In this document: in pieces, positions 1 through 64,000 of the stretch | How positions within the stretch are numbered: position 1 is the stretch's first letter | Layout of the letters: every line of letters begins with the position of its first letter | Assembly: GCF_000523235.1 (NCBI RefSeq) | Contig: NZ_CP006850.1 | Coordinates: 2,356,001 to 2,420,000 of the forward strand | Source: Nocardia nova SH22a | Lineage (GTDB): Bacteria > Actinomycetota > Actinomycetes > Mycobacteriales > Mycobacteriaceae | Reading direction: 5' to 3' | DNA length: 64,000 bases | The notes under the pieces: model-generated | Databases searched by the model: none | What the model saw: only the letters and a program-made list of their open reading frames with translations | What the model was told of the DNA's origin: nothing | Position numbers and translations under genes: made by a program

Positions 1-131
1 GTTGTGACCTGTTCAGTCTGCCACCGCGACACCGGCGTCTTTAAGGCGTGGCCGGGATGGGATTTGTCACATGCGGAGGCCGCCGCGGACACCACCATGG
101 GGCACGAGCCGGGGATGGAAGGATATCGCGC

Positions 132-1670
132 ATGTCCTTGTCGCGATCCGGTCGCGTCGCAGCCGCGGTGGCCCTGATGTGTGTGGCCGCCGCCTGCTCG
201 TCGACGTCGAACAATCACCCCGCAGCGCCGTCGGCCCCGAGCCCGGCCGCGTTGCAGAAGTACTACACCCAGGTCCCGAAGTGGGGTAGCTGCGACGGCT
301 TCGGTGATCCCTCGACGAAATTCCCCGACGGCACCGAGTGCACCCACATCTCGGTCCCGATCGATTACGACAAGCCCGAGGGCGACACCGCGCAGATCGC
401 GGTGTCGCGGATCAAGGCGAGCGGGCAGCGCATCGGCTCGGTGATGTTCAATCCTGGCGGCCCGGGACAGTCCGGGCTGTGGATGGCCGGTCACGGCCAG
501 GGCACCCCGCTGGCCGAGCGGTTCGACCGCATCGGATTCGATCCGCGCGGGGTGGGCGCCTCGACCCCGCTCATCCAGTGCCTGTCCGCACAGCAGTGGG
601 ATCAGCAGCGGTCCGAACCGCCCAAGGACTACAGCCCCGCCGGGATCGCGGCCTCCGAACAGGAGAGCAAGGATTTCGCCGCGAACTGCACCCAGAAGAC
701 CGGTAACGAGTTCCTGGCCCACGTCGGCACCCGCGAGGTCGTGCAGGACATGGACGTCATCCGCGCGGCCCTCGGCGACGACAAGCTGACCTACGTCGGC
801 TACTCCTACGGCACCCGGCTCGGCTACACCTACGCCGAGAAGTTCCCGGACCGGGTGCGGGCCATGGTGCTCGACGGTGCGGTGGACCCCGACGCCGATC
901 CGGAGAAGGAATCGGTCCAGCAGGCCGAGGGCTTCGAGAAGGCCTTCGACAAATACGCCGCGGACTGTGCGAGCAAGGCCGATTGCCCGCTCGGCCAGGA
1001 CGCGAGCCAGGCGGTGGCCCGGTTCCACGATCTGGTGCTGCCGCTGTGGGACCACCCCGCCGAGACCCGCGACGGCCGCGGTCTCACCTACGGGGACGCG
1101 ATCACCGGCGTGCAGAACACCCTGTACGCCGAGGACAGCTGGAATGTGCTCAGCGCCGGACTGGCCCAGCTGGCCCAGGGCAAGGGCGACATTCTTCTGC
1201 AGCTGGCCGATATGTACGACGGCCGCGCCAAGGACGGCACCTACGACAACTCGCAGGACGCCTTCCTCGCCATCCACTGCGTCGACGATCCCGCCATCAC
1301 CGATCGGGCCGAATCCGATAAGCAGGACGGCGAATTCCGCAAGGTTGCCCCGTTCCTGGACGACGGTCACGCCACCGGCCAGGCGCCGCTCGAGATGTGC
1401 GCGTTCTGGCCCGTGCCCAACAGCGGCTCACCGCACAACATCTCGGCGCCCGGACTGCCCAAGACGGTGGTCGTGTCCACCACCGCGGATCCGGCGACGC
1501 CGTATCAGGCGGGCGTCGATCTGGCGCATCAGCTGGGCGCGGCACTGATCACGAACAAGGGAACGCGGCACACGGCCTTCCTGTCCGCCGGTGTGCCGTG
1601 TGTCGACAATGCCGTTTTCGCCTACCTCGTCGACCTCACGACACCGCCGGAAGGACTCACCTGCGGGTGA
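132..1670 (+). CDS. Lipoprotein alpha/beta-hydrolase, tripeptidyl-aminopeptidase-like (CaeA/Hip1 family)
   Basis: Predicted membrane-anchored serine hydrolase of about 512 residues. The ATG at 132 follows a GGAAGGA ribosome site; an upstream in-frame start at 48 would bury the signal sequence. The N-terminus is a lipoprotein signal ending in a VAAAC lipobox with Cys22. The fold gives GYSYGTRLG with nucleophile Ser225, an Asp near 453 in the TAP-like C-terminal domain, and His480 in TRHTAF, a full catalytic triad. M. tuberculosis has two such proteins (Rv2223c and Rv2224c, CaeA/Hip1) directly beside glnA2, and this gene is 73 bases ahead of glnA2 on the same strand. Peptidase or esterase activity at the cell envelope is inferred from the family; the natural substrate cannot be read from sequence. 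Confidence 0.88.
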   Translation: MSLSRSGRVAAAVALMCVAAACSSTSNNHPAAPSAPSPAALQKYYTQVPKWGSCDGFGDPSTKFPDGTECTHISVPIDYDKPEGDTAQIAVSRIKASGQRIGSVMFNPGGPGQSGLWMAGHGQGTPLAERFDRIGFDPRGVGASTPLIQCLSAQQWDQQRSEPPKDYSPAGIAASEQESKDFAANCTQKTGNEFLAHVGTREVVQDMDVIRAALGDDKLTYVGYSYGTRLGYTYAEKFPDRVRAMVLDGAVDPDADPEKESVQQAEGFEKAFDKYAADCASKADCPLGQDASQAVARFHDLVLPLWDHPAETRDGRGLTYGDAITGVQNTLYAEDSWNVLSAGLAQLAQGKGDILLQLADMYDGRAKDGTYDNSQDAFLAIHCVDDPAITDRAESDKQDGEFRKVAPFLDDGHATGQAPLEMCAFWPVPNSGSPHNISAPGLPKTVVVSTTADPATPYQAGVDLAHQLGAALITNKGTRHTAFLSAGVPCVDNAVFAYLVDLTTPPEGLTCG

Positions 1671-1743
1671 CGCCACACAGACCGACCGGCGGTTGTTGCA
1701 CGATGTAACACGGATTTAACCGCGGGTGCCTACGCTCGCGCGT

Positions 1744-3081
1744 ATGGATCGCCAGAAGGAATTCGTGCTGCGGACGCTCGAGGAGCGGGACATCCGCTTC
1801 GTGCGACTCTGGTTCACCGACGTCCTGGGATATCTGAAGTCGGTCGCGATCGCTCCCGCGGAACTCGAGGGCGCCTTCGAGGAGGGCATCGGATTCGACG
1901 GATCGGCCATCGAGGGCTTCGCCCGGGTCTCGGAGGCCGATATGGTCGCCAAGCCCGATCCGTCGACCTTCCAGGTGCTGCCGTGGTCGACCAGCAAGGG
2001 ACACCAGCACTCGGCGCGCATGTTCTGCGATATCGCGATGCCGGACGGTTCGCCGTCGTGGGCGGACCCCCGGCACGTGCTGCGGCGGCAGCTGAACAAG
2101 GCCGGTGACCTGGGCTTCAGCTGCTATGTGCATCCGGAGATCGAATTCTTCCTGATCCGCTCGGCGCTCAAGGACGGCCGCCCGGTGGCCGCCGACAACG
2201 GTGGCTTCTTCGATCAGGCCGTGCACGACGAGGCGCCGAACTTCCGCCGCCACGCCATCGACGCCCTGGAATCGATGGGCATCTCGGTGGAGTTCAGCCA
2301 CCACGAGGGCGCGCCCGGCCAGCAGGAGATCGACCTGCGCTACGCCGACGCGCTGTCCATGGCCGACAACGTGATGACCTTCCGCTACCTCATCAAGGAG
2401 GTGGCCATCGACGAGGGCGTGCGGGCCTCGTTCATGCCCAAGCCCTTCGCCGACCATCCCGGATCGGCCATGCATACCCACATGAGCCTGTTCGAGGGTG
2501 AGCACAACGCCTTCGCCGACGCCGACGATCCGAACAATCTGTCGGAGACCGCGCGGGCGTTCATCGCGGGCATCCTCGAGCACGCCAACGAGATCAGCGC
2601 GGTCACCAACCAGTGGGTGAACTCCTACAAGCGGCTGATCCACGGCGGCGAGGCGCCGACCGCCGCGTCCTGGGGCCGGTCGAATCGTTCTGCGCTGGTT
2701 CGGGTTCCGATGTACACGCCGAACAAGCAGTCCTCGCGCCGGGTCGAGATCCGCAGCCCCGATTCGGCCTGCAACCCGTATCTGTCCTTCGCGGTCCTGC
2801 TCGCGGCGGGCCTGCGCGGCGTCGAGAAGGGCTACACGCTGCCCCCGGAGGCCGAGGACGACGTGTGGTCGCTGACGTCGGCCGAACGCCGCGCGATGGG
2901 CTTCCGGGAACTGCCCTCGACGCTGGACGAGGCGCTCAAGGCGATGGAACGGTCGGAACTGGTCGCCGAGACCCTCGGCGAGCACGTCTTCGATTTCTTC
3001 CTCCGCAACAAGCGTCACGAATGGGCGACCTACCGCAGCCAGGTCACCCAGTGGGAGCTGCAGGAGTACCTCACGCTGTGA
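1744..3081 (+). CDS. glnA2: Type I glutamine synthetase GlnA2
   Basis: Glutamine synthetase family enzyme of 445 residues, matching the usual GlnA2 length of about 446. ATP-dependent ligation of ammonia to glutamate is the family reaction. Start ATG 1744 gives the usual beginning MDRQKEFVLRTLEERDIRFV. The beta-grasp motif (WFTDVLGYLKS), GFDGSAIEGF, the FMPKPF region and the PNKQSSRRVEIRSPDSACNPY active-site block are all present. In GlnA1 enzymes the adenylylated tyrosine lies in a [10 protein letters not shown] context; here the aligned segment is DDVWSLTSAE with Trp375, so GlnE should not be able to modify it in the classical way. It lies between the CaeA-like gene and glnE, as in M. tuberculosis. 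Confidence 0.93.
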   Translation: MDRQKEFVLRTLEERDIRFVRLWFTDVLGYLKSVAIAPAELEGAFEEGIGFDGSAIEGFARVSEADMVAKPDPSTFQVLPWSTSKGHQHSARMFCDIAMPDGSPSWADPRHVLRRQLNKAGDLGFSCYVHPEIEFFLIRSALKDGRPVAADNGGFFDQAVHDEAPNFRRHAIDALESMGISVEFSHHEGAPGQQEIDLRYADALSMADNVMTFRYLIKEVAIDEGVRASFMPKPFADHPGSAMHTHMSLFEGEHNAFADADDPNNLSETARAFIAGILEHANEISAVTNQWVNSYKRLIHGGEAPTAASWGRSNRSALVRVPMYTPNKQSSRRVEIRSPDSACNPYLSFAVLLAAGLRGVEKGYTLPPEAEDDVWSLTSAERRAMGFRELPSTLDEALKAMERSELVAETLGEHVFDFFLRNKRHEWATYRSQVTQWELQEYLTL

Positions 3082-3279
3082 TCGCCTGCGCGAGACCGGC
3101 TTCGGATATCGTGGCCGGTTCCGCGCGGCCATCCGCACGGCCTCGTATCGGAACGGGCGAAAACCCGCATATCGGGCCGGGCCTTGCTATACCTATGAGA
3201 CCTGTCCCATTGCCGGGCCACCGCTGCGCCCAACCGGGGTTGTGCGCGGACCCGGCCCTCGCAGGGGTAATTTGAAGTT

Positions 3280-6200
3280 ATGGTCCGGCCACCGACTGCA
3301 CGTCCCGCAGTGCCCGGTGCCGGTCGGCTGGGATTGCTGGAGCCGACGGCAGCCGCGTCGTTACGAGAGCTCGCCTGGGACAATGTCGACAGCGTTGCAC
3401 TGCTGTGGGCACTGTCTCGTTCACCCGACGCCGATCTGGCGTTGCTCACCCTGGTCCGCCTGCGCGAAGCGCTCGGATCCGATTGGGACGCACTCGATTC
3501 CGCGCTGCGTACCGAGACCTCACTGCGCGGGCGGCTGTTCGCGCTGATCGGGTCGTCGAGTGCGTTCGCCGATCATCTGGTCGCCGATCCGGGCGCCTGG
3601 CGGCTGCTGCGGCAGGAACTGCCCAGCACGGCCGAGATCCTCGCCGATCTCCTGGACGCCGTGGGCGCGGTTCCCGAACCGGACGGCGGCGCGATGCTCT
3701 ACCGCGCGGCCCACTCCGGGCCGGAGGTTATCGCGATGCTGCGCAAGCGGTATCGCGATCAGCTCATGGTGCTCGCGGCCCACGATCTCGCCGCGACCGT
3801 CGAGAACGAGCCCGTGCTGCCCTATCAGCAGGTCGGTCAGCATCTCACCGATCTGGCCGACGGCGCCCTCACCGCCGCCCTGTCGGTCGCCGTCGCCCGG
3901 GTCTGCCCCGACGAGCCGGTTCCGGTCCGGCTGGCCGTGGTCGCGATGGGCAAATGCGGTGCGCGCGAACTGAATTACGTCTCCGACGTGGATGTGGTGT
4001 TCGTCGCCGAACCCGCCGACACCACCGCCACCCGGCTGGCCGCCGAGATGATGGGGGTGGCCGGTAACGCGTTCTTCGACGTGGACGCCGCGCTGCGCCC
4101 CGAGGGCAAGGCCGGTGCGCTGGTGCGCACCCTGGATTCGCACATCACCTACTACAAGCGGTGGGCGCGGACCTGGGAATTCCAGGCGCTGCTGAAGAAC
4201 CGGCCGTGCACCGGGGACCTGGAGCTGGGCAGGCAGTACAGCGCCGCGCTCATGCCCATGGTCTGGAGTGCGTCCGAACGCCCCGACTTCGTCACCGACG
4301 TCCAGGCGATGCGGCGCCGGGTGGAGGATCTGGTCCCCGAGGATCTGCGCGAGCGCGAACTCAAACTCGGCCACGGCAGCCTGCGCGATGTCGAATTCGC
4401 CGTCCAGCTCCTGCAATTGGTGCACGGCAAGGCCGACGAGACCCTGCACGTGCAGGGCACCGTCGAGGCGCTCACCGCCCTGGCCGCCCGCGGCTACGTC
4501 GGCCGCGACGACGCCGCCAACCTCACCGCCTCCTACGAATTCCTGCGGCTGCTCGAACACCGGCTGCAGTTGCAGCGGCTCAAGCGCACCCACACCCTGC
4601 CCGCCCCCGACGACGAGGAGGGCATGCGCTGGCTGGCCCGCGCGGCCCATATGCGGCCCGACGGACGTCAGGACGCGGTCGGGGTGCTGCGCAGCGAGAT
4701 CAAGCGCAACGCGCTGCGGGTGCGGCGCCTGCACGCCAAATTGTTCTACCGCCCGCTGCTGGAATCGGTGGCGCGACTGGACGCCGCCGCGCTGCGTCTG
4801 AGCCCCGAGGCCGCCGTGCGCCAGCTGGCCGCTCTCGGGTACGCCGCGCCGGAGAACGCGCTGGGACACCTCAAGGCGCTCACCGGCGAGGTCGGGCGCA
4901 AGGGCCGCATCCAGGCGCTGTTGCTGCCCACCCTGCTCGAATGGCTCGGTGACACACCGAATCCCGATGCCGGGCTGCTGGCCTACCGGCGGGTGTCGGA
5001 GGGCCTCGACGATCAGATCTGGTTCCTGCGCGAGCTGCGCGACGAGGGCGCGATCGCCCAGCGGCTGATGATCGTGCTCGGCTCCTCGGCCTATCTGCCC
5101 GATCTGCTGATCAACGCTCCCGAGACCATCCGGATGTTCGCCGACGGCCCCGACGGGCCGCTGCTGCTCAGCCCCAAGGCCGAGGACGTGCGCACCAGCA
5201 TCCTGGCCGGTGCCGCCCGCTACGAGGATCCCAAGCGCGCCGTCGCCACCGCGCGCTCGCTGCGCCGCCACGAACTCGCGCGCATCGCCTCCGCCGATGT
5301 CCTCGGCATGCTCGACGTGCCGAAGGTGTGCAAGGCACTGTCCTCGGTGTGGGTCGCGGTGCTGGAAGCGTCGCTGCAGGCCGTCATCCGGGCCTGGGAG
5401 ACCGAGCACAAGACCAGCGCCCCCGCCGATTTCGCCGTCATCGGCATGGGTCGTCTCGGCGGGATGGAACTCGGCTATGGATCCGACGCCGATGTGCTGT
5501 TCGTCTGCGATCCGCGCCCCGGCGCCGACGAGACGGTCGCGGTGAAATGGGCGATCGGCGTGGCCGAACAGGTGCAGCGGCTGCTGGGCGCGCCCAGTAC
5601 CGATCCGCCGCTGCAGGTCGATGCCGGGTTGCGCCCCGAGGGCCGCAACGGCGCCCTGGTACGCACGCTGGCCGCCTATCGCGCCTACTACCAGCAGTGG
5701 GCGCAGCCCTGGGAGGTCCAGGCGCTGCTGCGGGCGCATCAGGTCGCCGGGGACCAGGAACTCGGCGTGCGATTCCTGCACTCGGTCGACCCGGTGCGCT
5801 ACCCGAAGGGCGGGGTGTCCGAAGAGTCGGTGCGCGAGATCCGGCGCATCAAGGCCCGCGTCGACTCCGAACGCCTGCCCCGCGGCGCCAACCCAGCGAC
5901 CCACACCAAACTCGGGCGCGGCGGCCTCGCCGACATCGAATGGACCGTCCAACTGCTGCAGTTGCAGCACGCGCACGAGATCGCCGATCTGCACAACACC
6001 TCGACGCTGGAATGTCTTGCGGTCGTCGAACGCGACAAGCTGCTCGATGCCGAGGATGTCGAGCTGTTGCGCGACGCCTGGCTCACGGCGACCAAGGCCC
6101 GCAACGCTTTGGTTCTGGTACGCGGTAAACCCGCTGATCAGCTGCCTGGGCCCGGGCCGTTGCTGTCGGCTGTCGCGCGGGTCGCGGGATGGCCTACCGA

Positions 6201-6282
6201 TGACGGCAGCGAGTTTCTGGATCACTACATGCGGGTGACCCGTCGAGCGAAGACCGTTGTGGAGCGCGTGTTCGGGGTGTGA
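3280..6282 (+). CDS. glnE: Bifunctional glutamine synthetase adenylyltransferase/deadenylylase
   Basis: GlnE adds AMP to, and removes it from, the conserved tyrosine of GlnA1 in response to nitrogen state. The 1000-residue length is close to the 994 residues of M. tuberculosis GlnE. Two nucleotidyltransferase domains are visible: an N-terminal one with [12 protein letters not shown] (Asp236, Asp238; deadenylylation domain in the family) and a C-terminal one with [14 protein letters not shown] (Asp736, Asp738; adenylylation domain). Each is followed by the helical domain typical of the family ([17 protein letters not shown] and [17 protein letters not shown]). It starts 198 bases after glnA2 on the same strand. 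The gap contains a TATACC hexamer near 3190 that could be a separate promoter. Confidence 0.96.
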
Positions 6283-6682
6283 GGGGCTGGCCTTCGGGGC
6301 TCACCCATAGTGCCCCCGGGTTACCGAATTGATGCCTGGTCACAGGCTGGGCGACGTCTGCGGTGTTTGCCGGGATCAGCGGGTCGATTGCTCGTTATCT
6401 GCGCGAGAATCCGCCCATCGCCGCCCCCGCGCACCGTCAAAAGGTGTTGCGGGGAACAGACCTGGCGCGATATCGGTTGTCATGAGGGTGTGCTGTGCTG
6501 TCGCGATCGTGTCCTCGATGACCAGCACACTCTCAATGGGAGCTACCGATGCCGGATCGTATGCGCGCGGGTGTGCGACGGCCGATCCGCCGCGTGATGG
6601 CGGCGTATCCGCCGGGGCCCCGCCGAGCCGGAACGAGCGTTCCGCATACTGTATTGGTACGCGACCATTCGGGAGGACCACC
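6283..6682. other. Intergenic stretch after glnE, probable decayed sequence
   Basis: About 400 bases without a convincing gene. Codon third positions here are less GC-biased than in the flanking genes. One plus-strand reading, 6362-6484, gives a protein-like 40-residue tail ending in RGTDLARYRLS before a TGA, and another frame stays open from 6329 to 6763. Neither has a ribosome site or a recognisable family. In M. tuberculosis glnA1 follows glnE directly, so this is where foreign or decayed DNA would be expected. Confidence 0.4.
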
Positions 6683-6763
6683 ATGGTGAGGATGTTCGTG
6701 GACGTGCGAGGCGCCCACTTCTCCGTCGGCACACGTATCGCATCGTGTGATCGGAGACTGTGA
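6683..6763 (+). CDS. Possible 26-residue leader peptide overlapping the DUF2156 gene
   Basis: ATG 6683 is preceded at a good distance by GGGAGGA (6671-6677). The frame reads MVRMFVDVRGAHFSVGTRI followed by seven more residues, and its TGA (6761-6763) overlaps the ATG at 6763 of the next gene in a TGATG arrangement. Such an overlap is typical of translational coupling. The ribosome site is stronger than the GGAGA ahead of the downstream ATG. No family is recognised; function as a coupling or attenuating leader is inference. Confidence 0.45.
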   Translation: MVRMFVDVRGAHFSVGTRIASCDRRL

Positions 6764-8139
6764 TGTCCGAACTCGAATCGGTGGCCCTCACCGGCTATCG
6801 GACCTATCGCCAGGCGGAGCTGAATCCGGCACGTGCCGTGCGGGTTCCGCTCATCGCGGTGCTGTTGCTGGTCGGGGTGGTGCTGCTGTACGCGGCCGAT
6901 CGCGCCTCCCGCGAGGGTGTCAATCGCGGCTGGTTCGTGGCGGTGTCGCTGTCGGGACTGTTCATCGCGCGCGGACTGCATCTGCGCCGCCCGATCACCC
7001 TGCCGCACTTCACCGTCGCGGTGATCGTGCTCGGGGTCTCCAATATCGCCTACCGCGGCGATCACGCGGGAGTCGGCTTCGTCTGCCTGGCCTCCACCGG
7101 GCTGATCCTCATGCTGCCGCAGGGGTCGCGGGCCCAGCCCGATCAGTTGTCCCGGGTCGCGGCGCTGGTCGATCGGACGGTCGAGGATCCGCTGGCGCCC
7201 TTCGCCCTGCATTCGGCGAAGTCCTACTTCTTCAGCACCGATTCGACGGCCGCGATCGGTTACCGCGCGCGCTTCGGTATCGCGGTGGTCGCCGGTGATC
7301 CGATCGGCAAATGCGCCGAATTCGGCACCCTGATCGCGGAGTTCTCCGACTTCGCGGCCGGGCGCGGCTGGCGGGTCGCCGTACTGGGCGCCAGCCCGGC
7401 GATGACCGAGCTGTGGCGCACCCGGGCCGCCGATCATCACGGTCTGCGTGCGATTCCGATCGGCCGCGATGTCGTGATCGACGTCGGTTCCTTCGACATG
7501 GTCGGCCGGAAATTCCGCAATCTGCGCCAGGCCGTCAGCCGCACCCGCAACTTCGGCGTGAAGACCGAGGTGATCCCCGAACGCGAACTGGACCGGGAAC
7601 TGCGCGAGACGCTGCTCGGCATCGTCGACGAGTGGGGCACCGGCCATCAGACCCGCGGCTTCTCGATGATCCTCGATCATCTGCTCGACGGGCGGCATCC
7701 GGGCATGCTCGTGGTGCTCGCGCGCGATGCCGACGGCCGGGTCGCGGGCTTCCAGCGCTACGGCTCCTCCAACAACGGCGGTGAACTCAGCCTCGACGTG
7801 CCGTGGCGGCGCAAGGACGCGCCCAACGGCCTGGACGAGCGGATGATCGTTGATCTGGTCGACTACGGACGCGATCACGAGGTCAAGCGAATCTCGCTGG
7901 CGTTCGCGGCCTTTCCCGAACTGTTCGCCGACAAGGAGCGCTCGCGCTCGAAGCAGGCCATCTATGTGCTGGCCCGCACGCTCGATCCGCTGATCCGCCT
8001 GGAGTCGCTGTACCGGTTCCTGCGCAAGTTCAACTCCTTCGGCAATCAGCGGTTCGTGCTCATCCGCTGGCGCGAGATCGTCTTCACCGCCGCGGCCCTG
8101 CTCACGCTGGAGTTCGTGCCGCATCGCAAGCAGGGCTGA
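6763..8139 (+). CDS. DUF2156 / MprF-C-like acyltransferase, membrane anchored
   Basis: Protein of 458 residues. The N-terminal ~120 residues hold several hydrophobic segments (e.g. VPLIAVLLLVGVVLLYA and LPHFTVAVIVLGV), then a soluble DUF2156 domain like the C-terminal domain of phosphatidylglycerol lysyltransferases (MprF, LysX). Recognisable parts are SAKSYFFSTDSTAAIGY, VVAGDPIG, VGRKFRNLRQAVSRT and a terminal RFVLIRWREI. In that family the domain uses aminoacyl-tRNA to modify lipids, or is an uncharacterised GNAT-like transferase. There is no lysyl-tRNA synthetase domain here, so the donor is unknown. ATG 6763 was chosen because it overlaps the stop of the upstream small frame and follows GGAGA; GTG 6760 is an alternative. 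Confidence 0.82.
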   Translation: MSELESVALTGYRTYRQAELNPARAVRVPLIAVLLLVGVVLLYAADRASREGVNRGWFVAVSLSGLFIARGLHLRRPITLPHFTVAVIVLGVSNIAYRGDHAGVGFVCLASTGLILMLPQGSRAQPDQLSRVAALVDRTVEDPLAPFALHSAKSYFFSTDSTAAIGYRARFGIAVVAGDPIGKCAEFGTLIAEFSDFAAGRGWRVAVLGASPAMTELWRTRAADHHGLRAIPIGRDVVIDVGSFDMVGRKFRNLRQAVSRTRNFGVKTEVIPERELDRELRETLLGIVDEWGTGHQTRGFSMILDHLLDGRHPGMLVVLARDADGRVAGFQRYGSSNNGGELSLDVPWRRKDAPNGLDERMIVDLVDYGRDHEVKRISLAFAAFPELFADKERSRSKQAIYVLARTLDPLIRLESLYRFLRKFNSFGNQRFVLIRWREIVFTAAALLTLEFVPHRKQG

Positions 8140-8143
8140 GCGC

Positions 8144-8668
8144 TCAGGCCAGATTGCCCTCGTAGCACAGTGCCGAACTGCGCCAGGTCGATTGCGGCGC
8201 AGCGGTTCCGCGGTCGAAGTGCCAGGCCTCGATGGGCTCGGCGGCCCGCCAGAACAGCGTGCCGTCGTTTGCCCGCACCACCTGGTAGACGTCGCCTGTG
8301 CCCTCGACGAGCTGATTGCCCACGCAGTAGTCGGTGTAGGCGGTTCCCGGCTGGCGGGCGCCGAGGCTGAACGCACCGGCGGGAGCGGCCGCCGCGCCGG
8401 GATTCGCCACCGTGTCGGCGCGATGGGACAGCGCCTCTGCCGACCACATCGGCGTCCCGGAAGCATCGGCGGCGCAACGGTAGTCACGCCCTCCGGCGAC
8501 CACGGTGGTTCCGGTGGCGTGCCCGGTTCCGGCCCACAGGCACTTCGTGGCGGATGTGGTGGGCCGTCGTTCTTCGGCCTCCGCGGGTGCGGCGGTGAGG
8601 CCCATCCCGGCGACGGCCAGTGCCGCCAGGGCGGGAAAGGTCAGGGAGATACGAGGATTGCGGGACAT
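8144..8668 (-). CDS. Secreted protein of unknown function
   Basis: Predicted exported protein of 174 residues. ATG 8668 follows AGAGAGG on the minus strand. Residues 1-28 form a signal peptide (basic start, hydrophobic ALAALAVAGMGL, then APAEAEE). The mature part has cysteines near its start (TKCLWAGTG) and end (SSALCYEGNLA), which could form disulfides, and several Trp residues (LFWRAAEPIEAWHFD). No family is recognised. It converges tail to tail with the DUF2156 gene, and its upstream region carries an AT-rich dyad at 8697-8728. Confidence 0.7.
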   Translation of the reverse strand: MSRNPRISLTFPALAALAVAGMGLTAAPAEAEERRPTTSATKCLWAGTGHATGTTVVAGGRDYRCAADASGTPMWSAEALSHRADTVANPGAAAAPAGAFSLGARQPGTAYTDYCVGNQLVEGTGDVYQVVRANDGTLFWRAAEPIEAWHFDRGTAAPQSTWRSSALCYEGNLA

Positions 8669-8696
8669 GGGATCGGCCTCTCTGCTCGCCGTTGAG

Positions 8697-8728
8697 CATC
8701 TACTGCCTACGTAAGTAAATAGTAGATG
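8697..8728. promoter_or_regulatory. AT-rich inverted repeat between divergent genes
   Basis: CATCTACT at 8697-8704 and AGTAGATG at 8721-8728 are perfect 8-base arms around an AT-rich centre containing TACGTAAGTAAAT. The site starts 29 bases upstream of the secreted-protein gene on the minus strand and is well ahead of the zinc peptidase on the plus strand. AT-rich dyads like this are common TetR- or MarR-type operators; no regulator gene is adjacent, so the binding protein is unknown. Confidence 0.45.
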
Positions 8729-8905
8729 AATCGGAGGTGTGTGCGCCATGTCGTGCCCGTCACCGCCTACTTCGGCCGAATGCGTTGCGCATTCGGCCGT
8801 ATGCCCGATTACGATGTGAGCGCTCGGGAGACGGGGGGAACCGCTGTGCGGAATCCCGGCCGTCGTCGCCTCCGGGCGCCGACACGAATCGGGGAGGAAC
8901 TTCGG

Positions 8906-10363
8906 ATGAGGAACAACAGGCGATTGCGGCTGGCCGCACTGGCCGGGCTGCTCGTGCTCGGCGCGGCCGTGGCCGGTTGCGGCAGCGACGCGAAAACGAC
9001 CGCGGCACACGATGTCGCCGCCACCAACGACAATCCGTGGGCGGTCAGCGGCGCCGCGACGAACAGCGCGTCGGGGCCCAGCGGCCCGCGGCCCGGCGTG
9101 CCCGACGCCCCGCTGCACGCCGACAACGGTGACGGCGGGGAAATGGATCGCCTGGCGCTCAACACCCTGTCGGATCTGCAGGAATACTGGGGCGCGGAGT
9201 ACGGCAAGAACTTTCCCGGAACCTTCAAGCCGGTCGATCACTTCATCTCCTGGGATGCCAACGCGCCTCAGGACCAGGCGGTCACCTTCTGCCGGTCGAG
9301 CACCTACAAGGTGGTCAACGCGGCCTACTGCAAGATCGACAAGACCGTCGGCTGGGATCGCGGCAAACTACTGCCGCTGATCGCGGACAAGTACGGGAAA
9401 ATGGCCGTGGTGATGGTGCTCGCGCACGAATACGGGCACTCCCTGCAGGATCAGGCCCGGCTCAACGGCTTCTTCACCCCCGGCATCGTGCTCGAACAGC
9501 AGGCCGACTGTTTCGCGGGTGTGTTCCTGCGGCATGTGGCCGAGGGCGGCTCGGCGCATTTCACGCTCAACACCACCGACGGGCTCAACGGTGTGCTGGG
9601 TGCGGCGGTCGCGGTGCGCGACCGGGATCCCGACAATCCGAAGAATGTGCACGGTTCGGCGTTCGAACGCGTCACCGCCGTGCAGATCGGCTGGTCGGAC
9701 GGGACGGCCGGATGCAAGACCATCAACAAGAAGGAGATCCAGGAGCGGCGCGGCGGACTGCCGACGAGCTTCGAACCCGGCGACAAGGAAAGTCAGATGC
9801 CGGTGGATATCGACGGGCTCAATGCCGTGTCCGCGGCGCTGGGACGGATCTATCCGCTGGCGAAGCCGCCGACGTTCGATTACGACGGCATCGTCAAGCT
9901 GTGCGTGAAGAACAAAGCGGTGGAACCGGTGTCGTACTGCCCGTGGATGAACAAGATCGGGACCGACGTGCCGGAACTGGCCAAGCGCGCGGGTGCCCAG
10001 CCCGGTGACGACGAACCGCTGACCGCGGTGGTCGACGGCAACTACAACGCCTACGTGGTCTTCATCTCCCGCTACGCGCTGGCGGTGGAGAAGGACCGGA
10101 ATCTGTCGCTGACCGGGCCGGAGACGGCCGGTCTGCGGACCGCGTGCCTGACCGGCGCCATCACCACGAAACTCAGCGATCCGGCCAGCGATCCGCGCCT
10201 GACCGCGGGCGATCTGGACGCCGCGGTGTCCGGTCTGCTGGCCGACGGGCTCGCCGCCAGCGATGTGGACGGCAAGGTCGTGCCCAGCGGATATCAGCGG
10301 CTGGACGCTTTCCGCAGCGGTGTGCTCGACGGTGAGGGCGCCTGCCTGAACAACTACAAGTGA
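8906..10363 (+). CDS. Neutral zinc metallopeptidase-like lipoprotein
   Basis: Predicted lipoprotein of 485 residues. The ATG at 8906 follows GGGGAGG; an upstream in-frame start at 8726 would place the lipobox out of reach. The signal ends LLVLGAAVAGC. The catalytic signature is HEYGH at residues 174-178 in VMVLAHEYGHSLQDQA, with a downstream QQADCFAGVF block, as in the 'neutral zinc metallopeptidase' family where a Glu or Asp in this block completes the zinc site. The C-terminal ~200 residues are lineage-specific. Cell-envelope proteolysis is inferred; the substrate is unknown. Confidence 0.82.
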   Translation: MRNNRRLRLAALAGLLVLGAAVAGCGSDAKTTAAHDVAATNDNPWAVSGAATNSASGPSGPRPGVPDAPLHADNGDGGEMDRLALNTLSDLQEYWGAEYGKNFPGTFKPVDHFISWDANAPQDQAVTFCRSSTYKVVNAAYCKIDKTVGWDRGKLLPLIADKYGKMAVVMVLAHEYGHSLQDQARLNGFFTPGIVLEQQADCFAGVFLRHVAEGGSAHFTLNTTDGLNGVLGAAVAVRDRDPDNPKNVHGSAFERVTAVQIGWSDGTAGCKTINKKEIQERRGGLPTSFEPGDKESQMPVDIDGLNAVSAALGRIYPLAKPPTFDYDGIVKLCVKNKAVEPVSYCPWMNKIGTDVPELAKRAGAQPGDDEPLTAVVDGNYNAYVVFISRYALAVEKDRNLSLTGPETAGLRTACLTGAITTKLSDPASDPRLTAGDLDAAVSGLLADGLAASDVDGKVVPSGYQRLDAFRSGVLDGEGACLNNYK

Positions 10364-10369
10364 GGCGGA

Positions 10370-10397
10370 TGCGGCCGGGGCGTGGTCCCCGGCCGCA
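10370..10397. terminator. Bidirectional hairpin terminator between convergent genes
   Basis: TGCGGCCGGGG and CCCCGGCCGCA form a perfect 11-base stem with a CGTGGT loop. It lies between the stop of the zinc peptidase gene and the stop of the opposing lumazine synthase gene and could serve both. No U-tract follows, as is common in actinobacteria. Confidence 0.6.
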
Positions 10398-10403
10398 CAC
10401 CGG

Positions 10404-10880
<477 letters not shown>

Positions 10881-11717
10881 CTACTGCGCGCCGCTGCGCT
10901 CCTCCAACCAGCGAACCAGGTCGTCGAGGACCCGCTGCTGCTCCGGTTCGTTGAATATCTCGTGGTAGAGGCCCGGATAGCGGTGCACTGTGAGATCGGT
11001 CGCGGCACCGGCCTCGATCCGATCGGTTCCGGCGGGCGCGGCCAGCGCGTCGGCGCCGCCGTGCATGACCAGCGCCGGCACCCGCAGCGCGTCCAGATGG
11101 CTCAGCACGAATTCGGCGCCGCGCAGGATCTCGGTGGCCGTCCGGGCCGGGAGTTTGCCCCGGAACACCAGCGGATCGGAATCGTAGGCCCGCACGACCT
11201 CGGGATCGCGGCTGATCATCGCCGAATCCAGTTGCAGCACACCCAGTTCCGGTGCCCAGCGGCTCAATGCCGGGGCGAGCAGCCGCTGCACGGGGTTCCC
11301 CGCCTCGATGACCACCGGCGGCGCGGAGACCGCGATCCCCGTGACATCCAGGGGCGCGCGGGTCGCGAGATACAGCGTGATCAGGCTGCCCATGCTGTGG
11401 CCGAGGACGAAGCGCGGCAGTCCGGGATGTTTCGCGCTCGCGATATCGAGCATCGTGGCGACATTGTCGGCCGCGGCGTCCAGCGATTCGATATTCGCCT
11501 TCCGGCCCGACGACCGGCCGTGCCCGATGTGGTCGAAGGCGTACACCGCGAAACCGCTGGCCGCCAAGCGTTTACCCACATGGTCGTAGCGGCCGGAATG
11601 TTCGGCGACGCCGTGTACCAGCACCACGACCCCGCGCACGGCCCCCTCGGGCAGCCAGGCCCGCCAGAAGACCCGGCCGCCGCGTGCGTCGAATTCTCCG
11701 GTGTCGCCGGGTGTCAT
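10881..11717 (-). CDS. Monoacylglycerol lipase (Rv0183-like alpha/beta hydrolase)
   Basis: 278 residues when started at ATG 11717, which follows AGGAGG; M. tuberculosis Rv0183 has 279. The fold shows VVLVHGVAEHSGRY (oxyanion HG region), DHIGHGRSSG, GHSMGS with nucleophile Ser108, and a late LYHEIFNEPE with the catalytic His. In the family this serine lipase cleaves monoacylglycerols and can act on host or membrane lipids. It is probably co-transcribed with the lumazine synthase gene that begins ten bases after its stop; no functional link between the two is evident. Confidence 0.88.
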   Translation of the reverse strand: MTPGDTGEFDARGGRVFWRAWLPEGAVRGVVVLVHGVAEHSGRYDHVGKRLAASGFAVYAFDHIGHGRSSGRKANIESLDAAADNVATMLDIASAKHPGLPRFVLGHSMGSLITLYLATRAPLDVTGIAVSAPPVVIEAGNPVQRLLAPALSRWAPELGVLQLDSAMISRDPEVVRAYDSDPLVFRGKLPARTATEILRGAEFVLSHLDALRVPALVMHGGADALAAPAGTDRIEAGAATDLTVHRYPGLYHEIFNEPEQQRVLDDLVRWLEERSGAQ

Positions 11718-11833
11718 CGCTGCCTCCTGCGTGTTGCGGGACAATCGCGGCTCCATCCGCGCCGTGCGTCATTGTCGCGCACGGCGGGCCGGATGGGTAT
11801 GCCCCGGGGTGCGTGTGGCGCACGGCGCCGGAT

Positions 11834-12241
11834 TCAGCCCAGGTCGTAGTCGAACCACATGCGGTGGGTGCCGTCGGGGTCGACCGCCATACCGCCGGTG
11901 CCGGTGATCCCGGCGAGTTCCCCGGTGCCGCTGGACGGCACGATCGTGAAGAATTCCGCACTGCGGTCGTCGCCCGCCGTGGTGGCCGAATGCGCGAAGT
12001 TGAAGGTGCCCGCGAGCCCGTTGAGCGATCCCTCGAACGACTCCATCGCCACGTAGGTGCCCTTGCCGGTGAGCTGGTCGAAGGCCGCGGTGAACAGAGT
12101 GGCCGACCGCCCGGCCGCCTCGCCCTCGAAATGCTTTTCCAGCCGGGCGATTCCGACCGGCGTGGCGGTCGGGATGTCCGGATCGGGAATCACATCCGTG
12201 GGGACGAAGGATTTGACGGTGAACGTCGCTGTAGCTCGCAC
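11834..12241 (-). CDS. DUF3224 domain protein
   Basis: 135-residue single-domain protein matching the DUF3224 pattern: an N-terminal strand run (ATATFTVKSF), ARLEKHFEGEAAGRS, GKGTYVAMESFEGSLNGLAG and GELAGITGTGG with a terminal MWFDYDL. Proteins of this family are small beta-barrels of unknown function, related in shape to allene oxide cyclase-like barrels. It sits alone between the lipase and M20 peptidase genes, all on the minus strand. Confidence 0.78.
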   Translation of the reverse strand: MRATATFTVKSFVPTDVIPDPDIPTATPVGIARLEKHFEGEAAGRSATLFTAAFDQLTGKGTYVAMESFEGSLNGLAGTFNFAHSATTAGDDRSAEFFTIVPSSGTGELAGITGTGGMAVDPDGTHRMWFDYDLG

Positions 12242-12278
12242 CTTCTGAGACTAGCGGCGGAGTCTGACAATCCCGGCA

Positions 12279-13637
12279 TCAGCCACCGGCTCGGGTGTAG
12301 TGCGCGAGCAGTCGCCGATTGAACTCGATCAAACGGGCGTAGTTGGCGCGCGAGAGGCGCTCGTCGGTGCCGTGGATGCGTTCCAGATCCGCGGCGTCGA
12401 CGACGATCGGTGCGAAATTGCACCGGGTACCGGCGATTCCGTCGTAATGCCTGGCATCGGTGGCGCCGGGCACGATGCCGGTGGTGATCACCGCCTCCGG
12501 CACCAGATCCCGGGTGAGACCGGCGATCAGGTCGAAGGCCGGGCCGGGGCCGGTGATGTCGGTAGGCTCCGACACCGCGCCCGCCACCTCGATCGCGATA
12601 CCGGGATCGGCGATCACCCGCTCGCAGTGCGCGAGGACGGTATCGACCGAATCACCCGGCAGGATACGGAAATTCACCAGTGCCTCGGCGCTCTGCGGCA
12701 GCACGTTCGCCTTGACGCCACCGCGGATCACGGTGGGCGCGGTGGTGGTGCGGACCATGGCCTCGCTCTGCGGGCGGGCGGCCATCATCCGGGTGACGAC
12801 GCCGCTCGCGACCGGGAGCAGGCGCAGGGCCGATCGTCGTGGTTCGGCCATGGCCGGGCGCATACGGGTGAGCATGTCGGCGATCACCGGCGTCATGCGC
12901 AGCGGCATCGGGTGGTCCTGCAGCCGCGCCACCGCGCGCGCCATCCGGCCGACGGCGGTTTCGCGGCCGGGCATCGAGGAGTGGCCGCCGGTGTCGGTCG
13001 TGTGCAATCGGACGGTGGCCAAACCCTTTTCGCCGAGCATGATGGAGGCGACCGGTGCGGTGGCGCCGTCGGCGACTCCGGTGGCGATCACCCCGCCCTC
13101 GTCGAGCAGCAGATCGGCGTGCACGCGCAGGTCCCGCAGCCGCTGCGCCATCCGGGCGGCGCCGGTCTGCCCGAAGATCTCCTCGTCGTGGCCGAAGGCG
13201 AGGTAGATGGTCCGGCGCGGGCGGCGGCCCTCGGCGAGCAGGGATTCGACCGCCTCCAGGATCGCCATGACCCGGCTCTTGTCGTCGATCGCGCCACGGC
13301 CCCAGACGAATTCGTCGTCCACCACGCCCGCGAACGGGGGATGGGTCCAGCGCTGCTCGTCGTCGACGGGAACCACGTCCTGATGGGCGAGCAGCACCGC
13401 CGCCGTGCCGGAACCGGTGCCCGGCCAGCGATACAGGCGGCTGTGGCCGAATCGTTCCAGTTCCAGCCGGGAGTGCACCAGCGGGAAACAGGTTTCGAGA
13501 TGGCTTGCCAGCCGGTCGAATTCGGCTATGTCGGGCTCGGCGTCGTCGCGGGAGACGGTGGCGCAGCGCAGTGCGGCGGCCAGGCGCTCGGCGGTCCGGT
13601 CGTCGATATCGCTGATGCTCTGATTCGTCGCGGTCAT
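12279..13637 (-). CDS. M20 family metallopeptidase (PM20D1/CPS1-like)
   Basis: 452 residues. The dinuclear-zinc signatures of M20 enzymes are present: AVLLAHQDVVPVD (His and Asp), WGRGAIDDKS (bridging Asp), FGHDEEIFGQTGA (catalytic Glu pair) and a late GATDARHY. A dimerisation lid lies between about residues 200 and 310. The longest spacing and the QRWTHPPFAGVVDDEF block resemble carboxypeptidase S / PM20D1 enzymes, which cleave or form N-acyl amino acids. Cytoplasmic peptidase or amidohydrolase activity is likely; the substrate is uncertain. Confidence 0.88.
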   Translation of the reverse strand: MTATNQSISDIDDRTAERLAAALRCATVSRDDAEPDIAEFDRLASHLETCFPLVHSRLELERFGHSRLYRWPGTGSGTAAVLLAHQDVVPVDDEQRWTHPPFAGVVDDEFVWGRGAIDDKSRVMAILEAVESLLAEGRRPRRTIYLAFGHDEEIFGQTGAARMAQRLRDLRVHADLLLDEGGVIATGVADGATAPVASIMLGEKGLATVRLHTTDTGGHSSMPGRETAVGRMARAVARLQDHPMPLRMTPVIADMLTRMRPAMAEPRRSALRLLPVASGVVTRMMAARPQSEAMVRTTTAPTVIRGGVKANVLPQSAEALVNFRILPGDSVDTVLAHCERVIADPGIAIEVAGAVSEPTDITGPGPAFDLIAGLTRDLVPEAVITTGIVPGATDARHYDGIAGTRCNFAPIVVDAADLERIHGTDERLSRANYARLIEFNRRLLAHYTRAGG

Positions 13638-13695
13638 CGACTGTCGAGTCTGCCACCGCCGCCCGCCGCATTCGCCGATCAGGGTCGGATTCGGC

Positions 13696-14604
13696 TCAGA
13701 TGGGACGCAGGTCGATCACCTTGCGCAGCCGGGCGCGGTCGCGTTCGAGCTTGCGCGCCTCGTAGGCAATGGGGAAGTAGCGGATCCGCTCGGGCAGCAG
13801 CGGCACCAGGTGCGCCAGCACCCAGCCCAGGACCCGCAGCTTGCGCTCGTCGGCGGCGGTCCAGGTCAGGCCCAGTTTGCGGCGCGCCGGTTCCGGGGTG
13901 GTGCCGACCGTGCAGAAGTACTGCATCCGGCCCAGCGGTGAGGCCGCCAGATTCCACAGCGGGATCAGCGGCTTGGGCAGCGACTTCGGAGCCCGCACAT
14001 TGCGGATGGTCTTCAGGTAATCGCGCGCGGTGTCGGTGGCGACGAGATGGTTCTCGACGGCATCGGCGAAGAAGACCTCGAAGTCGGCGTAGGTCGCGGG
14101 CATCTCCTTGGGGGCCACCGAGAACATCCGCTGCAGTTGCAGGACCTCCTGGTAGTACTGGTTCTTCTCGGCGTCGGTGAGCGTGCCGGTGCTGAAGTAC
14201 TTCGAGCCCTCGGTGAAGGCGAACGTCCCGGTGTGCAGCACCCACGCCCACGGGCCCGACGCCAGCGCTGAGTGCTTCTTGCCGTGCTCGTCGACGGTGT
14301 TGAGGGAGGCGTGCATGTGACGCAGCCGCTCGGCCTCGGCCACCGCCTCGTCACCGCCGTAGGTCCAGGTCATCACGGCGGCGAGGCTGCGCATGGCCCG
14401 GCCCATCGGGTCGGTGCGGAAGGTGGAGTGCTCGTCGACGACCGCGGAGATCGTCGGTTCCATGGTCTGCAGCAGGAAGGCCGAACCCGCGGTGAGGGAG
14501 AAGGTGATCAGCCCGACCTCGTCCCACATGCGGGTTCCGGGCTGGATCGGCTGCCGGGGTCCGAGCTCGTTCGTGTGCTCGATCCGTGCGACTGACGCGG
14601 TCAT
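13696..14604 (-). CDS. MpaB/rubber-oxygenase-type oxygenase (DUF2236)
   Basis: 302 residues with the DUF2236 pattern shared by fungal MpaB and latex-clearing/rubber oxygenases, which bind haem b. Recognisable segments are AGSAFLLQTMEPTISAVVDE, a central LRHMHASLN, WAWVLHTGTFAFTEGSKYF and a YYQEVLQLQRMF helix. The histidines in RHMHA and VLHTG are candidate haem ligands. ATG 14604 follows AAGGAG. A long, nearly perfect dyad lies 22 bases upstream (14626-14670), so the gene is probably controlled by a dimeric repressor. The actual substrate is unknown. Confidence 0.83.
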   Translation of the reverse strand: MTASVARIEHTNELGPRQPIQPGTRMWDEVGLITFSLTAGSAFLLQTMEPTISAVVDEHSTFRTDPMGRAMRSLAAVMTWTYGGDEAVAEAERLRHMHASLNTVDEHGKKHSALASGPWAWVLHTGTFAFTEGSKYFSTGTLTDAEKNQYYQEVLQLQRMFSVAPKEMPATYADFEVFFADAVENHLVATDTARDYLKTIRNVRAPKSLPKPLIPLWNLAASPLGRMQYFCTVGTTPEPARRKLGLTWTAADERKLRVLGWVLAHLVPLLPERIRYFPIAYEARKLERDRARLRKVIDLRPI

Positions 14605-14625
14605 GCGGTGATCTCCTTCGACCCC

Positions 14626-14670
14626 TGGACACGATGAGAGGATTACATGCGAATCATCTCATCGTGTCCA
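14626..14670. promoter_or_regulatory. Operator-like dyad upstream of the MpaB gene
   Basis: TGGACACGATGAGA (14626-14639) and TCTCATCGTGTCCA (14657-14670) are perfect 14-base arms. Inside them GATT/AATC adds four more pairs, so nearly all of a 45-base element is palindromic. The size and position, 22 bases from the MpaB start, suit a TetR-family operator. No TetR gene is adjacent; the only one in the window is at 23745-24299 and has a different operator. The site could also serve the plus-strand small gene at 14770. Confidence 0.65.
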
Positions 14671-14769
14671 AGGTTTGGCAAGGAGTGCGGTCGTGCGCTG
14701 AAATCCCGGTCGTCCGGTGGAAGAATGGTGTTCCACTTCCAGTCGAGGGTGGGGAGGAGGGAGCCGGCC

Positions 14770-14925
14770 ATGGTTCACGTCTCGGTCCTGCGGGGCTTGC
14801 GCGCCCGAGCCCGGCGTGCGCTGGCCCGCCACACCCTCACCGATGTGGAGCGCCGCAATCTCGCGGCGGCACACGGGCACCCCGCCGTGTACACCGCGTC
14901 GCTGGGCAGTCATCCGCACCTGTGA
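14770..14925 (+). CDS. Small basic protein, hypothetical
   Basis: 51-residue frame beginning MVHVSVLRGLRARARRALAR. ATG 14770 has a strong GGAGGAGGGA ribosome site seven bases upstream, the main support for reality. The product is strongly basic in its first half (Arg-rich amphipathic helix) and ends NLAAAHGHPAVYTASLGSHP. No family is recognised. It is transcribed away from the MpaB gene across the dyad at 14626-14670. Confidence 0.45.
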   Translation: MVHVSVLRGLRARARRALARHTLTDVERRNLAAAHGHPAVYTASLGSHPHL

Positions 14926-14997
14926 GATCCGGCCGACGGCCGCTGCCGGATTCCGGTAACGTCGCGCGCGGAAAGCCGTGCGGCGGTGGGGGGATGG

Positions 14998-16512
14998 ATG
15001 TCGCGAAAGCATCGAGGTGTCAGGCGGTTACGTGGTGTCGCGGCGTTGATCGTCGCGGTGTCGCTGTCGCTCGCGGCCTGCGGGGACGACGCCGAGACGG
15101 TTCGTTTTCCCGCCGACGTGGCGCAGACGGTGGACCGGATCGTCGAAACGAGTATCGCGGCGGGTCTGATACCGGGTGCGACGGTGTCGATCATCGATCC
15201 GCAGCGGGGGACCTACACCCACGCCTACGGGGTGGCCGACATCGGCACCGGCAGGCCCGCGGATGTCCACGACCGCTACCGGATCGGCAGTATCACCAAG
15301 ACGTTCACCGCGACAGCGGTACTGCGGCTGGCCGATCAGGGCAAGCTGTCACTCGACGATCATCTGTCGCGCTATGTCGGCGGAATTCCCAACGGGGACA
15401 TCATCAGACTGCGTGATCTGCTCGGAATGCGCGGCGGGGTCTACAACTACGCCGCCGACCCGTCGTATCTGGGATACGCGATCGGCCGCCCCGACGGAGA
15501 GGTCTACGACCGGGAGAGCGCCCTGCGCGTGATTCGCTCGCATCCGGAGAAGGCGCAGCCGCCCGACATCCGGACGGTCTATTCGAACTCCGAGTACTTC
15601 CTGCTCGGCATCGTCCTGGAGAAGGCCACCGGGCGTCCGCTGCGGGACGTGCTGAACTCGGTGGCGGCCGACCTCGGCCTGCCCGATACCGAATATCCGC
15701 TCGGCCCAGCACTTCTCCCGCCCGCGAGCCGCGGCTACGCCTACCAGGCGGGCAAACCGGTCGATGTGACCTCGTTCGTCGGCCCGGAGGCGGTCGGTGC
15801 CGCCGGTGCCATGGTGTCGACGGTCGGCGACCTGGGGCAGTACGTCCTGAAACTCGACCGGGGCGACCTGCTGAAACCGGACACCTTCCGCGCCCGATCC
15901 GCGTTCACTCCGATGGACGGCTCCGTATACGGGCTCGGTCTGTGGAAGGTGGGATCGTGGATCGGTCACAACGGCGCCATTCCGGGATACAGCTCGATCG
16001 CCATGGCGATGCCGGACCGTGGGGTGAGTGTGGCGGTCCTGGTCAACCAGGAGACGCTGCCCATGGAGCCGTTCTCGATCCGGGCCGACAACGTCTTCGA
16101 CCGCATCGCGGACGCGCTCTATCCGGGCACACTCCGCCCGGCCACCCCACCCGCGCAGTCGCCCCCGATCCCGTCCCCGGCCGATCTCACCCCCAGACTC
16201 CAGGCCACCCTCGATCCCGCGGCGAACCCGGCGACCCCACCACTGCCCATCGAGGGCACCGACGCCGATCCCGCCCTGCCCGCCACGATCGCCGACGCCT
16301 ACCGCTCCCAGGGAATTTCGCTACGCGTCGACCGGACCACCGACTTCGGCAACGGCGTCATGGCAGCCACCACAACCCTGACCACCGGCAACGACAGCGT
16401 CCCGATGATCATCATGCTGAACGCGCACAACGGCACCTGGACCCTGTCCCGCGGCTGGGCCTGCGAGTCCCTGGCCGCGTTCTCCCCGCAGCACTCCCCG
16501 GCCTGCGGGTGA
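14998..16512 (+). CDS. Beta-lactamase/DD-peptidase-fold serine hydrolase lipoprotein
   Basis: Predicted lipoprotein of 504 residues (ATG 14998). The signal ends SLSLAAC with lipidated Cys28. The serine beta-lactamase-like domain (class C / DD-carboxypeptidase type) spans about residues 40-375 with SITK at 98-101 (nucleophile Ser98, Lys101) and a later YSNSEY matching the YxN motif. A Pro-rich linker near 380-405 leads to a ~90-residue C-terminal domain ending in a Cys-containing tail (GWACESLAAFSPQHSPACG). Esterase or peptidase activity on an envelope substrate is likely; true beta-lactam hydrolysis is not implied. Confidence 0.85.
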   Translation: MSRKHRGVRRLRGVAALIVAVSLSLAACGDDAETVRFPADVAQTVDRIVETSIAAGLIPGATVSIIDPQRGTYTHAYGVADIGTGRPADVHDRYRIGSITKTFTATAVLRLADQGKLSLDDHLSRYVGGIPNGDIIRLRDLLGMRGGVYNYAADPSYLGYAIGRPDGEVYDRESALRVIRSHPEKAQPPDIRTVYSNSEYFLLGIVLEKATGRPLRDVLNSVAADLGLPDTEYPLGPALLPPASRGYAYQAGKPVDVTSFVGPEAVGAAGAMVSTVGDLGQYVLKLDRGDLLKPDTFRARSAFTPMDGSVYGLGLWKVGSWIGHNGAIPGYSSIAMAMPDRGVSVAVLVNQETLPMEPFSIRADNVFDRIADALYPGTLRPATPPAQSPPIPSPADLTPRLQATLDPAANPATPPLPIEGTDADPALPATIADAYRSQGISLRVDRTTDFGNGVMAATTTLTTGNDSVPMIIMLNAHNGTWTLSRGWACESLAAFSPQHSPACG

Positions 16513-16644
16513 GCCCGGATGTTCCGCCTCGCGCGGATCAGTCTGTCGCGCCGGAGGTCTCGGACCCGTCGTATGCCTGGTTGTCGAGCGTTCGCCGCTC
16601 TCGGGGTTGACCTGGAGTGCGCTACAGATTCTAGAGTCACGGAC

Positions 16645-17628
16645 ATGGGGAGCATCGCAACGCATCAACGACCGATCGGCTCGGGCTACGGCCGCGACAC
16701 CACCAGCGCGGATGTGATGGCGGGGGTGGATCTCACCGGAAAGGTCGCGGTCGTGACCGGAGGTTATTCCGGTCTCGGACTGGACACCACGAAACACCTG
16801 ATTTCGGCTGGGGCGCAGGTGATCATTCCGGCGCGACGGCCGGAGATGGCACGTGCGGCGGTCGCAGAGTTCAGCGACCAGGCTCTGGTGGTGGACGCGG
16901 ATCTGGCCGATCTGGAATCGGTCCATCGTTGTGCCACGGATCTTTCCAGTGACATCGACCGGATCGACTATCTGTTCGCGACTGCGGGAATCATGGCCAC
17001 GCCGCTGCGGCGAGTGGGACCTGGTCGGGAGAACCAATTCGCGGTCAACCATCTCGGTCACTTCGCGCTGACGGCGCATCTGTGGCCGCTGCTGATACGC
17101 GGCCGTGCACGCGTCATCGTCTATTCCTCCGCAGGCCACCACTATTCGGGCATCCGCTGGAACGACCTGCACTTCGAGCGCGGTTACGACAAGTGGGAGG
17201 CATACGGCCAGGCCAAGACGGCGAACATCCTGTTCGCAGTTCAGCTGGACCGTATCGGCGCCGCATCCGGTATCCGATCGTTCGCCCTGCATCCAGGAGC
17301 GATCCTGACACCTCTGCAACGTCATCTCGGCGCCGAGGAAATGGTCGAGCGCGGCTGGATCGACGCCGACGGGAACCCGATCGACCCGACGTTCAAATCT
17401 GTGAGTCAAGGCGCCGCAACGGGTCTCTGGGCCGCGACCACACCCCAACTCACTGACAGGGGCGGCGTCTATCTGGAGGACTGCGATATCGCGGACGTCG
17501 CAACTCCTGACGGCAATGGTGGCGGCGTGATGCCGTACGCCATCGATCCCGCCGAAGCATCCCGGCTGTGGGCAATCAGCGCGGAGCTGACCGGTGTCAC
17601 CGTGCCAGGAGCCGGCAGGGAGAGGTGA
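16645..17628 (+). CDS. Short-chain dehydrogenase/reductase
   Basis: 327 residues from ATG 16645. The N-terminus has the RPIGSGYG extension common in this oxidoreductase group before the Rossmann fold. The cofactor loop is TGGYSGLG, the catalytic strand gives VIVYSSAGHH, and the active site is YGQAK (Tyr, Lys). An NADP-type preference is plausible from IIPARRPEM after beta-2. The substrate pocket lid lies in the last 90 residues. It is monocistronic by position and ends 15 bases from the convergent XRE gene. Confidence 0.87.
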   Translation: MGSIATHQRPIGSGYGRDTTSADVMAGVDLTGKVAVVTGGYSGLGLDTTKHLISAGAQVIIPARRPEMARAAVAEFSDQALVVDADLADLESVHRCATDLSSDIDRIDYLFATAGIMATPLRRVGPGRENQFAVNHLGHFALTAHLWPLLIRGRARVIVYSSAGHHYSGIRWNDLHFERGYDKWEAYGQAKTANILFAVQLDRIGAASGIRSFALHPGAILTPLQRHLGAEEMVERGWIDADGNPIDPTFKSVSQGAATGLWAATTPQLTDRGGVYLEDCDIADVATPDGNGGGVMPYAIDPAEASRLWAISAELTGVTVPGAGRER

Positions 17629-17643
17629 GCCACGGCGCGGCGG

Positions 17644-18393
17644 CTACTCCAGCTCAGGCGGCCGGTCGTATTCCTCGATCGTGGCCTTCGATGTCGACCG
17701 GTCCTGGAGGATCAGCTCCCACGGGCCGACGTTCACGTCGAAGTTCTTGCCGAAGCCGACCCACTTTCCCGCCAGCCGGGTTGCCGTCAGCTCCGAAAGT
17801 AGTTGGATCGCACCGAAGTACCGGGCGCCCTTGTAGTAGCCGTTCGGCGCGGTGACCTCCGACCATGTTCCGGTCGTGACGTGCCCGTCGATGGTGAGAT
17901 CGAGTTCGAGGGTGCTGGCCGCGGAGTTCGGCAGGCTCCGCACGGTCAGCCGGTCTCCGTGCTGCAGGAGGACGACATAGTGCGACGACGTGAACGTCCT
18001 GTCCCGCCCGGAGGAGAAGAACTCGTACCGCGACAACCAGATTCCCGAATAGGTGCCGGTGCTCGGCTGTGGTGTCACGGCGCCCGGGTGACGATCCTCG
18101 GGCACATCACCGATCGGCGATTGCACCTCGTGTCCGGCGGTGTTGTCACCGGACAGGCTGCGCCCGGCCATGACGGCGCCGAAGCCGAGGCTCTCGATCG
18201 GCAGTCGCATCACCTGTTCGAGAGCCCGTGCGTGTGAGGGGCGTGGGTTGGTGGTCGCCCCGGATTCCCAGCGCTGTACGAGTCGTTTTGTGGCGCTTGC
18301 ACATCCCGCCTCGCGAAGGGCTCGCGCGAGGTCGTCTTGGCTGAGGAGTCGTGCCGTGCGGGCGGCGCGCAGGGCGGCGTTCGGCGTTCCCAT
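17644..18393 (-). CDS. XRE-family regulator with C-terminal sensor domain
   Basis: 249 residues. An N-terminal helix-turn-helix (about residues 5-65, LLSQDDLARALREAGCASA then LVQRWESGATTNPRP) is followed by a linker and a C-terminal beta-rich domain (about 110-240) with TYSGIWLSRYEFFSSGRDR and KGARYFGAIQL. This tail is unfamiliar but looks like a ligand or effector module. Direct repeats at 8-11 base spacing just upstream (18408-18452) are likely its operator. It opens the accessory patch 17.6-21.1 kb. Confidence 0.75.
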   Translation of the reverse strand: MGTPNAALRAARTARLLSQDDLARALREAGCASATKRLVQRWESGATTNPRPSHARALEQVMRLPIESLGFGAVMAGRSLSGDNTAGHEVQSPIGDVPEDRHPGAVTPQPSTGTYSGIWLSRYEFFSSGRDRTFTSSHYVVLLQHGDRLTVRSLPNSAASTLELDLTIDGHVTTGTWSEVTAPNGYYKGARYFGAIQLLSELTATRLAGKWVGFGKNFDVNVGPWELILQDRSTSKATIEEYDRPPELE

Positions 18394-18407
18394 GCGCTCA
18401 CCGTAGA

Positions 18408-18452
18408 TGAATGACGCCTGAATGTCGCCCTCTTTGCGTATTCATTGACGCC
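18408..18452. promoter_or_regulatory. Iteron-like repeats upstream of the XRE gene
   Basis: TGAATGACGCC (18408-18418) and TGAATGTCGCC (18419-18429) are head-to-tail copies with one mismatch. A third related copy, TTCATTGACGCC, ends at 18452. GAATGACGC also pairs imperfectly with GCGTATTC at 18436-18443. The array starts 15 bases upstream of the XRE start and faces the small membrane gene at 18590, so it could control both directions. Confidence 0.45.
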
Positions 18453-18589
18453 GGTTCCGTCGTCGCCAGGGCATGCGTGTCGAAGCGATTCTGAGGTGGT
18501 CCCGGCGCTGGTGCGCTTCGCACCTCGCCGTCGGAGACATTCCGAGCGGGTGCTTGTACTCGAGCGCCCTGACAGTGAGAGGTGCGCGT

Positions 18590-18718
18590 GTGGTGATCAT
18601 CGTCCTGCTCGTGATTGCTCTGCTTGTGTTGACGATCGCTTTACTGGTCGCTCCGGTAGGAGGTTCTGGAGCCGAGCCCGGCGAGCCGCCCACTGCGCGT
18701 CGTGGTGGCCGCCGGTGA
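18590..18718 (+). CDS. Small single-span membrane protein
   Basis: 42-residue frame from GTG 18590, which follows AGAGGTG. Residues 2-24 (VIIVLLVIALLVLTIALLV) are a clear transmembrane helix, then a short Pro/Gly- and Arg-rich tail. Its TGA (18716-18718) overlaps the GTG of the next gene by three bases (GTGA), a tight coupling that supports both genes. No family is recognised. Confidence 0.55.
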   Translation: MVIIVLLVIALLVLTIALLVAPVGGSGAEPGEPPTARRGGRR

Positions 18719-19017
18719 TCGACGGGCGCTCGATCGCACTCGGTTGGGTTCATCCGGAATCGACTGTCTTGGAATGGGATACAGCTCGAGTGCGCCGTCT
18801 GGCGCTGCACCTCGGATATGAACTCGTGTGGCCGTCGGAGACGAGCCGGATACCACTTGTCGACCAGGTTCGCGAAGCCTGCGCGGATGCCGTCATCACG
18901 CCGAGTCCGGATCACCTCGGCATCATGACCCTGCATGCGCTGATGTGCTTTGCCGATGTCGAGACGGTAGCTCCGCGGCTGTCGTTCGCGCGCTGGCCGG
19001 GGGAGCCGAAGTTGTGA
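18715..19017 (+). CDS. Hypothetical protein coupled to the membrane peptide, resolvase-like fold suspected
   Basis: 100 residues from GTG 18715. The pattern ALGWVHPESTVLEWD, RVRRLALHLGYELVWPSE and ACADAVITPSPDHLG resembles the N-terminal domain of serine recombinases (a GYVRVS start, RLGYEL and a DHLGR-like segment). The catalytic serine context and the whole DNA-binding half are missing. A non-catalytic derivative is therefore an inference. It is translationally coupled to the small membrane protein. Confidence 0.55.
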   Translation: MIDGRSIALGWVHPESTVLEWDTARVRRLALHLGYELVWPSETSRIPLVDQVREACADAVITPSPDHLGIMTLHALMCFADVETVAPRLSFARWPGEPKL

Positions 19018-19056
19018 CGCGGAATCTCCACCGTGTCTCATCGGGACCGGCGTTGC

Positions 19057-19080
19057 TTGACCCTGACGTGGCGTGAGGGT
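19057..19080 (+). promoter_or_regulatory. MerR-type promoter dyad
   Basis: A TTGACC -35 hexamer (19057-19062) merges into ACCCTGACG-TGG-CGTGAGGGT (19060-19080), a dyad with one mismatch per arm. A dyad placed in the spacer just after the -35 is the classic arrangement for MerR-family autoregulation. It lies 13 bases upstream of the MerR gene start; the -10 is not obvious. Confidence 0.6.
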
Positions 19081-19093
19081 GCGTGGTGAGGGG

Positions 19094-19861
19094 GTGAACG
19101 ATTCCGGAGGTTGGACGGTCGGTCCGCTTGCCGAGGCGTGTGGTGTGACGGTGCGGACGTTGCATCATTGGGACGCGATCGGTGTCCTGAGTCCGTTGCG
19201 GCGGACGGCGGGCGGGTACCGGGAGTACACCGAGGACGATCTTGTTCGCCTGTATCAGGTACTGGCGCTGCGCAATTTGGGCTTGAGCCTGGAGACGATC
19301 GTGGTCTGCCTGGATGCGGGCGTCGATCCGGGCCGGGTCGTCGGTGATCATCTGCGGGGTGTCGAGGAATCACTCGAGGCGCTGGAGGTGGTGCGGCAGA
19401 AGCTGATACAGCTCCGTGCCGAACTGACGACCGACCGGGGCGCGGCACCCGAGACCCTGCTGCAAGCCCTCGGGGCGATCGGCGGGGCGGGACCGGCGAG
19501 CGAGCGGGTGCTGCGGCGGCATCTGGACACCGAACAGCGACAACGGCTCGGTGACCGGGTCGCGGCGCTCGGGCCCGCGAAACACTACCTGCTCGAGGTC
19601 GAATGGCCGGAGCTCTATCGCCGGGCCGATCGGCTCCGGAGGGAAGGGGTGGCCCCCTCCGATGACCGAGTTCGGCGGCTGGCCCGCCGTCTGGACGAGT
19701 TGAGCGCGTTGTTCTCCGGCGGCGACGCCCGAATCTCGGCAGGGGTGCACGCCGCCTGGCGTGACGATCCGGCCGCCATGTCCGGTGATGCCACCGCACC
19801 CGCCGACGAGTGGCGAGCCGTGGCGGACTTTCTCGACCGCGCCCGCGAGGATCCCGCCTGA
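19094..19861 (+). CDS. MerR-family regulator with TipAS-like C-terminal domain
   Basis: 255 residues from GTG 19094. The winged helix (about residues 6-75) reads WTVGPLAEACGVTVRTLHHWD and then YREYTEDDLVRLYQVLALR. A long dimerisation helix (about 85-125) leads to an effector domain with APETLLQALG and FSGGDARISAGVHAAWRDDP, resembling the TipAS antibiotic-binding fold of Streptomyces TipAL. Family members activate their own promoter and efflux or resistance genes on binding a drug. The small membrane gene at 19908 follows 46 bases downstream. Confidence 0.82.
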   Translation: MNDSGGWTVGPLAEACGVTVRTLHHWDAIGVLSPLRRTAGGYREYTEDDLVRLYQVLALRNLGLSLETIVVCLDAGVDPGRVVGDHLRGVEESLEALEVVRQKLIQLRAELTTDRGAAPETLLQALGAIGGAGPASERVLRRHLDTEQRQRLGDRVAALGPAKHYLLEVEWPELYRRADRLRREGVAPSDDRVRRLARRLDELSALFSGGDARISAGVHAAWRDDPAAMSGDATAPADEWRAVADFLDRAREDPA

Positions 19862-19907
19862 CCACGCTCGCCGCCAACGAAATCGTCTGTCGCGTAAGGA
19901 GTATCCC

Positions 19908-20132
19908 GTGAACCACCGGACTCGCGTGCGTGTCGCCGTCGCTTCGATGCTGCCGCTCGGACTGGGCGTAGTCATCTGTGGTCTGCTGGTCGCTACCGGC
20001 GCGGCAACCGCCGATGTGGCGTCGGCGCTGACGATCGCAGTCATAGCGCAAGGCATATTCACCTACCTCCGGCTACGCCGGACAGCGCCCACCACTCGCC
20101 GCGGGCAAACCGGCGCAGACAACAACCTGTGA
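19908..20132 (+). CDS. Small two-span membrane protein
   Basis: 74 residues from GTG 19908 with AAGGAG upstream. Two hydrophobic helices (about residues 10-28, SMLPLGLGVVICGLLVATG, and 34-54, VASALTIAVIAQGIFTYL) precede an Arg-rich cytoplasmic tail. It lies downstream of the MerR gene on the same strand and may belong to that unit. Family unknown. Confidence 0.6.
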   Translation: MNHRTRVRVAVASMLPLGLGVVICGLLVATGAATADVASALTIAVIAQGIFTYLRLRRTAPTTRRGQTGADNNL

Positions 20133-20163
20133 GAAGCACCAGGCCCGTAGGCGCTCGGCCGGC

Positions 20164-20604
20164 TTACGAACGTCCCCACGGTTGAAGTCGTCGGACCGCC
20201 TTGCGGCCGTGGGCTGTGTGCGGTGGTTGTGACATGGAGAAGCCGTCACCCCGGATGTTCCAGCCGAAACCGACCCATCGATCGTCATCATCGATGATGA
20301 CGTATTCTTCGGCGCCACCTTGAATGATCGCTTCCACTGCCGCGGCCGCCTGGGACGGTTCGTCCTCGAGCTGGATCTCGTAGTCGGCTATGGCTCTGAC
20401 ACACCACCCGGTCTCGATACGCACCGAGGCATCGCCCATGTCCTCGAGCTTGATGTGCGGATTGGATCCGCCCGCTTGGTCTTCGAACGAGGAGGATCCG
20501 CTGGGAAGAAGCAGGATGCCTGGGTACGTGAACAGGGGTATGGAGTGCCGCTCGGCGATCGCCGTGACCTCCGAACAGAACATCTCCCACTCTGTCCCGC
20601 TCAC
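20164..20604 (-). CDS. Hypothetical acidic protein
   Basis: 146 residues from GTG 20604, preceded by GGGGAGG. It is acidic and Trp-containing (YVIIDDDDRWVGFGWNIRG near the C-terminus), with no signal peptide or membrane span. The overall pattern of short strands and helices recalls small immunity-type or SMI1-like proteins, but no family is identified. The upstream secreted protein gene ends 43 bases before its start on the same strand. Confidence 0.55.
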   Translation of the reverse strand: MSGTEWEMFCSEVTAIAERHSIPLFTYPGILLLPSGSSSFEDQAGGSNPHIKLEDMGDASVRIETGWCVRAIADYEIQLEDEPSQAAAAVEAIIQGGAEEYVIIDDDDRWVGFGWNIRGDGFSMSQPPHTAHGRKAVRRLQPWGRS

Positions 20605-20646
20605 AGGACCTCCCCGCTCGATTGCATTCCTGCCTCTTCTCATTCA

Positions 20647-21111
20647 CTACTTGCCGCAGGGATCGACTACGGGATCCGAATGCGTCCACTGCGAAGACTG
20701 GGAGGGCACTCCACCGTACACGCCGCCGGCGCGGGCAGCCGTCCGGTATTCACCTGCGGCGCAAGTGGTCGCGCCCTGGGCGACCAGCTTGGTACCCGGG
20801 GATGGGTGATCCTTCTCGTTGTGACCTGGGGTCCCTACTGTCTTCCACTGCCCGCCTTCTTTCCTCTGCAGTTCGACATCGATATATAGAGAATCGATCC
20901 CTTGACTGCAGGTGACGCTGCCTTTTCCGACGATGTCCGTGGGCGTTCCTTTGGAGCGATGCGGGTTCATGGCCTTGGCTGCTTCCACATGGCAATTTGC
21001 GTTCCCCGGGCCGGGCCTGGCATCGGCCGCCGGCGTCACTACGCACGTCGTCATCAGAACTGCCAGCACGCCGCCCGCGATGGCGCCGACGCTCTTCGTG
21101 TAATACCCCAT
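20647..21111 (-). CDS. Secreted cysteine-containing protein
   Basis: 154 residues. A signal peptide (GAIAGGVLAVLMTTCVVTPAADA) precedes a ~120-residue mature domain with cysteines in NANCHVEA, GSVTCSQG, GATTCAAG and a terminal DPCGK, four in all and likely two disulfides. WTHSDPVVDP near the end and the beta-rich pattern (SLYIDVELQRKEGGQW) suggest a small extracellular beta sandwich. No enzyme motif is seen. It is common for Nocardia-type accessory patches to carry such proteins. Confidence 0.65.
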   Translation of the reverse strand: MGYYTKSVGAIAGGVLAVLMTTCVVTPAADARPGPGNANCHVEAAKAMNPHRSKGTPTDIVGKGSVTCSQGIDSLYIDVELQRKEGGQWKTVGTPGHNEKDHPSPGTKLVAQGATTCAAGEYRTAARAGGVYGGVPSQSSQWTHSDPVVDPCGK

Positions 21112-21329
21112 GTCAAACCCCCGTTGATAGCTGCTCGCTAAATGCGACAGGCACCGGCGGACCGTATCGGTACAGTCTGTTCCGTGGTCGGCGATGCTTG
21201 TCGTCTAGTTCGACGTCGCAGGCCGTCGGTCGGTTCCATAGCGTTCGAACGAATATTTCGCGCCACTCGAGATGGATTATGCGGGTCGACGAGCCGAGGT
21301 TTGCAGCGCTCGGGCCGGCCGAAAAGGCC

Positions 21330-21359
21330 GGAGCCCCGGCCGAAATCGGCCAGGGCTCC
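21330..21359. terminator. Strong hairpin downstream of glnA1
   Basis: GGAGCCC-C-GGCCGA-AA-TCGGCC-A-GGGCTCC forms 13 base pairs with one C/A mismatch and a two-base loop. It starts 26 bases beyond the glnA1 stop on the minus strand, and a second GGCC-rich hairpin lies just after it. Confidence 0.7.
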
Positions 21360-21384
21360 GTGAGAACCTATGTCCTACAACGAT

Positions 21385-22821
21385 TTACACGTCGTAGTAG
21401 AGTTCGAATTCGTAGGGGTGGGGGCGCAGGTTGACCGGTGCGATTTCGTTGTCTCGTTTGAGCTGGATCCAGGTCTCGATGAGGTCGTCGGTGAACACGT
21501 TGCCCTCGGTGAGGTATTCGTGGTCCTGTTCGAGGCGGTCGATGACCGAGGCGAGGGAGGTGGGGGCCTGGGGGATGTTCTTGGCCTCTTCCGGGGGGAG
21601 TTCGTAGAGGTCCTTGTCGACCGGGGCCTTGGGTTCGATCTTCTTCTTGATGCCGTCCAGGCCGGCCATCATCATGGCGGCGAAGGCCAGGTACGGGTTA
21701 CCCGAGGAGTCCGGGGCACGGAACTCGATCCGCTTGGCCTTGGGGTTGTTGCCCGTGACCGGGATACGCACCGCGGCGGAGCGGTTGCGCTGGGAGTAGA
21801 CCAGGTTGATCGGGGCCTCGTAGCCGGGCACGAGGCGGTGGTAGGAGTTGATGGTGGGGTTGGTGAACGCCAGCAGCGAGGGGGCGTGGTGCAGGATGCC
21901 GCCGATGTAGTGCCGCGCCAGATCCGACAGGCCGCCATAGCCGGCTTCGTCGTGGAACAGCGGTTTGCCGTCTTTCCACAGCGACTGGTGCACGTGCATG
22001 CCCGACCCGTTGTCACCGAACAAGGGTTTGGGCATGAAGGTGACGGACTTGCCTTCCTGCCAGGCGGTGTTCTTCACGATGTACTTGAACAGTTGCAGGT
22101 CGTCGGCCGCGCCGAGCAGGGTGCCGAACTTGTAGTTGATCTCGGCCTGGCCCGCGGTGCCGACCTCGTGGTGGCCGCGTTCGAGTTCGAAGCCCGCGTT
22201 CTGCAGGTTGGTCGAGATCTTGTCGCGCAGATCGACGTAGTGGTCGTAGGGGGCGACGGGGAAGTAGCCGCCCTTGTTACGGACCTTGTAGCCGAGGTTG
22301 CGGGTGCCGTCGGGGTTGAACTCCGCGCCGGTGTTCCACGAACCCGACACCGACTCGATCTTGTAGAACGAGCCGTTCATCGCCGAGTCGTAACTCACGC
22401 CGTCGAAGATGTAGAACTCGGCCTCGGCACCGAAGAACGCGGTATCGGCGATACCGGTCGACCGCAGATACTCCTCCGCCTTCCGCGCGATATTACGCGG
22501 GTCGCGGGAGTAGGCCTCACGGGTGAACGGGTCGTGCACGAAGAAGTTCAGGTTCAGCGTCTTCGCGGCACGGAACGGGTCGATCCGGGCGGTGGAGTAG
22601 TCGGGCAGCAGCAGCATGTCCGACTCGTCGATCGACTGGAAACCGCGCACGGAGGAGCCGTCGAACGCCAGACCCTCTTCGGCCAGGTCGGCGGTGAAGG
22701 ACTTCGCCGGGATCGAGAAGTGCTGCTGAACACCAGGAAGGTCCGAGAACCGAACGTCGACGTACTCGACGTTCTCCTCCTTGATGTGCTGGATGACCTC
22801 GTCGGCCGTGCTGAACGCCAC
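21385..22821 (-). CDS. glnA: Glutamine synthetase GlnA1 (type I)
   Basis: The main glutamine synthetase: 478 residues, the same length as M. tuberculosis GlnA1, forming a dodecamer in this family. GTG 22821 follows AAGGAG. Signatures in order: [28 protein letters not shown], the [15 protein letters not shown] metal-binding segment, [19 protein letters not shown], and the late [12 protein letters not shown] block. The regulatory adenylylation tyrosine is Tyr406 in [10 protein letters not shown], the target of GlnE. A GlnR-type box lies 73-110 bases upstream. glnE points toward it from 15 kb away, keeping the relative orientation seen in M. tuberculosis. Confidence 0.97.
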
Positions 22822-23282
22822 TTGTACTCCTTACGGATCGGTTCCCAGCCTGTGCCGATTGCTGGGTTCAGCGCTGAACGGTATGGATGCGGTGTTTCCC
22901 CGCAATCAAGGCTGTGTTTCGCCAGTGTTACACGTGCTGCTGGACCGGGTGGCGACCTCCCCGTGCTCCCCACCGCAACGGCGCCGTTGCGCTGCGGTGC
23001 TCGACCAGCACACTTATCCTGCCATCACGGTTCCGGCGCGCGGACACAAGGATCGCGGATCGGGGCTGGTCGACACCCGTTGCGGCCGAGAGTTTCCCGG
23101 CCGCAACCGCTTTGGCGACCGCATCGGAAGCGGTGGTCCGCGGCCGTGCCGGGGCGCGGGGCGGACAGGCGAAGCGGGCGCCGTGGTGGCGCATCCGCAG
23201 GGGGAACCCCGCCGGTTCGAGGGCGCGGTGCGAGGTCCGGGTGTGACGTAATCCTCACCGACCGCGCGCCTAAGCTGGGAGC
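22822..23282. other. Promoter region between glnA1 and the RDD gene
   Basis: 461 bases with no convincing gene on either strand. The glnA1-proximal 110 bases are less GC-rich and hold the GlnR box. The RDD-proximal half is very GC-rich and shows nothing recognisable. Confidence 0.5.
22894..22931 (-). promoter_or_regulatory. GlnR box upstream of glnA1
   Basis: Read on the minus strand the site is GTAAC-n6-GAAAC-n6-TTGAT-n6-GAAAC. The actinobacterial GlnR consensus is gTnAc-n6-GaAAc repeated twice with the same spacings, so three of four half-sites fit exactly. It lies 73-110 bases ahead of the glnA1 start codon, a suitable place for activation under nitrogen limitation. Confidence 0.75.
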
Positions 23283-23744
23283 ATGGCGCGAATTTCCGGT
23301 TCCTGGCTGTCCGGCCCCGAGTCGGCCCACCCCGGTGAGCCGAGCCCCGACGACTACCCGGGGAAACTCCTCGGCCTGCCGGAGACGGGGGCGGGTTCGC
23401 TGGCGCCCATGTCGCGGCGCATCGTGGCGCTGTTCGTCGATTACTTCATCGCGATGGGTATCGCCGCGGCGATCGTGCACGGCACCGGATCGCTCAATAC
23501 CGTCACCTATCTGATCTGGTTCGTCATCGGCGTGGTGACGGTGATGCTGTTCGGGTTCACGCCGGGGCAGTATTTCCTCGGTATGCGCACCGTGCGGATC
23601 GATGCGCCGGTGCCGGTCGGTTTCGTCCGGGTGGTGGCGCGGCAGGCGCTGCTGACCTTCGTGGTTCCCGCCCTGTTCACCGACGGCGACCGTCGCGGTA
23701 TGCACGACCGGGCCACCGGAACCGCGCTGGTGCGGGCCAGGTAG
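23283..23744 (+). CDS. RDD-family membrane protein (Rv2219A-like)
   Basis: 153 residues. After a ~40-residue soluble head the RDD domain begins with MSRRIVALFVDYFIAMGIAAAI (Arg and Asp of the RDD signature) and continues with a second hydrophobic segment TYLIWFVIGVVTVMLFG and GQYFLGMRTVRID. Function is unknown for most members; some are ion exchangers or helpers of transport. The position next to glnA1 matches M. tuberculosis Rv2219A. Its TAG stop abuts that of the TetR gene (TAGCTA at 23742-23747). Confidence 0.88.
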   Translation: MARISGSWLSGPESAHPGEPSPDDYPGKLLGLPETGAGSLAPMSRRIVALFVDYFIAMGIAAAIVHGTGSLNTVTYLIWFVIGVVTVMLFGFTPGQYFLGMRTVRIDAPVPVGFVRVVARQALLTFVVPALFTDGDRRGMHDRATGTALVRAR

Positions 23745-24299
23745 CTACGGCCGCAATCCGTCGACCAGCAGGTCGAGGAGTCGATCGATCTGCTCGCGGT
23801 CGATTCCGGCCAGTGTGGCGCCGGCCATCGCCGCGGTGACGTCCTGCGGCCGGACATCCGAGCGCAGGACTCCCTCGGACGCACCCGCGGTGAGAATGTC
23901 GGCGATCGCCGCGCTCAACCGTTCCCGGGTCTGTGCCGAGGTGACCGCGCCCGAGGCGATCGCCTCGCGCAGCGCCTCGGCCATCCCGCGCTTCGTCGCG
24001 ACGAAATCGGCATAGCGGCCCAGCCATGTCCGCAGCGCCCGATCCGGTGGCTGTGCGGTGCGCAGCAGGTCACCGGCCTGATCGCAGAGCTGTTCCAGTT
24101 CGCTGCGATAGACGGCCTCGATGAGCGCTTCCCGGGAGGGGAAGTGCCGGTAGAGCGTGCCGATCCCCACCCCCGCCGATTTCGCTATCGATTCCAGGCT
24201 GACCGTGGGCGATTCCCCGGTGAATGCCGTGAGCGCGGCGTCGAGGAGGCGCTGCCGGTTGCGTTGGGCGTCGCGGCGGCCGCCCGATTGTGCGGACAA
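23745..24299 (-). CDS. TetR-family repressor
   Basis: 184 residues from a TTG start at 24299, the only in-frame start. The N-terminal DNA-binding domain is typical: RQRLLDAALTAF, then SIAKSAGVGIGTLYRHFPSREAL. The C-terminal ligand domain (about 80-184) is generic. The start codon overlaps the first of two palindromes in the gap to the divergent aldo/keto reductase gene, so autoregulation together with control of that gene is the simplest reading. Confidence 0.9.
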   Translation of the reverse strand: MSAQSGGRRDAQRNRQRLLDAALTAFTGESPTVSLESIAKSAGVGIGTLYRHFPSREALIEAVYRSELEQLCDQAGDLLRTAQPPDRALRTWLGRYADFVATKRGMAEALREAIASGAVTSAQTRERLSAAIADILTAGASEGVLRSDVRPQDVTAAMAGATLAGIDREQIDRLLDLLVDGLRP

Positions 24300-24318
24300 A
24301 GCGGAGGGTCCTCCGTTT
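24299..24318. promoter_or_regulatory. TetR operator copy 1
   Basis: AAGCGGAGG-GT-CCTCCGTTT, a dyad with nine-base arms and one mismatch, overlapping the TTG start of the TetR gene. It is nearly identical to the second copy 38 bases away. Confidence 0.75.
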
Positions 24319-24336
24319 CTGTGTACTATCGAGGTT

Positions 24337-24356
24337 AAGCGGAGGGTCCTCCGCTT
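24337..24356. promoter_or_regulatory. TetR operator copy 2
   Basis: AAGCGGAGG-GT-CCTCCGCTT has perfect nine-base arms. A TACTAT hexamer (24324-24329) lies between the two operators and may be a -10 element, so a bound repressor would sit across the promoter. It ends 33 bases before the aldo/keto reductase start. Confidence 0.78.
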
Positions 24357-24389
24357 GTCTTCGAGGGTAGTCGAAATCGGGAGTCACTC

Positions 24390-25250
24390 ATGAGACAAAC
24401 ACAAGACGGCGTCCTGGCCGGACGGCCCGTCGGCAGGGTCGGATACGGGGCGATGCAACTGGAATCCGGTGGTGACGGTGTGGCACTGCTGCGCCGCGCC
24501 CGGGAACTGGGCGTCGATCACATCGACACCGCCGGGTTCTACGGCGGCGGGGCGGTGAACGCGTTGATTCGCGAGGCGCTGCATCCCTATGCCGAGGATC
24601 TGCTGCTGGTCGACAAGGTCGGGGCAATTCATGCCGACGGCGGGCTCGTGGCGGCGCAGCAGCCCGCCCAGTTGCGCGCGTCGGTGGAGGCGGATCTGCG
24701 GGCGCTGGGCGCCGAGCGGATCGATGTGGTGAATCTGCGCCGCGTCGATGCCCCGCCCGGCATCGTCGCCACCGGTGATCAGGTCGTCGACCTCGATGAC
24801 CAGCTCGCCGAGCTGATCGCGCTGCGGGAGGAGGGCAAGATCGGCGCGATCGGATTGAGCGCCGTGACGGCGGACCAGCTGGTGCACGCCGCACCGGCGG
24901 GAATCGCCTGCGTGCAGAACCTGTACAACCTGCTCGATCGCGGCGAGGAGCCACTGCTCGCCGAATGCGCTTCTCGCGGAATCGCGTTCGTGCCGTTCTT
25001 CCCCTTGGGGTCCGGCTTCCCGGGGCAGCCGAAAGTGGGCGAGCATCCGGCGGTGCGCGAGCTCGCGGCGCGGCTCGAGGTGACGCCGAGCCAGATCGGG
25101 CTGGCCTGGTTGCTGGCTCACGACCCGCACATTCTGCTGATCCCGGGCACCCGCCGGGTCGAGCATCTCGAACAGAATGTCGCGGCGGGCGACATCCGCC
25201 TGGACGCCCGAGCGCTGGCGGCGCTGGACAGTGACATCGTTCGCCGCTGA
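24390..25250 (+). CDS. Aldo/keto reductase family oxidoreductase
   Basis: 286 residues, slightly short for an NADPH aldo/keto reductase. ATG 24390 follows GGAG. The family pattern is visible: LRRARELGVDHIDTAGFYGGG (catalytic Asp and Tyr), LLVDKVG (catalytic Lys), then GLSAV, CVQNLYNLLDR and a late LIPGTRRVEHLEQN (cofactor loop). It is divergent from the TetR gene and flanked by its twin operators, so it is probably induced by the TetR ligand. The substrate, likely a reactive carbonyl or quinone, is unknown. Confidence 0.88.
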   Translation: MRQTQDGVLAGRPVGRVGYGAMQLESGGDGVALLRRARELGVDHIDTAGFYGGGAVNALIREALHPYAEDLLLVDKVGAIHADGGLVAAQQPAQLRASVEADLRALGAERIDVVNLRRVDAPPGIVATGDQVVDLDDQLAELIALREEGKIGAIGLSAVTADQLVHAAPAGIACVQNLYNLLDRGEEPLLAECASRGIAFVPFFPLGSGFPGQPKVGEHPAVRELAARLEVTPSQIGLAWLLAHDPHILLIPGTRRVEHLEQNVAAGDIRLDARALAALDSDIVRR

Positions 25251-25254
25251 CCGC

Positions 25255-25420
25255 TCAGAACATCGTCAGCACGGACTTCTCCTCGGTGCAGGCCTCGATT
25301 CCGGGCCGAGTTCGCGGCCCACACCGCCGCCGCGCCCGCCCCGCGGTGTGGTCATGTCGGGATGCCGAAGCCGTCGAGCCACACAGTGCGCACCCGCAGC
25401 TCCCGGGCCGCGTCTGGGCG
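25255..25420 (-). pseudogene. Relic of an aldehyde dehydrogenase C-terminus
   Basis: Three frames of the minus strand give consecutive pieces of an aldehyde dehydrogenase tail: DAARELRVRTVWLDGFGIPT followed by a stop, then GVGRELGPE, then after a one-base shift GIEACTEEKSVLTMF ending at the TGA 25255. In the family these correspond to the 'LRxGTVWVN' strand, the GxGRE loop and the 'GxEAYTExKSV' end. The rest of the gene is missing, including the catalytic Cys; the IclR gene begins at the broken edge. No intact copy is in the window. Confidence 0.68.
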
Positions 25421-25429
25421 GTGTGTGGA

Positions 25430-26065
25430 TCAGCCCAGCGCCGCCCGCAACCTTTCCGCGGCGCGGCGAACCGCATCCGCCATCACTGGGGACTCCTGTC
25501 CGATCAGCGTGACCACGCCGACCGCGGCCGGGGGACCGGGCAGGCCGGGGAGCGCCGCGACGACGCCGTGCGCGCCTGGCACGAGTTTGCCCTCGCTCTC
25601 GAAGATCCCGTTCCGACCGCGGCGCGCGGCCTCGATCGCCTCGCCGAGCGCACCCTGCCCGCGGGCCGTGCGGGTGCCCACCCGATAGGCGATATGGAAG
25701 GCGGTGAACGGCGGTTCGACGACGGCGACCGCGAGTACGTCGTCACCGTCGGCGACGCAGAAATGCGCCGTCGCCTCGACCTCGCGGGCCAGATCCTCGA
25801 GGATGTCGCGGGTCGCCTCGCGCACCGAGCCCAGCACATGCTGGGTGAGGACGAGCGCGCCCGCGGAGATGCCGACCGCGCCGTCGGGGGCGCGGCGCAC
25901 GAGTCCGTGTTCGACGAGCGTGCCCACCAGGCGATAGATGATCGTGCGGGACAGGCCGAGTTCGGCCGCGAGTTGTGCGGGGGTCCGCGGGTGCGGGCTG
26001 CTGGCCAGTAACTTCAACACGTCCAGTCCGCGGCTGAGGGTCTGCGAGGTGTCGGGGGCCGGCAT
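25430..26065 (-). CDS. IclR-family transcriptional regulator
   Basis: 211 residues from ATG 26065; a longer start at 26119 is possible. Winged helix at about residues 5-70 (TLSRGLDVLKLLASSPHPRT, LAAELGLSRTIIYRLVGTL) and the IclR effector domain after it (ATAHFCVADGDDVLAVAVVEP, YRVGTRTARGQGALGEAI). Such proteins usually control catabolic genes beside them; here the neighbour is only a fragment of an aldehyde dehydrogenase, so its original target may be lost. Confidence 0.87.
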   Translation of the reverse strand: MPAPDTSQTLSRGLDVLKLLASSPHPRTPAQLAAELGLSRTIIYRLVGTLVEHGLVRRAPDGAVGISAGALVLTQHVLGSVREATRDILEDLAREVEATAHFCVADGDDVLAVAVVEPPFTAFHIAYRVGTRTARGQGALGEAIEAARRGRNGIFESEGKLVPGAHGVVAALPGLPGPPAAVGVVTLIGQESPVMADAVRRAAERLRAALG

Positions 26066-26259
26066 GGTGGTAGATCCTACGTCCGCGAGACCGTGCTCAA
26101 CCGGCGCTCGGCCGGACATATTCGCGCAGGTGCGCGAGGCGTCTCCGGTACCTGTCCCGCTCCCCGGGCCGGTGTGCGGTGGCTGGATTCACCGGACGAA
26201 CGACGATCGCCGCCACTGGTGGGTGGCGGCGATCGGGTGGTGGTTCGAGAGGGGCGACC

Positions 26260-27003
26260 TCAGCGACGGCGGATGGTGCGCTGAACGCCGCGCATCTTCG
26301 CGCCCGCGGGGAGCGGGCCCTTCGGCAGCGCCGGGCCGCCGCGGGTGGCCAGGGCGGTGAGACGGCCCTCGATGAGATCCATCCGCTTGGTGTCGATGTT
26401 GCGGGGCAGCTTGGTGAGGTGGCGCTGCAGTTCCTTCAGCGGCACCTGGCCCTGCTCGTTGCCGATGACGATGTCGTAGATCGGGGTGTCGCCGACCAGC
26501 CGGGCGGTCTTCTTCTTCTCCTGCGCCAGCAGCGATTTCACCCGCTGCGGGGACCCCTCGGCCACCAGCACGACACCCGGCAGTCCGATGACGCGATGCA
26601 CCGCGTCGAGCTGGGTGGTGGCCGCGACCGCCTGGGTGGCGCGCCACTTGCCCTGCAGGTTGTCCAGCACCCACCAGGCCGCACCGGCCTGGCCCTCGGC
26701 CTTGGTGTACACGTTCTTCTGCACCCGGCGGCCGAAGATGATGAACGCGACCAGCGCGCCCACCAGAATGCCGACCGGAAGCAGGAACCACTGCATGTCG
26801 AACAGGAAGCCGATGCCGAACAGCACGGCGGTGATGACGACCAGCGCGCCGATCATCAGCGGCAGCAGCAGTTTGTCTTCCTTGCGCACCATCTGGAACG
26901 TCTGCCAGAGCTGCTGACGCCGCTCCTTCGACGCCTGCCGGCGCGCCGCCTTCGCCGCGGCCTTCGCTTCCTTCGACGGTGTGCCGCCCTTACCTGCTGC
27001 CAT
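26260..27003 (-). CDS. DUF4191 membrane protein (Rv2219-like)
   Basis: 247 residues from ATG 27003, close to the 250 of M. tuberculosis Rv2219. A lysine/arginine-rich head (KEAKAAAKAARRQASKERR) precedes two adjacent hydrophobic helices (LLPLMIGALVVITAVLFGIGF and FLLPVGILVGALVAFIIFG, about residues 48-95) and a ~150-residue cytoplasmic domain with GQAGAAWWVLDNLQGKWR, conserved in the family. Function is unknown. In M. tuberculosis it lies next to lipA; here an EF-G-like gene separates them. Confidence 0.9.
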   Translation of the reverse strand: MAAGKGGTPSKEAKAAAKAARRQASKERRQQLWQTFQMVRKEDKLLLPLMIGALVVITAVLFGIGFLFDMQWFLLPVGILVGALVAFIIFGRRVQKNVYTKAEGQAGAAWWVLDNLQGKWRATQAVAATTQLDAVHRVIGLPGVVLVAEGSPQRVKSLLAQEKKKTARLVGDTPIYDIVIGNEQGQVPLKELQRHLTKLPRNIDTKRMDLIEGRLTALATRGGPALPKGPLPAGAKMRGVQRTIRRR

Positions 27004-27099
27004 GACTCCCAGAATAGTGGTCGGGCCGGACATATCCCGCGCGGGATCGGTCCGGCCGTCCGATCGCCCGCCGAACCTCCCCGGCCGCGGGTACGGCGC

Positions 27100-29310
27100 T
27101 CACACCGCGCTGTCGACCCGGCCGCGCAGATCCTGTGCCACCTGCGCCGGCATCGGCTCGTGCCGGACATAGGCCCGGGTGAACTGTGCCCCGCCGTGCG
27201 ACAGCGACCGCAGATCGATGGCGTAGCGGCGTAGTTCCAGCTCCGGGACCTCGGCGCGGATCATCGTGCGCCCGGCGCTCGCCGGTTCGGTGCCAAGGAC
27301 CCGCCCGCGGCGGCTGGAAAGATCACCGAGCACCGTGCCCACGTAGTCGTCGGCGACGGTCACCTCCACCTCGGCGATCGGTTCGAGCAGTGCGATGCGG
27401 GCCGCCCCGGCCGCCTCGCGCAGGGCGAGTGCTCCGGCGGTCTGGAAGGCCGCATCGGAGGAATCGACCGAATGCGCCTTGCCGTCGAGCAATGTCACCC
27501 GCACATCGACCAGCGGATATCCGGCCGACACCCCGCGCTCGGCCTGGGCGCGCACCCCTTTCTCCACCGAGCCGATGAACTGGCGCGGGACCGCGCCGCC
27601 CACCACCTTGTCGGCGAATTCGATTCCGGAACCCTCCGGCAGCGGTTCGACCTCGATATCGCAGATCGCGTACTGGCCGTGCCCGCCCGACTGCTTCACG
27701 TGCCGTCCGTGCCCGGCGGCCTTGCCGCCGAACGTCTCTCGCAGCGCCACCCGGTATTCGTCCACGTCGACGTGCACACCGAAGCGTGACCGCAACCGCT
27801 CGAGGGCGACGTCGCGGTGCGCCTCGCCGAGACACCACAGCACCAGCTGATGGGTGCGCGGGTTCTGTTCCAGCCGCACCGTCGGATCCTCGGCGACCAG
27901 CCGGGCCAGTCCCTGCGAGAGTTTGTCCTCGTCGGCCTTGCCGTGCGCGCGCACCGCCACCGGTAACAGCGGCTCGGGCAGCGGCCACGGTTCGATCAGC
28001 AGCGGAGAATCCTTGGCCGACACCGTATCCCCGGTCTCGGCGTGGCCGAGTTTGGTGACATAGGCGATATCACCGGCGATGGCCTGGCTCAGCGGGAACT
28101 GCTGTTTACCGAACGGCGCGGTGACCGCGCCGATGCGCTCGTCGAGATCGTGCGCGCCGTTTCCGGCGGCGCTGCCGTGGCCGTGGATGTGCACGGTGTC
28201 GTCGGCGTGCAGCGTGCCGGAGAACACCCGCACCAGCGACACCCGGCCGACATACGGATCGGAGGCGGTGCGGATGACCTCCGCGGCCAGCGGTGCGCCC
28301 GGATCACACGCCAGCGCCGAGGGCGCCGCGCCGTTGGACGGGCAGCGTGCCGACACCGCGTGCTCGGCCGGGGTGGGGAAGCCGCGCGTGATCAGTTCCA
28401 GGATCTCGACCATTCCCAGTCCTGCGCGGGCGCCCTCCGGCGGGGGTGCGGCGATCAGGATCGGATGGAAGCGGTCGGTGGCCACCGCGCGCTCGAGATC
28501 CGCGGTGAGGGTGGTCAGATCGATGGGCTGCCCCTCGAGGTAGCGGTCCATCAGGGTCTCGTCCTCGCTCTCGGCGATGATGCCCTCGATGAGCCGGGAG
28601 CGGGCCGTCTCGATCAGCGCGTCCTGTTCGGCGGTGGCGTCGGTGCGGGTGTGCTCACCGGCCGAGTAGTCGAAGATCTGCTCGGTGAGCAGGTCGATCA
28701 GGCCGGTGACCGGGCGGTGCCCGTCGGCGCCCCTGGGGCCGTGCACCGGGAGCTGCAGCGGCAGTACGGCATCGGAATCGCCGTCGCCCAGGAGATCGGC
28801 ACAGGTGCGGGCCATCAGATCGAAATCGGCGCGGACGGCGTCGAGATGGGTGACCACCAGCGCGCGGGGCATACCCACCCGTGCGCATTCCTCCCACAGC
28901 GCCAGGGTCTGACCGTCCACGCCCTCGGCGCCCGCGGCGGCCGAGACCACGAAGAGGGCCGCGTCCGCGGCGCGCAGACCGGCCCTCAACTCGCCGAGGA
29001 AATCGGCATATCCGGGGGTATCGATCAGATTGATCTTGATTCCGTTCCAGGCCACCGGAACCACCGACAACTGCACCGAGCGATGCTGACGCTGCTCGAT
29101 ATCGTCGTAGTCCGACACGCAGGTGCCGTCCTCGACCCGTCCGGAGCGGGTGAGGGCGCCGGCCGCCATGGCCAGCGCCTCCACCACCGTGGTCTTCCCC
29201 GACCCGGTGTGCCCGACCAGAACCACATTGCGGATTCCGTCGGGATGCTCCGCCTCGGGCACTCTGCCCGCGGAATTACCCCGGGCGCCGTTGCTCGTTT
29301 TGTCGGCCAT
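27100..29310 (-). CDS. Elongation factor G-like GTPase (EF-G2)
   Basis: 736 residues with all five EF-G domains. The GTPase domain shows P-loop GHTGSGKTTVVEAL and G3 DTPGYADF. The G4 position reads THLDAV instead of the usual NKxD, so guanine specificity may differ. Domains IV-V end with SSRRGRVLGTEPA. This paralogue matches actinobacterial EF-G-like proteins such as M. tuberculosis FusA2 (Rv0120c), which are not thought to replace EF-G in translocation; the true role is unresolved. It sits between lipA and the DUF4191 gene on the same strand with ~100-base gaps. Confidence 0.88.
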   Translation of the reverse strand: MADKTSNGARGNSAGRVPEAEHPDGIRNVVLVGHTGSGKTTVVEALAMAAGALTRSGRVEDGTCVSDYDDIEQRQHRSVQLSVVPVAWNGIKINLIDTPGYADFLGELRAGLRAADAALFVVSAAAGAEGVDGQTLALWEECARVGMPRALVVTHLDAVRADFDLMARTCADLLGDGDSDAVLPLQLPVHGPRGADGHRPVTGLIDLLTEQIFDYSAGEHTRTDATAEQDALIETARSRLIEGIIAESEDETLMDRYLEGQPIDLTTLTADLERAVATDRFHPILIAAPPPEGARAGLGMVEILELITRGFPTPAEHAVSARCPSNGAAPSALACDPGAPLAAEVIRTASDPYVGRVSLVRVFSGTLHADDTVHIHGHGSAAGNGAHDLDERIGAVTAPFGKQQFPLSQAIAGDIAYVTKLGHAETGDTVSAKDSPLLIEPWPLPEPLLPVAVRAHGKADEDKLSQGLARLVAEDPTVRLEQNPRTHQLVLWCLGEAHRDVALERLRSRFGVHVDVDEYRVALRETFGGKAAGHGRHVKQSGGHGQYAICDIEVEPLPEGSGIEFADKVVGGAVPRQFIGSVEKGVRAQAERGVSAGYPLVDVRVTLLDGKAHSVDSSDAAFQTAGALALREAAGAARIALLEPIAEVEVTVADDYVGTVLGDLSSRRGRVLGTEPASAGRTMIRAEVPELELRRYAIDLRSLSHGGAQFTRAYVRHEPMPAQVAQDLRGRVDSAV

Positions 29311-29422
29311 GTCTCATCACTTCCCGGAGTCGACACGTGCGGTTGATTCGAGCTTCCCACCGGCAAGCGGCTGTGTCACCCGTTCCGCGTATCCGCACCC
29401 CGTGCGTGATGAAATGCCCGGA

Positions 29423-30511
29423 TCAGCTGCCGAAGCGGGCGAGAACCGCCCCGGCCTCCTGCGCGGCGCTGCCCTCCTGGGCCAGATGCGCCATCTCCGG
29501 CGCGATCTCCCGGCCGTGATGGGCCATCGCCTGCGCGTACAGCCGGCCGGCCCGGTAGGACGACCGCACCAGCGGGCCCGCCATCACACCGGCGAAGCCG
29601 AGTTCCGTTGCGACCCGGGAGTGTTCGACGAATTCCTCCGGCTTCACCCAGCGATCGACCGGATGGTGACGCGGCGACGGACGCAGATACTGCGTGATGG
29701 TGAGGATGTCGCACCCGGCCTCGTGCAGGTCGCGCATGGCCTGGGTGACCTCCTCGGGGGTCTCGCCCATACCGAGGATCAGGTTCGACTTGGTGACCAG
29801 TCCGGCCTCGCGGGCCGCGGTCAGCACCGCCAGCGAACGCTCGTAGCGGAAGGCGGGACGGATGCGCTTGAAGATGCGCGGCACCGTCTCGACGTTGTGC
29901 GCGAGCACCTCGGGACGGCTGGCGAACACCTCGGCCAGCTGATCGGGATCAGCATTGAAATCCGGGATCAGCAGCTCCACACCGGTGTTCGGGTTGAGCC
30001 GCTTGATGGCGTTCACCGTTTCGGCGTAGAGCCAGGCGCCGCCGTCGTCGAGATCGTCACGGGCGACACCGGTGATCGTCGAATACCGCAGGCCCATCGC
30101 CTGCACACTCTCGGCTACCCGGCGCGGTTCGTCGCGATCCAGCGCGGCGGGCTTACCGGTGTCGATCTGGCAGAAATCGCAGCGGCGGGTGCACTGTTCA
30201 CCGCCGATCAGGAAGGTGGCCTCGCGGTCCTCCCAGCATTCGAAGATGTTGGGACAGCCCGCTTCCTCGCAGACCGTGTGCAGCCCTTCGCGTTTGACCA
30301 GGCCCTTCAGCTCGGAATACTCCGGGCCCATGGTGGCGCGGGTGCGAATCCACTTCGGCTTGCGTTCGATCGGGGTCTGCGCGTTGCGGGCCTCGATGCG
30401 GAGCATTTTGCGGCCACCGGATTCGCGTACCAGCGGATCGGGGGACGACGTGGCCGGCGTGGCGGGTTGTGCCGCGCCGCTGTTCGATGTCGGGGTGTCG
30501 ACGGAGGTCAC
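29423..30511 (-). CDS. lipA: Lipoyl synthase
   Basis: Radical-SAM enzyme that inserts two sulfurs into octanoyl groups on lipoyl domains. 362 residues, about 50 longer than M. tuberculosis LipA because of a low-complexity N-terminal tail before [17 protein letters not shown]. The auxiliary cluster motif [12 protein letters not shown] and the radical-[11 protein letters not shown] are intact, with the late VRSSYRAG serine ligand segment. The GTG start at 30511-30509 overlaps the TGA of the GNAT gene (GTGA), supporting this start. Its products are needed by the E2 enzyme encoded at 32091. Confidence 0.96.
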
Positions 30512-31059
30512 TGTGACGACTCTACGCCCGGCGAAATCGGACCCGGCAGCGTGCGTTGCATCAAGGTCAGATCCATCCAGCCGCCGAACTTGTGACCGAC
30601 CTCGGGCAGCTGGCCGACGATCCGGAATCCGAACTTCTCGTGCAGCAGGATCGAGGTCTTGTTGGAGGTCTCGATCGCCGCGATCACGGTGTGCACGCGC
30701 CCGGACTCCTCCGCCCGCGCCATCAGCGTGGTGAGCAGTGCGGTCGCCGCGCCACGGCGCTGGAACCGCTCGGCGACGTACACGGAATTCTCCACGCAGT
30801 GCCGGTAACCGGACTTGGGCCGCCACTGCGCGTAACTGGCGTATCCCGCCAGCTCACCGTCGATCTCGGCGACCAGCACCGGATAACCGGAGGCGACCCG
30901 GTCGCGCCACCACCGCAGCCGGTCGTCGAGATCGACCGGTGCGGAATCCCAGATCGCCGTGGTCTCGGCGACGGCGTTGTTGTGGATGGCCAGGATCGCG
31001 GGAATATCGCGCTCCTCGGCGTCGCGAATACGCGGTCGCCCCGCCTGCGGTTCGGTCAC
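30508..31059 (-). CDS. GNAT acetyltransferase (phosphinothricin acetyltransferase-like)
   Basis: 183 residues. The pattern follows the PAT/Bar group of GNAT enzymes: [55 protein letters not shown] (acetyl-CoA loop QRRGxA), [19 protein letters not shown] and a late [19 protein letters not shown]. Members N-acetylate glufosinate-like or methionine-derivative amines. Its stop overlaps the lipA start. In M. tuberculosis this slot holds lipB (octanoyltransferase), which is absent here. Confidence 0.88.
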
Positions 31060-31169
31060 CGCCCAAACCTATCGGCCGCGCCGACCCGAATCGATCATGA
31101 GCCCGTCCCATCGGTGCAGGTGTGAGGGTTCTCACCCGCCGTAGCGAAGCGGAGGCAGAAGATACAGCC

Positions 31170-32057
31170 TCAGATCACCGCGGCCAGTGCCTGTCCGATG
31201 GTTTCGTGGCGGAAGGTGTACCCCGCCTCCTCGAGCACCGTGGGGATCGCGCGCGGGCCGCGCAGAATGGCCTCCTGCGCCATCTCGCCGATCACGGCGT
31301 GCAGGGCGAAGGCGGGCACCACCATGGGTGCGGGCCGGTGCAGCGCCCGGGCCAGGGCCCGGTTGAATTCGGCGTTGGTCACCGGCGCCGGGCCGACCAG
31401 ATTGACCGGCCCGCGCACCGAGGCGTCGCCGAGGACGAATTGGATGCCGCCGACCTCGTCGTCGAGTGAGATCCACGGCTGATACTGCCGCCCGCTGCCC
31501 AGGCGCCCGCCCAGTCCGAGCGAGTACAGCGGGCGCAGCAGGGCCAGCATGCCGCCGTGCCGCGACAGCACGACCGCGCTGCGGATCGGCACCACCCGCG
31601 CGCCCGCGTCGACCGCGGGCTGGGTGGCCGCCTCCCAGTCCCGGCACAGGGTGGCGAGGAAACCCGTTCCCGCGGAATCGGATTCGGTGATGACGCGATC
31701 ACCGGTGTGGCCGCCGTAGATGTGCACTCCGCTGGCGTTGACCAGCGTCGGCACTCCGGCGGCCGCGACCGCGGTGGCCAGCACATCGGTCGGGCCGATG
31801 CGGCTGTCGCGCAATTCCTGTTTGTAACTTCCGGTCCAGCGACGCGATCCGATTCCGGCCCCGCACAGGTTGACCACCGCGTCCGCCGAGCGCAGGGCCC
31901 GTTCGGGCACCTGCGCTCGGACGGGGTCCCAGGTGAACTCGTCGGCCGCGGCCGCGCGGCGGCGCACCAGGCGGGCCACCTCGTGCCCGTCCCGGCGCAG
32001 CGCGGCGACCAGCGCCGTCCCGATCAGTCCGGACGAACCGGCGATCACAACCTTCAT
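31170..32057 (-). CDS. TIGR01777 NAD-dependent epimerase-like protein (Rv2216-like)
   Basis: 295 residues. The N-terminal Rossmann motif is [20 protein letters not shown]; then [30 protein letters not shown] and a C-terminal DUF1731-type tail ([40 protein letters not shown]). The family is an atypical extended SDR of unknown substrate; E. coli YfcH is a member. It follows the E2 gene by 33 bases and precedes the GNAT gene, exactly as Rv2216 follows dlaT. Confidence 0.9.
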
Positions 32058-32090
32058 TGCGGGAACCGAATCGTCGTGTCGCGGAATGGT

Positions 32091-33872
32091 TTACAGACCC
32101 AGGTCGGCCTCGAAGGCGGCCTCCTCCAGCCGATGCCTGATGGTGGTCAGGAAGCGACCGGCGTCGGCGCCGTCGATGAGGCGGTGATCGTAGGTCAGCG
32201 GCAGATAGCACATCGAGCGGATGCCGATGAACTCACTGCCGTTGTCGGAGATCACGATCGGGCGCTTGACGATCGCACCCGTGCCCAGCATCGCCGACTG
32301 CGGCGGAACCAGGATCGGGGTGTCGAACAGGGCGCCCTGGCTGCCGATGTTGGTGATGGTGAAGGTCCCACCGGCCAGCTCGTCGGGCTTGAGGCCGCCG
32401 GTGCGGGCCCGGTTGGCGATATCGGCGATGGCGCGCGCCAGTCCGGCCAGCGACAGGTCACTGGCGTTGTGGATCACCGGCGACAGCAGACCCTGATCGG
32501 TGTCGACCGCGATGCCGAGGTGGACCGAGGAGTGGTAGGTGATCTCCTTGGTGTCCTCGTTGTAGGAGGCGTTGACGTTGGGGTGCACGCCCAGCGCCTC
32601 CACGGCGGCCTTCGCGAAGAACGGCAGGAAGGTCAGGTTGACGCCCTCACGTTCGGAGAAGGCGGCCTTGGCCTTGGCCCGCAGCGCCGCGATCTTGGTG
32701 ACGTCGACCTCGTGGGTCTGGGTCAGCTGCGCGGTGGTCTGCAGCGATTCGCGGGTCTTGGTCGCGGTGATCTGCCGGATGCGGCTGGCCTTCTGGACCG
32801 TGCCGCGCAGCGCCTGCAGTTGGGGACGCACGCCCGCGGGCGCCGAGGGTGCGGCCGGTGCCGCGGTGGCGGCGGGCGCGGGGGCGGATGCGGCGGCGGG
32901 CGCCGGAGCCTTGTTCGCCTCGGCGGCGGCCAGCACATCCTGCTTGCGGATGCGGCCGCCCACGCCCGAACCTGTCAGGCTCGACAGGTCGACGTTGTTC
33001 TCGGCGGCCAGCTTGCGGACCAGCGGGGTGACGTAGGGGGAGTCACCGTTGCCGGAGCCGGTCGCCGCAGCGGCCGGAGCCGGGGCGGGCTTGGGAGCCG
33101 GAGCGGCCGGGGCAGGTGCGGGTGCCGGAGCGGGCGCGGGCGCGGCGGCGGGTGCCGGAGCGGCAGGTGCCGGAGCGGCAGGTGCCGGAGCGGCGGGAGC
33201 CGGTGCCGGAGCGGGCGCAGGGGCCGGAGCCTCCGCGGGCGTACCGCTGCCGATCACACCGAGCTGACCGCCGACCTCGATGACATCGTCCTCGTTCGCG
33301 CTGATCTCGAGCAGCGTGCCCGCGACCGGCGACGGAATCTCGGTGTCGACCTTGTCGGTGGAGACCTCGAGCAGCGGCTCGTCGACCTCGACCTGGTCGC
33401 CGACCTGCTTGAGCCAGCGGGTGACGGTGCCCTCGGTGACGGATTCGCCCAGTTCGGGCATCTTGACCGGGGTGCCGGAGGCCGAACCCGACGGCGCGGC
33501 CGCGGCGGGCTGCGGTGCGGGGGCGGACTGTGCGGGAGCAGGCTGGGCGGGCGCTTGTTCGGCGGGAGCCGGGGCGGCGGGCTGCGCGGCCGGGGCTTCC
33601 TGCGTGGGCGCCTCGCCGGGGGCGGGGGCCTCACCGGCGTCGCCGATCACCCCGAGTTCGCCGCCGACCTCGACGACGTCGTCCTCCTGGGCCACGATCT
33701 TGGTGAGCACACCCGCTGTGGGCGACGGGATTTCGGTGTCGACCTTGTCGGTGGAGACCTCGAGCAGGGGCTCGTCGACCTCGACCGTGTCTCCTTCCTG
33801 CTTCAGCCACCTGGTCACAGTGCCCTCGGTGACGCTCTCACCAAGAGCTGGCATCTGGACGGAGAAGGCCAT
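32091..33872 (-). CDS. sucB: 2-oxoacid dehydrogenase E2 acyltransferase with two lipoyl domains
   Basis: 593 residues (DlaT of M. tuberculosis has 553). Start ATG 33872 follows GAGGAG. Two nearly identical lipoyl domains carry [12 protein letters not shown] with the lipoylated Lys. Between and after them lie Ala/Pro-rich linkers, including three exact 15-base repeats. Next come the peripheral subunit-binding domain ([19 protein letters not shown]) and the catalytic core ending [16 protein letters not shown] with the active-site DHRxxDG. In this lineage the E2 serves pyruvate dehydrogenase and also peroxynitrite reductase complexes; databases usually name it SucB. Confidence 0.93.
33151..33195. 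repeat. 15-base tandem repeat in an E2 linker
   Basis: Three consecutive copies of GGTGCCGGAGCGGCA (last base varying) encode AAPAP-type linker residues. The copy number is likely to vary between strains by slippage. Confidence 0.8.
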
Positions 33873-34274
33873 GTCCGTTGACTCCTCTAACTGCTCGACG
33901 GGTCTACAACAGTTCGTCTCTCGGCGGGGGCGCGCCGCGGTCGCGGCGAGCACCCGATTGCCACCGAACATTCCTGTGGCACCGGAGATCCGTGCGGTTC
34001 TTGTTCCGGTTCTCCATCCTTGCACTCGCCGTTGCGATACGTACCACAGGGCAGGGAGTCCGCGGGCCGGTGGCGATCTCACAGCTTCCGCGCCGTCGCC
34101 GAGAGCAGGACGAACGCCGATCCCGCGGTCCGGCGTGTCTGATTCGCCACCTCGGTGATGTGCACCGGCGCGGCCCCCGTGGATCGGACCGGGTGCCCGA
34201 AATGCCCGGCAACTGGCACTATCGATGGGGAGGGAGTGTCGAACCTCCCCGTCGTGCACAGGAGGTAGGCGGCC
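33873..34274. other. Intergenic region between divergent sucB and 34275 gene
   Basis: 402 bases between diverging genes. No open frame has a ribosome site or recognisable content. It should contain both promoters, but no clear -35/-10 pair stands out. Confidence 0.4.
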
Positions 34275-34625
34275 GTGGGGTTGCTGGATCGTTTCCGCGG
34301 CGGCCGTGTGAATACCGGCCGAGCCGCATCGGATATCGGCTATCTGGCCGACTGGGTGCGCACCCGCACCGGCGTCGAGGGGTACATCGAACCCAAGACC
34401 ACGGTGACCGATGTCACAGCGGTACTTGTCGCCGCGGATGGGGAATGGACCCGCCGGATCGTGGGCGAGGCCGGTGCGCGCCGCCTGGCCGACCGGCTCG
34501 GAATCCCGGTCTACGACGTGGGCCGCACCGGCTATCCGCAGCGGATGCGCGACTACGACGCCCGCAAACGGATCGAGCGCAAACGCGCCTTCGACGCCGA
34601 ACTACGCGATCTGTCGGCGGAATAG
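34275..34625 (+). CDS. Conserved actinobacterial protein of unknown function
   Basis: 116 residues from GTG 34275 with a strong AGGAGG ribosome site. An amphipathic start ([12 protein letters not shown]) is followed by a compact alpha/beta domain with [37 protein letters not shown] and a terminal Arg/Lys-rich helix ([17 protein letters not shown]). Close relatives occur beside pepB in other Mycobacteriales, usually named oxidoreductase without evidence. It converges on the aminopeptidase gene across a terminator. Confidence 0.7.
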
Positions 34626-34634
34626 CCCGGTATC

Positions 34635-34660
34635 GGGACCGGCCGCGCCGGGCCGGTCCC
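34635..34660. terminator. Hairpin between convergent genes
   Basis: GGGACCGGCC and GGCCGGTCCC form a perfect ten-base stem with a GCGCCG loop, midway between the stop at 34625 and the aminopeptidase stop at 34682. Confidence 0.65.
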
Positions 34661-34681
34661 GCCCGGAATTCGTTGTATCGC

Positions 34682-36190
34682 TTATTCGCCCGCGATATCG
34701 GTGAGCACGGCGACCAGTGTCCGGACCGGAACGCCGGTGCCGCCCTTGCCGTTGTAGCCGAACGGCCCGCCGGTGTTGTACGCCGGACCGGCCACATCCA
34801 GGTGCGCCCACTGCACGCCCTCGGGCACGAATTCCTTCAGATAGGTGGCCGCGACCAGCATGCCGCCCCAGCGGTGCGGTGAGACGTTGGCCAGATCCGC
34901 GACCTTGGAGTTCAGGTCCGCGCGCAGTTCGGCGGGCATCGGCATGGCCCAGCCGTTCTCGCCGACCTGCTGGGACAGTCGCGCGACCCGGTCGCGGAAT
35001 TCGTCGGTGCCCATCACGCCGGGAGTGCGGGTGCCGAGGGCGACCAGTTGCGCACCGGTCAGGGTCGCGACGTCGATCAGGTATTCGGGGTTGTCCTCAC
35101 CGGCGCGCACGATGGCGTCGGCCAGGATCAGCCTGCCCTCGGCATCGGTGTTGATGACCTCGATGGTGGTGCCGCCGTACTGGGTGAGGACGTCGCCGGG
35201 CCGCTGCGCGGTGGCCGAGGGCATGTTCTCCGCCATCGGCACCGTGGCGACGACGGTGATCGGCAGGCCGAGGCGGGCGGCGACGAGCGTGGTCGCGATG
35301 ACCGCCGCGGCACCACCCATGTCGGAGGTCATGTTCTCCATGCCCGCGGCGGGCTTGATCGAGATACCGCCGGTGTCGAAGGTGATGCCCTTACCGATCA
35401 GCGCCACCTTGCGGTCGCCACCGGCATAGGTGATGCGGATCAGCCGGGGCGGGCGCGAGGAGCCCTTGCCGACGCCGACGATGCCGCCGAAACCGCCCTC
35501 CTCCAACTGCTTCTCGTCGAGGATCTCCACCTCCAGACCGGCCGCTCGCGCCAATTCCGCTGCGCGGTCGGCGAATTCGGCGGGGTAGAGCGCGTTCGGC
35601 GGGGTGTTGACGAAATCGCGCGCGGTGGCCACCGCCTCGGCGATCGCCTGTGCACGGAACAGCTCCTCTTCACCGGAATCCGGTGCGGGAACAAGGAATT
35701 CGACCCGCTGCAGGGGCTGCTCACCGGGCTTGGGCGCGGACTTGCCGGATTTGAACGTGGTGAAGGTGTAGGCGCCCAGGTAGAAGCCCTCGGCGGCGGC
35801 GCCAAGATCCAGTCCGGACAGGGTGGTGACCGCGGTGCCCGAGCCCGCCAGCGCGCGCGCCGCCACACCGGCGGATTTGCGGATCTGCTCGGCGTCGAGC
35901 TTGTCGGCCGCGCCCAGCCCGACCGCGAGCACGCTGGTCGCGCCGAGACCGTCCGGTGCGGGCAGCCGGGTCAGCTCCTCGGCCTTGCCCTTCGCGCCGA
36001 CCGCGAGCAGCCCGGCCAGCAGTCGCTCGCGGGTCTCGGCGTCGAGGACCGCGTCGAAGACCTCGGCGGCGGCGATCACGGGACCGTCGTCGGAGGACAG
36101 GACGCCGATCACGAGGACGTCGGTATCGGGGCCGATACCGTCGGTACGCGCCAGTTCCGGGCCGAGTGAGCGATCTGCAGCAGCTGTCAT
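34682..36190 (-). CDS. pepB: Leucyl aminopeptidase (M17)
   Basis: 502 residues from ATG 36190. The N-terminal macro-like domain is followed by the catalytic M17 domain with [20 protein letters not shown] (Lys and Asp metal ligands), [20 protein letters not shown], and the signature [13 protein letters not shown]. Two divalent metals per subunit and a hexamer are expected. It releases N-terminal leucine and other residues from peptides in the cytosol. The position near dlaT matches Rv2213 (pepB). Confidence 0.94.
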
Positions 36191-36325
36191 GCGGCCCACG
36201 TTACCGGGGGCGCTCCGGCCGTCCGGCGGGTGTGTGACCGCGGTCGGAATTCACTGGCGCGGGTCGCTGCGGCATGTAATCGTCGGGTGCGGAGTGCCGT
36301 ACGGGGACCGACGAGCGGGGGGACG

Positions 36326-36871
36326 ATGAACGACCGGGACATGGTCCAGTTGTCCAAGCGCCTGGCGAAATGGCTGCGCCACGATCCGCGCGCGATCGGC
36401 CTGGAGCCGGATGCGGCCGGGTGGGTAGCAGTGGATGTGCTGCTGCGCCGGGCGAATGCGGCCGGGACCGCGATCACTCGCGCCGACCTGGATGTGGTGG
36501 TGGCGCGAAACAACAAGCAGCGCTACGAATTCGACGACGAGGGCACCCGCATCCGGGCGCGGCAGGGGCATTCGATCCCCGTCGATCTGGGGTACGCGGC
36601 GGCGCAACCGCCGCCGATCCTGTTCCACGGCACGGCCGCACATCTGGTCGAGGTGATCCTGGCGGAGGGGCTGCGGCCGATGCGGCGGCACGCGGTGCAT
36701 CTGTCCGCCGATGCGGACACCGCACGCGCCGTGGGTGGCCGACACGGCCGCCCCGTGGTGTTCGAGGTGGCGGCCGGTGCGATGACGGCCGATGGGCAGC
36801 GGTTCCAGCGCACGGGCAACGGGGTGTGGCTGACCGATACGGTCTCGCCCCGGTACCTGCGATTGCGGTGA
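36326..36871 (+). CDS. kptA: RNA 2'-phosphotransferase (KptA/Tpt1)
   Basis: 181 residues from ATG 36326. The two-lobed enzyme pattern is clear: LSKRLAKWLRHDPRAIGLEPD with the DAAGWVAVDVLL lobe, YEFDDEGTRIRARQGHS, then LFHGTAAHLVEVILAEGL, RHAVHLSADADTA and GVWLTDTVSPRYLRLR. Catalytic Arg, His, Arg, Arg residues occur at the expected sites (LRH, RARQGHS). In eukaryotes Tpt1 removes the splice-junction 2'-phosphate from tRNA using NAD+; the bacterial role is unknown, perhaps RNA end repair or ADP-ribosylation. Confidence 0.92.
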   Translation: MNDRDMVQLSKRLAKWLRHDPRAIGLEPDAAGWVAVDVLLRRANAAGTAITRADLDVVVARNNKQRYEFDDEGTRIRARQGHSIPVDLGYAAAQPPPILFHGTAAHLVEVILAEGLRPMRRHAVHLSADADTARAVGGRHGRPVVFEVAAGAMTADGQRFQRTGNGVWLTDTVSPRYLRLR

Positions 36872-36878
36872 GATCCGC

Positions 36879-37541
36879 TCACTCGTCGTCGGGCTGCGCC
36901 GACAGCGGCACCCCGGTGTGGAAGAACCGGATGAGCCGTCCGATCCGGACACAATGTGCGGCGCAGCGCTCGTAATGGTGTGCCAGCAGCGCCGATTCGA
37001 CCGCGACGGCACTGCCGTGCGCCCAGCCGGTGTCGGCGACCGCGCCCAGGAGCCGCTGGTGCAGATCCGCCATCGCGGTGTCGGGCGCGATCACGGTCGT
37101 ATCGGGTTCGACCTGCTGGACGGTGATCGCGGTGATGGCCGCGGCGGTGAGATCGATGACCGCGGCGCCGATCCCGCACAGCAGGGCCGTGATGTGTTCG
37201 GGCGCCACCGGTTCCGGGAACTTCCGCACCACCGCGTCGGCGACCCGGCTCAGCCCGGCGGCGATCCCCGACAGGTCCTCCGCGATCTGGATGGCGGTCA
37301 CCACATTTCGCAGATCGCGCGCGACCGGCGCCTCCAGGGCGAGCAGCAGGACCGAGCGGTCCTCACATCTGGCGTGCTCGGCCTGAATCTGCTCGTCGAG
37401 CGCCAGGACCTCGTAAGCGGCTGTCAGATCGGTGTTCTCGACGGCCACCGCGGCCCGTTCGGCCGCCTCGTGTGCCAGCCGGGCCATGTGGGTGAGCTCG
37501 TCGCCGAGCGCGGCGAGCTCGGAGGAGAATTTCGTTCGCAC
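36879..37541 (-). CDS. PhoU-domain protein
   Basis: 220 residues from GTG 37541, with two PhoU-like helical repeats (FSSELAALGDELTHMARLAH and ARDLRNVVTAIQIAEDLSGI). Full-length PhoU proteins repress phosphate uptake through the Pst/PhoR system and bind metals through E/D-rich motifs. Those motifs are weak here (LDEQIQAEHARCEDRS), and no pst gene is close, so this is a diverged paralogue. Its stop converges on kptA at a seven-base distance. Confidence 0.8.
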   Translation of the reverse strand: MRTKFSSELAALGDELTHMARLAHEAAERAAVAVENTDLTAAYEVLALDEQIQAEHARCEDRSVLLLALEAPVARDLRNVVTAIQIAEDLSGIAAGLSRVADAVVRKFPEPVAPEHITALLCGIGAAVIDLTAAAITAITVQQVEPDTTVIAPDTAMADLHQRLLGAVADTGWAHGSAVAVESALLAHHYERCAAHCVRIGRLIRFFHTGVPLSAQPDDE

Positions 37542-37840
37542 CCTGGTATCTTCGCCGCCCGGCCCGCCGAACGTGCAACATCGCAGGAAAACTCGTGCGA
37601 TCGATCGGCGCAGACGATGAGGGTGCGGCCGGTGGCTCCGTGTGCGCAGGTCCGGATGCCGAGCCGGACTCCGCCCAGCGAGACCGATGAGCCGGAAGAG
37701 GTGGGTGACCCGCACCGGGCGAGTCCGGCCCGCCGGATGTCGGCTTTGTGGCATGGTGTCGTGCACTGCCGCAGCGTGTATCGGTCATTAGTCTGTAGCG
37801 AACCGTGCCGACGGTGGTGTGATTGGAGGGTCTCGAGCTG

Positions 37841-38833
37841 GTGGAAGTGCGTAGCGAGGCGCCGGTCACCGCGACCGACGAGGACGGATTCGATTGGCTG
37901 GGGCGGACCCGCGCGCGCCGGGTACTGCACCTGGAACGGCCGCAACGGATCTGGGAGGGCGAACGCACGCCCGGCCGCTCCCGGCCCTACGTCGTGGCCA
38001 CCTTCAATCTGAAGGGCGGCGTCGGCAAGACCACCACCACGGCCGCTCTCGCGGAAATCCTGTCCGCCGAATTCGACAAGCGGGTGCTGCTGATCGATCT
38101 GGACCCGCAGGCCAATCTCACCGCCATGATGGTCGGGGAGAAACGGGCGCTGGAACTGGATTCCGCCGATCGCACCCTGGCCGCGGTGTTCGGCGCGGCA
38201 CTGGCGGGGCGGCCCGGGCCCGACGCGCGCACCCTCATCCGCCACGAGGTGTCGGCCATGCACGCGGTCACCTCGGTGGATCTGCTGCCCTCCTCGCCGA
38301 AACTCATTGCGCTGCAGGACGAGATGCCGGGTCTGCGCACCGGCGATCCCACCGTGGTGCTGGCGGGTGCGCTGTCGGGTGTGCTCACCGACTACGACTA
38401 CGTTCTCGTCGACTGCCCGCCCAATCTGGGGCCGATCACGCAGAACGGCCTGCGGTTGTCGGACGGATATCTGATCCCGACCATCCCGGACATCATGTCC
38501 ACCTACGGAATTCCGCCGGTGCAGGCGCATCTGCGCCATCTGGCCGGGCGGTGGGGTGCGCCGCTGGAGGAACTGGGCGTGGTGGTGACGAAATATCGCC
38601 GCTCCTCGGCGGTGCACCGGACCACCCTCGAGATTCTGCAGGCCAATCGCACGCTGCCGCGGTTGTTTCCGACCCGCATACCCGATTCCAATCAGATCGC
38701 CGCCGCGGCCGCCTTCACCGACTTCGGCAGTCTCCGCAGGAAGTACGGCACCGGCGGGCAGTTCCTGGCGCTGCGCGAGCTCACCGCGGACTTCCTCGCC
38801 ACCACCCGCATCACGCTGGCCTGGGGGCGCTGA
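37841..38833 (+). CDS. ParA-family ATPase
   Basis: 330 residues from GTG 37841, which follows GGAGG. After ~50 residues of head the deviant Walker A KGGVGKTT is at 58-65, then LLIDLDPQANLTAMM (Walker A') and YVLVDCPPNLGPITQNGL (Walker B). The C-terminal VVVTKYRRSS and SLRRKYGTGGQFLALRELTADF are typical of stand-alone ParA proteins of the Soj/Mrp class that are not beside parB. Possible roles are positioning of a protein complex or plasmid-derived partition; no parB or parS is seen. Confidence 0.88.
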   Translation: MEVRSEAPVTATDEDGFDWLGRTRARRVLHLERPQRIWEGERTPGRSRPYVVATFNLKGGVGKTTTTAALAEILSAEFDKRVLLIDLDPQANLTAMMVGEKRALELDSADRTLAAVFGAALAGRPGPDARTLIRHEVSAMHAVTSVDLLPSSPKLIALQDEMPGLRTGDPTVVLAGALSGVLTDYDYVLVDCPPNLGPITQNGLRLSDGYLIPTIPDIMSTYGIPPVQAHLRHLAGRWGAPLEELGVVVTKYRRSSAVHRTTLEILQANRTLPRLFPTRIPDSNQIAAAAAFTDFGSLRRKYGTGGQFLALRELTADFLATTRITLAWGR

Positions 38834-38870
38834 CCGGCGGATTCGGATATCGCCGACAGCGAACTCACCT

Positions 38871-38893
38871 ATCGTCAACTCTGGGTTGACGAT
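38871..38893. promoter_or_regulatory. Operator dyad over the methyltransferase promoter
   Basis: ATCGTCAAC-TCTGG-GTTGACGAT has perfect nine-base arms. The right arm contains the -35 TTGACG (38886-38891); 17 bases on is TACCGT (38909-38914), and the ATG at 38921 is six bases after it. This suggests a leaderless transcript controlled by a dimeric regulator bound over the -35. Confidence 0.6.
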
Positions 38894-38920
38894 GAGGCGG
38901 TCCGCTCCTACCGTGGACGC

Positions 38921-39739
38921 ATGTCCTCCACCGAACCCTCCCCGCGCGACATCTCACCGGAGGTGCGCCGGACCGTCGGCGCGTCCTTCGGGATCGATCC
39001 GGCGCGCTACGACCGCACCCGCCCGCCGTATCCGCAGGCGCTGATCGACCGCGTCGTCGCGGAGAGTCCGGGGACGCGGATTCTGAACGTCGGTTGCGGA
39101 ACCGGTATCGAGGCACGGCAGTTCCGTGCCGCCGGGTGCGCGGTCCTCGGCGTCGAACCCGATGGGCGGATGGCCGATTTCGCGCGCCGCGACGGACTGG
39201 AGGTCGAGGTCGCGCGGTTCGAGGAATGGGATCGCCGGGGCCGTGAGTTCGACGCCGTGATCGCGGGAACCGCGTGGCACTGGGTCGATCCGGTCGCCGG
39301 TGCGGCCGCGGCGGCGCGGGCATTGCGGCCGGGTGGTCGAATCGCGTTGTTCTGGCACGTATTCCAGCTTCCCGAGGTCGTGTCCGCGGCCTTCGCCGAC
39401 ATCTACCGCCGGTTGCTGCCCGAATCGTCGTTCCGGGTCCCCGCGTCCGGGTCGGCGATGGACGCCTATGAGGTCATATTCACCAACTCCGCCAACGGAA
39501 TCCGCGACAGTGGCGGTTTCGGCGAGACCGAGCGGTGGCGGTTCGACTGGGAGCACTACTACTCCCGCGACGAATGGCTGGATCAGATGCCCACCCAGGG
39601 CACGTTGACGCAGGCGCCGCCGGAGGTGATCGAACAGGTCCTCGCCGCTGTCGGAGCGGCGATCGACGAGATGGGCGGCGGCTTCACGATGCCGTATTCG
39701 ACCGTGGCCGTCACCGCCGTACGCGGGCCGGAATTGTGA
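38921..39739 (+). CDS. Class I SAM-dependent methyltransferase
   Basis: 272 residues. The SAM-binding motif I is ILNVGCGTGIEARQF, followed by LGVEPDGRMADFARR (motif II), FDAVIAGTAWHWVDP and LRPGGRIALFWH. The product resembles UbiE/COQ5-like methyltransferases of small molecules, with a TRPPYPQALIDRV head typical of this group. The substrate is unknown. The promoter is probably leaderless with a palindromic operator. Confidence 0.88.
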   Translation: MSSTEPSPRDISPEVRRTVGASFGIDPARYDRTRPPYPQALIDRVVAESPGTRILNVGCGTGIEARQFRAAGCAVLGVEPDGRMADFARRDGLEVEVARFEEWDRRGREFDAVIAGTAWHWVDPVAGAAAAARALRPGGRIALFWHVFQLPEVVSAAFADIYRRLLPESSFRVPASGSAMDAYEVIFTNSANGIRDSGGFGETERWRFDWEHYYSRDEWLDQMPTQGTLTQAPPEVIEQVLAAVGAAIDEMGGGFTMPYSTVAVTAVRGPEL

Positions 39740-39829
39740 CCTGAGTCATATTCGACTATCCGGGGAACCGAAGCGCCGTGGCAACGTCCAATCCCATGAA
39801 GGACACCATCTTTCGAGACAGGACACGGT

Positions 39830-40102
39830 ATGAGACGTTCCATGGCAGCACTGCTGGCCGCCGCGGCGATCGCGGGTTTCGGGCTGGCCACGGCCGGACA
39901 GGCGCTGGCCGCGCCGGTCCCCGCGCAGCAGCAGGGCCCCGTCGATTCGAACGGCTGCCCGCCGCCCCCGCCGAACGGTCCCGACGGTAAGCCCGTGCCG
40001 CTGCCGAACGGCCCCGACGGCAGGCCGCTGCCGCCGCCCACCGACAACAACGGCAACCCCTGCCTGCCGCCCGGCGGTCAGCTGCCGCTGCCGCCCGCCT
40101 AG
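39830..40102 (+). CDS. Secreted proline-rich repeat protein, copy 1
   Basis: 90 residues: a signal peptide (MAALLAAAAIAGFGLATAGQALA) followed by a ~60-residue Pro/Gly/Asn/Asp tail built from NGPDGKPVPLP-type units and two Cys in NGCPP and NPCLPP. Low complexity and a signal suggest an extracellular or cell-wall polypeptide. It is a tandem paralogue of the next gene. Confidence 0.72.
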   Translation: MRRSMAALLAAAAIAGFGLATAGQALAAPVPAQQQGPVDSNGCPPPPPNGPDGKPVPLPNGPDGRPLPPPTDNNGNPCLPPGGQLPLPPA

Positions 40103-40227
40103 GCCGAATACCCGGCCCGTGCGGATCGGGGGATGCGCGCGGGCCCGCCGGGAGTTTCACCGGTGGGAAGCCCCTCTCGAGTTGCGCGGTCATCATGGAC
40201 CGCGCAACGTCGAGTGAGGGAATGCCC

Positions 40228-40548
40228 ATGAGTAGAACCACTGCCGCAGTGCTGATCTGCGCCGCGATCGCGAGCTTCGGCTCGCTCGCCGCGGGACCGG
40301 CCGCGGCGAACCCGGTGATCCCGTCGGTCCAGCAGGGCCTCGGCCCGAACGGATGTCCGGCACCACCGCCGGCGGACGGCCGACGACTCCCGCCACCGAA
40401 CCACAACGGCCCACCGCCACCCGGACACCTCGCACCGCACCGCGGCCCCGACGGAAAACCCGTGCCGCCCACCGGAACCGACGGCAAGCCCTGCCCGCCG
40501 CCCATCGGCCCGGACGGCAAACCCCTGCCTCCGCCGCCGGGCGCCTAG
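40228..40548 (+). CDS. Secreted proline-rich repeat protein, copy 2
   Basis: 106 residues from ATG 40228, preceded by GAGGGA. Same design as its neighbour: signal peptide (TTAAVLICAAIASFGSLAAGPAAA) then Pro-rich units including GPDGKPVPP and IGPDGKPLPPP with Cys in NGCPAPP and KPCPPP. The two genes are about 125 bases apart on the same strand and clearly arose by duplication. Confidence 0.72.
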   Translation: MSRTTAAVLICAAIASFGSLAAGPAAANPVIPSVQQGLGPNGCPAPPPADGRRLPPPNHNGPPPPGHLAPHRGPDGKPVPPTGTDGKPCPPPIGPDGKPLPPPPGA

Positions 40549-40604
40549 CCGGATGTCGCCCGTGCGGATCGGGGATGCGTACGGGCACGCCGGGCCTGGT
40601 CGAG

Positions 40605-41150
40605 TTACTGACTGCTCGTGCGCACGACATCGTAACGAGCGCAGGCGAATTCACCGTTGCGGGCAAGTTCGGTGAGGGTCAGTTCGACGTGGTGGGGGAG
40701 TAGGGGGCGGCCCGCGCCGAGGGTTACCGGGGCGATCGAGACGCATACCTCGTCGAGGAGGTCGTGGTCGGCGAACTGGGCGGCCAAGGGGCCGCCGCCC
40801 ACGATCCAGATGTTCCGTTCACCGGCGGCATCCGTCATCTCCTTGTGTACCGACGGAATCGGGTCCTGGGTGAAGCGCACATCGGCGCCGTCGGTGCGGG
40901 CGGGGAAGTGGCCGTGGGTGAACACCCAGGCGGGCATCGAGTAGGGCCAGTCCATCTCGGGATGGTTGTCCAGCAGCCACCGATAGGTCGCCGCGCCCAT
41001 GGCCAGCGCGCCGATATCGGGGATGAAGGTGTCGTAGCCCATCGGCCCGGCGGGATCGTTGCCGCGCGAGAGCAGCCAGTCCAGGGAATGGTCCGGGGTC
41101 GCGATGAAACCGTCGAGGGTGGTGGCGGTGTAGTACACGGTCCGGGGCAT
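40605..41150 (-). CDS. Dihydrofolate reductase/RibD C-terminal domain protein
   Basis: 181 residues from ATG 41150 with GAGAGGA upstream. RibD-C fold with MPRTVYYTATTLDGFIATPDHSLDWLLSR, ERNIWIVGGGPLAAQF (cofactor GGG loop) and LDEVCVSIAPVTLGAGRPLLP. Such proteins are NADPH-dependent reductases of unknown substrate or simply DHFR-like relatives. The upstream DinB/AraC-type gene stops at 41152, one base before this ATG region (TGACATG), so translation is coupled. Confidence 0.85.
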   Translation of the reverse strand: MPRTVYYTATTLDGFIATPDHSLDWLLSRGNDPAGPMGYDTFIPDIGALAMGAATYRWLLDNHPEMDWPYSMPAWVFTHGHFPARTDGADVRFTQDPIPSVHKEMTDAAGERNIWIVGGGPLAAQFADHDLLDEVCVSIAPVTLGAGRPLLPHHVELTLTELARNGEFACARYDVVRTSSQ

Positions 41151-41151
41151 G

Positions 41152-42069
41152 TCATCCTCTCGTTCGCAACCACATGATCGGGTCGCCGTTGTCGTGTTCG
41201 GTTGATTCACCGGGGGTTTCGCTCGCGATCCACCGGCGCGCCAGCAGTCGCCGGTAGGCGGAGTAGGTGAGCACGTGCGCCACGACCGAGCCCAGGACGA
41301 AACTCTCCGGCGGTTCGCACAGCGCGTCGATGAGGGTGTCGCCCCATCCGCCCCGCCGGTCGATCTCGCGGATCGCGTCCAGCCAGCGCGGCGCCACCGC
41401 GTCGAAACGCCGGAGCAACTCCGCCGGATCGTTGCCGCCCCGGTCCGGCTGATCGGCGCCCGCGATGGCCGCCAGCCACACCTCCTTGGTCCGGATCAGA
41501 TGATCCAGCACCGCGGCGATCGAATCGTCGGGTCCGTCCCAGGCCGGTACCGCGTCGTTCGCGCGCCGCCGCCGGAACTGCTCGGCGCTCAGATCGAGTG
41601 CCGCGGACAGCAGTTCGCGCGTATCGGCCACATCGTGGTGCAGGAGCAGGGAGGTGGGATCCATGTCGTGCCTGCCTCTCGGTTCGCTCTCCACCCACAG
41701 CGACATCGGCGGATGGAAGTGGATGCCGTTCACCGCCGGTAACCATCGCGTCCGCGGTGCGGTGCCGGTGGCGCTCGGTGGATGTCCGAAGGCCCGGTGG
41801 TAGGCGCGGCTGAATCCCTCCACCGACTCGTATCCGGCCGCGAACGCCACCTCGGTCACCGTCGCTCCGCCGCTCAACTGCCAGGCCGCGCGCTCGAGCA
41901 GTACCCGCCGCCGCATGGCGACCGGCGCCTCACCGGTTCCCCGGGAGATCTGGCGGGCGAAGTGATAGGGCGAGGCGAACGCCCCCTCGGCCATCGCGCC
42001 GAGGGAGGTGTTGTTCTCGTCGAGTACGGCGTCGAGCAGTTCGCGGAGTCGGTCGCGTCCGGTGGTCAC
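41152..42069 (-). CDS. AraC-type HTH fused to DinB-like domain
   Basis: 305 residues from GTG 42069. Residues 1-110 form an AraC/XylS HTH (RLRELLDAVLDENNTSLGAM, AFASPYHFARQISRGTGEAP, VTEVAFAAGYESVEGFSRAYHRAFGHPPS). The C-terminal half is a helical DinB-superfamily domain (SLLLHHDVADTRELLSAAL, LDHLIRTKEVWLAAI, SVVAHVLTYSAYRR) with metal-site histidines. The fusion may be a regulator that senses a ligand in the DinB pocket, or a thiol-dependent enzyme. It is coupled to the RibD-C gene downstream. Confidence 0.82.
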   Translation of the reverse strand: MTTGRDRLRELLDAVLDENNTSLGAMAEGAFASPYHFARQISRGTGEAPVAMRRRVLLERAAWQLSGGATVTEVAFAAGYESVEGFSRAYHRAFGHPPSATGTAPRTRWLPAVNGIHFHPPMSLWVESEPRGRHDMDPTSLLLHHDVADTRELLSAALDLSAEQFRRRRANDAVPAWDGPDDSIAAVLDHLIRTKEVWLAAIAGADQPDRGGNDPAELLRRFDAVAPRWLDAIREIDRRGGWGDTLIDALCEPPESFVLGSVVAHVLTYSAYRRLLARRWIASETPGESTEHDNGDPIMWLRTRG

Positions 42070-42139
42070 GCGATTCAGTGTGGTCGCAACTCCCGGCTCG
42101 GCGCTTGATCGTTCTTGCGCAGAGCGGACCGAAGGGCGG

Positions 42140-42556
42140 TCAGGCCCGGTAGCCGCGCCCGCCGTATCCGGGCGGCCCGAACCGGCCGCGCGTGCGGATG
42201 AACAGGAAGAACAGCACCGGGAAGATGAAGAACGGGACCATGTGGGTGGTCGCCACCACGACCACACCGAGGACGATCGTGGCCAGCACCGCGGCAGGAA
42301 TCCACGGCTGAGCACGGCGGCGGACGGGCGGCGCGGCCGGTGGGGCGGGTTGCGGGCGAGGCAGATCCTCGAACAGGACGGCCAGGTCACCGGAGGTTTT
42401 CGCGGTGTAGGCCCGGCGCACGCGCTCGTCGTACTCGTCGACGTCGAGACGACCGGCGGCGAAGTGGTCACCGAGTGCGGCGGCGGCTCGCTCACGTTCG
42501 GCCGTGCCGATACGCACGGTCGGCGGCCCGAATACCGCGGGATCGAAATCGGTCAT
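42140..42556 (-). CDS. DUF1707/SHOCT-type membrane protein
   Basis: 138 residues from ATG 42556. The N-terminal DUF1707 domain (about 10-65) has VRIGTAERERAAAALGDHFAAGRLDVDEYDERV, typical of actinobacterial proteins. A transmembrane pair follows (WIPAAVLATIVLGVVVVATT and PFFIFPVLFFLFI), ending with a Gly/Arg-rich tail (GPPGYGGRGYRA). Function unknown; possibly a membrane-stress or regulatory accessory. Confidence 0.85.
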   Translation of the reverse strand: MTDFDPAVFGPPTVRIGTAERERAAAALGDHFAAGRLDVDEYDERVRRAYTAKTSGDLAVLFEDLPRPQPAPPAAPPVRRRAQPWIPAAVLATIVLGVVVVATTHMVPFFIFPVLFFLFIRTRGRFGPPGYGGRGYRA

Positions 42557-42744
42557 GACAACCGCCTCACCGGGGGAACGAATGACGATGTCCCCAGAGT
42601 AGGCCGGTCGCGTCGAGCGCGCCTGCGCCACCCGGCGTATTCGCGGCTACATCGGGCGGCGGACGGTGCGCGGGTACGCCGGTGCACGGCCGACGCCAGG
42701 CTGTCCACATCGCGGGTGCTCCGATCCGCGTATAGGGTCGGGAC

Positions 42745-43599
42745 GTGCGCGATTTCCGTTTCGGAGTCAACTTCCTCGAGCCCGGTTCCCCCGACGAGTG
42801 GACGGCGAAGTGCCGCCAGGCCGAAGCCCTGGGCTACGACGTCCTCCACGTACCCGACCATCTGGAATTGCCCGCTCCCTTCCCGTCGCTGGTCGCCGCC
42901 GCCGCGGCCACCGAGCGCCCGCGAGTGGGCCCCTTCGTCCTGAACGCGGCGTTCTGGAATCCGGTCCTGCTGGCCCGCGATGTGGTCAGTACCGCCCAGC
43001 TCACCGGCGGGCGCCTGGTGCTCGGTCTCGGAACCGGTTATGTGCGAGCCGAATTCGAGGAGGCGGGTATCGAGTTCGGTACTCCGCGCACCCGGGTCGA
43101 CCATCTGGAGCGCACCGTCACCGAACTGGAACGGCTGCTGCCCGAACCGCGCCCGCCGCTCCTGCTCGGCGGCACCGGTAACCGCATGCTGCGCCTGGCC
43201 GCCCGGCACGCCGATATCGTCGCCTTCACCGGCGCGGAGACCGTACCGGGCAGCACCGACGGTTCGCTGCGCCTGCTGCCCGCCGCGGCCGTCGACGAAC
43301 GGGTCGCGGCCGCACGGGGTTTCGCCGCCGAGTACGGCCGGGATCCCGAATTCAACATTCTGATCCAGCAGGTGGTGCCGACCACCGACCGGAAGGCCGC
43401 CGCGGCCGAGGCCGCCGCGCAGATGGACCATCTGAGCCCCGAGGACGTGCTCGAGCTGCCGACGATGCTCATCGGCACCCCGGAGGAAATGGCCGATCAG
43501 CTGGCCGAGAGCCGCGAGCGGTTCGGATTCTCCTATGTGACGGTGCTGGAACCGGCCCTGACGGTGTTCGGCGAGGTGATCGCGCGCCTGCGCGGCTGA
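42745..43599 (+). CDS. F420-dependent LLM-class oxidoreductase (TIGR03621)
   Basis: 284 residues, GTG start. A TATAGG sequence at 42731-42736 is eight bases upstream, which suits a leaderless -10. TIM-barrel luciferase-like pattern: RDFRFGVNFLEPGSPDEW, CRQAEALGYDVLHVPDHL, GPFVLNAAFWNPVLLARDV, GGRLVLGLGTGYVRAEFE and LLLGGTGNRMLRLAARHAD. These enzymes use coenzyme F420 (or FMN) for redox steps in actinobacteria. Substrate unknown. It converges on the SGNH gene with a six-base gap. Confidence 0.9.
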   Translation: MRDFRFGVNFLEPGSPDEWTAKCRQAEALGYDVLHVPDHLELPAPFPSLVAAAAATERPRVGPFVLNAAFWNPVLLARDVVSTAQLTGGRLVLGLGTGYVRAEFEEAGIEFGTPRTRVDHLERTVTELERLLPEPRPPLLLGGTGNRMLRLAARHADIVAFTGAETVPGSTDGSLRLLPAAAVDERVAAARGFAAEYGRDPEFNILIQQVVPTTDRKAAAAEAAAQMDHLSPEDVLELPTMLIGTPEEMADQLAESRERFGFSYVTVLEPALTVFGEVIARLRG

Positions 43600-43606
43600 C
43601 CGGAGG

Positions 43607-44392
43607 TCACCGCTCGACCGGGAGCAGTTCCGCGCGCTTCGCCGTCCGCCCGTCACCGGTGGACACACCGCGCAGCCGGCGCCACACCCACGGACGCACG
43701 GTGGCCGCGACCCACGCCAGCTCACCGAACACCCCACCGGCGCGGAAATCACCGGTCCGCGCGGGCGGGACCGTCCACGCATCGTCGGCGTCGGCGAGGC
43801 CGAGCGCCTCGGCGGCCGCCAGCGCGAACCGGTGGTGCCCCTCCGGCGACCCGTGCAACCGGTCCGCACTCCACATCCGCAGATCGGCCATCGACGGCGC
43901 GCCGAACAGATCCACCAGACACAGGTCGTATCGGGTGGCGCACAACCGGATTCGCTCGTTGATCAGGTCCATGCGCGGTCCGATCAGGCGGGCGGCCAGC
44001 GGCACGATCCGGCGCGCGTCCGGAAAGGTCGTGGTGACGACGGTGGCCCCGCTCGCGGTGAGCTTCGCGTACAACTCCTCCATGACGTCCAGCGCGGCCG
44101 CGAAATCGCTGCCCGGTGCGGTCACATCGTTCATGCCCGCGCAGAAACCGACCAGATCGGGCCGCATTTCCAGGGCCGCGTCGAGTTGTTCGTCGCGGAC
44201 CTCGGCGAGGCGGCGACCGCGCACGGCGAGGTTCGCGTAGCCGAGTTCCGGGTTGTCCTGGGCCAGCCGCCGGGCGAAGCGGTCGGCCCAGCCGCGCACG
44301 CCGGTGTCGTCGTCCCCGTCCCAGAGTCCTTCGGTCTGACTGTCTCCCATGGCGACGAACCGCTCGAATCGGGGCGCGGGCGATGACGGCAA
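43607..44392 (-). CDS. SGNH/GDSL hydrolase
   Basis: 261 residues from TTG 44392, which follows GGAGG. Block I is FVAMGDSQTEGLWDGD (catalytic Ser), block III GMNDVTAPG, and the late block V is RLHGSPEGHHRFALAA (catalytic His; the Asp is three residues before). No signal peptide, so it is cytoplasmic or leaderless-secreted. Esterase or lipase activity is expected; the SGNH residues are intact. Confidence 0.9.
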   Translation of the reverse strand: MPSSPAPRFERFVAMGDSQTEGLWDGDDDTGVRGWADRFARRLAQDNPELGYANLAVRGRRLAEVRDEQLDAALEMRPDLVGFCAGMNDVTAPGSDFAAALDVMEELYAKLTASGATVVTTTFPDARRIVPLAARLIGPRMDLINERIRLCATRYDLCLVDLFGAPSMADLRMWSADRLHGSPEGHHRFALAAAEALGLADADDAWTVPPARTGDFRAGGVFGELAWVAATVRPWVWRRLRGVSTGDGRTAKRAELLPVER

Positions 44393-44598
44393 GGCAGGAC
44401 CTCCGGAAGCGAAGTGGGGCGGTGCGACAGCGTGTCGGCCACCGGTTGTCGGTTCGACAGGCTACTCGCCGCCCGTTCGCGCAGACCGGGGCGTGCCGTC
44501 CCGGCGAGCGGGATGTCACCACCGCGCGCGGGCCCGGCGCGATAGGAGTCGAGGCAGCGGACACCGATCCGCCGAGAAATCTCCTGGAAGGATGTGCT

Positions 44599-45072
44599 GT
44601 GAGCGAAGTGGCCGAGTTGCGGCAACGGCTGGCGAGGATCGAGGACGAGCGGGCGATCGAGCGGCTGATCGCCTCCTACGGTCCGCTGGTCGATTCCGGC
44701 GATGCCGAGGCGACCGCCGCGCTGTGGTCGCGGGAGGGCAGCTACGACGTCGAGGACTGGCGGATGCGCGGGCGCGGCGAGGTGGCGGCGATGGTGGGCT
44801 CCGACGCGCATCAGGGTCTGATCGGTCGCGGCTGCCTGCACTTCCACGGTCCGGCCGTGGTCACCGTCGCGGGGGACGAGGCGGTCGCGGTCTGTGAATC
44901 GCTGCTGGTGGTGCGGCACGAGGGGCGCAATGTCGTCGCCCGCACCGGCGCCAATCACTTCCGGCTGCGCCGTATCGAGGACCGCTGGCAGATCACCGCC
45001 CGCGTCACCCGCACCCTCGACGGTGACGCCGCGGCCCGCGATCTGCTCACGGCCGGGATAGAGGGACGATGA
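44599..45072 (+). CDS. SnoaL-like/NTF2-family protein
   Basis: 157 residues from GTG 44599, preceded by GGAAGGA. A SnoaL-like cone fold is suggested by RLARIEDERAIERLIASYGPLVDSGDAEATAALWSREGSYDVE, GRGCLHFHGPAVVTVAGDEAVAVCESLL and ANHFRLRRIEDRWQITARVTRTLDG. Members isomerise, dehydrate or simply bind polyketide- or steroid-like ligands. It is divergent from the SGNH gene across 206 bases. Confidence 0.85.
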   Translation: MSEVAELRQRLARIEDERAIERLIASYGPLVDSGDAEATAALWSREGSYDVEDWRMRGRGEVAAMVGSDAHQGLIGRGCLHFHGPAVVTVAGDEAVAVCESLLVVRHEGRNVVARTGANHFRLRRIEDRWQITARVTRTLDGDAAARDLLTAGIEGR

Positions 45073-45227
45073 GCGCACGGTTCGACGGCCGTAACCCGAT
45101 GGCCCCACCCAAATCCCGGCAGTGGCGGCGCATTGTGTAATACCTTGGTGGACACAGGTTTCGGTGGTTCGGGCGTGAAATCCGCCAGGGACACACGCAC
45201 CCGGCCGGGCCCGGCAGAGGGGATCGC

Positions 45228-47150
45228 GTGTCCGATATCGAATTCGAGCGGCGCCGCAGTCGGGTGCGGCAACAGCTGAGTGAACTACCCGTCCTGACGC
45301 CGATGTGGCGGCGTTTCCTCGAGGTCCCGCTGCTGCGCGCGGGCTGGCATGTGCTGGTCGAGCGCGAGAACAGCAGATCCGACCGATTCGACGCCTACGC
45401 GGTCGGTCCCGGCGGGATCTTCGCGCTGGTGCTCACCGATGTGGTGCCCGCCGCGGCCGAGCTACGCCGGATCCGGTGGCGCGCGGAGGAGACCTTCGCG
45501 AACCTCACGGCGGGCCGCGCGAGGTATGTGCCGCACATGATCGAGGTGCTGTTGCTGATGCCGACGGCCTCGGAACACCCGCCCGAGGCCCGCTATCTGA
45601 CCGCCGATCCGGCCTCGATCGCGCGGCGCCTGTTCGCCGAGTCCGTGCTCACGACCGCGGCGGCCCGGCAGATCGCGACGACCGTCGCCGAGCGCAACAC
45701 CTGGTTCGCCCTGGTGTCCGCGCTGGAGGCGCCGGAAACCGATATCGGCGAAGGGGATTCCGATGCGGTGCGGGTGAACTGCCTGGTCCCGAAGCGGCCG
45801 TTGTGCGAGTGGATGATCCGCCTCGATCCCGACCAGCTCGATCTGGTCCACCGCAACTACTCGGGCCCCGCCCGGTTCGGCGGCCCCGCGGGCACCGGGA
45901 AGACGGTGACCGCATTGCATCGCATGGCGCGATTATCGAAACAGGGTGCGGGACGCCAGCTTTTCACCAGTGTGGCCCGCACCCTGCCCGCCTATCACGA
46001 AGGCGCGTTCCGCAGGCTGGCCCCGTATGCGGGCGACCGCGTCGAATTCAGCGGTCTGTACCGGTGGACCACGCGCCTGCTCGATCGCCGCGGGATCGGC
46101 TACCGGCTCGCCGGTGGGGACAACGCCTTTCACCATGCCTGGCGGATCGCCCGGCCGTATCTCGAACCGCTCGAACCGGATCCGGGTTACTGGTCCGACG
46201 AGCTGCACCGCGTCATCAAGGGACAGGGCATCGACGACGCGGGCCTGTATCTGAAGATCGACCGGGTGGGACGAAACCGCCTGCGGCTGGAGCGATCTCA
46301 CCGCGAACTCGTCTGGCACCACCTGTATCTGCCGTATCAGGCGGCGTTGCGGGATCTGGGCGTGGTAGACCTCGGCGATGTGCTCGAGCTGGCCATCGAC
46401 GAGCTACGCGCCGCACCGCTGGACGACCCCTACGATCTGGTGGTCGCCGACGAGGTGCAGGACTTCACGCCGGTGGAACTGAAACTGGTGCACCAGATCG
46501 CCGGTGGTACCTCCACCTCACCGCTGCTGCTCGTCGGCGACGGGCAACAGCAGGTGCGCCCGGGTGGCTGGCGCCTGTCCGACGCCGGAATCCCGATCGC
46601 CGGGCGCGGCGGGGTCCTGCGCACCAACTACCGCAATCGGCCCGCCGTGCACGAGTACGCCGCACGGGTCGACGCCGTCGATACCGTCGACGATCTCGGC
46701 GACGCTCCGGCGACGATGCTGTGCGACAGCGAGACGGCCCTGTCCGGCGGCCGGGCGGGATCGGCGACCTTCCCCCGCGCGCGTGCGGAGGCGACGCTGC
46801 TCGCGGCGCTCACCGACTCGGGACTCCTCGGCGCCTCCGACATCGCCGTGATCACCGACACCGACCGCCAGGCCGACCGGATCCTGGCGGCCTTGCGGCG
46901 CAGGCGGATTCCCGCGCTGTCGCTCGCGCAGTACGACGGCACCCAGCGCGAGGTGGTGAAGGTGGGAACCGTACTGCGCGCCAAGGGAATGGATTTCGCC
47001 GCGGTGTTCCACCTGACCGAGGCGCCCACCCGCCCGCCGGATCGATTGCGCGGCAGCGGGCGCGACCGGGCGGAATCGGCGGCCCGCCGGACGATGGTGG
47101 CGCTGACCCGCGCCCGCGACTACATCTGGATCGGGTTCGTGCGGGCCTGA
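45228..47150 (+). CDS. SF1 helicase with NERD-like N-terminal domain
   Basis: 640 residues from GTG 45228. The first ~150 residues resemble a nuclease-related (NERD) domain (GWHVLVERENSRSDRFDAYAV, GGIFALVLTD). The motor has Walker A GPAGTGKTVTALHRM, Walker B LVVADEVQDFTPVEL with a DE-Q box, GDGQQQVRPGG, the NYRN motif, and a late TMVALTRARDYIWI (motif VI with Arg). UvrD/Rep-like nuclease-helicase proteins of this build are often in defence islands. It is 80 bases ahead of the ABC exporter gene. Confidence 0.85.
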   Translation: MSDIEFERRRSRVRQQLSELPVLTPMWRRFLEVPLLRAGWHVLVERENSRSDRFDAYAVGPGGIFALVLTDVVPAAAELRRIRWRAEETFANLTAGRARYVPHMIEVLLLMPTASEHPPEARYLTADPASIARRLFAESVLTTAAARQIATTVAERNTWFALVSALEAPETDIGEGDSDAVRVNCLVPKRPLCEWMIRLDPDQLDLVHRNYSGPARFGGPAGTGKTVTALHRMARLSKQGAGRQLFTSVARTLPAYHEGAFRRLAPYAGDRVEFSGLYRWTTRLLDRRGIGYRLAGGDNAFHHAWRIARPYLEPLEPDPGYWSDELHRVIKGQGIDDAGLYLKIDRVGRNRLRLERSHRELVWHHLYLPYQAALRDLGVVDLGDVLELAIDELRAAPLDDPYDLVVADEVQDFTPVELKLVHQIAGGTSTSPLLLVGDGQQQVRPGGWRLSDAGIPIAGRGGVLRTNYRNRPAVHEYAARVDAVDTVDDLGDAPATMLCDSETALSGGRAGSATFPRARAEATLLAALTDSGLLGASDIAVITDTDRQADRILAALRRRRIPALSLAQYDGTQREVVKVGTVLRAKGMDFAAVFHLTEAPTRPPDRLRGSGRDRAESAARRTMVALTRARDYIWIGFVRA

Positions 47151-47230
47151 GCGCCGGTACTCCCTGCCCGCGATCGCGTCCTCCGGAAAATCGTTTCCGC
47201 GTCGGTCAGGCCGAGAAGTACCTTGGGGCT

Positions 47231-49153
47231 GTGGTCTCCGACGATGTGGTTTCCGACGATTCGGCCGAGGCGCTCGACAAGACCGCAGATCCGTGGGCGG
47301 CCTACGACGAGACCGTCGCCTCCGCCGGCTTCTGGACGATGGCGCGGCAGCTTCCGGCCACCTTCGGCCGCGTCCTGCGCGAATGCTGGCAGGTGAACCG
47401 GCGCGATACCGCGGCGCTGGTCTTGTGCACCCTGCTCGCCGAGATCGGCACGGCGGTCGGATTGTTCGCGACGACATCGATTCTCGATCAGCTGTTCGCG
47501 GCCGGGCCGACCCCCGATCGGGTGCGCGCGGCGGCGCCGGGGCTGCTGCTGGTGGCGTCGATGATGATCGTCCGGGGAGTGATGCGGGAGATCGCGGTCT
47601 GGACCCGATCCCGGCTCACCCCGCAGCTGCGCCGGAGTCTGCAGATCCAATTGCTGCGGCTGACAACGAATGTCGAGCTGGTGGCCTTCGACGACGACAG
47701 GTTCCAGAACACCCTGCACCGCATCCGGGAACGGGCGCCGATCGCGGTGGAGGCGCTGCTCGACGGCGTGCTGCGGTTGCTGGCCGCGATCATCGGCCTG
47801 CTCATGATCGCGGGCGTGCTCGGCGTGCTGCAGCCCGTGCTGGTGCCGTTGCTGCTGCTGGCCCTCCTGCCGACCTGGTGGGCCGCGGTGCGGACGGCTC
47901 GCATGAGCTACGAGGTGTACGCGGCGACCAGCGGGGCCGAGCGCCGGATGCAGACGCTCACCGGCCTTATGGCCGACCGGGTGCCCGCCGCCGAGGTCCG
48001 CGCCTACACGATGCGTTCGTTCCTGCTCGGTGAATTCGACCGGCTGTCCGCGCTCGTCCAGCGCCGGGCACTGCGGCTCGAGCGGCGGCACGCGGGTACC
48101 CGCGCGATCGGCAGTTCCCTTGCGGGACTGGGGATCGGGGTGGTCTACGGCACGCTCGGACTGCTGTTGTTCACCGGTCTCGTGCCGCTGGCGGTGGCGG
48201 GCACCGCGGTGGTCGCCATCCGGACCGCCATGGGCGCGCTGCGGGAGCTGGTGGAGAGTATGAACTGGAGCTACGAGAATGCCCTGTTCTACCGGGACCA
48301 CCTGGACTTCTGCGCTCACGCCGCGGGGCGGCAGGAACGCACCGGCGGAACGGCGGCACCGGCGGATGTGGACCGGATCGTCGCCAGCGATGTCACATTC
48401 ACCTATCCGAGCGCGGATCGTCCCGCCCTGAACGGCCTCAGCATCGCCATCGAACCGGGCGAGGTCGTCGCGATCGTCGGTGAGAACGGTTCGGGCAAAA
48501 CCACTCTCGCCAAGATCCTCGGCGGCCTCTACCAGCCCGACCACGGCCGCGTCACCTACGGTGGGGTGCCGGTGCAGGACATCGACCTGGTGTCGTTGCG
48601 TGACCGGATCGCCGTGGTGGCACAGAATTTCACGCACTGGCCGTTCTCGGCGCGGCAGAACGTCACCATCGGCCGCCACGACCATCCGGACGCGGATTCC
48701 GGATTCGCCGCGGCGACAGGCGCATCCGGGTCCGACGAGGTCTTCGCCCGCCTGCCCAAGGGCGCCGACACCCTGCTCGACCCGACCTACGAGGGCGGGG
48801 TCGAGCTGTCCGGCGGGCAGTGGCAGCGAATCGCCGTGGCGCGCGGCCTCTATCGCGACGCGCCGCTGCTGATCTGCGACGAGCCGACCGCCGCCCTCGA
48901 CGCGCGCACCGAACACGCGATCTTCGAGACGATCCGCAGACATGCCGCGCAGCGCACCGTCGTCCTGATCACCCATCGCCTGGCCACCGTCCGCTACGCC
49001 GACCGGATCTTCGTCCTCGAGGAGGGCCGGGTCGCCGAGTGCGGAAGCCACGACGAACTGATGGCCCGCGACGGCATCTATCGCGAGTTCTACACATTGC
49101 AGGCCCAGGCGTATCAGGATGCGCCGGAGCAGGTCGGCGCGGCGGAACGCTGA
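47231..49153 (+). CDS. ABC exporter half-transporter (fused TMD-NBD)
   Basis: 640 residues from GTG 47231. N-terminal six-helix type I exporter TMD (hydrophobic runs at LVLCTLLAEIGTAVGLFATTS, LLAAIIGLLMIAGVLGVL and PLLLLALLPTWWAA) joined to a nucleotide-binding domain: Walker A GENGSGKTT, Q-loop VVAQNFTHWP, signature LSGGQWQRIAVARG, Walker B LLICDEPTAALD, H-loop VVLITHRLAT. It would work as a homodimer, exporting a lipid, peptide or drug. The substrate is unknown; it may act with the helicase gene upstream only by proximity. Confidence 0.9.
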   Translation: MVSDDVVSDDSAEALDKTADPWAAYDETVASAGFWTMARQLPATFGRVLRECWQVNRRDTAALVLCTLLAEIGTAVGLFATTSILDQLFAAGPTPDRVRAAAPGLLLVASMMIVRGVMREIAVWTRSRLTPQLRRSLQIQLLRLTTNVELVAFDDDRFQNTLHRIRERAPIAVEALLDGVLRLLAAIIGLLMIAGVLGVLQPVLVPLLLLALLPTWWAAVRTARMSYEVYAATSGAERRMQTLTGLMADRVPAAEVRAYTMRSFLLGEFDRLSALVQRRALRLERRHAGTRAIGSSLAGLGIGVVYGTLGLLLFTGLVPLAVAGTAVVAIRTAMGALRELVESMNWSYENALFYRDHLDFCAHAAGRQERTGGTAAPADVDRIVASDVTFTYPSADRPALNGLSIAIEPGEVVAIVGENGSGKTTLAKILGGLYQPDHGRVTYGGVPVQDIDLVSLRDRIAVVAQNFTHWPFSARQNVTIGRHDHPDADSGFAAATGASGSDEVFARLPKGADTLLDPTYEGGVELSGGQWQRIAVARGLYRDAPLLICDEPTAALDARTEHAIFETIRRHAAQRTVVLITHRLATVRYADRIFVLEEGRVAECGSHDELMARDGIYREFYTLQAQAYQDAPEQVGAAER

Positions 49154-49276
49154 ACACCTTGTGCCGCAACGACATCGGGTCGCGGTAATCGTGGTGTGCG
49201 GAACTGCGATCGGCCGCGCCGTCACGGCCGGGTAGGCTGGAGCGGGCAATTCGCACAGTGCGGAGGGGTGGGGTTC

Positions 49277-49579
49277 ATGCGGGACGGACGAGACGGCGCG
49301 CGTGGTTTCGGCGGCGGGCTCACGGCCGACGATATTCGCGATGTCGCCTTCGGTAAGCCGCCCCTCGGGCGCAGCGGATACGCACAGGATGCCGTCGATG
49401 CTTTCCTCGATCGGATCGAGGGGGAGTTCCGCAGCGGCCGGTTCACGCTGACCGCCGCGGACATTCGCGAAATCGCCTTCGCCAGGCCACGTTTCGGCCG
49501 TCGCGGCTACAACGAGGAAGAGGTCGACGCCTTCCTGGACCTGATCGAAACCGAGATACGGCGCCGCGGCGGCCGGTGA
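49277..49579 (+). CDS. Small protein with two DivIVA-domain repeats
   Basis: 100 residues, ATG 49277. The sequence is two copies of one ~37-residue unit: [21 protein letters not shown], then after a spacer [21 protein letters not shown], each ending with VDAFLD. This is the conserved DivIVA (Wag31) N-terminal motif, which binds the membrane and starts a coiled coil. There is no long coiled coil here, so it may be a modulator of polar growth rather than a scaffold. Confidence 0.82.
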
Positions 49580-49593
49580 TCGGAGCAAATGTC

Positions 49594-50202
49594 CTAGTGG
49601 TGCGTCCAGTCGGGCTGGCGCAGATCCGCGACCCTGGTGTCGCGGCCGAGTAGCACCACATCGCGGAACTGCAGCAGCATCGCGCCGGTCGGCGCGTGAA
49701 TGGTCATCTCCGGGCCCAGGCGCATCTGCAGCAGGCGGTGCCCGTCCGGCTGGTCGGCCCAGTGCGGTACGTCGTCGGCGGCGAGCCGGTCGAGGGGTAC
49801 GAAATGTACCCGGTGCACCTCGTGATTGGGGGTCGGTGCGCCGGGGTCGTCGAGTGCCACCACGATCGGTGTGATCGCGAAACCCGACGCCGCCGGGAAA
49901 TCGTCGAGCCGGCCGAGAACATCGCCCTCGGAGATGTCGAAGCCGATCTCCTCCCGCACTTCCCGCAGACCCGCCGCCACGGCGGTCTCGTCACCGTCGA
50001 CGCGCCCGCCGGGCAGCGCCCACTGCCCGGCGTTGCGGCCGCGGTAGGCGCGTTTGATCACGATCACGCACAGCCGCCCGTCGTGCTCGAGCACGCACAG
50101 CACCACCGTCGCCCGCCGCATCCCGGGGCTATCGGCCACCACTCGAACATCGAACTCGCGCAATCGCATTGCCGCGCGCTCCCGGAAATCCCGCACACTC
50201 AT
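49594..50202 (-). CDS. NUDIX hydrolase (CoA diphosphatase-like)
   Basis: 202 residues from ATG 50202. The NUDIX box is GGRVDGDETAVAAGLREVREEIGF, the full GX5EX7REUXEEXGU signature. The surrounding ALPGGRVDGDE and preceding LCVIVIKRAYRGRNAGQWA fit the CoA/NAD diphosphatase-like subgroup, and FAITPIVVALDD with HEVHRVHFVPLDRL follows. It likely cleaves a nucleoside diphosphate derivative. It diverges from the nSTAND gene. Confidence 0.92.
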   Translation of the reverse strand: MSVRDFRERAAMRLREFDVRVVADSPGMRRATVVLCVLEHDGRLCVIVIKRAYRGRNAGQWALPGGRVDGDETAVAAGLREVREEIGFDISEGDVLGRLDDFPAASGFAITPIVVALDDPGAPTPNHEVHRVHFVPLDRLAADDVPHWADQPDGHRLLQMRLGPEMTIHAPTGAMLLQFRDVVLLGRDTRVADLRQPDWTHH

Positions 50203-50382
50203 CCATCGAGCATGACACCAACCGCCCGGACATGATCGCCCCGGACCACCGGCCGGGCCCCGTGGTCCCGGCGCGCCGATCGGGGCATGCAATCGCCCAC
50301 ACCCGCCTCCACCTGCGGGTATCCGTCCGTAGCATCGATCGTGGAACGCGGACCGAGCGGTACGGACGAGGAAGGCGACGCG

Positions 50383-53300
50383 GTGGCGAGTGCCCGGAGC
50401 GAGCTGGCACAGCGGCTCGACGCGCTCTACACCGCCGCCGGGTCGCCACCGCTGAAGGCCGTCAGTGCCCGGGCGACGCGGGAGGTGCGGGCTCGCAATC
50501 CGCGGGGCCGGGAGGTGAGCGCGCAACGGATCTCCGACTGGCGCCTCGGACGCAGTGTGCCCGCGAAATTCGACGGATTGTCGGCGGTGCTCGGGGTACT
50601 CGTGGCCGCCGCCCGGCAGCGTGAGCCCGAACCCGCCCTGCCGGGACTGTATTCGATGACCGGTTGGCACAAGCTGTGGTCGCGCGCGCAGACCGAACGC
50701 GCCGCCGACCGGCCCGCCGCGCCGATGGTGTGCCCGTATCCGGGCCTGGCCGCGCTGACCATCGGCGACGCGGAATTCTTCGCCGGTCGCGACAGCCAGA
50801 TCGACACCATGCGCGAGCGCTTCGACCGCAACCGCGGCAGCGGGGAACCGCTCATCCTGGTCGGCGATTCCGGGGTCGGGAAATCCTCCCTGCTGCAGGC
50901 CGGATTCGCGGCCCGGGTCCAGGACGAATTCGACGTGCTGCTGGTGACTCCCGGCGCGGTCGGCGCCGCGGACCTCGAAACCTGGGCGGCCGAGCGGGCC
51001 TCGGAGGCGAAACCGTACATCCTCGCCGTCGATCAGCTCGAGGAATTGTTCCTGCCGCCCTTCGACGACGGCTCCGCCGACCACTACCTCGGCATTCTCA
51101 CCACACTGGCGGTGCGCGGCCCGGCCGAACCGGGACGGTGCGCGGGCGTGGTGGCGGCCCTGCGCGCCGACTTCTACACCCACGCCGCCCGGCATCCGGC
51201 GCTGGCGGCCCTGCTCGAGCACAATCAGATGCTGCTCGGCCCGCCGACCGCCGAGGAACTGACCGCCGCGGTGGTCGAACCCGCCCGCAGACAGAACCTG
51301 CGCATCGGCGACGGCCTCGTGGAGTTGATCCTCGCCGATCTGGGGGTGCGCGGCGCCGGCGCCGACCCCGCCATCCGGGCGGGCACCTTCCCGCTGCTCG
51401 CGCACGCGCTGCGCAGCACCTGGCAGTTCCGCGACGGCGATGTCATGAGCGTGCGGGCCTACGAACAGGCGGGCGGGGTGCGCGGCGCCATCGCCGCCAG
51501 CGCCGAACAGTTGTGGCAGACCTTCGGCCCGCGTGATCGCGCGACCGCGCGCACCCTGCTGCTGCACCTGGTCACCCCGGTCGCCGACGGCACCGCGGTG
51601 GGGCGCCACGCCGACCGCGAGACCCTGATTCGTGGCTGCCCCGACCGTGATTCGGCGAATGCCGTGCTCAACGCGATGGCCGAGGCGCGCATCATCACCC
51701 AGGACGCCTACGGCACCTCCCTCGCCCACGATGCGGTGCTCAGCGCCTGGCCGCGGCTGGCCGAATGGATCGACGAGGACCGCGAGGACGCGATCGTGCG
51801 TCACCGGCTGCGCACCGACGCCGACGAATGGGAGGCCGCCGGACGCGACCGCGCCCTGCTGTACCGGGGCAGCCGGTTGGCGGTGGCGAGGGATCTGCGG
51901 TCCCGGATGCCCAACGCGCTCTCGGAGCGGGGCGTGGAATTCCTGGACGCGGCCGAACTGGTCCGGCGGCGGCAGCGCCTGGCATTGCGCGGGCTGGCGT
52001 TGTTCCTGGTCGTCGGGGCGGTGGTGACCTCGGCGCTGGCGATCGTGTCGATGCGCCAGACCCATCGCGCCGAAGCCGAACGCTCCGACGCCCAGTTCGC
52101 CGCGCTCATCGCCGCCGCCCAGCACGATCAATCCGCCGATCCGACCGAATCGGCACAGCTCGCGCTGGTGGCCGAGGCGCAGCGTCCGGGTGATCCGCAG
52201 GCCCGCGGTCTGCTGCTGGCCTCCCAGTCCGCACCGCTGGCCGCGACCGTGCCCGCCGGTCAGGGCGCGATCTACGGTGTGGCGCAATCGCATTCGGGGG
52301 TGGTCGCCTCCGGCGGCTACGACAATGCCGTCCGGTTGTGGCGGCGGGATCCGGCGCAGGGCCTGATCGCGTTCGGTCCGGCCCTGCCCACCTCCTCGTG
52401 GGTCTCGTCGGTGGCCTTCGCACCGGACGGGCGGACGCTGTTCGCCGCGACCGGTTCGGGCGTGGTGCATCGGTGGGACGTCTCCGATCCCGCCCGTCCG
52501 GTGCGCGCCGCCGACATCGACCTGGGGCACCGGGGCGCGGTGTACTCGGTGGCGGTGCGTGCCGACGGCCGCTGGATCGCCACCGCGGGCGACGACAGCA
52601 CGGTGCGCCTGCACGATCTGGTGTCCGGCACGACCACGACCCTGACCGGACATACCGGCCCGGTCCGGACGGTGGCGTTCAGTCCGGACGGCAATACCCT
52701 CGCCAGCGGTAGCGACGACCGGACGGCGCGGGTCTGGGACGTCACCGATCCGGCCACCGCGCATCCGCTCGGCGCACCGCTCACCGGTCAGGCGCTGGCC
52801 ATCCATTCCGTCGCCTTCGACCCGGACGGCACGACGCTGGCCACCGGCAGCGACGATCAGACCTTCCGGTTGTGGTCGACGCGCGACCGCAACGCGGTCA
52901 CCGCCCTCGGCCCGCCCGTGGACGCCGGGGCGGCGGCGGTCTGGTCACTGGCCTTCGCCCCCGACGGCTGGACACTCGTCACGGCGGGACGCGACGGCAC
53001 GGCCGCGCTGTGGGGCCTCACCGATCCCCGGCGTCCGGTGCCGGTCAGCATGCCGATGAACGGCAGCCGCGGTGCGCTGGCCGCCGCGGTGTTCCTCGAC
53101 GGCGAACAGGTCCTGACCGGCGGGCAGGCGGGCAGCCTGCAGGTGTGGACGCTGTCACCGGCGGTGGCTGCCGGGCACACCGGCCTGGTGCAGGCGCCGA
53201 GCATCGACGCCGCGGGCACCCTCATGGCCACCGGATCCTGGGACGGCCAAGTCCTGTTGTGGGACACCACCGGCGCCACCCCGCGCCGGATCGCCGCCGT

Positions 53301-54189
53301 GCTGCCGCTCGCCGACGACATGCGCGTGGAGAACGTCGCCCTCGCTCCCGACGGCCGAACCTTGGCGGTGACCCGCTCCGACACCGGCGACGTCCTGCTG
53401 TTCGACACCAGCACCCCGGCCGCGCCCCGGCCTCTGACCACGCTGTCGGTGCCCGACGCCCGCTACGCCCACGAGATCGCCTTCTCCCCGGATTCGCGGC
53501 TGCTGGCCACCGCCTCCGGCGACACCAGCGTCCAACTGTGGGATCTCGCCGACCGGGAGCATCCCGCGGCCCGCCCGGATCCGCTGACCGGGCCGGGTGG
53601 CTGGGTCAACGCGGTGGCCTTCGCACCGGACGGGTCGCGGCTGTACGCGGTGTCGGGGGAGGGGCGGTTGCACGGCTGGGATCTGCGCGCGAATCAGCGG
53701 ATCTCCACCGTGCTGGCCGTTCATCGCGGTGCGTTGAACGCGCTGTCGATCAGCCGCGACGGCAGCCTGATCGCCACCGGCGGCGACGATCAGATCGTCC
53801 GCGTGCTGCGGCTGCGCGGTGATCGCGCCGAGGAGGTGTCCGCGGTGAGCGGTCACACCAGCACGATCCGGTCGGTGAGCTTCGATCCGGCCGCGGATCT
53901 GCTGGCCACCGGCGCCGACGACCAGACCGTGCGGCTGTGGTCGATGTCCGATCCGGCCGCACCGCGAGCCGTCGGCCCCTCGATCGTGCCGCGCGGCACC
54001 GTCCGCTGGCGGGTGCAGTTCGGCCCCACCGGCATGCTGGCCGCGGGCGGCGAGAACGCCGTTCTGAGCTGGATGACGACCGACACCCGCGCCGCCGCCG
54101 CGCGGGCGTGCACCGCGACCAACGGCACCGAACTCGACGACGAGTGGCAACGCTGGAACGCCCGCCTCGCCGACGCCTGCGCCCGCTGA
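50383..54189 (+). CDS. nSTAND ATPase with 14 WD40 repeats
   Basis: 1268 residues from GTG 50383 (GAGGAAGG upstream; GTG 50341 possible). Residues 1-80 form an XRE-like helix bundle (RISDWRLGRSVPAKFDG). Residues ~125-500 are an nSTAND ATPase with GDSGVGKSS (161-169; Lys167) and ILAVDQLEELF (Asp217). One transmembrane helix lies near 535-556 (LALFLVVGAVVTSALAIV). A helical linker follows (ADPTESAQLALVAEAQRPGD). From ~620 to 1240 there are 14 WD units (SVAFAPDG..., TVAFSPDG..., RLWSM etc.), enough for two seven-bladed propellers. Such proteins signal in development or defence; the trigger is unknown. Confidence 0.9.
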   Translation: MASARSELAQRLDALYTAAGSPPLKAVSARATREVRARNPRGREVSAQRISDWRLGRSVPAKFDGLSAVLGVLVAAARQREPEPALPGLYSMTGWHKLWSRAQTERAADRPAAPMVCPYPGLAALTIGDAEFFAGRDSQIDTMRERFDRNRGSGEPLILVGDSGVGKSSLLQAGFAARVQDEFDVLLVTPGAVGAADLETWAAERASEAKPYILAVDQLEELFLPPFDDGSADHYLGILTTLAVRGPAEPGRCAGVVAALRADFYTHAARHPALAALLEHNQMLLGPPTAEELTAAVVEPARRQNLRIGDGLVELILADLGVRGAGADPAIRAGTFPLLAHALRSTWQFRDGDVMSVRAYEQAGGVRGAIAASAEQLWQTFGPRDRATARTLLLHLVTPVADGTAVGRHADRETLIRGCPDRDSANAVLNAMAEARIITQDAYGTSLAHDAVLSAWPRLAEWIDEDREDAIVRHRLRTDADEWEAAGRDRALLYRGSRLAVARDLRSRMPNALSERGVEFLDAAELVRRRQRLALRGLALFLVVGAVVTSALAIVSMRQTHRAEAERSDAQFAALIAAAQHDQSADPTESAQLALVAEAQRPGDPQARGLLLASQSAPLAATVPAGQGAIYGVAQSHSGVVASGGYDNAVRLWRRDPAQGLIAFGPALPTSSWVSSVAFAPDGRTLFAATGSGVVHRWDVSDPARPVRAADIDLGHRGAVYSVAVRADGRWIATAGDDSTVRLHDLVSGTTTTLTGHTGPVRTVAFSPDGNTLASGSDDRTARVWDVTDPATAHPLGAPLTGQALAIHSVAFDPDGTTLATGSDDQTFRLWSTRDRNAVTALGPPVDAGAAAVWSLAFAPDGWTLVTAGRDGTAALWGLTDPRRPVPVSMPMNGSRGALAAAVFLDGEQVLTGGQAGSLQVWTLSPAVAAGHTGLVQAPSIDAAGTLMATGSWDGQVLLWDTTGATPRRIAAVLPLADDMRVENVALAPDGRTLAVTRSDTGDVLLFDTSTPAAPRPLTTLSVPDARYAHEIAFSPDSRLLATASGDTSVQLWDLADREHPAARPDPLTGPGGWVNAVAFAPDGSRLYAVSGEGRLHGWDLRANQRISTVLAVHRGALNALSISRDGSLIATGGDDQIVRVLRLRGDRAEEVSAVSGHTSTIRSVSFDPAADLLATGADDQTVRLWSMSDPAAPRAVGPSIVPRGTVRWRVQFGPTGMLAAGGENAVLSWMTTDTRAAAARACTATNGTELDDEWQRWNARLADACAR

Positions 54190-54203
54190 GATCCGCACAT
54201 GCG

Positions 54204-54246
54204 GAAAGCCCGCACGGTCCGATGAGGGACAACCGTGCGGGCTTTC
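54204..54246. terminator. Bidirectional hairpin terminator
   Basis: GAAAGCCCGCACGGT and ACCGTGCGGGCTTTC form a perfect 15-base stem (54204-54218 with 54232-54246) around a 13-base loop. It lies 15 bases after the nSTAND stop and 28 bases after the stop of the opposing peptide gene, so it can end both transcripts. Confidence 0.8.
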
Positions 54247-54273
54247 GCGTGAGTGCGGGAAACCTGGGAGAAC

Positions 54274-54354
54274 TCAGCCGCCGATGCTGAGGTGGAACAG
54301 ATCGCCACCGAAGAGGGACAGGTTGTTGAACAGCTGAGTGAGTCCGGAAAGCAT
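54274..54354 (-). CDS. Candidate 26-residue amphipathic peptide gene
   Basis: MLSGLTQLFNNLSLFGGDLF followed by HLSIGG. Leu/Phe/Ile residues fall at 2, 5, 8, 9, 12, 15, 19, 22 and 24, the spacing of an amphipathic helix with an uncharged polar face. ATG 54354 follows GAAGGA at a good distance and a perfect terminator lies downstream (54204-54246). The gene is too short to score by codon bias. Haemolysin- or modulin-like membrane activity is one possibility; a regulatory peptide is another. Confidence 0.5.
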   Translation of the reverse strand: MLSGLTQLFNNLSLFGGDLFHLSIGG

Positions 54355-54738
54355 GTCGGGTCCTTCTCGTTCGAACTTTCGTGTGGAGTGCGCCGTATTC
54401 GCCGACGCCCCATCAGACTTGCACCCACCGCCCGGTTTCAGCTGGACCGGATTTGCGTTCACGCAGGTGAAAACCGAAAAAGGGCCTCTCCGGTCCGGAC
54501 GATTCCGGACACCGGACAGGATTTCCGAACATTAGCCGAGCATCGCGAAATGTGACCGCGGACAAGTCGATTGACGAGTGTGATCCAGTCTACGTGACCC
54601 ACGACACCGCCTTCGCGAGCCCGCTCGGCTGTGTGATCGCAACCACCGGAACGAAATCCTGTACCCGCGGCCCGGTCGGGCAAAACATCTCGGGAGCGAG
54701 TCGGCCTTTCTCAGTTTCATCCGTTACCTTCGGCATCC
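54355..54738. other. Intergenic region between the peptide and phospholipase-like genes
   Basis: 384 bases between two genes that diverge. GC content is lower than in flanking genes. No longer open frame has a ribosome site. It should contain both promoters. Confidence 0.45.
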
Positions 54739-55518
54739 ATGACCGACGCATCACCGGGTCCGGCCGGGCACGACACACCGCCGGCCGCAGTACCGTCTCC
54801 CGATCCACGGCCCCGGATTCGGGACCGTGTCCGGCAGGTGGCGGGCTCGCTGGTGCTCGCGGCGATGACCGCCATGGTTCCGCTGGCCTTCGCACCGGCG
54901 CTGCCCGCGTCGGCGGCGGTGACGCAACCCGGTGTGGAGAATCCGGCGGCGCGGGCCGCGGTCCTGGATCTGGTCGGCGATCATCCGGAGTCGGTGACGC
55001 TGCCCGCGGACTTCGCGGCGGGGGCGGGGTATCGGCCCGTCGTCGAGAACGGGATCATGCTCGACCCGGTCGGTGACTGCTCGTCGCCGATCCAGCTGCC
55101 CGGTGAGTTCACCGAGGCGTGCAAGGCACACGACCTGGGCTACGACATCCTGCGCTATGCCGAACAGCGCGGGCAGCCGCTGCACCCCTGGGCCCGGCAG
55201 GCGATCGACGCCACGCTGCAGCGGCGCATGCACGCCGCCTGCGACGTCCGCCCCGACACCGCCGCCCGCGCCCGCTGCGACGTTCTGGCCACGGTCGCCA
55301 CGACCGGAGTGGACCTGAACTCCCGCCGCCAGAACTACGCCACTCCGGACCCGGAATATCTGTTCGGCGCCGAACTGTCCGGTGAGCGCCTCAGCGATCA
55401 GCTGCTGCACTTCGGCGGGCCCGCCGCGCTGGGCCTGGTCCTCGCGTCCATCGTCGGCGTGGTGACCTGGCGGCGGCTGCGTCCGCTCCCGGCCGTCGCC
55501 GCCGGTGCCGTCGGATGA
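54739..55518 (+). CDS. Prokaryotic phospholipase A2-like secreted or anchored protein
   Basis: 259 residues. A membrane segment at about 37-60 (LVLAAMTAMVPLAFAPALPASAA) acts as signal or anchor. The mature domain holds FTEACKAHDLGY with His131-Asp132, the C-x2-HDxGY signature of prokaryotic PLA2 (PF09056), with Asp157 a candidate for the second catalytic Asp and Cys residues (114, 128, 168, 180) for disulfides. A second transmembrane helix (about 226-245) precedes a short tail. Release of fatty acid from membrane phospholipids is inferred. It is coupled to the next gene. Confidence 0.75.
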   Translation: MTDASPGPAGHDTPPAAVPSPDPRPRIRDRVRQVAGSLVLAAMTAMVPLAFAPALPASAAVTQPGVENPAARAAVLDLVGDHPESVTLPADFAAGAGYRPVVENGIMLDPVGDCSSPIQLPGEFTEACKAHDLGYDILRYAEQRGQPLHPWARQAIDATLQRRMHAACDVRPDTAARARCDVLATVATTGVDLNSRRQNYATPDPEYLFGAELSGERLSDQLLHFGGPAALGLVLASIVGVVTWRRLRPLPAVAAGAVG

Positions 55519-56000
55519 CCGCGGTGATCACGCCCGTCCGGGCGGCCGAACCCGCCGCCCCGCGCCGCCATCATCCCGCGCTCACCCGGCCCCGGATCGA
55601 GACCCTCGTCGCCGTCACGGCGGCGGTCGTGGTGTCGCTGCTGCCCGCCGTCCTGCCTCGCACGTCCGTCTCGCAGGCGATCATGACCGCGGTCCCGGTG
55701 GCCCTCGCCATCGGCGTGGTCGCGCTGTTGCGGAAGGTGCTGGGGTACTGGCGCATCGATATCGACGCCCGGCTGGGCCGGGTGCGGGTGCCGCTGCTGC
55801 TGGTGTGCGGATTCGTGGTGACCGCGGCCGGCGTCCGGGCCGCGGCCTGGCAGAACGGCCTGCACGCCGCCATGGGCATGGCGCCGGCCGGTGCCGCGTA
55901 CTGGCTGCGCTGTCTGCTCGGCGCCGCGCTGATCGTCGCTTTCCTCGTCGGAACCGGTCGCGGAATACGCTGGGGGATAAGGAAACTCGTACGACTGTGA
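55515..56000 (+). CDS. Four-span membrane protein coupled to the PLA2-like gene
   Basis: 161 residues. ATG 55515 overlaps the TGA of the PLA2-like gene (ATGA). Four hydrophobic helices are visible ([73 protein letters not shown]) with basic loops. No family known. Coupling suggests a partner, for example an immunity or tether protein for the lipase-like product, but this is inference. Confidence 0.65.
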   Translation: MTAVITPVRAAEPAAPRRHHPALTRPRIETLVAVTAAVVVSLLPAVLPRTSVSQAIMTAVPVALAIGVVALLRKVLGYWRIDIDARLGRVRVPLLLVCGFVVTAAGVRAAAWQNGLHAAMGMAPAGAAYWLRCLLGAALIVAFLVGTGRGIRWGIRKLVRL

Positions 56001-56070
56001 ACGGTCCGCCGCGGGTGCGCCCGGCGCCGATGGTCTAGGCTGCTCGGCGACTGCCGACTCGAGGGGGGAC

Positions 56071-57108
56071 GTGCGCGTGCGCCGACTGCTATTGGTCCTG
56101 CTGGTCCTGATACCGGCCGGATGTTCACACGCGACGAGTGGGCCGCCGCAGCCGGGCGCCGGCCCCCTGCCGCACACCGATTTCGGCGTCCCGCTCACCG
56201 CCGAGGGCCGGGCGCATCTCGAACTGGCCGAAGGGCTGCGCACCCTCGACCCGTGCGGCCTGATCGACACCGCCGCACCGGCCCGCTACGGTCACCCCGA
56301 GGCGATGACCACCCGCACGCTCACCGGCTGCACACTCGAAGTACGCACGGCGGCAGCCGATCCGCTCGCCCAGGTGAGCGTCACGGTGGCGGGGCACGGG
56401 AACACCGCGAGCGCGAAAACCGCGCAGACCTTCCGGATCGAGGACATGACGCTGCCGGTGAACGCCGGATCGGTCCCGGGCTCGCTGTGCGGATTCACCC
56501 TCCCGGTGGAATTCGCACCGAAACCCGCTGTGCGCGAACCACGATCACCCGCCGATCCGGCCGGATACCTGTCCATCGACGCCCGCTTCTTCGGCGAGGA
56601 CACCTGCGAGGTCGCGAAACAGGCCACGGCGTCGGTGATCACGGCGTTCCGCGACAACCGGATCCCGCACCGCGATCACGCCCGGATCCCGGTGCCGCTC
56701 ACCGACCGCAGCCCCTGCGAGCTGATATCCCGTCTGCCGCAGGACCATCCGGTGAAATCCTTCGACCCGGGCTGGGATCCGTCGCAGTGCTCGTTCACCG
56801 TCGGGAACGCGGACGCGCGCCCGGCCGTGAATGTCACCTTCGCCCTGCAGAATCCGGACAACGTCCTGCGGCCCTCCGGACCCCAGCGCCTCGAGCAGCT
56901 CGCCGGGCATCCCGTGCTGCTCCAGGAGACCGGTGGCGGCGCCTGCCAGATCGTGGCGCCGGTCGGCACGCCCGTCGCCTCGATCGCGCTGTCCCAGCCG
57001 CCCGTCGCGCCGGACACGCATCGAACGGTGCTGGCCGTGGACGCGCAATGCTCGGTACTCGACGCCCTCGCCCCTGTCGCCTTGGACCTGTTCGGCGCCA
57101 ACCACTGA
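56071..57108 (+). CDS. DUF3558-type lipoprotein
   Basis: 345 residues from GTG 56071, with GAGGGGGG upstream. The lipoprotein signal is LLLVLLVLIPAGC. Two similar ~150-residue halves follow, each with LDPCGLI.. or SPCELIS.. and a conserved Cys in a (D/S)PC motif, typical of the DUF3558 family, and QCSF/GCTLEV pairing Cys. Found in mycobacteria and nocardiae at the cell surface; function unknown. Confidence 0.85.
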   Translation: MRVRRLLLVLLVLIPAGCSHATSGPPQPGAGPLPHTDFGVPLTAEGRAHLELAEGLRTLDPCGLIDTAAPARYGHPEAMTTRTLTGCTLEVRTAAADPLAQVSVTVAGHGNTASAKTAQTFRIEDMTLPVNAGSVPGSLCGFTLPVEFAPKPAVREPRSPADPAGYLSIDARFFGEDTCEVAKQATASVITAFRDNRIPHRDHARIPVPLTDRSPCELISRLPQDHPVKSFDPGWDPSQCSFTVGNADARPAVNVTFALQNPDNVLRPSGPQRLEQLAGHPVLLQETGGGACQIVAPVGTPVASIALSQPPVAPDTHRTVLAVDAQCSVLDALAPVALDLFGANH

Positions 57109-57116
57109 CACAGGAG

Positions 57117-59231
57117 TCACACCGTGGTGGCGGCCTCCCAGGCGGTGTGGATCGCACCCTGGATGTAGTCGACCCGTCCGGCGTCACCCACCACGCGCAC
57201 CTCGGGAACCACACCCTCGAGCGCCGCGGCGAGCGGCGCCCGGGCCGAGACGCCCGAGGCCATCACGACCATGTCGGCCGGTGCGGTCGACGTCCGGTCG
57301 CCGACGCGGAACTCCACGTGCGTCTCGGTGATTCGCCGCACGCTCGCCCGCCGGTGCACGGTCACACCCGCCTGTCCCGCATGCCGGACGGCGGTCCAGC
57401 GCCGCGGCATCGCCATCGGAACCCCCAGCTGCTGTCCCTCCTCGAGCAGCGTCACCCGGCGTCCGCGTTCGGCCAGGAACTCCGAAAGCTCCAGTCCGAC
57501 AAGGGAACCACCGATCACCACCACATCCTTGCCCATCGGCAGGAACCCGCGGGTCACCGCGCGGATAGCGACCGGGCTGCGGGTGATCCCGGACAGCTTG
57601 CCCAGCCGGGCGATCGTGCGCAGCCGTGGCGGCACCCGCGAGACGTCACCGGAACCGGTCATCAAGGCGCGCAACGTGTCTCCGGTGTGCACATGCGGCA
57701 GATCGCCGCCGGGAACCGCCGGGCGGTCGCGCACCGCACCCGTGGCCACCACGACCATATCGGGACGCAGGGCCCGGACGGAGTCGACCGTCGCCTCGGT
57801 CCGCAACCGGATGTCGACGCCCAGCCGCCGGACCTCACCGGTCAGCCAGGTCAGCAGCCGCTGATTGTCCGGTGTGGTGAGCGCAGAGAACCAGAGCGTG
57901 CCCCCGAGCCGATCGGCCTTGTCCAGCACGGTCACCCGATGTCCGCGGGCACTCGCCACCCGGGCGGCCTCGAGCCCGCCGGGCCCGGCCCCCACGACGA
58001 CGATGTGCTTGCGCGTCCCGGCGGGCGCCAGCGGCAGCACCGTCTCGTTGCCCAGCGCCGGATTCACCGCGCACACCGGGGTGTCGTCCCAGAAGTTCTC
58101 CTGAACGCACACATAGCAATTGATGCACGGCCGGATCCGCTCCGGCGTTCCCGCCCGCAGCTTGTTCACCAGTTCCGGATCGGCGAGCAGCTGCCGTCCC
58201 ATCGCGGCGAAATCCGCTCCGCCCGTGGCGATCACCCGCTCACCGACCTCCGGCAGCACCCGGCCGACCGTGATCACCGGAATCGAGACGGCCTTCTTCA
58301 CCGCCGCCGCCAGTTCGGTGTACGCGCCGATCCGGTCGGGCAGTGGCCCGTCGGTGAAGTTGGAGAACGGATTACGCCCCCATCCGGTCACATGGACCGC
58401 ATCGGCGCCGGCCGCCTCGAACAGCACCGCGGCCGCGGTGGCCTCTTCGGTCGTCAGGCCGTCCTCCTCACCGAATTCCCGGCCCGCGACGCGCACCAGG
58501 ACCGCCAGCGAATCGCCGACCCGCGCCTTGACCGCCCGGATGACCTCGACCGCCAGCCGCGCCCGGTTCTCGAGCGATCCGCCGTATTCGTCGGTGCGCC
58601 TGTTGTCGGCCCGGCTCAGGAACCCGCCGAGGATGTATCCGTGCGCGCAGTGGATCTCGACCGCGTCCCCGCCCGCGGCCGCCACCCGGCCCGCGGCCTC
58701 GGCGAAACAGCCCACCACCCAGGCGATGTCGTCCGCGGTGGCCTCGCGATAGGTGGGGTGCTTACCGCCGGTGACCGCGCCCATCTTCCGCATCTCCGCG
58801 GGAGTGTTGTCGGCCAGCGCGGACAGATCGGGCGCCTCCGCAGGCTGGGACGGCACCAGCAGCGGCCGTCCCTGCACGGTGTCGATCCGGGCCACCTTGC
58901 CGTGATGCGTCATCTGCACGCACAATTTGCTGCCGCTCGCGTGCACCGCGTCGGCCAGCGCCCGGAGCCCCGGGATGAACCGATCCTCCGACAGCCCCGG
59001 TTCCTTGGTGCTCGCACAGCCGACCGGATAGGCGACCGCGCAGCATCCGGTGATGATCAGCCCGGTTCCCCCGGCCGCCCGGGCCACGAAATGGTCGATA
59101 TCGCCCTGTTCGATCTCACCGTCGGAGCACAGGTTCATGTCCATCGCGGGCAGAACGACGCGATTGGGCACGGTGACGGGGCCGATGGTCCCGGGAGCGA
59201 GCAGATGGGGAAAGGTCCGTTTGCGGGGCAC
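57117..59231 (-). CDS. Old Yellow Enzyme-type NADH:flavin/4Fe-4S oxidoreductase (dienoyl-CoA reductase-like)
   Basis: 704 residues. N-terminal OYE barrel (LLAPGTIGPVTVPNRVVLPAM; HCAHGYILGGFLSRADNRRTDEYGG; VRVAGREFGEEDG). Then a 4Fe-4S site CINCYVC with a further Cys in DTPVCAVNP. The C-terminal FAD/NAD half starts HIVVVGAGPGGLEAARVA and includes VVVIGGSLVGLELSEFL. The architecture is that of FadH-type 2,4-dienoyl-CoA reductase and related ene-reductases. The substrate may be a fatty or steroid intermediate. It ends next to the lipoprotein gene in a convergent pair. Confidence 0.93.
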   Translation of the reverse strand: MPRKRTFPHLLAPGTIGPVTVPNRVVLPAMDMNLCSDGEIEQGDIDHFVARAAGGTGLIITGCCAVAYPVGCASTKEPGLSEDRFIPGLRALADAVHASGSKLCVQMTHHGKVARIDTVQGRPLLVPSQPAEAPDLSALADNTPAEMRKMGAVTGGKHPTYREATADDIAWVVGCFAEAAGRVAAAGGDAVEIHCAHGYILGGFLSRADNRRTDEYGGSLENRARLAVEVIRAVKARVGDSLAVLVRVAGREFGEEDGLTTEEATAAAVLFEAAGADAVHVTGWGRNPFSNFTDGPLPDRIGAYTELAAAVKKAVSIPVITVGRVLPEVGERVIATGGADFAAMGRQLLADPELVNKLRAGTPERIRPCINCYVCVQENFWDDTPVCAVNPALGNETVLPLAPAGTRKHIVVVGAGPGGLEAARVASARGHRVTVLDKADRLGGTLWFSALTTPDNQRLLTWLTGEVRRLGVDIRLRTEATVDSVRALRPDMVVVATGAVRDRPAVPGGDLPHVHTGDTLRALMTGSGDVSRVPPRLRTIARLGKLSGITRSPVAIRAVTRGFLPMGKDVVVIGGSLVGLELSEFLAERGRRVTLLEEGQQLGVPMAMPRRWTAVRHAGQAGVTVHRRASVRRITETHVEFRVGDRTSTAPADMVVMASGVSARAPLAAALEGVVPEVRVVGDAGRVDYIQGAIHTAWEAATTV

Positions 59232-59320
59232 GCCTGCGACGCTAGGTTCCCGACCGGCGCCGATGCGCGTACTTCCCGATCATCGGGACACCGTCGGCGT
59301 GACGGAGCGCACGCCGCGAC

Positions 59321-59521
59321 GTGAGCGGCGCTTCACCCCGGCTCCGCTCCCACGCGGAGATCTCCCGCTTCTTCGACGGCCTGGAACTGGTGGACCCCGG
59401 CGTCGTGGTGAGCCGCGACCGGCGGGTCGAGGAACCGGCGCCGGAACTCGGTAATCGGCTCACCGACCAGGACCGCAACTCCGATGTCGCCTTCTTCTGC
59501 GGCGTCGCCCGGAAACCCTGA
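59321..59521 (+). pseudogene. Relic of a DUF574 SAM-dependent methyltransferase
   Basis: 66 codons read SGASPRLRSHAEISRFFDGLE, then LVDPGVVV, and after a divergent stretch end VAFFCGVARKP. This matches the last ~60 residues of the actinobacterial DUF574 (S-adenosyl methyltransferase) family, whose ends read 'RSxAEIxRFFDGLELVEPG' and 'GVGRKP'. The SAM-binding domain is missing and there is no ribosome site, so it is a truncated remnant between the oxidoreductase and the triad. Confidence 0.7.
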
Positions 59522-59634
59522 CCCGCAACCGGATTCACCCGGCGCGAGCGGCGGCCCGAGCGTATATTGATGCTCTGATTCGGCCTCGACGCGCACGCGC
59601 GCGATCAGTTCTCGACGGATGGGGGAGGGGTTCG

Positions 59635-60375
59635 ATGGGTACCGAGGAGCAGTCGTCCGGAGTTCCGGACGGGGGAGGCCGCGACGCCGCGCCGTCGCGA
59701 TTCGCGAACAGTGAACGGCCGCCGATCTTTCCGGTGTGCCTGGTGATCGATGTGTCGGCGTCGATGGAGGGGGCGCCGATCACCTCGGTCAACGAGTCCC
59801 TGCCCGGAATCCGCTCCGCCATCCTGGACGATCCGAGCGTCGAGGAAGTGGCCCGGGTCGCGCTGGTGACCTTCTCCGAATCCGCGAAAATCGCTCTGCC
59901 GCTGTCGGATCTGCGTCGCCAGACCATGCCGCGGTTCGAGGTCGAGAGTTCCACGAATTTCGCCGAGGGTCTGCGCGCGGCACGGGAGGCGATCGAGACC
60001 GGCATCGGCGGACTCGGCCGCGGCACCCGCTTCTACCGTCCCGTCGTCTTCTTCTTCAGCGACGGTGAGCACAACGCGCCCGAGGACTGGAAACCGGCGT
60101 GGCGTCGGCTCGTCGCCCGCGAGGACAAGTTCGGCGCCGAGGTCGTGAGTTTCGGTATGGGCCGGGCGAACAAGGACGCGATCCGCGCGGTGTCGACGCG
60201 CTACGCCTACTACGCCAGCGCCCCCGATCCCGGCACGGCCGTGCGGGCGATTCTGCAGAGCATCATCGGCACGATCGGCACCACCTCGCGCTCCTTCGCC
60301 TCGGCCAGCGGCGGGACCCTGCTGGTGCCGCCCACCGAGGGATTGGTGCAGCTGCCCGAGCACGTCATCGAATGA
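59635..60375 (+). CDS. von Willebrand factor A domain protein (TerY-like)
   Basis: 246 residues from ATG 59635 (GGGGAGGGG upstream). A Ser/Gly-rich head leads to the VWA domain with a MIDAS CLVIDVSASMEGAP (Asp39, Ser41, Ser43), STNFAEGLRAA (MIDAS Thr) and FFFSDGEHN (MIDAS Asp). The TerY-type end SASGGTLLVPPT is present. It overlaps the PP2C gene by four bases (ATGA) and opens the triad. In TerY-P systems the VWA protein is thought to bring other partners to the kinase/phosphatase. Confidence 0.85.
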   Translation: MGTEEQSSGVPDGGGRDAAPSRFANSERPPIFPVCLVIDVSASMEGAPITSVNESLPGIRSAILDDPSVEEVARVALVTFSESAKIALPLSDLRRQTMPRFEVESSTNFAEGLRAAREAIETGIGGLGRGTRFYRPVVFFFSDGEHNAPEDWKPAWRRLVAREDKFGAEVVSFGMGRANKDAIRAVSTRYAYYASAPDPGTAVRAILQSIIGTIGTTSRSFASASGGTLLVPPTEGLVQLPEHVIE

Positions 60376-61271
60376 CGCACTCCGGCGAGCGTCCCGTCCG
60401 GGACTTCTCGTTCAACGAAACGGCCTCCGCGGCACCGCGGGTCGGCGAACTGAGCATCCCGCCCGCGCCGCGCCTGGCGGCCGGTCCGGCCGCACTGCCG
60501 GCCGAACGCGCCGACGCCGGGCTCCTCGCGGGCCGCTGGATCGCCGCGGCCTCCGTCGCGGGCCGGGCGCACACCGCCCAGGGCACCTCCGCGCAGGATT
60601 CCTACCGGATCGCCGCCTGTGACGACGGTTCCGCGATCGTCGTCGTGGTCTGCGACGGTCTCGGCTCCCATCCCGCCACCTCGCAAGTGGGCGCGGAGAT
60701 GCTGGCCCGATTCGCCTGCGCGCACGCGCAACCGATCACCGCGGACCAGGCGGCCGAGGCGGGCGCGGAGATCCTGGCCGATCCGATCCGCCGGGCCTGC
60801 GACTCACTGGAGCGCTGGCGTCGCACGACCGCACCGGACGTGACGAGCGACGAATTGCGTTGTACCGCACTGCTGTGCCGCATCCCCGCCGACGGTGCCG
60901 GCCCGGCACTGTTCGCCCGCGCGGGCGACTGCGAGGCCTTCGTCCTGCGAAACGGCCGGTACGACACCGTCTTCCAGGCCCCGGAGCCCGGCCCCGCCAA
61001 TGTGGTGCGGCAGGCGCTCCCGCATCCCGACCCGCCCTCGCTGCTGCGGTTCGCGCGGTCCGACGCCGAGGACGACCGAATCCTGATACTCACCTCCGAC
61101 GGTGTCGCGAACGACATCTTCGACTCGCCGACCGTGCGCAACTGGCTGGCCGAGCGCTGGGCCGATCCCTGCGGCACCGCGTGGATGCTGGACTCCCTGC
61201 GGTACCGGACTCCGGGATCGCACGACGACCGCACCGCCGTCGTGATCTGGCCGCCGACCGGAATCGGATAA
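60372..61271 (+). CDS. PP2C-type protein phosphatase
   Basis: 299 residues from ATG 60372, overlapping the VWA stop. PP2C metal motifs are visible: AQDSYRIAA, VVVVCDGLGSHP (metal Asp-Gly), ILTSDGVANDIF and the terminal GSHDDRTAVVIW with the metal Asp. A ~65-residue head precedes the domain. It stops two bases before the kinase start. The phosphatase probably reverses phosphorylation by the kinase next to it. Confidence 0.85.
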   Translation: MTHSGERPVRDFSFNETASAAPRVGELSIPPAPRLAAGPAALPAERADAGLLAGRWIAAASVAGRAHTAQGTSAQDSYRIAACDDGSAIVVVVCDGLGSHPATSQVGAEMLARFACAHAQPITADQAAEAGAEILADPIRRACDSLERWRRTTAPDVTSDELRCTALLCRIPADGAGPALFARAGDCEAFVLRNGRYDTVFQAPEPGPANVVRQALPHPDPPSLLRFARSDAEDDRILILTSDGVANDIFDSPTVRNWLAERWADPCGTAWMLDSLRYRTPGSHDDRTAVVIWPPTGIG

Positions 61272-61273
61272 CC

Positions 61274-64000
61274 ATGCCGGAGACGGTGATCGGCGAATTC
61301 GGCGGCGCCTACCAGGTCGAGGACACACCGCTCAACACCTCCGGCGGGCAGTCGGTGCTGTTCCGGTGCCGCGACCGGGACGACGAGGAACGGGTGTACA
61401 AGCGGTACAACGAACCGCTGACCGCGCCCGAGGCGGTGACCAGGCTGCGCGAGGTGGTCGAACGCGGCCGTCGCGTCGCGGCCTCCGCGGAAAAGCTGCT
61501 GCCGCTGTCGAAACCGGCCACCTTCGTCAACTGGCCGATAGATCTCGTCGAGTCCGGCGAGCACGTCGTCGGCGTCGTCCTGCCGTGGATCCCGCCGCAG
61601 TTTCTGCGTGACGACGGGCGCCCCCGCACCTTCGACTACCTGTGCCTGGCCTCCGCGGATCCGCCGAAATCGGTGTTCCGCGTACGGGTCCTGCGGCATC
61701 TGTGCCGGATTCTGCAGGCTGTCGACGACGCCGGACTCGTGCACGGTGACATCTCGGCCAAGAACATCGTCTGGAGTGAGGGCCGCCCACACGCCTATCT
61801 GATCGACTGCGACGGTATGCGCCCGGCCGATGCCACCGATGTGCGCGGCGTCGGCACCGAAGGCTGGCGCGATCCGCGCTGGGTGGCCGGCCGCATCTCC
61901 GCACACGACGGCTTCAGCGACCGGTTCGGCCTCGCGGTCGCCCTCTACCGCGGCCTGTTCCTCAATCCGGGCGCCCCCGTGCTGGTCCGCGGCGACTGGC
62001 ACCCGCCGACGGGCATTCCGGCCGGGCTCGCACCCCGGCTGCGCGCGCTGTTCGACCGCGCCTTCGCCGAACCGTTCACCACCGAGGACCGCCCGTCGCC
62101 GGCCGAATGGGGCCGCGCCCTCACCGCCGTCCACTTCACCCGCATCGGCGGGTTCCGGCGCCGCCGCCCGCTGGCCGTGCTGGAGCGTCACGCCGGGCAG
62201 TACCGGGACGAGATCGCGGACGGCCCGCAGCGGTCCGAACCCCTGCCGCCGGAAGCCGAATTCCAGCGCTGGCACGATCAACTCGGATATCGCCACTCGG
62301 TGTGGTCCGCCGGCGGCGCCCGCAACGCGCGGCTGCTCACCGGTGCGGAACTGCGCGATGCCCGCAGATGGCAACGGCGCCACCGTGATCGGATGTCGGC
62401 CGCCGAGAACGCCTTCATCAAGCGGAGCACGCTCTACACCCGTCGCCGGGCCCTCATCGTGGCGATGGTTCTGATCATCGCCCAGACGGCCGAGCTGATC
62501 GCCTATCACCACCGCGGTGATCAGGTATCGCAGATCGCCGCCGCCGACCTGTCGGACAAGGCGGCACGACTACGGCGCACCGACCCCTACGGCGCACTGC
62601 AACTCGATCTGCGCGCCCATCGCACGAACCGTTCCGCCGCCCTTCCCGCCGTCTACACCGCGGACCGGTACGTTCCCGACTACCTGTACGCCCGGCAGGA
62701 TTCGAGTCCGCCGCAACCCACGGCGAGCAGCGCGCCGTCGAGCCCACCCGCCGCCGATCCGCTCGACCTCGGCCAGCTCACCCTGCTGTACCAGACACAG
62801 ACGATGAGCCGCTCGATCTCGGCCGACGGTTCGAAACTGGCCACGGTCGACGGGAATTCGACCACCGTCGTCCGGAGCATCAGCGAAGGTTCCGTCGAAT
62901 CCGAATCCCTGACGAAGATCTTCGGCCCCACCGACGCCACCGTGTCCGAGCCGGTGCTGAGCCGCGACGGGCGTTATGTGGTCGTCCTCCAATCCGTTTT
63001 CGGGAATCCCAAGGTGGACCGGAACGGAAAGATGACCTTCGACTACGCGGCCCAGCCGACGTGTAAGCCGCCGAAAGATGTCATGTCCGCCCGTTGTCTG
63101 GCGGTGTACGACACGACCACGCACAAGGTCGCCTATGCCGCGCGGCTGGATGTGCCCGGCCCGGCGGACGGCTACGTCGCCGTCGGTATGGATCCCACGA
63201 ACCGTTTCGTCGGGCTGTCGGTGTCGACCGCCTCGGGCAACTCGTTCGACGACACCCTGTATCTGTACGACCTGCGGAACAAGGGCGCCCCGCGCAAGGT
63301 CGACCTGCCGTTCCACACCTTGGTCACCAATGTCTGGCTCGGTGCCGCGGCGGCCACCGCGGTCGTCTCCGGTCTCACCGTCCGGGAATCGGGACCCGGC
63401 TTCGACGGGGTGCTGCGATGGTCCGATCTGAATTCCGGCCGATCCGAGGAGATGGCCGGTGGAATCGACGGTGCGTCGCCCGCCGCGATGAGTCTCGACG
63501 GCCGCGTCGCCGCGGCCCTGGTACCGACGAGCGATCCGCACCGGGCGACCTTGACCACCTGGAACACCGACACGGGAGCGCTGCGAGCCCGGTACCCGGT
63601 GGCCGTCGACGGTGCGCAACGGCTCCTGGCCCTGGACCGTGACGGCGCGACGGCCTGGCTGTCCTACCTGCCCGCGAACCAGCCCCGGCTGCCGGACGCG
63701 GCGACGGCCGACGACCTCCTCGCCTGGCATCCACCCGCGAACCAGGTGACGGTGTACGACCTGGCCGACGGAAACACCCTCGCACAGGGGAGATTCGGCG
63801 GTGGCTGGACGTCGCTGGTGCCGCTGGGTGCTGGGCCGGGGGCATCGCTGCTGGCCGTCGACGGCAGCCTGCTCGGAATCGAGCTGTCCGGTGTCGGCGG
63901 TGACTCGCCGCTGCGTCGGCTCGGCGCCGCGCTCACCCCGCGCGCACCGGACCGGTCGGCACTGTGCGAGCGAATGGCCGATGTCGATGCCGACCGCGCC
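61274..64000 (+). CDS. Membrane-anchored protein kinase with beta-propeller tail, truncated by the window edge
   Basis: Open from ATG 61274 to base 64000 with no stop (909 codons). The kinase domain (about 1-280) has VYKRYNE (catalytic Lys43), HGDISAKNIVW (Asp159, Asn164 of the catalytic loop) and LIDCDGM in place of DFG (Asp178), as in TerY-associated kinases. A basic segment precedes one transmembrane helix at about 394-412 (ALIVAMVLIIAQTAELIAY). After it comes the linker DPYGALQLDLRAHRTNRSA, and from ~500 WD-like blades (SISADGSKLATVDG, AAMSLDGRVAAAL). The kinase is thus cytosolic and the propeller probably outside. It completes the VWA-PP2C-kinase triad. Confidence 0.85.
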   Translation, partial: MPETVIGEFGGAYQVEDTPLNTSGGQSVLFRCRDRDDEERVYKRYNEPLTAPEAVTRLREVVERGRRVAASAEKLLPLSKPATFVNWPIDLVESGEHVVGVVLPWIPPQFLRDDGRPRTFDYLCLASADPPKSVFRVRVLRHLCRILQAVDDAGLVHGDISAKNIVWSEGRPHAYLIDCDGMRPADATDVRGVGTEGWRDPRWVAGRISAHDGFSDRFGLAVALYRGLFLNPGAPVLVRGDWHPPTGIPAGLAPRLRALFDRAFAEPFTTEDRPSPAEWGRALTAVHFTRIGGFRRRRPLAVLERHAGQYRDEIADGPQRSEPLPPEAEFQRWHDQLGYRHSVWSAGGARNARLLTGAELRDARRWQRRHRDRMSAAENAFIKRSTLYTRRRALIVAMVLIIAQTAELIAYHHRGDQVSQIAAADLSDKAARLRRTDPYGALQLDLRAHRTNRSAALPAVYTADRYVPDYLYARQDSSPPQPTASSAPSSPPAADPLDLGQLTLLYQTQTMSRSISADGSKLATVDGNSTTVVRSISEGSVESESLTKIFGPTDATVSEPVLSRDGRYVVVLQSVFGNPKVDRNGKMTFDYAAQPTCKPPKDVMSARCLAVYDTTTHKVAYAARLDVPGPADGYVAVGMDPTNRFVGLSVSTASGNSFDDTLYLYDLRNKGAPRKVDLPFHTLVTNVWLGAAAATAVVSGLTVRESGPGFDGVLRWSDLNSGRSEEMAGGIDGASPAAMSLDGRVAAALVPTSDPHRATLTTWNTDTGALRARYPVAVDGAQRLLALDRDGATAWLSYLPANQPRLPDAATADDLLAWHPPANQVTVYDLADGNTLAQGRFGGGWTSLVPLGAGPGASLLAVDGSLLGIELSGVGGDSPLRRLGAALTPRAPDRSALCERMADVDADRA

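Follow-up and report, generated by a model that had tools for sequence, protein, structure and literature searches.

The third gene of a compact triad in Nocardia nova SH22a encodes a protein kinase whose membrane helix and β-propeller, fused to the kinase domain near residues 313-329, together are by sequence comparison the C-terminal half of an nSTAND1-type protein. Only one genome is known to contain this chimera, and the kinase seems, judging from the sequences of its relatives, to have exchanged its own ectodomain for the sensor half of a STAND protein. The explanation that we consider best, with a probability of about 0.6, is a membrane-located phosphorylation switch whose sensor has been swapped. 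The stretch analysed, here called the window, comprises 64,000 nt of NZ_CP006850.1 (genome coordinates C1:2356001-2420000), from a genome assembled as one contig of 8,348,532 bases (completeness 100%, contamination 0.2%). The triad and the parts of its kinase, in window coordinates, are as follows.

59635..60375, + strand: TerY/YegL-like VWA protein, 246 aa (Pfam VWA 6e-11; 27% to E. coli YegL over 173 aa; MIDAS columns)
60372..61271, + strand: PP2C phosphatase, 299 aa (PF13672, PP2C_2, 8e-23; weak profile match to PphC)
61274..64000, + strand, continuing past the window: chimeric putative receptor kinase, 925 aa
61274..62212, + strand: kinase domain, residues 1-313, of the triad-kinase family (61% to P0005; 60% to Nocardia crassostreae L026; pLDDT 89.6; tree)
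62213..62257, + strand: fusion junction, residues about 314-328 (alignment ends no later than 321 for the best kinase relative and begins at 329-330 for the nSTAND1 relatives)
62258..62449, + strand: helical stalk, residues 329-392, matching the end of the nSTAND1 cytoplasmic part (aligned to P0031, P0032, P0002 and P0003; helices in the model)
62450..62506, + strand: predicted transmembrane helix, residues 393-411 (hydropathy scan; five Arg/Lys in the preceding 15 residues, one in the following 15)
62648..62788, + strand: disordered Ser/Pro-rich linker, residues 459-505 (pLDDT under 50)
62792..63922, + strand: β-propeller of predicted extracellular location, residues about 507-883 (model and alignment)
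63923..64000, + strand: C-terminal cap with Cys898 (Cys924 lies beyond the window; alignment to nSTAND1-type relatives)

Genetically, the three genes are as tightly coupled as the initial annotation, made from the DNA letters alone, had described: the PP2C start shares the VWA stop codon in an ATGA overlap, and the kinase frame starts two bases after the PP2C gene and, followed beyond the window, closes with a TGA stop 52 bases past its end. All three products retain their catalytic or metal-site residues. The MIDAS of the VWA protein is complete (D39, S41, S43, T107 and D143) and the metal-binding Asp of the PP2C is invariant across 15 aligned rows, which, together with clear Pfam matches, bears out the original assignment of both proteins. 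The same is true of the kinase and its HGD and DCDG motifs, which are present along with K43 and N164; across 21 aligned rows K43, H157, D159 and D180 are invariant, with D178 replaced by Glu in one row and N164 by Thr in one row. For Pfam the kinase is divergent, and no Pkinase match to the protein was obtained; querying the PDB by sequence with the kinase domain yielded a single meaningless match (E 0.22), and a Foldseek search with its AlphaFold model returned protein kinases in the best 50 rows listed.

Several neighbouring genes were also considered. A 1300-aa nSTAND1-WD40 protein (nSTAND1 8.9e-90, seven WD40 stretches) is encoded some 5.4 kb upstream (window 50287-54189, + strand, as for the triad); the propeller as a copy of this gene was rejected, since the kinase, searched against its own genome at E up to 0.001, retrieved no protein other than itself. 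A small protein encoded at 54739-55515 (+ strand) matches prokaryotic phospholipase A2 weakly (3.6e-4, under the curated cut-off). The kinase gene is immediately followed, with abutting stop codons, by a convergent one whose 778-aa product (L002:6053-8389, - strand) has no Pfam match and, by eye, contains hydrophobic stretches; this protein was discarded as a partner, being absent from the listed clusters common to at least three of 18 compared stretches.

The triad had been assigned to the TerY-P type known from tellurium-resistance-associated systems. Compared with the products of E. coli yegL-pphC-yegI, the VWA protein matches YegL, which we take to stand for TerY-like VWA proteins, at 27% over 173 aa (profile 77 bits), the kinase matches YegI at 25% over 188 aa (pairwise 4e-6; profile 27 bits), and the PP2C gives nothing convincing against PphC by BLAST and 23 bits by profile, with all profile scores drawn from a target set of three sequences. 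On these alignments the VWA protein and the kinase appear clearly related to YegL and YegI, the YegI match itself being weak, and the PP2C weakly related to PphC; for the kinase, the relationship to triad kinases was established by the comparison with YegI. The TerY-P triad is reportedly due to Anantharaman et al. 2012. Portions of PMC11090510 and PMC4978471 treat it, the former describing a zinc ribbon at the C-terminus of the TerY-P kinase. In the Nocardia kinase the zinc ribbon is absent, the only cysteines ahead of the membrane helix being residues 32, 124, 144 and 179, with no C-x-x-C. The assignment consequently survives as TerY-P-like, by the matches to YegL, YegI and (weakly) PphC, and fails for the zinc ribbon, and the tellurium association, which is not required of all triads, was not supported: a search for the TerD family found four matches in the genome, the nearest 163 kb from the triad. 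A single 492-aa open frame at G000:C1:4464523-4465488, distant from the triad, contains two adjacent TerD-family matches. Taken together, the E. coli matches, the lack of a zinc ribbon and the distance to TerD place the triad, by its sequences, within the general TerY-P kind, as an actinobacterial membrane variety already noted in section 29 of PMC7159879.

Structurally, the kinase protein divides into two parts with separate relatives. No nSTAND1 NTPase domain was matched in it at E up to 1. A full-length protein search led to nSTAND1 proteins with PF13365, a trypsin-like domain, one of which is named a serine protease. A search with residues 315-925 added two further nSTAND1 proteins, and PF13365 occurs in 4 of the 5 relatives of the propeller half; these searches scored the 7992-7995 candidates sharing most words. 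P0031 (Streptomyces) aligns to residues 330-924 with 32% over 622 columns, and P0032 (Micromonospora) to residues 329-924 with 33% over 620 columns. Since the nSTAND1 match begins ahead of the membrane helix, the kinase would carry a cytoplasmic leftover as its stalk, and the junction falls within about 15 residues, because the best kinase relative reaches residue 321 at most and the nSTAND1 relatives start at 329-330. Four of the five nSTAND1-type relatives have counterparts of the propeller residues Cys597 and Cys608, and all five have counterparts of Cys898 and Cys924 of the cap. The fusion of a transmembrane helix and propeller to the kinase had been recognized from the start and holds, with the propeller fold supported by a structure model built on six sequences and of modest confidence; the main point, the nSTAND1-type origin of helix and propeller, had been missed.

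A protein search with the kinase found at least 26 proteins besides the query, the named ones from Nocardia, Streptomyces and Actinacidiphila. A triad-kinase match was present in 13 of 98 genomes of the genus, its own included, in 4 of 296 genomes in a class-wide search with the kinase domain, and in 1 of 200, its own, in an order-wide search with the full-length protein, these genome searches having scored part of the first-look candidates (9 of 24 in its own genome, G000, for the kinase in the genus). In a scan of named genomes 18 loci were located, of which 16 are actinobacterial, and the order VWA-PP2C-kinase on one strand occurs in 14 of these 16 (14 of all 18). Altogether 49 distinct kinases, this one included, were collected, and 48 had a readable tail, one that is incomplete at a contig end (L006/L031) being left out. 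A strong hydrophobic helix follows the kinase domain in 45 of the 48, with P0021, L034 and L041 below the helix threshold. The membrane span, which the initial annotation had held to be unusual, is thus ordinary, as also follows from portions of PMC13232886, where YegI is membrane bound, and of PMC7159879, where the actinobacterial sets are described.

Counts of cysteines beyond the helix were never odd in the 48 tails (one has no cysteine at all), against 28 of 48 odd counts ahead of the helix, and all five nSTAND1-type relatives likewise have an even count after the helix (placed by alignment in P0003). This absence of odd tail counts is as expected for disulfide-bonded ectodomains, although relatedness of the tails within groups means that the 48 cannot count as independent. 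The tails fall into 11 mutually dissimilar groups by BLAST at 1e-4, of which the propeller is one and the longest, with 514 residues versus at most 320 in the others. On this survey of helices, cysteines and tail groups, the little-studied triad-kinase family resembles a collection of receptor kinases whose ectodomains can be exchanged.

Evolutionarily, the sister of the Nocardia nova kinase is P0005 (SH-aLRT 97), which has a Cys-rich tail of 166 aa, and both are nested in a clade of 27 kinases that bears five other tail types and whose members of known origin are from Nocardia; this tree was inferred by a quick method and contains three long branches (P0030, P0029 and L025). As the kinase is nested among small-tailed kinases, the propeller is best read as a derived state. 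The propeller half was not found in any other genome among the candidates scored in 118 genomes of the genus and 197 of the class (in its own genome, 11 of 26 and 6 of 26 first-look candidates, respectively), for which reason it probably came from another actinobacterial family.

Other loci of the survey differ in their surroundings. Triad-kinase paralogues (L007-L025 in congeners, L039 and L041; P0023, P0024 and P0027) mostly carry a related tail of about 216 aa; the loci L007-L025, L039 and L041 contain no VWA or PP2C gene within the stretch examined, and in three proteins of the paralogue set HGG replaces HGD, so that these may be pseudokinase receptors. In Nocardia crassostreae (L026:1027-7998), a gene for a 1790-aa DUF3686 AAA ATPase is followed by an overlapping triad, and its product is a possible partner there. 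Six Streptomyces loci (L030, L032, L033, L034, L035 and L036) have a common open frame upstream of the triad, which in L034 (4950-5837) matches a RES domain, and five of the six have a large opposite-strand gene beyond it. In Acrocarpospora (L038:2509-6300 and L040:2508-6302), a gene for 1263-1264 aa is divergent to the triad, and the L038 protein shows NACHT/STAND matches under cut-offs.

Functionally, the catalytic residues, the gene order, the fusion, the helix and the propeller can be read from the sequence, and the switch that we propose would build on them as follows. Outside the cell, the propeller would bind a ligand (a protein, glycan or wall fragment), and the signal would pass through the stalk and helix and alter the pairing or activity of the kinase, which would phosphorylate itself and a partner. 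The PP2C would take the phosphate off, and the MIDAS-bearing VWA protein, a putative partner, may bind the target or carry the output. Support for autophosphorylation with reversal by a PP2C comes by analogy from a relative, YegI, which according to a portion of PMC13232886 autophosphorylates and is dephosphorylated by PphC. The idea that kinase and propeller make a one-protein receptor, already put forward in the initial annotation, is kept as the best reading, the propeller prediction having held. More tentatively, and at rather less than even odds, we posit that actinobacterial STAND immune-type NTPases and receptor kinases share one common pool of outward-facing sensor modules that can be swapped whole with their membrane helix, the propeller being a self-contained ligand sensor that could drive either an NTPase or a kinase.

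Alternatively, the fusion could be a chance product without a sensing role, in which the propeller merely anchors or decorates the kinase. Propellers often serve as scaffolds and the fusion turned up in a single genome (1 of 118 of the genus); however, 925 codons are open, the catalytic residues are kept, the two halves have similar third-position GC (0.888 and 0.838), and the propeller half retains its four cysteines at only 32-33% identity to its relatives and is thus not simply decayed, which together make this account unlikely. We consider somewhat less probable still an anti-phage or conflict module, in which the kinase would set off defence once the propeller detects an invader, as proposed for STAND systems. 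Such a role would suit the relatives of the propeller half, which are STAND NTPases with PF13365 in 4 of 5, the vWA/PP2C/kinase sets within proposed conflict systems in portions of PMC7159879 and PMC11090510, and the patchy spread of the triad kinase in the genus, but the operon is without an effector gene, PADLOC gave no match for the VWA protein or PP2C at E up to 1, and a propeller outside the cell would meet phage at the surface only. A known defence system was rejected as well: the PADLOC matches of the kinase are to 13 models (PD-T4-6, PglW, MkoA and STK_OB among them; best 2.1e-06, STK_OB E=0.029) and cover the kinase motif or, in one model, the kinase domain. That two unrelated genes were wrongly joined during assembly is highly improbable even though the fusion is seen in one assembly only, given the single 8.35 Mb contig, its 100% completeness and 0.2% contamination, the lack of a jump in third-position GC at the junction, and the foreign DNA that a misjoin would require, the propeller half being found nowhere else in its own genome or in 117 congeners among the candidates scored.

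As a proposed membrane phosphorylation switch with a swapped sensor, the natural kinase fusion would give the propeller of membrane nSTAND1 proteins, a putative sensor, a measurable output, phosphorylation, so that a ligand could be screened for, and the apparent replacement of the ectodomain suggests that sensors are movable between signalling machines.

Among known systems, E. coli yegL-pphC-yegI likewise encodes a VWA protein, a PP2C and a membrane-bound kinase together, but in K-12 an opposite-strand gene lies between pphC and yegI, and YegI has another tail, by eye with C-x-x-C and hydrophobic stretches, and without a propeller. With the TerY-P triad, the Nocardia set shares a TerY-like VWA protein with MIDAS, an adjoining PP2C and a Ser/Thr kinase, whereas its kinase is of the membrane receptor form without a zinc ribbon and no TerD gene is nearby. 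The nSTAND1-TM-propeller proteins (P0031, P0032, P0002 and P0003) correspond from the end of their cytoplasmic part to the C-terminus to kinase residues 329-924, and have an NTPase (in some with a protease-type domain) where the Nocardia protein has a kinase. The kinase of PkwA is of the classical type and is not known to belong to a triad. Pfam holds GAP1 models, and GAP1 was not matched in 10 proteins around the window triad or in 15 neighbours elsewhere (plus one triad PP2C), part of the neighbours having been scanned. Section 29 of PMC7159879 describes actinobacterial kinase-TM, PP2C and vWA sets in GAP1-N2 neighbourhoods, where an active kinase, in some with TM helices, adjoins a PP2C and a lone vWA; the Nocardia triad resembles them in lying on one strand and in the membrane helix of its kinase, and differs in its propeller, none being named on that kinase in this section. 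PkwA, a Ser/Thr kinase with WD repeats in the relevant portion of PMC6113231, also unites kinase and propeller in a single actinobacterial protein, a likeness taken from its description and not from a sequence comparison. In the portions of the literature searched, a triad kinase with an ectodomain from an nSTAND1-type protein was not found; relative to these sources, the triad, the membrane kinase and kinase-propeller proteins as such are already known, and what is new is the triad kinase with an nSTAND1-type ectodomain.
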